From Chloroflexota bacterium (GTDB lineage Bacteria > Chloroflexota > Limnocylindria > P2-11E), in contig VBEY01000103.1 of NCBI GenBank assembly GCA_005889295.1, positions 1 to 32,268 of the forward strand: a stretch of 32,268 bases of DNA, given 5' to 3'. The notes under the pieces were generated by a model. The model searched no databases. It worked only from the letters and a program-made list of their open reading frames with translations, and was not told where the DNA came from. Shown here piece by piece: positions 1-32,268 of this stretch (its first letter is position 1; each line of letters begins with the position of its first letter). Both the position numbers and the translations under genes were made by a program.

Positions 1-139
1 GGAGCAGCCCGACCGGCGGCATGATGATGTCCTTGACCAGCGAGTTGACGACGGCCGCCAGCGCCACGCCGATGATGAACGCCAGAGCGAGAGCGAGAAC
101 GTTTGTCTTGAGCAAGAACTGTTTGAACTCAGACCCCAT
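1..139 (-). CDS. mscL: Large-conductance mechanosensitive channel MscL (N-terminal part)
   Basis: The 46 readable residues start MGSEFKQFLLKTNVLALALA and continue into a membrane helix and the stretch NSLVKDIIMPP. This matches the cytoplasmic N-helix and first transmembrane helix of MscL, the homopentameric pore that opens under membrane tension during hypo-osmotic shock. The ATG lies at 137-139 (minus), with a GGGGGTG ribosome-binding sequence about eight bases upstream. The gene runs off the left edge, so TM2 and the C-terminal bundle are not visible. It is transcribed divergently from the hrcA operon, with about 145 bases between them. The family call rests on the short N-terminus alone but the IIMPP motif is characteristic. 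Confidence 0.85.
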   Translation of the reverse strand, partial: MGSEFKQFLLKTNVLALALAFIIGVALAAVVNSLVKDIIMPPVGLL

Positions 140-227
140 CGAAGACACCCCCGTGCGCCGTTATGAAGCTCGGTGACCGCAGAGCCCGTGCCAGCCTCCT
201 CACCAGGCAGGCGGCCGGTCGCGAACC

Positions 228-257
228 TTGACTCGCGCCGAGGGGCCCTGCTAGGCT
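228..257 (+). promoter_or_regulatory. Predicted vegetative promoter of hrcA-grpE-dnaK
   Basis: A TTGACT -35 box (228-233) and a TAGGCT -10 box (252-257) are separated by 18 bases. Transcription would start near 264, inside the left arm of the CIRCE palindrome, so repressor binding would block initiation directly. This is inferred from consensus match and position. Confidence 0.6.
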
Positions 258-258
258 C

Positions 259-285
259 TTAGCACTCTCGACAGGAGAGTGCTAA
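259..285 (+). promoter_or_regulatory. CIRCE operator (HrcA binding site)
   Basis: The sequence is TTAGCACTC, nine bases, then GAGTGCTAA: a perfect match to the CIRCE inverted repeat bound by HrcA. The right arm ends at 285 and the TTG start of hrcA is 286. The AGGAG ribosome-binding sequence of hrcA (273-277) falls in the spacer and right arm. The one element can therefore act as a DNA operator and, once transcribed, could fold over the translation start. Confidence 0.97.
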
Positions 286-1338
286 TTGACTACCAAACCC
301 GATTCAGCCGACTTCCCGGAGCTCGATCCGCGCGCCCGACAGGTCCTGGCGGCGGTCATACGCGAGTACATCGCGACCGCCGAGCCGGTGGCCTCAACTC
401 AGCTCGTCCGCGGGTACCGGCTCGATGTCTCGCCGGCCACCGTCCGCAACGAGCTCGCCGCGCTCGAGGAAGCGGGGCTCCTGACGCACCCCCACACGTC
501 GTCGGGTCGCGTTCCGACGGATCTCGGCTACCGGTACTTCATCGAGGCGCTCATGCCCCGGCCGTCGCTGGGGGCCGACGAGCAGGTGACCGTCTCGCAT
601 CAGTTCCAGCAGGCGCTCCAGGACACCGCGGCGTGGCTTCGCGTCGCGGCCTCGAGCCTCGCGCGCCTCACGGCCGAAGCCGCGATCGTCACCCCTCCGG
701 CCAGCAAACGGACGACGCTGCGCCACGTCGAAGTTGTGCCGATCCACGAGCGGCGGGTCCTGCTCGTCGCGGTCGTCGACGGAGGCGCGGTGCGCCAGCA
801 GGTCCTGGAGCTCGGGACCTCCACGACAGCCGAGCAGCTGCGGAGGCTCTCATCCAGGCTGACCGAGTCGCTCGGCGGTGCGACGGCCACGAAAGTGCAC
901 GCCGCAGTCGTCGCCGAGAACGGCGCTGAGGCCGACATCATCCGAGCGTTGGCTCGCATCCTCGAGGAGTACGACACGTCTCTCTCGCGCGAGGTGTACG
1001 TGGACGGGTTTCAGAACATCCTGGCGAAGCCCGAGTTCGCAGAGAGCGATCGAAGCCGGGCGATGCTCAGTCTCTTCGAAGACCACACCCGGTTGTCGGA
1101 GATCCTGCCGCAGGGTCTCGGCGACGGCGAGGTTCACATCACCATCGGTCGCGAACATCGGCACGAGTCGCTTCAGGACTGCAGCCTCGTCATCGGCCGC
1201 TACGGCGAGAGCGGCGACGTCATCGGGTTTGTGGGCGTGGTCGGGCCGACGCGAATGGACTACGCGCGGTCTATCGGCGCGGTCCGCTATGTGGGGTCGC
1301 TGATGAGCGATCTCGTTCGAGTCATGGAGGGTCGGTAA
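286..1338 (+). CDS. hrcA: Heat-inducible transcription repressor HrcA
   Basis: A 350-residue protein of normal family length. The N-terminal winged helix (about residues 12-85) includes the family stretch VSPATVRNELAALEEAGLL and the following THPHTSSGRVPTDLGYRYF, both typical of HrcA. The remainder is the GAF-like dimerisation domain, ending with VGPTRMDYARSI, another HrcA hallmark. HrcA represses heat-shock genes at CIRCE and depends on the GroEL chaperonin for folding. The start is TTG at 286, placed by an AGGAG sequence at 273-277. Its stop overlaps the grpE start by one base (TAATG), so the genes are probably translationally coupled. The CIRCE element directly in front indicates autoregulation. 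Confidence 0.97.
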   Translation: MTTKPDSADFPELDPRARQVLAAVIREYIATAEPVASTQLVRGYRLDVSPATVRNELAALEEAGLLTHPHTSSGRVPTDLGYRYFIEALMPRPSLGADEQVTVSHQFQQALQDTAAWLRVAASSLARLTAEAAIVTPPASKRTTLRHVEVVPIHERRVLLVAVVDGGAVRQQVLELGTSTTAEQLRRLSSRLTESLGGATATKVHAAVVAENGAEADIIRALARILEEYDTSLSREVYVDGFQNILAKPEFAESDRSRAMLSLFEDHTRLSEILPQGLGDGEVHITIGREHRHESLQDCSLVIGRYGESGDVIGFVGVVGPTRMDYARSIGAVRYVGSLMSDLVRVMEGR

Positions 1339-1916
1339 TGGACGACAAGATTCGCCGCGCGGAGGAGCTGCTCGAACAGCGCTCGCGCGAGCGTGGTGGC
1401 AACGGGCACGCGAATGTGGAGACCGAGGCCCCGGCGGCGGAGCAGCCACCGGCCGAGGCACCTCTGGACCAGCGAGCGGAGGAGCTGACCAACGATCTGA
1501 AGCGCATGGCCGCGGACTTCGCGAACTACCGTAAGCGCAACGAAGCCGAGCGCACGGAGTTCGCCAAGTTCGCGAAGTCCGATCTCATCTCAAAAATACT
1601 CGACGTTCTCGACGGATTCGACCGCGCGCTCGCGACGATCCCGGACGAGCTCAAGGGGACGCCGTGGGTCGAGGGGATGTGGCTCCTCGAGCGAAAACTG
1701 CGGGGAATCCTCGAAGCCGAGGGCCTGAGGCCGGTCGAATCGCTCGGAATGCCGTTCGATCCGTATCAGCACGAGGCGGTCGCGCACATCCCATCGGACC
1801 AGCCCGAGGGCACGGTCATCGAGGAGCATCAAAAGGCATATCGACTACACGACAAGGTCATCCGCCCCGCTTTGGTGACGGTATCCAGTGGGAGCGAAGG
1901 CAAGGAGAAGAACTGA
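1338..1916 (+). CDS. grpE: Nucleotide exchange factor GrpE
   Basis: A 192-residue protein with an acidic, low-complexity N-terminus (about residues 1-45), a long coiled-coil region containing the GrpE stretch [13 protein letters not shown], and a C-terminal beta domain with [12 protein letters not shown] and VIRPALVTV. GrpE dimers release ADP from DnaK. The ATG shares a base with the hrcA stop codon. dnaK starts two bases after its own stop. The position between hrcA and dnaK is the standard arrangement and supports the call. Confidence 0.96.
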
Positions 1917-1917
1917 A

Positions 1918-3855
1918 ATGGCAAAAGTCATCGGCATCGATCTCGGAACGACGAACTCGGCCGTCGCCTACATGGAAGGCGGGGAGCCGACGATCATTCC
2001 GAACGCGGAAGGCGGGCGCATCACACCGTCGGTCGTCGCGTTCACCAAGAACGGGGAGCGCCTGGTCGGCCAGGTCGCGAAGCGGCAGGCGATCACGAAC
2101 CCCGACAACACCATCTACTCGGTCAAGCGCCTTATGGGGCGACGCTTCACCGACCCCGAGGTCCAGCGGACCATGAAGATGGTCTCGTACAAGATCGAAC
2201 CCGCTCCGAACGGCGGCGTTCTCATCGTCCTCGGCAACGGGCAGAAGCTCACGCCGCCCGAGGTCTCGGCGATGATCCTTCAGAAGCTCAAGACCGACTC
2301 CGAGGCATATCTCGGAGAGAAGGTGACCCAGGCGGTCATCACCGTCCCGGCGTACTTCGACGACCAGCAGCGGCAGGCCACCAAGGACGCGGGGCAGATC
2401 GCAGGTCTCGAGGTCCTACGGATCATCAACGAGCCGACCGCGGCGGCGCTCGCGTACGGTCTCGACAAAAAGAAGGACGAGCTCGTCGCGGTCTACGACC
2501 TCGGCGGCGGCACGTTCGACATCTCGGTCCTGCAACTCGGTGAAGGCGTCTTCGAGGTGAAGGCCACGAACGGCGACACGCACCTCGGTGGAGACGATTT
2601 CGACGCGCGGATCATGGATTGGCTCGTCGAGGAGTTCAAAAAGGATCAGGGCATCGATCTGAAGAACGACCGCATGGCCCTCCAGCGTCTCAAGGAGGCG
2701 GCGGAGAAGGCCAAGATCGAGCTCAGCTCGACTCAGCAGACGGAAATCAACCTCCCGTTCATCACCGCGGACCAGGCCGGCCCGAAGCACCTCGTGATCA
2801 CGCTCACGCGGTCGAAGCTCGAGCAGCTCGTCGGAGATCTGGTCGAGAAGACCACGGGGCCGGTGAAGCAGGCGCTGAAGGACGCCGGCGTCACGCCGGA
2901 TCAGGTCAACGAGGTCGTCCTCGTCGGTGGTCAGACGCGCATGCCGCTCGTGGTCGAGACCGTGAAGAAGCTCTTCAACGGCAAGCAGCCGAACCAGAGC
3001 GTGAACCCGGACGAGGTCGTGGCCGTTGGCGCGGCGATCCAGGCCGGCGTGCTCAAGGGAGAGGTGAAGGACGTCCTTCTCCTGGACGTCACGCCGCTCT
3101 CGCTCGGCATCGAGACGCTCGGTGGCGTCGCCACCAAGCTGATCGAGCGGAACACCACCATCCCGACCTCCAAGTCGCAGGTCTTCACCACGGCGTCCGA
3201 CGCGCAGACCCAGGTGGAGATCCACGTCACGCAGGGCGAACGCGAGCTCGCGGGTGACAACAAGAGCCTCGCGCGCTTCATCCTCGATGGGATCGCTCCC
3301 GCGCCGCGGGGTATTCCGCAGATCGAGGTGACGTTCGACATCGACGCGAACGGCATCGTGAACGTCAAGGCGCGCGACAAGGCGACCGGCCGCGAGCAGC
3401 ACGTCACGATCACCGCATCGAGCGGCCTTTCCAAGGACGAGGTCCAGCGTCTGGTCAAGGACGCCGAGATGCACGCCGAGGAGGACCGCCGCAACCGCGA
3501 CAAGATCGAGGCCCGGAACCAGGGCGACACGATGGCCTATTCCATCGAGAAGACGCTCACCGACCTCGGCGACAAGGTTCCCGCGGACACGAAGAAGGAC
3601 GTCGAGGAAAAGATCGCGGCGCTGCGCGACGCCCTCAAGACGGACGACGTGGAACGGATCAAGTCGGCCACCGAAGCGCTCCGGGCAGCCTCGACGAAGA
3701 TCGGCGAGGTCATGTACCAGCAGGAGCAGGCGAAGCAGCAAGCCGGCGAGCAGCAAGCGCAGCCCGGCGCCGAGCAGCCCGAAGGTGAGCCCGCCGGTGC
3801 CGGCGCGAAGCGCGACGGCGACACCATCGAAGGCGAGTTCAAAGAGCAGAGCTAA
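1918..3855 (+). CDS. dnaK: Molecular chaperone DnaK (Hsp70)
   Basis: A 645-residue Hsp70 starting [19 protein letters not shown] at ATG 1918. An in-frame start at 1888 is rejected because it adds ten non-homologous residues inside grpE and because AAGGAG at 1902-1907 sits correctly for 1918. The ATPase domain shows the phosphate-1 loop DLGTTNS, the linker-side [17 protein letters not shown] and VGGQTRMP. The interdomain linker [16 protein letters not shown] follows, then the substrate-binding domain and lid, and a Gln/Glu/Pro-rich tail ending EGEFKEQS. DnaK binds exposed hydrophobic peptides in an ATP cycle driven by DnaJ and GrpE. dnaJ is not adjacent: it lies 2.5 kb downstream after a minus-strand insertion. 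Confidence 0.98.
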
Positions 3856-3873
3856 CGAAGCGCGTTCCGTGAC

Positions 3874-3910
3874 GACGGCGCGGCGAAAGCCGCGCCGTCT
3901 TTACGTTTTT
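3874..3910 (+). terminator. Intrinsic terminator of the hrcA-grpE-dnaK operon
   Basis: An 11-bp perfect stem (GACGGCGCGGC 3874-3884 with GCCGCGCCGTC 3889-3899) closes a GAAA tetraloop. It is followed by TTTACGTTTTT (3900-3910). It lies 18 bases after the dnaK stop, so it ends the operon before the inserted genes. Confidence 0.93.
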
Positions 3911-3922
3911 ACCAAACCTAGA

Positions 3923-3950
3923 TTGTCTTTCGGGCGCCTGGACGTATCCT
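3923..3950 (+). promoter_or_regulatory. Possible promoter of the small ORF at 3993
   Basis: TTGTCT (3923-3928) and TATCCT (3945-3950) are separated by 16 bases, just after the dnaK terminator and about 40 bases before the small ORF. The match to consensus is only moderate. Confidence 0.35.
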
Positions 3951-3992
3951 CGACCAGCAAGCACTGGTGCGGGATTTGGGAGCGCGAGTGGG

Positions 3993-4238
3993 ATGAATAG
4001 CGGTCTCGTCCGGTACGCGTGCCGCGCGACGGTCCATTTGAACCCGCGGAATCGCGATATGGCCGCCGATAGCCCGGTCACGATCTACGAAGGTGCGTGG
4101 GCTTACTGTCCCATGGGAGCGCGCACGGAGCACTTGTGGGAGGCGATCGAGCCGGTCAGTCTCACCGACCTCAAGCTCATCGAAATCATCGTTCGCCCGC
4201 GCGAAGGCGCGCCGAGGACACGCGAAGCTAGGGCTTGA
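3993..4238 (+). CDS. Small conserved-looking hypothetical protein
   Basis: An 81-residue ORF I cannot assign to a family. Its middle part, VTIYEGAWAYCPMGA followed by EHLWEAIEPVSLTDLKLIEI, reads like a folded small protein rather than a frame shadow. One CP motif and several aromatic residues are present; there is no membrane segment or signal peptide. It has its own candidate promoter upstream and stands alone on the plus strand between the dnaK terminator and convergent minus-strand genes. Its last 11 bases overlap the 3' end of the cupredoxin gene. The start is ATG 3993 with only a weak GGGAG-type sequence upstream. The reality of the gene is moderately supported. Confidence 0.5.
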   Translation: MNSGLVRYACRATVHLNPRNRDMAADSPVTIYEGAWAYCPMGARTEHLWEAIEPVSLTDLKLIEIIVRPREGAPRTREARA

Positions 4239-4635
4239 CCATCACCACGCCGACCATCCCGTAGGCCTCGTGCTGCGGGAAGTGGCAGATGAACGTGAGC
4301 GGACCCGCCTTGTCGAACGTGAGCGTGGTCGTCTTCACACTCAAAGGCGGGAGCGAGACCTCGTTCGGTCGGTCGCCGTGAACCGCCTCGGTGCCCGCGC
4401 GGTGACGCGCGTGAAACGCCTCGTCACCGATGAGCCACTCGTGGTCGATGGGATCGTCGTTGATCAGCGTGAACGTGACCGGCACGCCCATCGGGACGTC
4501 GATCTTCGTCTGGTCGAAGTGCGAGTAGTGGATGCGGATGCCGATGTGCGTCGGGAGCTGCGCCGCGCTCGCGGTCGTGCAGGCGCTCGCCGCAAGTGCG
4601 GCGAGCGCCAATGCGACGAGGGTGCGGATGATCAC
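4228..4635 (-). CDS. Exported cupredoxin-domain protein (type 1 copper site)
   Basis: A 135-residue protein with an N-terminal hydrophobic segment and small residues up to about residue 24. ASAC at 16-19 is a weak lipobox, so it may be a lipoprotein or a plain secreted protein. The rest is a cupredoxin beta fold. The copper ligands are visible as His65 (PIDHEW), Cys117, His122 and Met127 in CHFPQHEAYGM, the C-x4-H-x4-M pattern of blue copper proteins. It probably carries electrons or binds copper outside the cytoplasm; the partner is unknown. The GTG start at 4635 overlaps the TGA of the upstream DUF2330 gene (GTGA), so the two are translationally coupled. Longer in-frame starts would run inside the DUF2330 gene and are rejected. 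Confidence 0.85.
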   Translation of the reverse strand: MIIRTLVALALAALAASACTTASAAQLPTHIGIRIHYSHFDQTKIDVPMGVPVTFTLINDDPIDHEWLIGDEAFHARHRAGTEAVHGDRPNEVSLPPLSVKTTTLTFDKAGPLTFICHFPQHEAYGMVGVVMVKP

Positions 4636-5666
4636 CCGATCACCGGCTGTCCCTTGCGAAGAAGGAAGATCGCGCCGAAGGCGGCGAGCGCGAGGCCGAT
4701 GAGCGTGATCTGATCGCTCGAGGGCTGACCCGACGAGCTCTTCACGCTGGCAGGCGCCTCGAGGCCGGCCGCAACGCGCGACGGGCTCGCGCCCTTTGTG
4801 TCGACGGCGAGGTCGTACGTGAGCTGGCTCGCTGACGCGTCGATCGCGATCTTGGAAAGCCATCCCGACTGCGGGATCCAGCCCATGCCCTTGTCCGACC
4901 GGAGGTCGTCCAGAAGCGAGGCTGTCGCAAGGGCGCTGTGGTCGAGACGCATGCCGTTCGCGAACGGGTAGGGCAGGAGCGCGGGCCGCTGGTCGGTAAG
5001 GAGATACACGTCAGCGTCGATGCGGTCGTCGGCGTTCTTGCCGAGGCCGAGGATGCGGAGTGGCACCCACGGGTTCGCCGTGGGGATCGTGACGTGCACC
5101 GGCGTACCGTCGCCGATGCGCTGGCCGCGAGCCTTCGCCGCGTCAGCGTCGAAGACCGCGGCGAGGAAGATCGGACTGCGATTCGCGTAAAAGTCGAGGA
5201 CCTCGGGCGCGGCCGGCGGAAGGCGGAAGCCGTGCTCGGTCGCCCACTGGCCCACCTCGGCGCCGCCGCCCTTCAGGACGGTGATGTCGAGCGCGTCGAT
5301 CCGGACTTCCATGAGCACGACGGCTTTCTCTGCGGCACCGGCGGCTTGCGCCGAACGGAACGCGGCGTCGAGACGAACGGGGGTGGTCTCGCGGATGAGT
5401 CGCTGGAGCGTCCAGGCGCCACCCTTTTCGACCTTGTCCGGAACGCCCGGCAGCGGGATGAGCGACCCGAACTGGCCTGAGCCTCCGGCGAACTGGAACG
5501 AGGTGACGTAGTGCTCGACGCCGTCGTGGTAGCCGGCAAACGTCGTCGTGCGGAGCAAATTGACCGCGCCGTTTGGGCCGATGAGGCCCGCGCAGGCCGC
5601 GGCCGGCTGCGTCGTGGCGATGAGCGCCGCGGCGACCGCGGCGAGACCCGCGAGGAACCGTCGCAT
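4632..5666 (-). CDS. DUF2330 domain-containing exported membrane-anchored protein
   Basis: A 344-residue protein with a signal peptide (MRRFLAGLAAVAAALIATTQ, cleavage near PAAACA), a large extracytoplasmic domain and a C-terminal transmembrane helix (ITLIGLALAAFGAIFLL) before a short basic tail. The N-terminal stretch CAGLIGPNGAVNL, then HYVTSFQFAGG and SLIPLPGVP, resembles the DUF2330 family. The function of that family is not established. ATG 5666 is preceded by GGAGAGGAGG. The coupled cupredoxin gene downstream suggests a shared extracytoplasmic redox or copper role, which is inference. Upstream lies an unusual 105-bp palindromic element. Confidence 0.82.
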   Translation of the reverse strand: MRRFLAGLAAVAAALIATTQPAAACAGLIGPNGAVNLLRTTTFAGYHDGVEHYVTSFQFAGGSGQFGSLIPLPGVPDKVEKGGAWTLQRLIRETTPVRLDAAFRSAQAAGAAEKAVVLMEVRIDALDITVLKGGGAEVGQWATEHGFRLPPAAPEVLDFYANRSPIFLAAVFDADAAKARGQRIGDGTPVHVTIPTANPWVPLRILGLGKNADDRIDADVYLLTDQRPALLPYPFANGMRLDHSALATASLLDDLRSDKGMGWIPQSGWLSKIAIDASASQLTYDLAVDTKGASPSRVAAGLEAPASVKSSSGQPSSDQITLIGLALAAFGAIFLLRKGQPVIG

Positions 5667-5740
5667 ACCAGCCTCCTCTCCGGCCTGGGCCGGGAATGCT
5701 CCTAAGACGCCGGGGCCGGCTGACGGTTCCCGCGAGCTCT

Positions 5741-5845
5741 GTCGCCAGGGTCGACCGAAACCCTCTCTACGCCGCGGGGTCCCCCCGGCCTCGGACGCCT
5801 CGGCCGGCTCCCCGCGTCGCGGGGGCCCTCGGTCGACCCGGCGAC
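5741..5845. repeat. Long imperfect palindrome / structured intergenic element
   Basis: GTCGCC-A-GGGTCGACCGA (5741-5758) pairs with TCGGTCGACCC-GGCGAC (5829-5845), giving a 17-bp outer stem with a single bulged A at 5747. Inside it CGCGGGG (5773-5779) pairs with CCCCGCG (5810-5816) and CCGGCC (5785-5790) with GGCCGG (5802-5807). An alternative small hairpin CCCCGC-GTC-GCGGGG lies at 5810-5824. There is no T tract on either strand. It occupies most of the 191-bp gap between the CopD-like stop and the DUF2330 start. It could be a factor-dependent terminator, a structured leader of the DUF2330 mRNA, a palindromic repeat unit or a protein-binding site. Confidence 0.7.
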
Positions 5846-5857
5846 CTAACCCTGAGC

Positions 5858-6361
5858 TCAGCTGAATCTGGCGGTCACCATCGCTAAGAGAATCAATGCG
5901 CCGATCGTGAGCTGGATGTACCCGAACCGGCGAATGCGTGCACCCAATTCCGGCATCTGCGCGGCAGCCGCCGCGTCACCGCTCGCGGCTAGCGGTCCGA
6001 TCTCCACCAATCGATACGCCCACCGCGCGATCGTCGCGCGCGTCAGCGCGTAGACCCCGACCGCGAGGATGATCCCGGCGAGGATGGCCCACGACCAGCG
6101 CGTGTCGAGTCGCGTGAGCTCCTGCGCGCGTCCGGAGACGAACAAATTGAGAACACCAGTCAGGATCGTGAACTCGGCGACGCGGAAGATGTAGTTGAAC
6201 TGTCTCGGGACGAGGTTCGGCATGATCGCGCCCCGGGCCGCCGGCGGGCTGGCGAGAAGGGCCGGAAGCTGTACCAGGATCGTGTAGAAGCCGCCGCCAA
6301 TCCAGAGAACACCGGCTGTTATGTGCAGCCACTGCACTCCGATACGGAAGACGGCATCCAT
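5858..6361 (-). CDS. Four-helix integral membrane protein, CopD/DUF4149-like
   Basis: A 167-residue protein with about four hydrophobic segments: VQWLHITAGVLWIGGGFYTI, a second around FTILTGVLNLFV, a third around WAILAGIILAVGVYAL, and a C-terminal IQLTIGALILLAMV. His13 in the first helix together with GVLWIGGGF resembles the haem- or copper-associated membrane proteins grouped as CopD-like or DUF4149. I cannot choose between these. ATG 6361 has a weak GAGG sequence upstream. It is transcribed divergently from dnaJ, with 21 bases between start codons, and in the same direction as the DUF2330-cupredoxin pair. That direction supports, but does not prove, a shared copper or redox theme. Confidence 0.7.
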   Translation of the reverse strand: MDAVFRIGVQWLHITAGVLWIGGGFYTILVQLPALLASPPAARGAIMPNLVPRQFNYIFRVAEFTILTGVLNLFVSGRAQELTRLDTRWSWAILAGIILAVGVYALTRATIARWAYRLVEIGPLAASGDAAAAAQMPELGARIRRFGYIQLTIGALILLAMVTARFS

Positions 6362-6368
6362 CGACCTC

Positions 6369-6379
6369 GATAATGACAG
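6369..6379. promoter_or_regulatory. Possible overlapping divergent -10 elements between dnaJ and the CopD-like gene
   Basis: The 21-base gap between the two start codons holds GATAAT (6369-6374, plus strand), a 5/6 match to the -10 consensus and eight bases before the dnaJ ATG. On the other strand it holds the overlapping CATTAT (6377-6372), eight bases before the opposing ATG. No clear -35 box was seen. Transcripts would be leaderless or nearly so. Confidence 0.35.
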
Positions 6380-6382
6380 GTG

Positions 6383-7483
6383 ATGGCCACGCAGACCGAC
6401 TACTACGTTCTCCTCGGCGTCCCGCGCTCGGCGTCGGACGAGCAGATCCGAAGCGCCTACCGGAAGCTCGCCCGGCAGTACCACCCGGACGTCAACAGCG
6501 CGTCGGACGCCTCGGAGCGCTTCAAGGCGATCACCGAGGCGTACGAGGTGCTGACCGATCCCCAGCGCCGGCAGCGCTACGACATGTTCGGCTCGACCAC
6601 CGGGGGCCTCGGCGACTTCGGGATCGGCGATCTCTTCGAGACGTTCTTCGGCGGAGATCTGCGCCGTCGGGAGGCCCGCGGTCCGATGCGCGGCGCCGAC
6701 CTGCGCATGGAGATCGAGGTCGACCTCCTCGACGCCGTCCAGGGCCGCGAGCGCGTGATCACGGTGCCGCGCCTCGAGACCTGCGAGCGGTGCCAGGGGA
6801 ACGGCGCCGAGCCAGGGACCTCGATCTCGACGTGCTCGACCTGCAATGGGCGCGGCGAGGTCCGTCAGGTGCAGCAGTCGGTGTTCGGGCGCTTCGTGAA
6901 CGTCTCCACGTGCCCGCGCTGCGGCGGAGCGGGGAAGACCGTCGACAAGCAGTGCACCCGCTGCCGCGGGGAGGGCCGCGAGCGCAAGGACCGCGAGATC
7001 GGACTGACCATCCCCGCAGGGATTGATGATGGCCAGCAATTGCGCGTAGCCGGCGAGGGCGAGGCCGGGATGCGTGGCGGACCCACCGGGGACCTGTACG
7101 TCCTCATCCGTCTCAAGGAGCACCAGCTGTTCCGGCGGGAGGGCGACGACCTGGTCCACCTCGCGCGCGTGTCGCCGGCACAGGCCGCGCTCGGCGACGA
7201 GATCACCGTTCCGACGATCGAAGGGCCCGAGGCGAAGCTGCGCGTTCCCGCGGGAGCCCAGCACGGCCAGATGGTCCGCGTGCGGGGCAAGGGGGTGCCA
7301 CACCTTGGAGGCTCCGGGCGAGGCGATCAGCTCGTCTATCTGGATGTCGTCGTGCCGCGCAGCCTGACGAAGGACCAGCGCCGCCTGTACGGTCAGCTCA
7401 GAGATCTCGAGGGCCCGACGTCACAGGACGGCGACAACCCGGATCTCTTCGGGCGCATCAAAGACGCGATGGGTGGCAACTAG
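6383..7483 (+). CDS. dnaJ: Chaperone protein DnaJ (Hsp40)
   Basis: A 366-residue type I J-protein. The J domain (about residues 5-70) carries the HPD triplet in QYHPDVNS. A short Gly/Phe-containing segment (GLGDFGIGDLFETFFGGD) follows. The zinc-binding domain has all four CxxCxGxG repeats: CERCQGNG, CSTCNGRG, CPRCGGAG and CTRCRGEG. The C-terminal substrate-binding domains include GDLYVLIRLKEHQLFRREG. It stimulates DnaK ATPase and delivers substrates. The ATG at 6383 is preferred over the in-frame GTG at 6380. It is separated from dnaK by the inserted minus-strand genes and overlaps prmA by 11 bases. Confidence 0.97.
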   Translation: MATQTDYYVLLGVPRSASDEQIRSAYRKLARQYHPDVNSASDASERFKAITEAYEVLTDPQRRQRYDMFGSTTGGLGDFGIGDLFETFFGGDLRRREARGPMRGADLRMEIEVDLLDAVQGRERVITVPRLETCERCQGNGAEPGTSISTCSTCNGRGEVRQVQQSVFGRFVNVSTCPRCGGAGKTVDKQCTRCRGEGRERKDREIGLTIPAGIDDGQQLRVAGEGEAGMRGGPTGDLYVLIRLKEHQLFRREGDDLVHLARVSPAQAALGDEITVPTIEGPEAKLRVPAGAQHGQMVRVRGKGVPHLGGSGRGDQLVYLDVVVPRSLTKDQRRLYGQLRDLEGPTSQDGDNPDLFGRIKDAMGGN

Positions 7484-8354
7484 CACGGCCCGACCGCGCT
7501 GGCTCGAGATCGCCGTTCCCGCCCACGCAGAGGCGGTCGAAGCGGTGAGCGAGATTCTGAGTCGCTACGGTCACAACGGCATCGCGGTCGACGTGCCCGT
7601 CGCGCCACGTGGCGGCGCCGATCACACGGTGAAGGCATACCTCGTCGAGGATGTCGATGCCGTCGCGAAAGTCGCCGACGCACGCGATGCGCTCGGGCAC
7701 CTCCAGGCCTTCGGTTTGGGGCCGATCGGCGAGCTCGCTGTTCGCGAAGTCGAGGACGAGGACTGGCTCGAGGCTTGGAAGTCGACGGTCACGCCGATCC
7801 GCGTCGGCAGATTCCTCGTGCGCCCGACCTGGTCTGATGTGACCGCGCCCGATGCCATCACCATCGCGCTCGATCCCGGCATGGCGTTCGGCACCGGTCT
7901 CCATCCCACGACACAGCAGTGCCTCGAGGCGGTCTCGTATCTCGACCTGGAGGGGCTCCGCGTGCTCGACGTCGGTACGGGGTCGGGCATCCTCGCGATC
8001 GCCGCCGCCAAGCGGGGCGCCCGAGAAGTCGTCGGCGTCGACACCGACCCCCTCGCGGTGCGCGCCGCGAACGAGAATGCCGTGGCAAATGGCGTCACGG
8101 TCGAGGGACGATTGGGCTCGGCCGCCGATGTCGACGGGAAATTCGACGTGGTGCTCGCGAACCTTGTCGGGTCGGTGCTCGTCCAAATCGCGCCGAACCT
8201 TCGCGCGCGTCTGCGGACCTCCGGCTCACTCGTGGCCGCCGGCATCACGACGCAGGCGGAGCGCGACGTGCTCAGCGCATTTGTCGCGGAAGGACTCGGC
8301 GTGGTCGACCGCGATGAACGCGCCGATTGGGTGCGGCTCGTCCTGACGGGGTGA
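7473..8354 (+). CDS. prmA: Ribosomal protein L11 methyltransferase PrmA
   Basis: A 293-residue protein of normal family length. The C-terminal Rossmann methyltransferase domain shows the family block DPGMAFGTGLHPTTQQCLE, the SAM-binding motif VLDVGTGSGILAIAAAKRGA, the acidic loop VGVDTDP and the substrate-side FDVVLANLVG. It trimethylates ribosomal protein uL11 using S-adenosylmethionine. The GTG start at 7473 lies inside the end of dnaJ (11-base overlap), and its stop overlaps the rsmE start by four bases. The dnaJ-prmA-rsmE order is conserved in many Gram-positive-like genomes. Confidence 0.95.
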   Translation: MATSTARPRWLEIAVPAHAEAVEAVSEILSRYGHNGIAVDVPVAPRGGADHTVKAYLVEDVDAVAKVADARDALGHLQAFGLGPIGELAVREVEDEDWLEAWKSTVTPIRVGRFLVRPTWSDVTAPDAITIALDPGMAFGTGLHPTTQQCLEAVSYLDLEGLRVLDVGTGSGILAIAAAKRGAREVVGVDTDPLAVRAANENAVANGVTVEGRLGSAADVDGKFDVVLANLVGSVLVQIAPNLRARLRTSGSLVAAGITTQAERDVLSAFVAEGLGVVDRDERADWVRLVLTG

Positions 8355-9055
8355 CCCACCGATTCTTCGTCGATGACGAGGTGGGCGAGCGCTTCACCCT
8401 GCGCGGCGACCAAGCACACCAGATCGCCAGCGTGTTGCGGCTTCAGCCGGGCGCCCACATCACGTTGGTCAGGAACGGTGTGGAGACGGACGTCGTCCTG
8501 GAGACAGTCGACACGGCCGAGGCGCGCGGCCGTTGCCTCGCCAAGCGGCGGGTGGACGCTGAGCCGCGGGTTCGTTTGACGCTCGCCCTTCCGATCCTCC
8601 GCGGCGATCGAACGGAGGAGGTCATCGAAGCGGTCACGCAGCTCGGTGTGTCGCGGATCGTTCCGTTCGTCTCGTCGCGTTCCGTGGTTCGCGCGCTGGC
8701 CGACGCCAAGCGTGAGCGGTGGACGCGTGTGGCTCGCGAAGCCGCCGAGACGGCTCGTCGCGGACGCATCCCCGCGATCGACGAGCCGCGGGAGTGGGGG
8801 CGCCTTTTCGAGGCGCTCGAGACGCCCGTTCTGGTGGCATGGGAGGGCGAGGCGCTCACCAAGCTCGCGGACGCGCTCCCCGCGACGCAGCAACTCTCGC
8901 TGGTGATCGGTCCCGAGGGCGGCCTGTCGATGGACGAGATCGCACTCGCGCAAACACACGATGCCGTCACCGTTTCGCTCGGCCCGCGCAACTTGCGGAG
9001 CGAAACGGCGGCGGTCGCCGCCGTCGCGCAGGTGATGTCGATTCTCGACCGCTAG
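8351..9055 (+). CDS. rsmE: 16S rRNA (uracil1498-N3)-methyltransferase RsmE
   Basis: A 234-residue SPOUT-class methyltransferase. The N-terminal PUA-like domain starts VTHRFFVDDEVGERF and includes LRGDQAHQIASVLRLQPG. The knotted SAM-binding part shows LSLVIGPEGGLSMDEI and SLGPRNLRSETAAVAAVAQV, both RsmE signatures. It methylates U1498 of 16S rRNA. GTG 8351 is chosen because it gives the normal N-terminus and forms a GTGA overlap with the prmA stop; an in-frame start at 8327 would add eight residues inside prmA. Its TAG stop shares CTAG with the stop of the convergent TMEM175 gene. Confidence 0.95.
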   Translation: MTHRFFVDDEVGERFTLRGDQAHQIASVLRLQPGAHITLVRNGVETDVVLETVDTAEARGRCLAKRRVDAEPRVRLTLALPILRGDRTEEVIEAVTQLGVSRIVPFVSSRSVVRALADAKRERWTRVAREAAETARRGRIPAIDEPREWGRLFEALETPVLVAWEGEALTKLADALPATQQLSLVIGPEGGLSMDEIALAQTHDAVTVSLGPRNLRSETAAVAAVAQVMSILDR

Positions 9056-9639
9056 CGGAGGACGGTGCGATCCCGGACGGCTGTGTAGACGTAGACGATG
9101 AGGACGGCGAAGTACACCGCGTACCCGAGGAGGGGGCTGACGAACGCAAGGAGGATCGCGACCAGCCATGCGACCGGGCCGATGAGGATCCGGCGCGTGA
9201 CGGATCGGGCGGTCCGCGAGTCGATGGGCGTGTGCGCAAGATGCTGGTTGCGAAGCAGATACGCCCAGCCGGCGTACTGCGCCAGCCCGAGAGCCTCGAG
9301 GTGCACGCCGTAAAGGATCACCGCGGCGGCCTGGTCGGGATAGCGCCCCACGATCGCCGTCGTGAACGGGATGAGCGTGATCAGGTAGAGCTGCAGAACG
9401 TTCAAGAAGAGCGTGGCTCGATCGACGCGCGCGAGGTGGCCGAGGTTCACCGCGTTGCCGATCCAGTACGTGCCCAGCACGGCGAAGGAGAGCGCGAAGC
9501 CGAAGAGGCTCGGCGCGAGCGTGGCCAGACCGGCGACAAGCTCGGATGACGATCGCGCGTCGGGCACGTGCAGCTCGAGGACGAGCAGGGTCATCGCGAT
9601 GGCGTAAACCCCGTCGGTGAGGGCGTGGAGGCGATTCAT
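9052..9639 (-). CDS. TMEM175-family potassium channel-like membrane protein
   Basis: A 195-residue protein with about six hydrophobic segments, the size of bacterial single-repeat TMEM175 channels. The first helix carries RLHALTDGVYAIAMTLLVLE, matching the family signature (R-x3-FSDGVFAIAxTLL) except that Phe-Ser is replaced by Leu-Thr. Bacterial TMEM175 proteins form tetrameric potassium-permeable channels. The Leu change near the filter means selectivity should not be assumed. ATG 9639 overlaps the stop of the PlsY-like gene (ATGA), so the two form an operon. This pair is inserted against the direction of the rsmE-HIT gene series. Confidence 0.85.
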   Translation of the reverse strand: MNRLHALTDGVYAIAMTLLVLELHVPDARSSSELVAGLATLAPSLFGFALSFAVLGTYWIGNAVNLGHLARVDRATLFLNVLQLYLITLIPFTTAIVGRYPDQAAAVILYGVHLEALGLAQYAGWAYLLRNQHLAHTPIDSRTARSVTRRILIGPVAWLVAILLAFVSPLLGYAVYFAVLIVYVYTAVRDRTVLR

Positions 9640-10307
9640 GTGATCGCGACCAGACCGCGCTCCTGCAGCTCGCTTCGGTCGAACAGCGCTCGGTTCAGGA
9701 TCACCCTCGCTGTTGGCGCGCCGGTTGCGAGGTCCTCGGCGATCCCCGCCGTCAGACGGCGAACCACGATGAGAAGGAGAGCCGCGATTCCCGCGAGCAC
9801 CGTGGGGGTCGTGCCCTCCTGCTCCCATATGACCGCGGGGAAGACCGCGTAGGAGAGAAGGTTCGCGAGCGGAAGAAGGCGCTTCGGTCGCGGGCGCACC
9901 GTGATCCGGAGCACCGCCGCGACGATCACGGGGATCCACCCGATGAAGAACGCGATGAAGTCGGCGGCAAGCTGAAAACCCCATGTGGTCGCGTTGGCCC
10001 TGCCGCCGTCGAACCCGTGGAAGATCGGCCACATCTGCCCCGCGATCGCGGCAAGGCCGCACAAAAGCTGGGTCTCGAGCGGAAGGCCGAGCGCGCGCGT
10101 CACGACCACTGCGGCGAAGCCCTTGGCCCCGTCGAGCAGGCCACCCGCGACACCGTGCCACGGCGTAACCGCCTTCGCGAGATTGGATCCGCCGAGCTTG
10201 CGCGATCCGAACGCGCGGAGGTCGATCCCCTTCACACGGGCGATCCAGTAGGGGAAGGAGATCGATGCCAGAACGTACGAGACAGCGACGGCCAGCGCGT
10301 CGATCAC
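9636..10307 (-). CDS. PlsY-like membrane protein with altered acyltransferase motifs
   Basis: A 223-residue polytopic protein with the PlsY plan: a first helix followed by ARVKGIDLRAFGSRKLGGSN, then LLDGAKG, then GQMWPIFHGFDGGRANATTWG, then further helices. In PlsY (acyl-phosphate:glycerol-3-phosphate acyltransferase) these are GSGNIGATN, LLDxxKG and GHxFPxFxxFKGGKG. Here the third block has Gln for the conserved His and DGGRA for KGGKG, and the first block has lost GN-x-GAT. Activity is therefore doubtful; it may be a paralogue with another substrate. The GTG start at 10307 lies exactly six bases after a TACTCT -10 element shared with the divergent HIT gene. The downstream TMEM175 gene overlaps it by four bases. 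Confidence 0.7.
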   Translation of the reverse strand: MIDALAVAVSYVLASISFPYWIARVKGIDLRAFGSRKLGGSNLAKAVTPWHGVAGGLLDGAKGFAAVVVTRALGLPLETQLLCGLAAIAGQMWPIFHGFDGGRANATTWGFQLAADFIAFFIGWIPVIVAAVLRITVRPRPKRLLPLANLLSYAVFPAVIWEQEGTTPTVLAGIAALLLIVVRRLTAGIAEDLATGAPTARVILNRALFDRSELQERGLVAIT

Positions 10308-10312
10308 GCCGG

Positions 10313-10319
10313 TAGAGTA
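10313..10319. promoter_or_regulatory. Bidirectional leaderless promoter core (TAGAGTA)
   Basis: On the plus strand TAGAGT (10313-10318) ends six bases before the GTG of the HIT gene (10325). On the minus strand TACTCT (10319-10314) ends six bases before the GTG of the PlsY-like gene (10307). If the last -10 base is position -7, both transcripts would start on the first base of their start codons. No convincing -35 boxes and no ribosome-binding sequences were seen for either gene. Confidence 0.65.
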
Positions 10320-10324
10320 CGGAC

Positions 10325-10660
10325 GTGGCCGACTGCGTCTTCTGCAAGATCGCCGCAAAGGAGATTCCTTCGTCGATCGTGTATGAGGACGCAGATGTCA
10401 TCGCGTTCGAGGACCTGCACCCGTGCGCGCCGCTTCACGTCCTGGTCGTTCCGCGTCGCCACGTGGCAAAGCTCGCGGACCTCGACGACGAGGCGCTCGG
10501 CGGCAAGCTGATCCAGGCCGCGCGAGCCGTCGCCCGGCAGGCCGGCCACGCCGACAACTTTCGCCTCGTCGCCAACAACGGCGCCGGGGCCGGGCAGTCG
10601 GTGTCGCATCTTCACTTTCACGTCATGGGCGGCCGTCAGTTCACATGGCCGCCGGGATAG
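10325..10660 (+). CDS. HIT-family (HINT-type) nucleotide phosphohydrolase
   Basis: A 111-residue protein with the HINT N-terminus [19 protein letters not shown] and the histidine triad [11 protein letters not shown], whose middle His acts as the nucleophile. HINT proteins hydrolyse adenosine phosphoramidates and related aminoacyl-AMP compounds. GTG 10325 has no ribosome-binding sequence and sits six bases after TAGAGT, so it is probably leaderless. In related genomes this gene commonly lies near rpsU and yqeY, as it does here. Confidence 0.94.
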
Positions 10661-10671
10661 CCGAGGCGAAT

Positions 10672-10697
10672 CCGGTAAACATGCGCATCTTTACCGG
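10672..10697. repeat. Near-perfect 26-bp palindrome upstream of rpsU
   Basis: CCGGTAAA (10672-10679) and TTTACCGG (10690-10697) flank a self-complementary ATGCGCAT centre (10681-10688), with only one C:C mismatch pair. The right arm supplies the putative -35 of the rpsU promoter. It looks like an operator for a dimeric regulator. As RNA it could also form a hairpin at the 3' end of the HIT transcript, but no T tract follows. Confidence 0.6.
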
Positions 10698-10717
10698 GGT
10701 CCGCTTCCATCTATCAT
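10690..10717 (+). promoter_or_regulatory. Predicted rpsU promoter
   Basis: TTTACC (10690-10695) and TATCAT (10712-10717) are separated by 16 bases. The expected start near 10724 leaves a leader of about 58 bases before rpsU. The -35 box lies in the right arm of the palindrome at 10672-10697, which would allow repression by whatever binds there. Confidence 0.45.
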
Positions 10718-10725
10718 TCGGATGT

Positions 10726-10753
10726 CCGGCCTCTGCGGGGCCGGTTTCCTTTT
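10726..10753 (+). terminator. Terminator-like hairpin in the rpsU leader (possible attenuator)
   Basis: CCGGCC (10726-10731) pairs with GGCCGG (10739-10744), extendable to eight base pairs around a TGC loop. TTTCCTTTT (10745-10753) follows directly. The hairpin lies after the predicted rpsU promoter and 28 bases before the start codon. It may terminate the upstream HIT transcript, attenuate rpsU, or do both. Confidence 0.6.
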
Positions 10754-10781
10754 GAAAAGAAGGCGGGGTGACCAGCAACCG

Positions 10782-10949
10782 TTGTCGGAAGTGATCATTG
10801 GTGAAGGCGAATCTTTTGAGGCAGCGCTTCGCCGATTCAACAAGAAGATCCAGCAGGCCGGGATCCTCGCCGAAGCCCGCCGTCGCGAGTTCTACGAGCG
10901 GCCTGCCGCGCGTCGCAAGCGCAAGGAAGCGAAGCGCCGCAAGCGCTGA
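10782..10949 (+). CDS. rpsU: Small ribosomal subunit protein bS21
   Basis: A 55-residue basic protein. It starts [20 protein letters not shown] and continues [19 protein letters not shown], ending in a lysine/arginine-rich tail, as in bS21, which sits near the 3' end of 16S rRNA and helps mRNA binding. TTG 10782 is chosen because it gives the usual (M)-x-E-V start. A GTG at 10791 would remove three residues, and an ATG at 10722 would add 20 unrelated residues that run through the leader hairpin. The nearest purine-rich sequence (AGGCGGGG, 10761-10768) is rather far upstream. yqeY starts 15 bases after its stop. Confidence 0.92.
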
Positions 10950-10964
10950 CCCGGAGCTAGGCGC

Positions 10965-11504
10965 ATAGGCGCGCAACTGAAGCAGCGGCTTGAGACCGAT
11001 CTCAAGACCGCCATGCGCTCGGGCGAAACCCTCCGTCGCGACACCGTGCGCTTTCTCCTCGCCGCGATCCAGACCGAGGAGAAGGCCCGTCTCGGAGCGG
11101 CGGTCGACAAGCTTGTCGCGGAGGGCAAGGACGAGACGGCGCGCCAAGCCTGGCTCGCGCAGCACAAGCCCGGCGACCTCGACGACGCCGCGGTCACCGA
11201 GGTCCTCACGAAGCAGGCGAAGATGCGCCGCGACTCGATCGAGGCATTCCGCAAGGGCGAACGGCCCGATCTCGTGCAGAAAGAGGAGAAGGAGCTGGCA
11301 TTCATCAGCGCGTATCTACCCGAACAGCTCGACGAGGCGAAGATCCGCGAGATCGCAAACCGTGTCATCAGCGAGACTGGCGCGAAGGGTCCGCAGGACA
11401 CCAAGGTCGTCATGCCGAAGGTGATCGCGGAGACCAAGGGCCGTGCCGACGGCAAGGTCGTGTCCGGTGTCGTCGGCGCGCTCTTGAAGGAGCGCGCTTC
11501 GTGA
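10965..11504 (+). CDS. GatB/YqeY domain-containing protein, probable non-canonical start
   Basis: The product matches the YqeY family: an all-helical protein with LRRDTVRFLLAAIQTEEK near the N-terminus and KEEKELAFISAYLPEQL, then a C-terminal tail-like domain related to the GatB C-terminus (KVVMPKVIAETKGRADGKVV). It may act with tRNA or amidotransferases, but its role is not settled. The first ATG (11013) would delete the usual opening helix. The in-frame sequence upstream, GAQLKQRLETDLKTAM, fits the family. The reading frame back to the rpsU stop offers only ATA (10965) or CTG (10977) as starts. GGAG at 10953-10956 is eight bases before ATA, giving 179 residues. The start is uncertain; the gene is not. 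Confidence 0.85.
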   Translation: MGAQLKQRLETDLKTAMRSGETLRRDTVRFLLAAIQTEEKARLGAAVDKLVAEGKDETARQAWLAQHKPGDLDDAAVTEVLTKQAKMRRDSIEAFRKGERPDLVQKEEKELAFISAYLPEQLDEAKIREIANRVISETGAKGPQDTKVVMPKVIAETKGRADGKVVSGVVGALLKERAS

Positions 11505-12472
11505 CGATGACGAACTCGCAGATCACCATCCTCATACCGGACCCCGACGAGATGATGTTCGTCGCGGGCGACAACGAAGCAAACATCGACCGCATCGAGC
11601 GCGAGTTCGGCGTGAAGATCGTCTCGCGCGGTGCGGAGCTGCGCATCAGTGGCGAGGCTCCGGCGGTGGCGCGGGTCGGCGATCTCGTGGGCGCGATGCG
11701 CACTCTGTCCGGCCGCGACCAGTCGCTACGCAAGCCGGCGCTCGAGCGGCTCATCGGCGACGCCAAGGATGCACCGGTCGCGGCGCCGGCCGAAATGCGC
11801 GACGTCGTCGCGACGACAACGCGGGGCAAACGTATCGCGCCGCAGTCGGAGAACCAGCGGGCGTACGTCGAAGCGATCCGCAAGCACGATCTCGTTTTCG
11901 CGGTAGGCCCAGCCGGCACTGGGAAGTCGTTTTTGGCCGTCGCAATGGGGGTCGCGGCATTGCGCGATCGAAAAGTGAGCCGGCTCATCCTCACGCGACC
12001 CGCGGTCGAAGCGGGGGAGCGGCTCGGATTCCTTCCCGGCGATCTGCAGGAAAAGATCGACCCGTATCTGCGGCCGCTGTACGACGCGCTTTACGAGCTC
12101 ATGCCGCCGGAGCGGTTCGCGCGCGCGCAAGAGCGTGGCGAGATCGAGGTCGCGCCGCTGGCGTACATGCGTGGCAGAAGTCTTAACGAGGCCTTCATCA
12201 TCCTCGACGAGGCTCAGAACACGACGGCCCCGCAGATGAAGATGTTCCTCACGCGTCTCGGCTTTGGATCTCAGGCGGTGGTCACCGGCGATGTAACGCA
12301 GATCGACCTTGCCGGGGATCGCAGCGGCCTCGTGCTTGCGCGCGAGATCCTCCAAGGGGTCGAGGGCATCGCCATGGTCGACTTCAACGATCGCGATGTC
12401 ATCCGCCACGAACTCGTAGCGCGGATCGTCCGGGCGTACGATCGCTTCGAAAAGGGGAACGCCCCGAAATGA
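11501..12472 (+). CDS. PhoH-like ATPase (YbeZ type)
   Basis: A 323-residue protein. Residues about 1-90 form a small KH-like N-terminal domain. The P-loop ATPase domain has Walker A GPAGTGKSF (about residue 136), the family stretch RPAVEAGERLGFLPGDLQEK, Walker B AFIILDEAQN and the sensor-like VVTGDVTQIDL. PhoH-like proteins are linked to RNA metabolism and commonly sit beside ybeY, as here with one gene between. GTG 11501 overlaps the yqeY stop (GTGA); ATG 11507 is the alternative. The stop overlaps the next start by four bases. Confidence 0.93.
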   Translation: MTMTNSQITILIPDPDEMMFVAGDNEANIDRIEREFGVKIVSRGAELRISGEAPAVARVGDLVGAMRTLSGRDQSLRKPALERLIGDAKDAPVAAPAEMRDVVATTTRGKRIAPQSENQRAYVEAIRKHDLVFAVGPAGTGKSFLAVAMGVAALRDRKVSRLILTRPAVEAGERLGFLPGDLQEKIDPYLRPLYDALYELMPPERFARAQERGEIEVAPLAYMRGRSLNEAFIILDEAQNTTAPQMKMFLTRLGFGSQAVVTGDVTQIDLAGDRSGLVLAREILQGVEGIAMVDFNDRDVIRHELVARIVRAYDRFEKGNAPK

Positions 12473-14568
12473 TCCGCCGGCTTCAGGTGAGCGACCCACG
12501 GTTCGCGCGGCTGCGAGCGTCCATCCGGACCGAGCCACGCGCGCGAGTCGGCGTCTTCGTCGTGATCGCCGGCGTGCTGACGGCCATCGCCCTGCTGATC
12601 GCGCCGCCGGCGACCGTCACGTACAGCGTCGGTGCTGTCGCGGACCGTGCGATCCGCGCACCCCGCAGCGTCTCGTTCATCTCGGAGTCGCTGACCGAGG
12701 CAGAGCGAAACAAGGCTGAGGCCGCGGTGCCGAAGCAATTCACGACGGACGCGACCATCATCGCGAATGCGAGCACGCGGATCGCGAGCGCGACGAGCGC
12801 GATCGGACGGATCCGCGCCGACGCGGCGGAGGCCCGCGATCAGAAGATCACGGCCCTCACCCGGGTTCCGGAGGTCGCGCTCACGCCAGCGATTGCCACC
12901 GACATCGTGGACATGACGCAGCCGGAGTGGGATCAAGTGGCGGCTGGCCTCGAAGGCCCCCTGCGGACGCTCTATGCCCAAGGGATTCGTGCCGAACAGC
13001 TTGACGCGGTACGGGCGGACGCGCTGAAGTCCCTGCCGGCGGGTTGGACCGACCGGCAGAAGCGCGCGGGGACGGAGATCCTCAAGCAGAACCTGAACGT
13101 GAACATGAAAGTCGATCAGCTCTCCACGAGCCTCGCGCAGCAGGACGCGCGAAACGGCGTGACCCCGGTTCAGGTACAGGTGACCGCGGGCGAGGTCGTC
13201 GTCCGCGACGGCGACGTCGTGACCACCCTCCAGGTCGAGAAGCTGCGCGCGCTCGGTCTCGCGAATGAGGGAAACGACTGGCGCGGCGCGATCGGACTTC
13301 TTATCTGGGCTGGGCTCATCGCCGGAGTGCTCGCGCTCTTCCTCGAGCGCTACGCGCCGGAGGCCTGGCTCGAGGACCGCAAGATGATCCTCGTCATCCT
13401 GTCGCTCGTCGCGCTGACCGCGGCCGGCCGTTCCCTGGCTCCGGGACACACCATTGCCGTCTACTTCGCGCCGTTCGCCGCCATCGCGATGATGCTCACC
13501 GTTCTCGTCGGCGGCCGCACCGCACTCGCCACGCAGATCGCCGGTGCGCTCCACGTCGGGATCATGTCCAGTCAGGTCGAGCTCGTCGCCTACGTGCTCG
13601 TGCCCGCGTTGCTCGGGATGGCCGCGCTTCGGCGCGCCACGACAGCGCGGGAATTCGCGATCGGGGCTGTTGCGGTGGCGGCCGGCGCGGTCGGCGTGAT
13701 CCTGTCGTTCGTCCTCGTGAATCGCGCGGCTGATCCGCTCGGCATCGCGCAGCTTCTCTCGGGAGCGCTGGTGAGCGGCTTCGGCTCTGGGCTGCTGGCG
13801 TTCGCCGGCATGGCGATCCTCGGCCACGTCTTCGGTATCTCGACCGTCTTCGAGCTCCGCGAGCTCGGCGATCCGAACCACCCGCTGCTGCGACAGCTCT
13901 TGCTACGAACGCCGGGCACCTATCACCACTCGCTGCTCGTCGGGAACCTGGCCGAGCGCGCCGCCGAGGTTATCGGCGCGGACCCCTTGGTCGCGCGGGT
14001 CGGCGCGTACTACCACGACATCGGAAAGATGCGGAACCCGACCGCGTTCATCGAGAACCAGACCGGCCAGAACCCGCACGACGAGCTCGACCCGCTCGTG
14101 TCCGCGGGCATCGTCGCCGCCCACATCAAGGACGGCCTTGCCCTCGCTGACCGTTACCGGCTTCCCGAGCGGATCAGGGAGATGATTCCCGGCCATCACG
14201 GGACGAGCGTGGTGAGGTACTTCTTCCAGATCGCGCAGCAGCGCGGCCAGGCGCCCGACGAGCGCTCGTTCCGCTACCCGGGGCCGCGCCCGCACAGCAA
14301 GGAGGCCGGCATCGTGATGCTGGCCGACGGCACCGAGGCATCGGTCCGCTCGCTCTCCGAGAAGAATCCCGAGTCGATCCGTGGCATGGTCGACCGCATC
14401 ATCGACGAGCGCGTCGCCGACGGGCAGCTCGACGAGTGCGACCTGACCTTCCGCGACGTCGAGCGCATCAAGGACGCGTTCTGTGAGCTTCTGCTCGGCG
14501 TGTACCACGAGCGGATCCCGTATCCCGAGGATCGCATCACCCGCATCAAGCCCGCCGCGAGCGGCTAG
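12469..14568 (+). CDS. 7TM-HD family c-di-AMP phosphodiesterase (PgpH/YqfF-like)
   Basis: A 699-residue membrane enzyme with the 7TM-HD architecture. It has one N-terminal helix (VGVFVVIAGVLTAIALLIA), an extracytoplasmic domain to about residue 265, a cluster of about seven helices (270-460) and a cytoplasmic HD phosphohydrolase domain. The metal site shows TYHHSLLVGNLAE, the HD pair His516-Asp517 in YYHDIGKMRNP, and IPGHHGTSVVRYFF. PgpH-type proteins hydrolyse the second messenger c-di-AMP to pApA. The ATGA overlap with phoH and the downstream ybeY match the conserved phoH-yqfF-ybeY order. Specificity for c-di-AMP is inferred from architecture. Confidence 0.93.
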   Translation: MIRRLQVSDPRFARLRASIRTEPRARVGVFVVIAGVLTAIALLIAPPATVTYSVGAVADRAIRAPRSVSFISESLTEAERNKAEAAVPKQFTTDATIIANASTRIASATSAIGRIRADAAEARDQKITALTRVPEVALTPAIATDIVDMTQPEWDQVAAGLEGPLRTLYAQGIRAEQLDAVRADALKSLPAGWTDRQKRAGTEILKQNLNVNMKVDQLSTSLAQQDARNGVTPVQVQVTAGEVVVRDGDVVTTLQVEKLRALGLANEGNDWRGAIGLLIWAGLIAGVLALFLERYAPEAWLEDRKMILVILSLVALTAAGRSLAPGHTIAVYFAPFAAIAMMLTVLVGGRTALATQIAGALHVGIMSSQVELVAYVLVPALLGMAALRRATTAREFAIGAVAVAAGAVGVILSFVLVNRAADPLGIAQLLSGALVSGFGSGLLAFAGMAILGHVFGISTVFELRELGDPNHPLLRQLLLRTPGTYHHSLLVGNLAERAAEVIGADPLVARVGAYYHDIGKMRNPTAFIENQTGQNPHDELDPLVSAGIVAAHIKDGLALADRYRLPERIREMIPGHHGTSVVRYFFQIAQQRGQAPDERSFRYPGPRPHSKEAGIVMLADGTEASVRSLSEKNPESIRGMVDRIIDERVADGQLDECDLTFRDVERIKDAFCELLLGVYHERIPYPEDRITRIKPAASG

Positions 14569-14573
14569 GCCGG

Positions 14574-15053
14574 ATGCGCATCGCCATCGCCGGCGAGGCG
14601 CCTTTCGAGCTCGCTCCGATCCGTCGGGCGATTCGCCGCGCCGTCCGCCCGTACCGGCTGCCGGCCGATGCCGAAGTGCAGGTTGCATTCGTATCTGATG
14701 ACGAGATGCGCGCGCTCAACAAGCGGTTCCGTCGGATCGACAAGACGACCGATGTGCTCTCCTTCGGGGAGGCCATCCCGGCCCGCGACCGCGGCGCCGG
14801 CGCCCTGGCGCATATCGAGAAGTTGAGGGCACGGAGCGGGGGGCGCTTTGATCTGGGGGAGATCGTGATCAGCCCGGAGCAGGCGGAGAGACAAGCCGGC
14901 CGCCGCAAAAGGCCCGTCGTGGAGGAGGTCGCGTTCCTGGCGGCCCACGGGGCCCTCCACCTTCTTGGGTATGAGGACGAGACACCCGCTGGCTACCGCG
15001 AGATGCTGCGGCTGGGGCACGATGCGGCGCGTCAAAAGTCCGTTAAACGGTGA
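14574..15053 (+). CDS. ybeY: Endoribonuclease YbeY with an altered metal-binding motif
   Basis: A 159-residue protein starting MRIAIAGEAPFE. It has the YbeY block ALNKRFRRIDKTTDVLSFGE, a DLGEIVISPEQAE segment and the C-terminal motif HGALHLLGYED. YbeY is a zinc-dependent RNase in 16S rRNA 3'-end maturation and ribosome quality control. The canonical motif is H-G-x-L-H-L-x-G-Y-D-H, with three His ligands. Here the third His is Asp and the preceding Asp is Glu. Asp can bind zinc, so activity may persist, but the site is unusual. The gene starts five bases after the pgpH-like stop. Confidence 0.9.
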   Translation: MRIAIAGEAPFELAPIRRAIRRAVRPYRLPADAEVQVAFVSDDEMRALNKRFRRIDKTTDVLSFGEAIPARDRGAGALAHIEKLRARSGGRFDLGEIVISPEQAERQAGRRKRPVVEEVAFLAAHGALHLLGYEDETPAGYREMLRLGHDAARQKSVKR

Positions 15054-15087
15054 AACAACCGCAGGGGACGACCGTTATCAGTGCTGG

Positions 15088-16758
15088 GTGCGCAGGGTCG
15101 GGCTCGCTCTCGCTGTCTGCCTCGTCATGGCCCTATCGTCGGCCGCCCCGGCACGAGCCAGCACGGCGGAGCTCGTCCGGCAGCTCGACGGCCTGATCGG
15201 ATCGTTCCCCGGCGGCGCGGGGATCTGGGTCGCCGACCCCAACATCGCGACACCGCTTTACGCGCACGACCCTGAGGAACAGGTGATCGCCGCATCGCTG
15301 TACAAGCTCGGCGTCCTCGCCGAGGCGGAGCGCCGCGTGGATACGGGAGAGCTCCACTACAACGACATCATCACCATCGAGCCGGAGGACATCACGGCCG
15401 ACGGATCGTTCGAGGACGCCGGTACGCAGCTCACGCTCGATCAGGCGCTCGAGGTAATGATCACGGTCTCGGACAACGGAACGGCACTCGCGCTCTGGCA
15501 CATCCTCGGCGGCGCCAACATCGACTCGACCCTCCAGAAGGCGGGCGTCAACAACTTCCATGTCGCCTTCGACGACACCGAGGACAACTGGGCGACCCCG
15601 CACGCGATCGGCACGTTCTTCACTCTCCTCGCGAAGCGCCAGCTCATCTCGGCCGGAGCATCCGATCGGATGCTCTCGCGACTCGAGCGCCAGCAGATCA
15701 ACGATCGCCTTCCCGCGCAGCTGCCACCCGGCGTCGTCATCGCTCACAAGACCGGAAACCTCGGCGGCGTCATGCACGATGCGGGCATCGTCTACACGAA
15801 GACCGGCCCGCGCGTCGTCGTCGCGATGACCTGGGACGCCCCGGACGAGGACGCGCTGAACTTCATCTCCTCGCTCGGCTCGCTCGTCTACAGCGCGCAG
15901 CTCGAGCCCGCCGCGAACGCCCGCTACCAGGTCCCGAAGACCGCGATCGCGGCGGATATCGGGACCGAGACTCAGGTCACCGTTCCGATCACGAACATCG
16001 GCACGCGCGCGTGGACGTCGACGGGCGGAGGGGCGGTCGGTCTCGTCTGGGAGCTTCGCAACGCGCAGGGCACCGTTCTCACGAAGGCATCTAAGCCGCA
16101 GGCGCTTCCCGCACTTCAGCCGAACCAGACCCAGAACGTCGCGATCGCCATCGCCGTGCCGGGGCAGCCGGGGACGTACACCGTTTCCATCGGCCTGACG
16201 GACGCGAATGGCACCGCGCTCGCCACCGCGGGTGCCGCGACGGCGACGTTCAGCATCCGGGCCCATCAGCCGTATCTCATAACGGCACAGATCGCCATGC
16301 CGCGCACGCTTCACCGGAGCGAGGCCTCGCTCCTCGTCGTGAACTACGGCGCGCTCGCGGGGGAGACCGATCGGTCGCTTTCGGTCGGGTGGCGCATCGT
16401 CGATCCGCGCACCAACCGGACCGTGCAGCAGGGGTCGAGTCCGATCGGCGCGTTCAAAGCGGGGGTGACCGGGACGTTCTTCGCGCCGTTCGTGGCACCG
16501 AATGCGCTCGGCACGTACAAGCTCACGTACGAGCTGCGGGACGGAGCTGTCTCGGTGAGCGAGCCCGTGACCGCGACGGTCGAGATCGCTGGACCGCGCA
16601 CCTATCCGGACGAGGGTCTGCCGGTGCCGACCTCGGACGTCGGGGTGACACCGTCACAGTCCCCGCGCTTCCAGTTCCCGACGATCACGATCCCAAAGCC
16701 CTCGTTCGACATCCCGTTCCTGCACGGAAGATCGCCGCAGCCTTCACCCGGACGGTAA
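15088..16758 (+). CDS. Secreted serine hydrolase (class A beta-lactamase fold) with C-terminal Ig-like region
   Basis: A 556-residue exported protein. The GTG start at 15088 gives a clean signal peptide (VRRVGLALAVCLVMALSSAA, cleavage after PARA). The catalytic domain (about 26-295) has Ser70-x-x-Lys73 (AASLYKL), Ser128-Asp129-Asn130 (VSDNGTA) and Lys221-Thr-Gly (AHKTGNLGG). The class A omega-loop Glu of E-x-x-L-N is not evident before WATP, so it is more likely a penicillin-binding or esterase-type enzyme than a beta-lactamase. Two Ig-like domains (about 300-515) precede a Pro-rich tail. An ATG at 15022 would overlap ybeY by 32 bases and put a polar stretch before the signal peptide. A weak TATCAG lies six bases before the GTG. 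Confidence 0.87.
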   Translation: MRRVGLALAVCLVMALSSAAPARASTAELVRQLDGLIGSFPGGAGIWVADPNIATPLYAHDPEEQVIAASLYKLGVLAEAERRVDTGELHYNDIITIEPEDITADGSFEDAGTQLTLDQALEVMITVSDNGTALALWHILGGANIDSTLQKAGVNNFHVAFDDTEDNWATPHAIGTFFTLLAKRQLISAGASDRMLSRLERQQINDRLPAQLPPGVVIAHKTGNLGGVMHDAGIVYTKTGPRVVVAMTWDAPDEDALNFISSLGSLVYSAQLEPAANARYQVPKTAIAADIGTETQVTVPITNIGTRAWTSTGGGAVGLVWELRNAQGTVLTKASKPQALPALQPNQTQNVAIAIAVPGQPGTYTVSIGLTDANGTALATAGAATATFSIRAHQPYLITAQIAMPRTLHRSEASLLVVNYGALAGETDRSLSVGWRIVDPRTNRTVQQGSSPIGAFKAGVTGTFFAPFVAPNALGTYKLTYELRDGAVSVSEPVTATVEIAGPRTYPDEGLPVPTSDVGVTPSQSPRFQFPTITIPKPSFDIPFLHGRSPQPSPGR

Positions 16759-16769
16759 CCGAGCGGCCC

Positions 16770-17261
16770 GTGAATCCGCCTCTTCGGACGGTTGGCGCTA
16801 TCGCCGTCGCCGCCGCGCTCCTCGCACAGACCTGGCTCTGGATCGGCGTGATGGCGCCGCCGATCGGCTACACCGTTGACGATCGGGTCTCGACGCTGAC
16901 GGACACGCAGTTTTTCCTTGGTGGATTTCCGGGCGACCTCAGTCCGTCAGGGAACATGACGATCCGCGCCGATGCGCACCACTTTGAACAGGACTGGCCA
17001 CTGACGAATGGCGGTGCGGTCCACATATCGGAAGACATCCCGCCGTACGCGATCCTCTTTGGCGGAGGGCTGAGCCACGACGAGCTGATCGCGGCCTTTC
17101 ATACGCGAGCCAAGTGGAAGGAAGGGACCGCTCTCGGCGGACGCGCCAACGCGCTGAGGGCGACGATTGGGCGAGTGTCGGTCTCCATCGAGGCGCCTCT
17201 AAGCTACGAGGACCTCTTCCGGATCGCCGAATCGCTACGTCCTGGGTTCGCGCCGCTCTAG
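16770..17261 (+). CDS. Membrane-anchored hypothetical protein
   Basis: A 163-residue protein I cannot assign to a family. It begins VNPPLRTVGAIAVAAALLAQ and continues TWLWIGVMAPPIG, a signal anchor or signal peptide, so most of it is extracytoplasmic. The remainder has no cysteines; WPLTNGGAVHISEDIPPYAI and SYEDLFRIAESLRPG look like a small folded domain. It starts 11 bases after the serine hydrolase stop and is probably co-transcribed, suggesting a shared envelope role. GTG 16770 is chosen because it precedes the hydrophobic segment; longer in-frame starts would lie inside the upstream gene. Its stop is six bases from the convergent zinc-finger gene. Confidence 0.72.
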   Translation: MNPPLRTVGAIAVAAALLAQTWLWIGVMAPPIGYTVDDRVSTLTDTQFFLGGFPGDLSPSGNMTIRADAHHFEQDWPLTNGGAVHISEDIPPYAILFGGGLSHDELIAAFHTRAKWKEGTALGGRANALRATIGRVSVSIEAPLSYEDLFRIAESLRPGFAPL

Positions 17262-17267
17262 CGACGA

Positions 17268-17486
17268 CTATCGCGGGAGCGCGATCGCCATCCGGCGGAG
17301 CCGATCGAGCCAGCTGCTGCGCCGTGGCGTTGGTTCCGGGCGAGGCATTCCGGAGAACTCCTCGTCGATGATCTCGCGGCAAAGCGCCACGCACTCGTCG
17401 CATATGAAGATGTGAGCAGGTCCACCGATGAGCTTCTTCACCTGATCCTGACGTTTGCCGCAGAAGGAGCATCTGATGTTGTGCAC
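17268..17486 (-). CDS. Stand-alone ClpX-type zinc-finger protein
   Basis: A 72-residue protein that is little more than the ClpX N-terminal zinc-binding domain. Cys6 and Cys9 (CSFCGK) and Cys29 and Cys32 (CDECVALC) form the C4 site, with [12 protein letters not shown] and [19 protein letters not shown] as in ClpX. No AAA+ domain follows; instead there is a basic tail ([18 protein letters not shown]). In ClpX this domain dimerises and binds adaptors and substrates. A free copy could act as an adaptor or competitor for ClpX, which is inference. GTG 17486 is fixed by a perfect AAGGAGGT five to six bases upstream. It is divergent from the HEAT-repeat gene. Confidence 0.85.
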
Positions 17487-17502
17487 CGTTACCTCCTTGT
17501 CC

Positions 17503-17530
17503 CTGACAGCGCAATTGTCCTCAGTAGGAT
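17503..17530 (+). promoter_or_regulatory. Predicted leaderless promoter of the HEAT-repeat gene
   Basis: CTGACA (17503-17508) and TAGGAT (17525-17530) are separated by 16 bases. TAGGAT ends exactly six bases before the ATG at 17537. No ribosome-binding sequence is present in between, so the mRNA probably starts at the A of ATG. Confidence 0.6.
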
Positions 17531-17536
17531 CAAGAC

Positions 17537-18250
17537 ATGGCTTCGAAACGTAACGACCGCAAGTGGACCAGCGCCGACGAACTAGTCAGGCAGCTTGAGC
17601 GCGACCCCGAGTACCAGACACGCATAGCTGAAATTGAGAGAAGGCGCCTCGCGCTGGTCGAACGGAATCTCCAGGATGCTCAACCACTCCTGGCGCAACT
17701 TGCCGGGCGCGGTTTTGAAGTCCACACGCCCGCCGACCTCTTCAACAAGAGGATGAATTACCGGTCTGCCATACCCACGTTGATCGAGTGGCTGCCGCGA
17801 ATCTCAAATCCTGACCTGAAAGCAGACGTCGCGCGGGCGCTCTCGGTCAAGTGGGCGAAGCCTGCTGCCATTCCAGTCCTGCTCCAGGAGTTCGAACGGG
17901 CAGAGGACGACCTTCTTCGGTGGGCCATCGCGAATGCGCTGGACGTTGTCGCTGACGACTCCGCCTTTGATCAGATCGCACGTTGGGCGGCGGATCCTCA
18001 GTACGGAGACGCACGACAAATGCTCGTCCTTGCCCTTGGTCATTCGAACGATCCAGCGGCGTTCGACCTGCTCGTCAGCCTCCTCAGCGACCCGGCTGTG
18101 GCGGGTCACGCTGTGGTCGCCCTGGGAAATCTTCGCGACCCGTGCGCGCTATCGGCTATCGAGCCGTTTCTCAAAGCAGAAAGGAGTTGGATTCGGGCGG
18201 AGGCACGAAGGGCAACCAAGAAGCTCAGCCGAGTGAGCGAGCGGTCCTAG
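17537..18250 (+). CDS. HEAT-repeat protein
   Basis: A 237-residue soluble protein. After a charged N-terminal helix (about residues 10-55) come helical repeats: [60 protein letters not shown] and [20 protein letters not shown]. These follow the HEAT pattern used in protein-protein binding scaffolds. No catalytic motif is seen. Codon use is visibly less GC-rich at third positions than the neighbouring ABC and histidine kinase genes, which hints at a different origin. It has its own leaderless promoter, is divergent from the zinc-finger gene, and its TAG stop shares CTAG with the convergent ABC permease stop. Confidence 0.82.
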
Positions 18251-19062
18251 CGCCACCGAACCAAGATGTTCTCTCGCTGGAACGCGAGCCGCGCGAGCCA
18301 GAAGACCGCGACATCGAGCAGGATGAGGACGATCGTCATCTGAAGAAAGGCGCCGTTATCGAGCACGACGCGGCCCGTGACCTGCGCGATCCCGAGCCCC
18401 ACGATCGGAACGACGACCAGACCGCCGATCTGCTGCGCGACGCGCACGTCGTTCACGCGCGTCGAGATGAGGATTCCCAGGTTCACTGAGAGCAGCGTGA
18501 GCAGCGGGACGAGCACGACGATCGCGAGGATCCATCGCGGCGCGGTCACCGCCTGCACCGCCGCGTGGGAACCGATCGCGATCACGGTCGCGAGATAGAT
18601 GGCGTACGCCGACCACGTGACGATCACGCTCGGCACGGTGGAGGCGAGGCTCTTCGCGAATAGGAGGTCGCCGACGCCCACGGGTGTCGCGAGGAGCGGC
18701 TCGAGCGTGCGCGAAGCCTTTTCGCCGATGACCGAGTAGATCGCCATGGTGAGTGGCACGACCGTCGGGATGAGCATGAAGAGGATCAGGAAGTAGGTCG
18801 CGATGAAGCCCTGCACCGCTTCCCTAGGGTCGAGACCGGCGACCGCGGGGGCCGCGGCGTACAGCGCTTGCACATCGCGATCGCTCGGTGGATTCACCGC
18901 CGCCGCGGCGACGGCCGCGATGCCGGAGACGAGGATGACGACCGGCGGTAGCAGCGTCATGCCGACGAGGAGCTTGTTCCCGAGCGCCTCACGCCACTCG
19001 CGCACGCAGACCGCGCGCACGAGCGTCGGGCGGGCCGGGCTCGCGGCGACGACGGCAATCAT
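18247..19062 (-). CDS. ABC-2 type transporter permease
   Basis: A 271-residue membrane protein with about six helices. The N-terminal cytoplasmic stretch VCVREWREALGNKLLVGMTL leads into TM1. A 35-40 residue outer loop (NPPSDRDVQALYAAAPAVAG) separates TM1 and TM2, and GEKASRTLEPLLATPVGVGD is the typical coupling segment between later helices, as in NatB/YhaP-like exporters. ATG 19062 overlaps the ATPase stop by four bases, making the two genes one export system. The substrate is unknown. Confidence 0.9.
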   Translation of the reverse strand: MIAVVAASPARPTLVRAVCVREWREALGNKLLVGMTLLPPVVILVSGIAAVAAAAVNPPSDRDVQALYAAAPAVAGLDPREAVQGFIATYFLILFMLIPTVVPLTMAIYSVIGEKASRTLEPLLATPVGVGDLLFAKSLASTVPSVIVTWSAYAIYLATVIAIGSHAAVQAVTAPRWILAIVVLVPLLTLLSVNLGILISTRVNDVRVAQQIGGLVVVPIVGLGIAQVTGRVVLDNGAFLQMTIVLILLDVAVFWLARLAFQRENILVRWR

Positions 19063-19988
19063 TCGATCGGCTCCACGATGCGGAGGTACACCTCCTCGAG
19101 ATGCGGCTTGCGCTCGGTGACGAAGGCGATATCCGCGCCTCCGTCGACGAGCGTCTTGACGAGGAGTGGATTCGTATGCAGCGGATCCGTCGAGGCGACC
19201 ACGATCGAGCCATTTTCAAGATGTGCCTCGCGCACGCCGGGCACGGCCTGCACGCGGACCAGGTCCTCGGCTCGCGGCTTTGGCACGAGACGGATCTCTG
19301 TCGCGCGACCGTAGAACTCGGCGCGCAGCTCGTCCGGGTTAGCGATGCGGAGCACGCGATGTCGGAAGAAGGCGATGCGGTCGCAGAGGCGATCGGCCTC
19401 ATCCAGGTTGTGCGTGCAGAGGAAGACGGTCCGTCCCTCGCCGCGCAGCGCGACGATGAACTCGCGAACCGTTTTGGCCGCGTCGGGGTCGAGACCCGTG
19501 GTCGGTTCGTCGAGGAAGAGCACGCGCGGCTCGTGCAACGCCGCGCGAGCGATGGCCATCTTCTGCTTCATACCGCGCGAGAACGTCACCACCGGTTCGT
19601 CGCGCCGCTCCCAGAGGCCCATGAGCCTGAGGTACCGCTCTGCCTGAGCCCGCGACACCGACGGCGCGAGCCCATAGAGCGTGGCGTAGAAGACGAGGTT
19701 GTCCCACGCCGACTGCCGTTCGTAGAGGCCGGGTAGCTCGGTGAGAATCCCGACCGCGGCCCGGATCTTCGCGTCGTCGCGGCCGAGGCGGTGTCCGGCG
19801 ATCTCCGCGGTGCCGGACGTCGGCGCGATGAGGGCGCACAGGAGTCTCAGGGTCGTTGTTTTGCCCGCGCCATTCGGTCCGAGGAAGCCGAAGACCTCGC
19901 CCTCGTGTACGTCGAGATCGATGCCGTCCACCGCGGTGAGGTCGCCGAACCGCTTGGTCAGTTTCTCGGTGCGGACGACCGTCTTCAT
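19059..19988 (-). CDS. ABC transporter ATP-binding protein (NatA-like)
   Basis: A 309-residue ATPase with Walker A GPNGAGKTTTLRLL, the signature FSRGMKQKMAIARAAL (the SRGM variant common in NatA/Ccm-type exporters), Walker B RVLFLDEPTTGLDPD and the switch His in FLCTHNLDEAD. About 80 extra C-terminal residues follow, as in drug or sodium exporters of this type. It powers the permease at 18247. ATG 19988 lacks a ribosome-binding sequence. TAGACT (20003-19998) lies nine bases upstream, so a leader of only a few bases is likely. It is divergent from the histidine kinase gene with 31 bases between. Confidence 0.94.
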   Translation of the reverse strand: MKTVVRTEKLTKRFGDLTAVDGIDLDVHEGEVFGFLGPNGAGKTTTLRLLCALIAPTSGTAEIAGHRLGRDDAKIRAAVGILTELPGLYERQSAWDNLVFYATLYGLAPSVSRAQAERYLRLMGLWERRDEPVVTFSRGMKQKMAIARAALHEPRVLFLDEPTTGLDPDAAKTVREFIVALRGEGRTVFLCTHNLDEADRLCDRIAFFRHRVLRIANPDELRAEFYGRATEIRLVPKPRAEDLVRVQAVPGVREAHLENGSIVVASTDPLHTNPLLVKTLVDGGADIAFVTERKPHLEEVYLRIVEPIE

Positions 19989-20007
19989 CTGATTCGGAGT
20001 CTATTTC

Positions 20008-20013
20008 TAGAAT
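20008..20013 (+). promoter_or_regulatory. Predicted leaderless -10 element of the histidine kinase gene
   Basis: TAGAAT ends exactly six bases before the ATG at 20020, matching the spacing at the HIT and HEAT genes. No ribosome-binding sequence and no good -35 box are visible. The same 31-base gap holds opposite-strand candidates (TAGACT 20003-19998) for the ABC ATPase gene. Confidence 0.55.
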
Positions 20014-20019
20014 TCACCG

Positions 20020-21681
20020 ATGACCGCGTCTGACGCGGAGCGAAAGCTCCGCGAACTGTCATTCCTTCACGAGGTCGCGCAGCTCGCGTCCTCGGCGCGG
20101 GACTGGGACGAGATGCTGCGCATCGTTATCGGCCGCACCACGGACGCGATGGGCGCCGAAGTGTCATCTCTGTATCTCCTCGAACGCTCCGACGGAACGT
20201 TGCGGCTCGTCGCTACAAACGGGCTCAATCGCGGTGGCATCGGACGGGCCACGCTTCGTGTCGGCGAGGGGATCGTCGGCTGGGTCGCCAATGCGCGCGT
20301 GCCCTTGGCGGCTCGCGACGTCCGGACGGAGCCGCGCTGGAAGTGGGTGCCGGAGGTCGACGAGAAGCGATTCACGTCGATGCTCTCGGTGCCCGTGGTC
20401 GCGCGCGACGAGGTCATCGGGGTGATGAACGTGCAGACGGTCGAACCACGTGATTTCGGTCGCGAGGAGATCGACTTCCTGCAGACGATCGCGAACCAGG
20501 TCGCGGGGATCATCGAAAAGGGCCGCCTCCAGCGCGAGTCCGACCGGAAGCTGCGCGAGGTCTCGGCGCTTTTTGAGGTGTCGAACGTCCTCACGTCGAC
20601 CCTTGACCTCGATGAGGTGTTGGCTCTTGTCGTCGACCGGCTCGTCCGGGTCTATCCGGGGGCGTCGGGGGCGATCCTGCTGCGCGAGGAGGGCGACGCC
20701 GTGCGGGAGCGCGCGCGCAGCGGCGAGCTCGGCAAGATCGCCGGGGCGGCCGCGCGGCGCGCTCTCGCCGAGCGCCGGCCGATCGTCGCCTTCGACCACA
20801 TCGCGGTGCCGCTCATCGCGAACGACCGTCTCCTCGGAGCCGTGGTGCTGCAGGTTCCCGACTACAAGGAGTTCCTCGAGGAGGAGGTGCGTTTTGTCGG
20901 CGCGCTCGCGAACCAGGCGGCGCTCGCGATCGACAAGGCGTCCCTGTACGCGCTCGAGCGCAAGACCACCGAGAGCCTCCGCGAGCTCGAGCGCGCGCGC
21001 GCCGACTTCGTGGCCGTGGTCACGCATGACCTGCGCACGCCGCTGTCGGTAATCCGCGGTCACCTGGAGATGCTCGCCGAGAAAAACGGCACGCAGAAGG
21101 CGAGGCTCCCGCTGGCCGAGGCGACCTCGCAAGTGGTGCGTCTCGACCAGCTCGTGGACCGGATCCTCGCCGGCGTTCGCACCGACCGCCCGGAGCTTTC
21201 GCTACGGCGGACCCGCTTCGACCTGCGCGCGACCGTCACGGCGGCTCTGAAGGAGGTCGCGCCGATGGCGCGCCGGCACAAGCTCACGGGCCCGCGCGCG
21301 GGTCAACCGGTCTTCGTGCGCGGCGATAAGCGGCGCACCGCAGAGGTCGTCGCCGGCCTCGTCCACAACGCGACGAAGTACGCCCCACAGGGCACGCGCA
21401 TCACCGTCCGGATCGAGCGTGCCGACGACCGCGCGATCGTCCGGGTCCAGGATCAGGGCCGCGGCGTCCCTCCGAATGAGCGCGCGCGGATCTTCGAGCC
21501 CTACGCGCGCGGTGTCGGCATGGATGAGGTTCCGGGCTCGGGCATCGGGCTCTTCGCGTCGCGGCGCGTCGTCGAGGGACAGGGCGGCGACATCTGGGTC
21601 GAGGACGCGCCGGAGGGCGGCGCCATATTTGCGTTCACCTTGCCTCTCGCGCGCGCGCCCGCCGAGACGGCGTCGCGTTGA
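20020..21681 (+). CDS. GAF-GAF sensor histidine kinase
   Basis: A 553-residue soluble kinase with no membrane helix. GAF domain 1 (about 15-165) includes LRVGEGIVGWVANARVPLAA and LSVPVVARDEVIGVMNVQT. GAF domain 2 (about 180-315) includes DHIAVPLIANDRLLGAVVLQ. The HisKA domain has His336 in AVVTHDLRTPLSVIRGH. The ATPase domain has the N box VAGLVHNATKYAPQGT, the G1 box RVQDQGRGVPPNERARIF and the G2 box GSGIGLFASRRVVEGQGG. It autophosphorylates His336 and passes phosphate to the regulator encoded next. The GAF ligands are unknown. Its TGA overlaps the regulator's TTG start (TTGA). Confidence 0.95.
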   Translation: MTASDAERKLRELSFLHEVAQLASSARDWDEMLRIVIGRTTDAMGAEVSSLYLLERSDGTLRLVATNGLNRGGIGRATLRVGEGIVGWVANARVPLAARDVRTEPRWKWVPEVDEKRFTSMLSVPVVARDEVIGVMNVQTVEPRDFGREEIDFLQTIANQVAGIIEKGRLQRESDRKLREVSALFEVSNVLTSTLDLDEVLALVVDRLVRVYPGASGAILLREEGDAVRERARSGELGKIAGAAARRALAERRPIVAFDHIAVPLIANDRLLGAVVLQVPDYKEFLEEEVRFVGALANQAALAIDKASLYALERKTTESLRELERARADFVAVVTHDLRTPLSVIRGHLEMLAEKNGTQKARLPLAEATSQVVRLDQLVDRILAGVRTDRPELSLRRTRFDLRATVTAALKEVAPMARRHKLTGPRAGQPVFVRGDKRRTAEVVAGLVHNATKYAPQGTRITVRIERADDRAIVRVQDQGRGVPPNERARIFEPYARGVGMDEVPGSGIGLFASRRVVEGQGGDIWVEDAPEGGAIFAFTLPLARAPAETASR

Positions 21682-22346
21682 CCAGCGTCCTCGTCGTGGA
21701 CGACGAGCGCCCGCTCGTCGGAATGGTCGCGTCGCTTCTCGGTGACGAGGGCTACGAGGTCGTCACCGCATACGACGGTGAGACTGCCCTGCGGCGGCAC
21801 GCTGAGGAATCGCCGGACCTCGTGATCCTCGATCGCAGGCTGCCGCGGCTTTCTGGCGACGAGGTCTGTAAGCGGATCCGGGCGATCTCGTCGACACCGA
21901 TCCTCATGCTCACGGGCGAGCGCGGCGCGGACGAGCGGGCGAAGCTGCTCGACCTCGGCGCCGATGACTATCTCGAAAAACCCTTTAGCGCGAAGGAGCT
22001 TCGCTCCCGCGTGCGCGCTCTGCTCCGCCGCGCGGCTCCGGCGAACGCCGCGCTTGCCGCAACCTCCGTCGGACGGCTGCGGGTCGATCCGAAGACGCAC
22101 GTCGCGAGCGTCGACGGGCATGCGCTTGATCTGACGCCGACGGAGTTCCGATTGCTCGCGGCTCTCGTGGCACGACCGGGCGAGGTGCTCGAGCGCCGCG
22201 CGCTGCTCCGCGCGGGTTGGCCCGAGGAGCGCGACCCCGACCCGGAGTGGCTGAAGGCGCATCTCGCGCGCCTACGATCGAAGCTCGACTCCGCTGGGGC
22301 GCCGGCGCTGGCGAACGTGCGCGGAGTGGGTTACCGGCTCGGCTAG
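21678..22346 (+). CDS. OmpR/PhoB-family response regulator
   Basis: A 222-residue two-domain regulator. The receiver has acidic Asp8-Asp9 (VLVVDDERP), the phospho-acceptor Asp52 (LVILDRRLP), Thr in MLTGERGAD and the conserved Lys in DYLEKPFSAKEL. The C-terminal winged helix (about 125-222) contains LDLTPTEFRLLAALVARPGE and ends VRGVGYRLG. TTG 21678 gives MTSVLVVDDE, the expected N-terminus, and overlaps the kinase stop by four bases. Target genes are not evident. Its stop shares CTAG with the convergent ABC permease stop. Confidence 0.95.
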   Translation: MTSVLVVDDERPLVGMVASLLGDEGYEVVTAYDGETALRRHAEESPDLVILDRRLPRLSGDEVCKRIRAISSTPILMLTGERGADERAKLLDLGADDYLEKPFSAKELRSRVRALLRRAAPANAALAATSVGRLRVDPKTHVASVDGHALDLTPTEFRLLAALVARPGEVLERRALLRAGWPEERDPDPEWLKAHLARLRSKLDSAGAPALANVRGVGYRLG

Positions 22347-23359
22347 GCGTCCCGCCGGCGCAGGATGACGAGCATCAGCGCGACGAACCCAGCAGTTAGG
22401 GCCGTGTAGAGCGCGGCCTCGGTGAATTGGAAGCGCCAATAGCGATCGGCGGGCTGATACAGCAGACGCGGGTAGACGTCGTGCTGGTTCAGATAGGCGA
22501 TGTTGTCGCAGGCGGTGAGCTGACCGGGCCTGCAGCCGAGACGTCCGTATTCGTCGTTGAGCTCCTTCACCCGAGTCTGCGGCACGAAGCGGCCCTGACC
22601 GTCGACGGCGTCGTAGCCGACCTGCCAGGCGTCGGTGGGAACCGGCGACGTTGGGGAGAAAGGGAAACGTCCGCTGAACACGAATGGCGTCTGTGCGACG
22701 GCGATGGGCGGCTCGTAGTAGGGGCGCAGCTCCAACGAGACGCCGATCCGCACGAGGCCGAACAGAAGCAACCCGTAGAACATCCCGAAGAGGATCCGTC
22801 GACGCCACGCTCCGACGAACGCCCCGACGGCGAGACCGAAGAGCATGAACGAAACGAACGCCGGGCCTTCGACGTCGAACGTATCCCAGGGGCGAGAGCC
22901 AGGGACGCTGAAGAGAGGGGTGCCGAGGAAGCTGCGCGTCTGTCCGCCAACGAGCGCGAGGGCGAGGGCGCCCGCGAGCGTGAACGCCAGCACGACTCCG
23001 AACGTGGTCGCGGCCCAACGGAGTCGGCTGATGCCCTGCGTCCACGCGAGCCGATGAGTACCCCGCTCGAGCTCGCGCGCGAACAGTGGTCCGCCGATGT
23101 AAGAGGCGACGAGCGCCGGCACCAGGTAGAACCCTTGGAACAAATACAGCAGAAGGCCGACTCGATTTCGCCATTCCTGCGCCAGGTCGACACAGTTCGC
23201 GTTGCCGCTCGGTAGCGGCACGCATGTGTCGACCCCGAGCTCGAGGCGGGTGCGTTGCGCGAATGCCGCGGCGAGAACGGTGACGATGGCCAGAACGACA
23301 GCCGCCGCCAGAACGCCGACCAGCTCGGTCCGATGCTGACGCCAAGTGACCCACAACAC
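22343..23359 (-). CDS. ABC transporter permease with large Cys-containing outer loops
   Basis: A 338-residue membrane protein with about six helices. After the cytoplasmic start VLWVTWRQHRTELVGVLAAA, TM1 is followed by an outer loop with two Cys (TCVPLPSGNANCVDLAQEW). A second large outer region before the last helix (about residues 215-305) contains GCRPGQLTACDN. This layout resembles actinobacterial-type ABC permease subunits encoded with YtrA-type regulators. GTG 23359 is chosen because GGGGAGGT lies upstream and the GTG follows the ATPase stop by two bases. The stop shares CTAG with the regulator stop. Confidence 0.83.
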   Translation of the reverse strand: MLWVTWRQHRTELVGVLAAAVVLAIVTVLAAAFAQRTRLELGVDTCVPLPSGNANCVDLAQEWRNRVGLLLYLFQGFYLVPALVASYIGGPLFARELERGTHRLAWTQGISRLRWAATTFGVVLAFTLAGALALALVGGQTRSFLGTPLFSVPGSRPWDTFDVEGPAFVSFMLFGLAVGAFVGAWRRRILFGMFYGLLLFGLVRIGVSLELRPYYEPPIAVAQTPFVFSGRFPFSPTSPVPTDAWQVGYDAVDGQGRFVPQTRVKELNDEYGRLGCRPGQLTACDNIAYLNQHDVYPRLLYQPADRYWRFQFTEAALYTALTAGFVALMLVILRRRDA

Positions 23360-23361
23360 TT

Positions 23362-24231
23362 CTATCGCACCTCCCCGCGGCTCGATCGCAGATAGCCGAG
23401 TACGACTTCCTCGAGGGTCGCCGGCCGTGTGACCGTCCCATCGCCGTCGCCCCACGTGGCGGCGCCACGGACGAGGCGAACGGTCTGACGCTCGGCTTCG
23501 CGGACATCGACGACGTCTTCACTGGCCGCGGCGGGTCCAGCCTTGCGCGGACCGATCACGAGGAAGTGAGTTCGTTCGAGCTCGTCGATGTCGCCCGCAA
23601 CCCGGACGCGTCCGTTCGCGAGGATCACCACGTGCTCGCATACGCGCTCGACATCAGAGAGCACGTTCGATGACAAGACGACGGTCGGACCGTCCTCGGC
23701 GACAGCACCCATGAGCTCTTCCAACAGGTCGAGCCGCGCGACAGGATCGAGGTTCGCGACAGGCTCATCGAGCAGGAGCAACTCGGGGCGCTTTCCCAGC
23801 GCGAGGGTGAGTGCGACCTGCGCCCGCTGACCGGTCGAGAGTGAACGAACCGGCCGATCGATCGGAATGTCGAATCGTGCGAGCCGAGAGCGGGCGAACT
23901 CCTGGTCCCAGCGCGGATTGAGGCGCCGGCCGAGCTCGAGCGTCTCGCCGGCGGAGAGATCGAGATAGAGCGGACGATCCTGGCCGACATATCCCACGCG
24001 CGACAGGAGCTTCACGGTCTCGGTCGATGGATCGAGACCGAGAACGCGGATAGTCCCCGAGCTCGCGTCTCGCAATCCGACCGCGAGCTGCAGCAGCGTC
24101 GTCTTCCCTGCGCCGTTCGGTCCGACAAGTCCGGTCACCTTGCCGGCGGGGAGAGCGACGTCGCAGTCGCGAAGCGCTTCGACCTTTCCGAAGCGTTTGT
24201 AGAGGGCGTTCGTCTCAAGAACGGCGGGCAT
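23362..24231 (-). CDS. ABC transporter ATP-binding protein (GntR-linked)
   Basis: A 289-residue ATPase with Walker A GPNGAGKTTLLQLAVGL, signature RSLSTGQRAQVALTLALGKR (Thr in place of the first Gly of LSGGQ), Walker B ELLLLDEPVANLDPVARLD and a C-terminal extension. The switch position reads VLSSNVLSDVERV, with Asn where His is usual; this resembles other YtrB-like ATPases encoded with GntR regulators, but slow or regulated hydrolysis is possible. ATG 24231 lies inside the end of the GntR gene (17-base overlap) with GGAGGAG upstream. It pairs with the permease downstream. Confidence 0.92.
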   Translation of the reverse strand: MPAVLETNALYKRFGKVEALRDCDVALPAGKVTGLVGPNGAGKTTLLQLAVGLRDASSGTIRVLGLDPSTETVKLLSRVGYVGQDRPLYLDLSAGETLELGRRLNPRWDQEFARSRLARFDIPIDRPVRSLSTGQRAQVALTLALGKRPELLLLDEPVANLDPVARLDLLEELMGAVAEDGPTVVLSSNVLSDVERVCEHVVILANGRVRVAGDIDELERTHFLVIGPRKAGPAAASEDVVDVREAERQTVRLVRGAATWGDGDGTVTRPATLEEVVLGYLRSSRGEVR

Positions 24232-24643
24232 GGGTCTCCTCCGATCCGTATGCGTCCTGGAGCGCGAGCGTGAACAGCGCGATCACGCTCTCGCGGTCGA
24301 GCCGGGCGGCATGGGCGTGGGCGAACCAGCGGTCGAGGGCGCGGCGAAGCGGTGCGTGCACCGACCGCGCGAGCGGTGCGGGGGCGCCGTCCGATACGAA
24401 CGTGCCCGCCCCGGGCCGACTGTGGACGAAGCCTTCGTGCTCGAGCTCGCGATACGCCTTGAGCACGGTGTTCGGATTGATCGCGAGGTCCTCGACGACC
24501 TCGCGTGCGGTCGGGAGCCGGTCCCCGGGCCGAAGCATCGCGTAGCGAACGGCGTGCTTGACCTGCTGCACGAGCTGCAAATAGGTAGGGATCCCCGATC
24601 GGGGGTCGAGGTGAAACGCGATGCTCCGCTCCGCGACTTCCAC
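24215..24643 (-). CDS. GntR-family regulator, YtrA type
   Basis: A 142-residue regulator of the short YtrA subfamily. The winged helix (about residues 10-78) contains GIPTYLQLVQQVKHAVRYAM, RPGDRLPTAREVVEDLAINP and NTVLKAYRELEHEGFVHSRP. A short C-terminal dimerisation helix follows instead of a large ligand domain. GTG 24643 gives the normal start before AFHLDPRSG; the longer in-frame extension runs through the operator and is rejected. It heads an operon with an ABC ATPase and permease, and YtrA-type regulators usually repress such transporters. The perfect palindrome over its start codon is the likely operator. Confidence 0.92.
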   Translation of the reverse strand: MEVAERSIAFHLDPRSGIPTYLQLVQQVKHAVRYAMLRPGDRLPTAREVVEDLAINPNTVLKAYRELEHEGFVHSRPGAGTFVSDGAPAPLARSVHAPLRRALDRWFAHAHAARLDRESVIALFTLALQDAYGSEETHARRS

Positions 24644-24659
24644 TATGACCTTAGTGGAA
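24638..24659. promoter_or_regulatory. Palindromic operator of the GntR-ABC operon
   Basis: TTCCACTA (24638-24645) and TAGTGGAA (24652-24659) form a perfect 8+8 bp inverted repeat with a six-base spacer. It covers the GTG start of the GntR gene (24643-24641) and the predicted transcription start. This fits autoregulation by a GntR/YtrA dimer. Confidence 0.8.
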
Positions 24660-24685
24660 TAGCACAATGGAGCCGGTCGCTGCAA
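24657..24685 (-). promoter_or_regulatory. Predicted promoter of the GntR-ABC operon
   Basis: On the minus strand TTGCAG (24685-24680) and CTATTC (24662-24657) are separated by 17 bases. The expected start near 24650 lies in the palindromic operator, about seven bases before the GTG. The -10 match is weak. Confidence 0.45.
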
Positions 24686-24728
24686 GCCGGGACCATCGCG
24701 AGGCACCGCTTGTTCTGCGGGCGGCTCC

Positions 24729-26018
24729 TTAGCGGGCCAACACCGCTCGATTGGCCGCGCCGCGCGGCGCTGGACTCCGTAGACGGACCAACATCGCCGC
24801 GAGGCCGATCGCGACGAATGGCTGCGCTGGGAGGGAGTACCGTCCCTCCGCCCACAACGGGTAGGAGACCGCCCACGTCGCGAGGATCACGAGCAGCGGC
24901 AGCGCAGTCAGCGGGTCGCCGCGACGGACCATGAAGACGGCACCGAGAAAACCCACCAGGAACCACGTGAGACCGCCGACACGCCAGAGCGCGGCCGTGG
25001 TCGGGGTGATGTGCTCCGCGCGGAGCGGCACGTCGCCTGTCCAGAGCACCGCTGACCGCAGAACCCCTCGCGCCGCGAAGCCCCACGGGTCGTGAGCGAT
25101 GAGCGTGACCGCCCGTGCGCGGAGTTCGTCGTCGAGGACGATCCAGGCACGAGACTGCTCGGCGCGGTCGCTGATCGCCGCGAATCGCGCGAGCGCCGCG
25201 CGGCCGGCGGCCTCCTGATCGCGCTCCATCGCATCGAGCGATCCTCTGACTTCGAAATACGCCATCCAGAGCTGCGTTCCGCTACTCCCCACGAGGGGCC
25301 GCCCGAACGCGGACTCGGTGTAGGCGACATACGGCGCCACGGCAAGCGCAAAGACGATCACCAGAAGCGCGAGCGGCGCGGCGGTGCGGCGAAGGCCATG
25401 GCGGAGCGCAACCGCCAGCATGGTGACCGGCAGGGCGACGACGAAGAGCGGCCGGGTCAGCACCGAACCTGCGAAGAGAACCCCCGCGAAGAGACCGCCG
25501 GCTCGCCGACTCGGAATGAGCATCGCCGCGGCCGCGACTGACCCGACCATCAGCACGGTGCCGAGAACGTCGGAGAGCGCGTGCGCGCCGAAGAACGCGA
25601 ACGATGGATTGAGGGCGACCATGCCACCGGCGATCACACCCCCGCGCTTTCCGATCAGGGTCGCGGCGAACTTGGCGACGATCACCACGAGAATCGCGAC
25701 GACGATCGCCTGAACGAATGTGATCCCCCACATCGAGCAGCCCCGCACGCAGAGCGGCGCGATGAAGATCGGATAGCCGGGGAGGCGGAGCGGCTCGGGC
25801 ACGAATGACTCGGTTCCGGTGGCACGCGTGTATTCGCCGGTCGCGACGATTCCCCGCGCCAGAGCGAGGTACTCCTGCTGATCGTCGCGGATCGGGTCCC
25901 AGTCCGGGGCGAGGTACCCGCCGTAGGCGAGCGTGAGGAGAAAGCCCACGCCGGCGAACGCGAGGATCGCCGCGTCACCGCGTATGCGTTCGACCACGAG
26001 CGCGACCGCGCGGCGCAT
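24729..26018 (-). CDS. GT-C fold membrane glycosyltransferase (PMT/ArnT-like)
   Basis: A 429-residue polytopic protein with about ten helices. The first outer loop carries acidic residues in APDWDPIRDDQQEYLALARG, the expected site of the GT-C catalytic Asp. PLRLPGYPIFIAPL, HALSDVLGTVLMVG and the late motif WAEGRYSLPAQPFVAIGLAA are typical of dolichyl- or undecaprenyl-phosphate-sugar-dependent transferases. It probably glycosylates an envelope lipid, glycan or protein; acceptor and donor are unknown. The ATG at 26018 follows an in-frame GTG at 26021, and either may be used. There is no ribosome-binding sequence, but TAGCGT lies seven bases before the GTG. Confidence 0.83.
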   Translation of the reverse strand: MRRAVALVVERIRGDAAILAFAGVGFLLTLAYGGYLAPDWDPIRDDQQEYLALARGIVATGEYTRATGTESFVPEPLRLPGYPIFIAPLCVRGCSMWGITFVQAIVVAILVVIVAKFAATLIGKRGGVIAGGMVALNPSFAFFGAHALSDVLGTVLMVGSVAAAAMLIPSRRAGGLFAGVLFAGSVLTRPLFVVALPVTMLAVALRHGLRRTAAPLALLVIVFALAVAPYVAYTESAFGRPLVGSSGTQLWMAYFEVRGSLDAMERDQEAAGRAALARFAAISDRAEQSRAWIVLDDELRARAVTLIAHDPWGFAARGVLRSAVLWTGDVPLRAEHITPTTAALWRVGGLTWFLVGFLGAVFMVRRGDPLTALPLLVILATWAVSYPLWAEGRYSLPAQPFVAIGLAAMLVRLRSPAPRGAANRAVLAR

Positions 26019-26028
26019 CACGCTGAAA

Positions 26029-26034
26029 ACGCTA
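26029..26034 (-). promoter_or_regulatory. Possible -10 element of the glycosyltransferase gene
   Basis: TAGCGT on the minus strand ends seven bases before the GTG at 26021 and ten before the ATG at 26018. This gives a leaderless or almost leaderless transcript. The rest of the 205-base gap between this gene and the ACT gene shows no clear gene or structured RNA. Confidence 0.35.
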
Positions 26035-26226
26035 CCGATGGCCGCCTTGAGCAGGCTGTCGGTACGGGAGCAATACGTGACTGTCTCGCCCAGTGCTCAC
26101 CAGATCAGCCGAGCGCTCTCGTCTCCGGCACCATGACAGAGGCAGCTTCCTCGGCCATGCTCGGGCCGCGGCAGCCGGAGCGGGACGTGTCGTCTCGTAT
26201 CTCAGCCAAACGCTAAGGAGGTACTC

Positions 26227-26634
26227 ATGGAGCAGACGAAAGAATTCGCTTTGACGCTGGACGATCGGCCCGGCTCACTCGCGAAGGCGACCGATGCGAT
26301 CGCGAAGGCCGGCATCAACATCGAGGGCTTCTGTGCGGTGCCCTCAGGCAAGGAAGGAAAAGGCTCCTTCCGCGTCGTCACAAAGGACCCGGCAAGCACG
26401 CGCAAGGCACTCGAGGCCGCCGGGTTCAAAGTCCAAGACGAGCGCGACGCGGCGATCATCGACGTGGAGGACCGTCCGGGCACGGTTGCCCAGATCTTCC
26501 GCAGGATCGCCCAGAACGAGCTGAACGTCGGACCGACGTACTCGATCACGCAGAACCGGATCGTGATCACCGCCGACGACTTCTCCAAGCTGCGCGAGAC
26601 ACTCCAGGAGCTGACGCCCGCAAGACGCGTGTAG
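26227..26634 (+). CDS. Tandem ACT-domain protein
   Basis: A 135-residue protein of two ACT domains. The first (about 5-70) begins FALTLDDRPGSLAKATDAIA and includes AGINIEGFCAVPSG. The second (about 72-130) begins AAIIDVEDRPGTVAQIFRRI and includes ELNVGPTYSITQNRIVI. ACT domains bind amino acids or similar small ligands; no catalytic domain is attached, so it is probably a stand-alone sensor or regulatory subunit. ATG 26227 has a strong AAGGAGGT seven to eight bases upstream. No neighbour shows which pathway it serves, and no promoter could be fixed in the upstream gap. Confidence 0.88.
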   Translation: MEQTKEFALTLDDRPGSLAKATDAIAKAGINIEGFCAVPSGKEGKGSFRVVTKDPASTRKALEAAGFKVQDERDAAIIDVEDRPGTVAQIFRRIAQNELNVGPTYSITQNRIVITADDFSKLRETLQELTPARRV

Positions 26635-26674
26635 GGGAAGGCGCGCCCGCTCCTGCTGCCGCTACAGAGACCTA

Positions 26675-27412
26675 CTAGCGCGCGAGAAGGAACCGCCAGG
26701 TTCCGAGCGCGATGCTCGCTCCTGTCGCGAGTGTCGCAACTGCGAACGACGACGCGATGAGCCACCAGTCGCGGCGGGCGAAGGCGCGCGGACGGGCGAA
26801 CGTGTGACAGCCCGGATCCGCGAACCCGCGGCCATCCATCGCGACCGCGAGGCGCGTCGCCCGGCGGATCGCGGCGACGAGCAGCGATCGGGTCATGGAA
26901 AAGAACGCGACCACACGAGCGGTTTCGAGTCCACGTGCGCGGCGCGCGAGCGCGATCGTCTGCCATTCGTCGGCGAAGAGCGGCATGAGGCGAAACGCCG
27001 CGAGCGCGCCGACGGTGAACCGGCGCGGCGCGTGAAGGTGTTCGACCAATGCGTCGGCGAGATCGGTGGGATCGATGCTCGCGACCGCCACGATGCCGGC
27101 GATCGCGATACCCACGAGACGCAGCGCGGTCGCCACGCCGCCGGCGACATCGCCGCTCAGCAGCGCGTTGAAGAAACCGATCCCGAGCGCGGCGATGAAG
27201 ACCGGAAGGGCACGACGAAGGAGGGCACGCGGAGGTATACCGATGAGCGGAATCGCCGCCGCCTCCGCGATGAGCACGAGCGTCGGCGTAACCGGATCGA
27301 TCGTGACGAACAGCGCGAGCATGAGCACGAACGCCGCCGCGATCTTCGCGAGTGGATGCGCGTCCGCGAGCGGTGCGCGCGGGTCGGGGGTGAGCGGCTC
27401 GAGCAGTCTCAC
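26675..27412 (-). CDS. ykoC: ECF transporter transmembrane component (EcfT/YkoC)
   Basis: A 245-residue membrane protein of the CbiQ/EcfT family. It begins with DAHPLAKIAAAFVLMLALFV and has about five helices. The two coupling-helix motifs that contact the ATPases are visible as LARRARGLE and VAMDGRGFADP (the A-R-G pattern). It links the substrate-binding S component to the two ATPase domains. GTG 27412 overlaps the stop of the fused ATPase gene (GTGA). As the last gene of the thiamine operon it corresponds to YkoC. Confidence 0.88.
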   Translation of the reverse strand: MRLLEPLTPDPRAPLADAHPLAKIAAAFVLMLALFVTIDPVTPTLVLIAEAAAIPLIGIPPRALLRRALPVFIAALGIGFFNALLSGDVAGGVATALRLVGIAIAGIVAVASIDPTDLADALVEHLHAPRRFTVGALAAFRLMPLFADEWQTIALARRARGLETARVVAFFSMTRSLLVAAIRRATRLAVAMDGRGFADPGCHTFARPRAFARRDWWLIASSFAVATLATGASIALGTWRFLLAR

Positions 27413-28812
27413 GCGGCGCGACCTCCCCGAAGCTCGAGACGTTCGTCCGCGAACGCGTCGACGAAGAGCTCGTCATGACTCGCGAAGGCGATCGCACCGC
27501 CGCCATCCCGGAAATCGGCAAGCAGCGTAAGGAGCTCGGCGAACGTGCGGCGGTCCTGCCCGAACGTGGGCTCGTCCAGCACGAGCGCCCCCGGTGATGT
27601 CGCGAGCGCCGTGCCGACCGAAAGACGACGCTTCTCACCACCCGAGAGCGTGAAGGGGTTCGCCCTCGCGAGCTTCGCGAGGTCGAGCCGCTCAAGCAGC
27701 TCGCGCACGCGCCGCTCGATCTCGTCGTTCGCGAGACCGATGGCTCGCGGGCCGATGCGCAGCTCGTCGTCGACGCGTGCCGCGACGAGCTGATGCTCGG
27801 GGTCCTGGAACACGGTGCCGATCCGCCGCACGAGCGCACGCGGCGACAAACGCGACGGGTCGTCGCCGAACGCGCGCACCTCGCCGCGCTGCGCCCGCAG
27901 CAGTCCGGCGAGGAGCATCGCGAGCGTCGACTTACCGCTGCCGTTCGGTCCGGTGATGGCGAGAGCGCTGCCCCTTCGAACGGTCGCCGAGATGCCCTCC
28001 AGGGCCGGCACGTCGCCGCGCGGGTAGAGAAAGGTGAGATCGCGCGCGACGATCGCCTCGCCGCCCGGAGGAGATCGCCGAGGCGGTGCGGCCGGAGGCG
28101 CGCCGGGCACCCAGACGCCGAGGCGCCTCAGGCGCGCGCCCTCGCGCGTGAAGACGGCGTCAGGCGTGCCGTCGGCGACGACGCCACCGCCTGCCTCGAT
28201 CACGATCACCCGGTCGATGAGCGGCAGCACCTCGGCGACGCGGTGCTCGACCATGACGATCGTCACGTCGCGGCGCTCGGCGACGCGGGCAATCACCTCG
28301 CGGACGGCGCGCGCGCCCTCCGGGTCGAGGCTCGCGGTCGGCTCGTCGAGGAGCAGGACGCGCGGTCGGAGCGCGAGGATCCCGGCGATGGCGAGTCGCT
28401 GCTTCTCGCCGCCCGACAGCGCTCCGGTCGCGCGGTCCTCGCTGTAGGCGAAGCCGACGTCCGCGAGTGCGCGATGCACGCGCGGCCAGATCTCCGCAGT
28501 CGGGACACAGTGGTTCTCGAGCCCGAATGCGACATCGTCGCCGGCCCGCGCCATGACGAGCTGCGTCTCCGGATCCTGCAGGACGAGACCGGCGTCGCCC
28601 CGCACGCGGAGCTCGCCCTCGCGGTCGCCGCCGGTCGAGTCGAGCAGACTCGCGAGTGCTTGGAGGAGCGTGCTCTTCCCGGCGCCGGACGCTCCTATTA
28701 ATAGGACGCGCTCGCCTTCGTCGATGCGCAGGTCGAGGCCGCGGAGCGCCCACGCCTCGCGGCCGGGGTGCCGCCAACCCCAGCCGCGCGCGACGACGGC
28801 CGGTTCGCTCAG
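27409..28812 (-). CDS. ykoD: Fused double ATPase of an ECF transporter (YkoD-like), probable CTG start
   Basis: A 467-residue protein with two complete ABC ATPase domains. Domain 1 has Walker A GASGAGKSTLLQALASLL, Q-loop QDPETQLV, signature ALSGGEKQRLAIAGILAL and Walker B LLLDEPTASLDPEGA. Domain 2 (from about residue 245) has GPNGSGKSTLAMLLAGLL, QDPEHQLVAARV, TLSGGEKRRLSVGTAL and LVLDEPTFGQD. This is the YkoD arrangement, replacing separate EcfA and EcfA' subunits. No ATG, GTG or TTG exists between the end of the S-component gene and the first Walker A motif. CTG 28812 overlaps the S-component TGA by four bases (CTGA) and is the likely start. A longer in-frame extension would run across the S-component gene. 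Confidence 0.9.
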   Translation of the reverse strand: MSEPAVVARGWGWRHPGREAWALRGLDLRIDEGERVLLIGASGAGKSTLLQALASLLDSTGGDREGELRVRGDAGLVLQDPETQLVMARAGDDVAFGLENHCVPTAEIWPRVHRALADVGFAYSEDRATGALSGGEKQRLAIAGILALRPRVLLLDEPTASLDPEGARAVREVIARVAERRDVTIVMVEHRVAEVLPLIDRVIVIEAGGGVVADGTPDAVFTREGARLRRLGVWVPGAPPAAPPRRSPPGGEAIVARDLTFLYPRGDVPALEGISATVRRGSALAITGPNGSGKSTLAMLLAGLLRAQRGEVRAFGDDPSRLSPRALVRRIGTVFQDPEHQLVAARVDDELRIGPRAIGLANDEIERRVRELLERLDLAKLARANPFTLSGGEKRRLSVGTALATSPGALVLDEPTFGQDRRTFAELLTLLADFRDGGGAIAFASHDELFVDAFADERLELRGGRAA

Positions 28813-29390
28813 ACCCGTTGCTGCGAGCGCCCCGCGGAGAACTGGGCGAGCACGCCGGTCTGAACGAGCGATCGCATGAGCAGCCACGAGCCGACCCCGG
28901 CGATGATCACCGCGCTTAGCACCATGAACACGCCGATGACAAGCTGCTGGCCAAGGTCGAGCGTGGCGTAGTAGAAGGGCATGTCGTGGATCCACTCGCC
29001 GACCGCCGCTGCGATCGAGGCGGCGATGGCGACGCCGAGTGACCACCGGCTGTAGAGGGTCGCCCCGAACACGAATTCGGCGGCCGCACCCTGGATCGCG
29101 CCCGAGAGCAAGGTATCGAGTCCCCAGATCGACCCGAGGATCGCCGAGACGGTCGCCGCGACGAGCTCGGTGAAGAGCGCCGCGCCGGGCTTGCGGATGA
29201 TGAGACCGCCGAGGACCGCGGGGATGAGCCAGACGCCAGAGATGATGTATTGCGCCGGCGTGACCGCGGTGAAGACGGGCTTCGTCGCCTCCCAAACCCC
29301 GTTCCACGCCCAGAAGACCACGCCGAATGCGACGGCGAGTGCCGCCGCCACGACGATGTCGACCGTTCGCCACGTCAGATCGCGAGACAT
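28809..29390 (-). CDS. ykoE: ECF transporter substrate-binding component, YkoE family
   Basis: A 193-residue membrane protein with about five to six helices. The N-terminal stretch WRTVDIVVAAALAVAFGVVF followed by WAWNGVWEA is characteristic of YkoE. GAIQGAAAEFVFGA and a Trp/His-containing WIHDMPFYYA segment follow. YkoE is the S component associated with uptake of the thiamine pyrimidine HMP or related thiamine compounds. ATG 29390 has GGAGGT seven bases upstream and lies one base after the thiamine pyrophosphokinase stop. The TPP riboswitch and kinase upstream support a thiamine role. Here thiamine itself is a plausible substrate, because the operon encodes a kinase for thiamine rather than HMP enzymes. 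Confidence 0.88.
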   Translation of the reverse strand: MSRDLTWRTVDIVVAAALAVAFGVVFWAWNGVWEATKPVFTAVTPAQYIISGVWLIPAVLGGLIIRKPGAALFTELVAATVSAILGSIWGLDTLLSGAIQGAAAEFVFGATLYSRWSLGVAIAASIAAAVGEWIHDMPFYYATLDLGQQLVIGVFMVLSAVIIAGVGSWLLMRSLVQTGVLAQFSAGRSQQRV

Positions 29391-29391
29391 C

Positions 29392-30039
29392 TCATGTACC
29401 TCCCTGTGCTGTTTCGAAAATGAGCAGTGATCCCTTCCGAACCCTGACCCGTGCGGGGAGCGACGCGACCTCGTTGCTGAGACCGCGTGCGCGGCCGAAG
29501 CGAAGCGTCTCGTCGCCTAGTGGATAGCGCAGTCCCTCGGTGATCACGCCCTCGGCGTCGCCGTTCACCGGCAGGAGCGTCACGAGGGCGCCGACCGGTC
29601 CCGCGAGCGAGAGCGAGCCCTCGCCGCGAACGGCGCGGATCCGAAGGGCGCCCCGACGCGCTTCGATGCGGACACCGTCGTAGCCGGGGTCGGCGAGGAG
29701 CAGGAGGTTCGCCGTCTCGTGATCGAGGCGCTCGCCGCCGAGAGCGCCCAGCAGGATGACCTCGCTCGCGCCCGCGGCGATCGCCTGCGCGACCGCAAGC
29801 TCGAGGTCCGACTCATCCTTCGCCGCCGAGAACTTCGCCACCGGGATGCCCTGGCGGGCGAACCGCTCCACCCCTGCATCGCCGAGCGAGTCCATGTCGC
29901 CGACCACGAGGTGGGGCAGGAGCTTCCAGCGTTCGAGCGCGAGCGCGCCGCCGTCCGCCGCCACGAGGTAGTCGTTCCGATCGATCACGGCGCGGTCCGA
30001 TGGCAGCACGTCTCCGTGCGCGACAACGACCGCCCTCAC
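29392..30039 (-). CDS. thiN: Thiamine pyrophosphokinase
   Basis: A 215-residue protein with the TPK catalytic domain (about 1-125): VAADGGALAL, the metal motif VGDMDSLGD, KDESDLELAV and LLGALGGERLDHETANLLLL. The C-terminal thiamine-binding domain shows ITEGLRYPLGDETLRFG and ARGLSNEV. The enzyme transfers pyrophosphate from ATP to thiamine, making TPP. GTG 30039 has no ribosome-binding sequence and lies 16 bases after the lipoprotein stop. The product TPP is the ligand of the riboswitch at the head of the operon. Confidence 0.93.
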   Translation of the reverse strand: MRAVVVAHGDVLPSDRAVIDRNDYLVAADGGALALERWKLLPHLVVGDMDSLGDAGVERFARQGIPVAKFSAAKDESDLELAVAQAIAAGASEVILLGALGGERLDHETANLLLLADPGYDGVRIEARRGALRIRAVRGEGSLSLAGPVGALVTLLPVNGDAEGVITEGLRYPLGDETLRFGRARGLSNEVASLPARVRVRKGSLLIFETAQGGT

Positions 30040-30055
30040 GGGTAGTCACTGGCAG

Positions 30056-30415
30056 TCAAGCTGACCGCCTTTGATCGCGACCCCGACTCTGCGAGCTGCG
30101 CAGCTCATCAAAGCTGAAGCTGCGACAAAAAAGCAGCCGGGCTCCGATCTCTGCCGTCGCCCGAACGGTGACCTTCGAGCCAGCACCGATGCCGAAGGGA
30201 AGGTTCGTGAAGTGCCAGAGTGAGACCCTTTCCTCGTCTGCCCCGACTCGGCTTACAAGGTCGTGGCCACCCGGGCCCTGGCTGACCTCGGTCACGATGA
30301 CGGCCTCCGACATCGTGTTGCGGATCCGCACGTCGGTACCTGAGTTCCCAACTCCCGTGCAGGACGCCAAGAGACACACCACCACGAGAGGCGCGAGATC
30401 GCGAGGGGTCCTCAT
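30056..30415 (-). CDS. Small predicted lipoprotein in the thiamine operon
   Basis: A 119-residue protein with an N-terminal signal (MRTPRDLAPLVVVCLLASC) whose LLASC is a good lipobox, so Cys19 would be lipidated. The mature part, DVRIRNTMSEAVIVTEVSQG and SLWHFTNLPFGIGAGSKVTV, looks like a small beta domain; I recognise no family. The protein would sit on the outer face of the membrane. It is the first gene after the TPP riboswitch and terminator, so it should be co-regulated with thiN and ykoEDC. ATG 30415 is preferred; an in-frame TTG at 30436 lies in the terminator's U tract. Codon use is less GC-biased than in the operon genes. Confidence 0.7.
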   Translation of the reverse strand: MRTPRDLAPLVVVCLLASCTGVGNSGTDVRIRNTMSEAVIVTEVSQGPGGHDLVSRVGADEERVSLWHFTNLPFGIGAGSKVTVRATAEIGARLLFCRSFSFDELRSSQSRGRDQRRSA

Positions 30416-30431
30416 AGGGCCACCGGTGCCT

Positions 30432-30462
30432 GGCAAAACAGAAGCGGCGCCTGAGCGCCGCT
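30432..30462 (-). terminator. Expression-platform terminator of the TPP riboswitch
   Basis: On the minus strand AGCGGCGC, a TCAG loop, then GCGCCGCT (30462-30443) form an 8-bp stem followed by TCTGTTTTGCC. It lies about 20 bases after the aptamer and before the first start codon. This is as expected for TPP-induced premature termination. Confidence 0.85.
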
Positions 30463-30483
30463 CGTAAGGGGTTTCACGCGTCT

Positions 30484-30575
30484 CGACTCCCTACGCTGAC
30501 ATTACTCAGATCAGGTTCTGGGGTCTGCGGCCATCCGCACTCTCAGCGCCCCCTTCGTCGGGCGCTCCCCCGTCG
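30484..30575 (-). ncRNA. TPP riboswitch aptamer (THI element)
   Basis: Read on the minus strand, the conserved THI-box parts occur in order: CTGAGAG (ending 30546-30541), then ACCCCAGAACCTGATCTGA, then GTAATGTCAGCGTAGGGA (to 30488). P1 is closed by CGAC (30575-30572) with GTCG (30487-30484). A side stem AGCGCC/GGCGCT precedes CTGAGAG. The usual CTGG...CCAG helix is CTGA...TCAG here, a compensated change that supports real structure. The aptamer senses TPP. With the terminator downstream it should switch off the lipoprotein-thiN-ykoEDC operon when TPP is plentiful. Confidence 0.96.
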
Positions 30576-30596
30576 TATTCAGTTGTGTGCGTCTGA

Positions 30597-30602
30597 TTCT
30601 AT
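30597..30602 (-). promoter_or_regulatory. Predicted -10 element of the thiamine operon
   Basis: TAGAAT on the minus strand would place the transcript start near 30590, about 15 bases before the aptamer's P1 stem. No good -35 box was found upstream. The box is the best -10 match in this stretch. Confidence 0.5.
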
Positions 30603-30719
30603 GCCTCCCTCGCTCCCCGCTTCGCGACGCTCGCCACGACCGAACCGCAACCCTCGTAGCGCCCTCCCGTCGCTGAACGGGGCATCCCGGTCGCTCACGC
30701 TTTGCGACGGGAGGTACGA

Positions 30720-31946
30720 ATGCCGAACACCATTTCCGCCGGCGACACCGCGTGGCTCCTGGCGTCCGCGGCGCTCGTCATGCTCATGACCCCCGCGCTC
30801 GGATTCTTCTATGGCGGGCTCGTCCGACGGAAGAACGTCCTCGCGACGATCATGCACAGCTTCTTCATCCTGGCGCTCATCAGCGTCCAGTGGGTCCTCT
30901 GGGGCTACACGCTGGCATTCGGACCTGACCACGGCGGTCTCATCGGCGGCCTTGACTGGCTCGCCCTCCGGGGCGTTGGCCAGGACCCGGGACCGTACGC
31001 ACCGACGGTTCCGCACGAGGCGTACATGGTGTTCCAGATGATGTTCGCGGTGATCACTCCGGCGCTCATCACCGGCGCGTTCGCCGAGCGCAAACGCTTC
31101 AAGGCCTTCGTCATCTTCACTCTGCTCTGGGCAACCTTCGTCTACGACCCCGTGGCGCACTGGGTCTGGGGCGGCGGCTGGCTCGGACAGCTCGGCGCGC
31201 TCGACTTCGCGGGCGGCACGGTCGTGCACATCACGAGTGGCGTGTCGGCGCTCGTCGCCGCGCTCGTCCTCGGGCGGCGTGTCGGATTCGGTCGCGAAGC
31301 GATGGATCCCCACGACGCGACGATGACCGTTCTCGGCGCGTCACTCCTCTGGTTTGGTTGGTTCGGCTTCAACGCCGGAAGCGCGATCACTGCCGGCGGT
31401 CTCGCGGCGAACGCGTTCGTCGTGACGAACACTGCGGCGGCGATGGGCGCGCTTACGTGGATGACCGTCTCATGGCTGCACAAGGGCGCGCCGAGCGTGC
31501 TCGGTGCCGCAGCCGGCGCGGTCGCCGGTCTCGTCGCGATCACACCCGCGTCCGGCTACGTCGACGTCTCAGCGTCGATCCTCATCGGTCTCGGCGCCGG
31601 CGTGTTCTGCTACACCGCGATCCAGCTCACCAAGCGCCTCAAGGTGGACGATGCCCTCGACGTCTTCGGTGTCCACGGCGTCGGCGGTGCGTGGGGCGCG
31701 CTCGCGACCGGCATCTTCGCGACCGTCGCTGTCAACAGCGGCGCGAAGGACGGTCTTCTCTACGGCAACCCGGGACAGCTTGGCATCCAGGCGATCGCCG
31801 TCGTCGCATCGATCGTTTACTCGGCGGTCATGACGTTCGTAATTTTGAAGCTCATCGATGTCTTCGTCGGACTGCGCGTGCCCGAGAGCGAGGAAGTCCT
31901 CGGCCTCGACGCATCGCAGCACCGCGAAGCCGCATACCAGATTTAA
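30720..31946 (+). CDS. amt: Ammonium transporter (Amt family)
   Basis: A 408-residue protein with about eleven transmembrane helices. Amt features include GDTAWLLASAALVMLMTPAL, GFFYGGLVRRKNVL, MVFQMMFAVITPALI (outer Phe gate region), AHWVWGGGWL and DFAGGTVVHITSG. The paired pore histidines are His170 (VVHITSG) and His319 (GVHGVGGAWG). It moves ammonium/ammonia across the membrane as a trimer. ATG 30720 is chosen over an in-frame ATG at 30702 because GGGAGGT lies just before it and the N-terminus then fits the family. No PII (glnK) gene follows within the window; instead a 37-residue membrane peptide starts ten bases after the stop. Confidence 0.96.
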   Translation: MPNTISAGDTAWLLASAALVMLMTPALGFFYGGLVRRKNVLATIMHSFFILALISVQWVLWGYTLAFGPDHGGLIGGLDWLALRGVGQDPGPYAPTVPHEAYMVFQMMFAVITPALITGAFAERKRFKAFVIFTLLWATFVYDPVAHWVWGGGWLGQLGALDFAGGTVVHITSGVSALVAALVLGRRVGFGREAMDPHDATMTVLGASLLWFGWFGFNAGSAITAGGLAANAFVVTNTAAAMGALTWMTVSWLHKGAPSVLGAAAGAVAGLVAITPASGYVDVSASILIGLGAGVFCYTAIQLTKRLKVDDALDVFGVHGVGGAWGALATGIFATVAVNSGAKDGLLYGNPGQLGIQAIAVVASIVYSAVMTFVILKLIDVFVGLRVPESEEVLGLDASQHREAAYQI

Positions 31947-31956
31947 GGAGGCCGAG

Positions 31957-32070
31957 ATGGAGATCCTCGCATTCGTGTCGTTCGCGGTCCTGGTCGTCGC
32001 GTGGCTCGTCGCTCCGACGCGCGGCAACATCATCGTGGTCAGCCACGCGGAGGAGTCCAAGGCGGCCTAA
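31957..32070 (+). CDS. 37-residue single-helix membrane peptide linked to amt
   Basis: A very short gene starting at ATG 31957 with a strong AAGGAGG five bases upstream and ending at TAA 32070. The peptide has one hydrophobic helix (MEILAFVSFAVLVVAWLVAP) followed by a polar tail, TRGNIIVVSHAEESKAA. It begins ten bases after the amt stop and would be made from the same mRNA. I recognise no family. By analogy with other tiny membrane subunits encoded next to transporters, it may stabilise or regulate Amt, which is inference. Confidence 0.7.
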   Translation: MEILAFVSFAVLVVAWLVAPTRGNIIVVSHAEESKAA

Positions 32071-32094
32071 GGCACCCAGTCACAACGGTCGATC

Positions 32095-32128
32095 GAGGAC
32101 CAAGCTCGGAGACGGGCTTGGTCCTCTT
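32095..32128 (+). terminator. Terminator-like hairpin after the amt operon
   Basis: GAGGACCAAGC (32095-32105) and GCTTGGTCCTC (32116-32126) form a perfect 11-bp stem with a ten-base loop. Only TT follows directly, with further scattered T residues (TTCGTGTCCGTCGTTCTTC). It lies between convergent genes, so it probably ends the amt transcript and may also act on the opposite one. Confidence 0.75.
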
Positions 32129-32144
32129 CGTGTCCGTCGTTCTT

Positions 32145-32268
32145 CTAAGGCTTGGCGGCCTCCCGTGCTTCGCGCGGCTCGCGTCCCGCGGCGACGTCGA
32201 TCAGACGCGGGAGGAAGTAATCCCATCCTTCAGTGTGGCTCGTGACCGCGCCATCTGGTAGTCCACGG
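32145..32268 (-). CDS. SRPBCC/AHSA1-family protein (C-terminal fragment)
   Basis: The last 40 residues of a gene entering from the right edge: DGAVTSHTEGWDYFLPRLID then VAAGREPREAREAAKP, stop at 32147-32145. The HTEGWDYFLPRL stretch resembles the C-terminal helix of SRPBCC domain proteins of the AHSA1-like group, which bind hydrophobic ligands or act as accessory factors. The rest of the gene is outside the window, so this is a tentative family call. It is convergent with the amt operon. Confidence 0.6.
   Translation of the reverse strand, partial: RGLPDGAVTSHTEGWDYFLPRLIDVAAGREPREAREAAKP

Follow-up and report, generated by a model that had tools for sequence, protein, structure and literature searches.

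Behind the ammonium transporter gene amt of a Chloroflexota bacterium lies an open-reading frame of only 37 codons, which raises the question of whether it encodes a protein and, if so, whether this protein belongs to the transporter. Amt/Mep/Rh proteins are textbook channels, and PII/GlnK, the one bacterial partner of theirs that is widely known, is described as being linked to amtB in nearly every bacterium and archaeon (PMC3831643). The window, that is, the whole stretch of 32,268 nucleotides that was analyzed, comes from an incomplete genome, in which it is contig 108, and contains the following features around this frame:

30471-30581, minus strand: TPP riboswitch (RF00059, 66.2 bits)
30720-31946, plus strand: amt, ammonium transporter, 408 codons, stop codon TAA at 31944-31946
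31945-31951, plus strand: Shine-Dalgarno sequence AAGGAGG of the small ORF, read from the sequence
31957-32070, plus strand: small ORF of 37 codons, single-span family, start codon ATG at 31957, stop codon TAA at 32068-32070
32095-32126, plus strand: 14-bp hairpin, possible terminator of the amt-peptide unit (z -4.9 in a 70-nt stretch)

Translation of the small ORF gives a peptide of 37 amino acids, MEILAFVSFAVLVVAWLVAPTRGNIIVVSHAEESKAA. As the initial annotation had described, its start lies 10 nt past the amt stop and is preceded by a strong ribosome-binding sequence. This sequence, AAGGAGG, overlaps the amt stop codon and stands 5 nt before the ATG; Shine-Dalgarno-like sequences recur ahead of the peptide ORF in relatives. 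In its sequence the window Amt itself is unremarkable (PF00909, 440 bits; TIGR00836, 480 bits), with 2b2f as the nearest solved structure. The hairpin starts 24 nt beyond the small-ORF stop. Since its T tract is weak and it was not called in the terminator scan, a shared transcript of amt and the peptide remains only likely.

Other elements were seen around the locus. The TPP riboswitch lies just upstream of amt on the opposite strand, and in several relatives a TPP-riboswitch-like sequence was seen by eye after the peptide instead. An element of the form CCGAACCGCAACC is found upstream of amt in the window (about 30640-30665) and at loci L006, L009, L010, L013 and L075, and a similar element lies between amt and a divergent glnA-like gene in L017 and L018; this element, seen by eye only, is possibly a nitrogen-regulator site. 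The end of amt and the peptide recur in near-identical form on another contig of this genome (L002, G000:C4:1-1879), with one synonymous change in the ORF, and the two loci are probably strain variants assembled apart.

The initial annotation had held that a missing reading frame after amt in relatives, or frameshifts between close relatives, would count against it, and neither was observed. In the 28 genomes of the window's taxonomic family, 24 amt 3′ ends were readable, including the near-identical second contig from the same genome, and the ORF follows 22 of them at a distance of 5-217 nt; one of the remaining two has the ORF upstream, and the other, a second amt copy, is without it. Every one of the 10 same-genus loci retains an intact frame. 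The synonymous-site test proposed at the same time pointed to purifying selection, with 58 amino-acid changes across 12 close pairs compared to 114.4 expected for an equal number of random changes and with none of 4000 simulations as low as 58; pairs of unequal length were compared over their first 24 codons only. Loci L006 and L024 differ at 17 bases and at one residue (dN 0.012, dS 1.0). Taken singly, other pairs show a weak excess of silent changes (p = 0.09 for L005/L007, p = 0.08 for L001/L010 and p = 0.22 for L080/L084). The result for the 12 pairs shows that the small ORF is a real, conserved protein-coding gene that is selected as a protein.

A search for amt-linked small ORFs in relatives, another of the suggested checks, recovered the peptide widely. 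The class survey comprised 177 genomes and the phylum set 400 Chloroflexota genomes. From these, 194 unique amt 3′ ends were scanned, after exclusion of those with the 3′ end missing or with less than 160 nt behind it, for a Shine-Dalgarno-preceded hydrophobic ORF of 22-60 amino acids with the motif F-x6-W-x3-P within 520 nt of amt. This motif ORF was present in 76 of the 194 flanks, while the reverse strand of the same flanks gave 0 ORFs with the motif and 7 without. Flanks of Amts at least 63% identical to the window Amt contained 71 motif ORFs, 8 other hydrophobic ORFs (all of which keep W-x3-P and have the F replaced) and 4 PII genes, with 31 containing none of these. At 45-63% identity, the counts were 4 motif ORFs, 23 PII and 23 with none, and below 45% they were 1 motif ORF, 1 hydrophobic ORF without the motif, 8 PII and 20 with none. 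PII and the peptide were never found together within 520 nt of one amt among the 194 flanks.

A profile built from 20 peptides of the family matched 52 of the 177 class genomes at E ≤ 1e-3; two more (G173 and G176) gave weaker matches, yet have the peptide beside amt, bringing the total to 54, and amt is present in 103 of the 177. The spacing differs between groups. In family f5 of the same class the peptide begins 15-34 nt after amt. In genus g21 it has only 26-29 residues, often stands behind two amts in tandem and lies 190-490 nt (once about 590) from amt, so that, judged by these gaps, it may be a separate transcript there. In other genera of g21's family, where genes were named by eye from their translations, gltB, glnK or nothing nameable stands behind amt, and there is no peptide ORF. 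Part of the L090-L121 group (family f3) forms a large Amt clade, many members of which are followed by a gltB-like gene rather than by glnK or the peptide. Of 17 places fetched from outside the class, 13 adjoin amt, with the peptide downstream in ten and upstream in three. Two members of the peptide family stand in tandem behind one amt at L143, L249, L214 and G340:C344 (genomes G211, G227, G429 and G340). Members or look-alikes were also seen in fetched stretches without amt at L136 (G219:C8), L135 (G291:C505) and L138 (G285:C48), the last of which resembles the peptide of G398.

In a specificity search, a profile of 47 members was run against 67 genomes at E ≤ 0.01. It matched 35 of 36 carriers, partly by construction, as many of them gave rows to the profile, and 5 of 31 comparison genomes, of which the match in G426 is real and the rest are weak (E 0.005-0.009); in 29 of these 31 genomes glnK is next behind a scanned amt. 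All 15 named matches were to Chloroflexi MAGs. The proper survey covered Chloroflexota, and other phyla were represented by three more distant plasmid Amts, from Gemmatirosa, Singulisphaera and Alicyclobacillus (56%, 47% and 53% identical), none of which has the peptide ORF within 900 nt downstream.

The distribution of the peptide follows the phylogeny of the transporter. For the Amt tree, 182 rows were reduced to 146 by removing amt matches under 300 residues and then near-copies; the tree was built quickly, with no mixture model, and drew a program warning about long branches joined in other parts of it. In this tree, 54 of the 57 peptide-carrying rows fall in one clade of 64 rows (SH-aLRT 98), and the state 'peptide downstream' requires 12 label changes compared to 42.9 in shuffles. 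Within the clade, the peptide is downstream in 50 rows, upstream in 4 and not adjoining in 10, and glnK is next to amt in none, and the neighboring branches are glnK-linked. The earlier remark that the peptide occupies the usual place of glnK holds well beyond the window. The ten members without an adjoining peptide are mostly second or tandem copies, an excuse that L174, L224, L095 and L096 do not have. The carriers outside the clade are L140 (G203) and, on a far branch, L205 (G255, peptide downstream) and L252 (G398, peptide upstream). On this far branch, with Amts at about 35% identity, a similar peptide stands once after and once before amt, which is possibly a separate, independent association.

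Residues of the clade Amts were compared with those of PII-linked Amts. At positions that we assign to membrane helices, the clade is set apart by I50 and Q57, K128 and L135, and M242 and T249, pairs whose members are seven residues apart. At positions that we take to lie on the cytoplasmic face, residue 188 is mostly hydrophobic in the clade and often K or R in PII-linked Amts, K is less frequent at 257, residue 302 is mostly Q or E in the clade and often R in PII-linked Amts, and residue 404 is mostly not R. Because the two groups differ by descent, these differences are not independent evidence and serve as a lead only, since common descent alone could explain them.

The relation to PII at the locus is a strong tendency to alternate and not a strict exclusion. 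PF00543 matched 6 of the 177 class genomes, none of them a carrier (control 13 of 14), but the other 171 reflect a general absence of PII, so carriers are not singled out there. The window peptide has no PF00543 match, and no PII was found in the genome of the window. Among 36 carriers from other parts of the phylum (a set slightly different from the 36 of the 47-member search, and including several incomplete genomes), a clear PII is present in G345, G429, G203 and G277, weak matches of 22-26 bits occur in G274, G312 and G354, and 29 have none. The PII gene of G203 is found upstream of the amt that bears the peptide and adjoins another, more distant amt copy. In G426 (L202, G426:C23), the gene order is amt, glnK, peptide, which is the only amt found with both and shows that the peptide and GlnK can coexist. 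A strict reading of the peptide as standing instead of GlnK is weakened by this locus and by the carriers with PII elsewhere in the genome.

The peptides were collected as ORFs of 22-60 amino acids with a hydrophobic span, W-x3-P and one of F, C, S, V, A or L at W-7, giving 85 distinct sequences (33.7 effective) that were aligned on W. The family consists of predicted single-span peptides of 25-49 amino acids with the core F-x6-W-x3-P, in which conservation falls on W itself, on a small residue at W-11, on F at W-7, on L or M at W-4 and on P at W+4; in the window peptide these are A5, F9, L12, W16 and P20, followed by a polar tail. Given the selection by motif, W and P were excluded from a test of whether conservation concentrates on one helix face (conservation moment at 100 degrees), which gave p = 0.0014, or p = 0.017 when W-7 was excluded as well. 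One of 85 peptides has K or R ahead of W, and 64 of 85 have one among the 8 residues that follow P. Basic residues flanking a span mark its cytoplasmic side under the positive-inside rule, so this distribution would place the tail in the cytoplasm. Tail length is free to vary, from 5 to 28 residues. AlphaFold2 modeled helix 2-18 of the window peptide with pLDDT 92 and 85 for the first two ten-residue blocks and placed the tail poorly, which is as much as a single short peptide can show.

The peptide is a member of an unnamed family that is absent from the family libraries searched. No Pfam or NCBIfam model exceeded its cut-off for the window peptide, for others scanned singly or for the 47 members, and KdpF and MetS were not among the families that these members matched at E ≤ 0.1. 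A PDB profile search returned nothing significant for the family; its match to PetM of cytochrome b6f (E 0.072) was discarded as not significant. A description of the peptide was not found in a search of open-access papers.

We consider it fairly probable, from gene order and conservation, that the peptide, a member of an unnamed single-span family that goes with one Chloroflexota Amt clade, is a membrane subunit or modulator of Amt, serving as a small additional component of the transporter. The new small subunit proposed in the initial annotation is thereby retained as the best reading, its subunit role being the inferred part. The peptide would be made from the amt transcript and inserted in the membrane with its N-terminus outside and its tail inside. 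It would then pack on the outside of the Amt trimer through the stripe of conserved residues (W-11, W-7, W-4, W and W+4), and its binding would stabilize the trimer or set its activity. The cytoplasmic tail would come to lie near the C-terminal region of Amt, which is the docking place of GlnK in other bacteria, and this placement may matter most, given that most carrier genomes have no PII protein. The ten clade members without an adjoining peptide, the wide gaps in g21, the joint presence of glnK and peptide in G426 and the copies away from amt in fetched stretches of G219 and G291 count against a subunit of Amt, and the conserved stripe could instead serve homo-oligomerization. A further step, speculative and rather unlikely, is that a built-in single-span subunit took over from PII/GlnK in the whole Amt clade, such that PII was lost, the docking face drifted (188, 257, 302 and 404 losing basic residues often kept in PII-linked Amts) and the peptide came to set channel activity within the bilayer, with G426 and G203 as relics of the handover.

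The best rival to an Amt subunit is a turnover adaptor of the MgtR/MgtU kind, which would control the amount of Amt by delivering it to a membrane protease, for instance FtsH, or by shielding it from that protease, and which we regard as unlikely. MgtR and MgtU play such a part for MgtB. The peptide shares its size class and design with MgtR, MgtS and MgtU as a small-protein review describes them (PMC10710835). The free variation in tail length fits such a role, as do the AA ends found in 22 of 22 downstream peptides of the window's family and in 30 of the 85 distinct peptides overall. An AA C-terminal end resembles a degron; however, it is not general in the family and may reflect GC-rich composition, and the phylum-wide tie to a target gene is unusual for adaptor-type small proteins, which to our knowledge are not usually bound to their targets in this way. 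It is quite unlikely that the peptide is a small membrane protein co-regulated with Amt that has no contact with it and serves nitrogen uptake through some other partner or task. The copies away from amt (G219 C8 and G291 C505), the 190-490 nt gaps in g21 and the second association on a far Amt branch (G255, and G398 with the peptide upstream) are consistent with this reading, but in dozens of genera the peptide keeps its place next to amt, before or after it, although the more distant genes vary between relatives. A type I-kind hydrophobic toxin, or a leader peptide serving the next gene, would have the observed size and hydrophobicity, but we judge both very improbable and dropped them, because the place beside amt is fixed while the downstream sequence differs between relatives, W, P and a single face are conserved, and the HokA match (13.6 bits, cut-off 89) is far below the cut-off and occurs in only 1 of 47 members scanned. 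The chance of a fortuitous open frame is virtually nil, as the many spurious ORFs of a GC-rich genome would account neither for the purifying selection and intact same-genus frames nor for the strand difference in the flank survey, and it was dropped as well.

If the Amt-subunit reading is true, the peptide would be a second, unrecognized way of equipping or controlling ammonium uptake, mostly without PII, and the natural Amt-peptide pairs would offer a ready set for testing channel tuning by one helix. The shortness of the peptide may explain why no model of its family exists in the libraries searched.

The initial annotation had likened the peptide to tiny subunits of transporters and oxidases, and these likenesses are not of equal standing. 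FixQ/CcoQ, the small subunit of cbb3 oxidase, has one membrane span and then a polar tail, so the likeness is one of shape only, and the direct neighbor of the peptide in the loci examined is amt and not an oxidase gene. PF05545 matched two members at 16.4 and 17 bits, below the gathering cut-off of 29, and 3 of the 47 members at E ≤ 0.1 (best 0.0028), with no match for the window peptide; a FixQ relative was therefore dropped. The likeness to small transporter proteins stands, as the peptide is, by prediction, a single span of under about 50 amino acids like AcrZ. GlnK/PII resembles the peptide in being encoded directly beside amt and in probably acting on the same transporter, but GlnK is soluble and trimeric and blocks the channel from its cytoplasmic side, whereas the peptide is a membrane span of 25-49 amino acids with neither PII sequence nor the PII domain of about 100 residues. 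The nearest published idea found is sP36 of Methanosarcina mazei, likewise a small protein that acts on an Amt, and one whose host organisms mostly lack GlnD; it is described as a soluble, hexameric protein of 61 amino acids without a transmembrane helix that acts as an adaptor between GlnK1 and AmtB1 (PMC10714827). Compared by description only, the peptide differs from sP36 in having a membrane span and in mostly occurring without PII. Among the small-protein modulators covered in the cited part of the review, which include AcrZ, MgtS, MntS and SgrT and do not there include one with Amt as its target, AcrZ, MgtS, MntS and LucB are single-span or tiny proteins that modulate or stabilize a transporter (PMC10710835), as is proposed here for the peptide, which differs from them in that its gene accompanies that of the presumed partner throughout a phylum.
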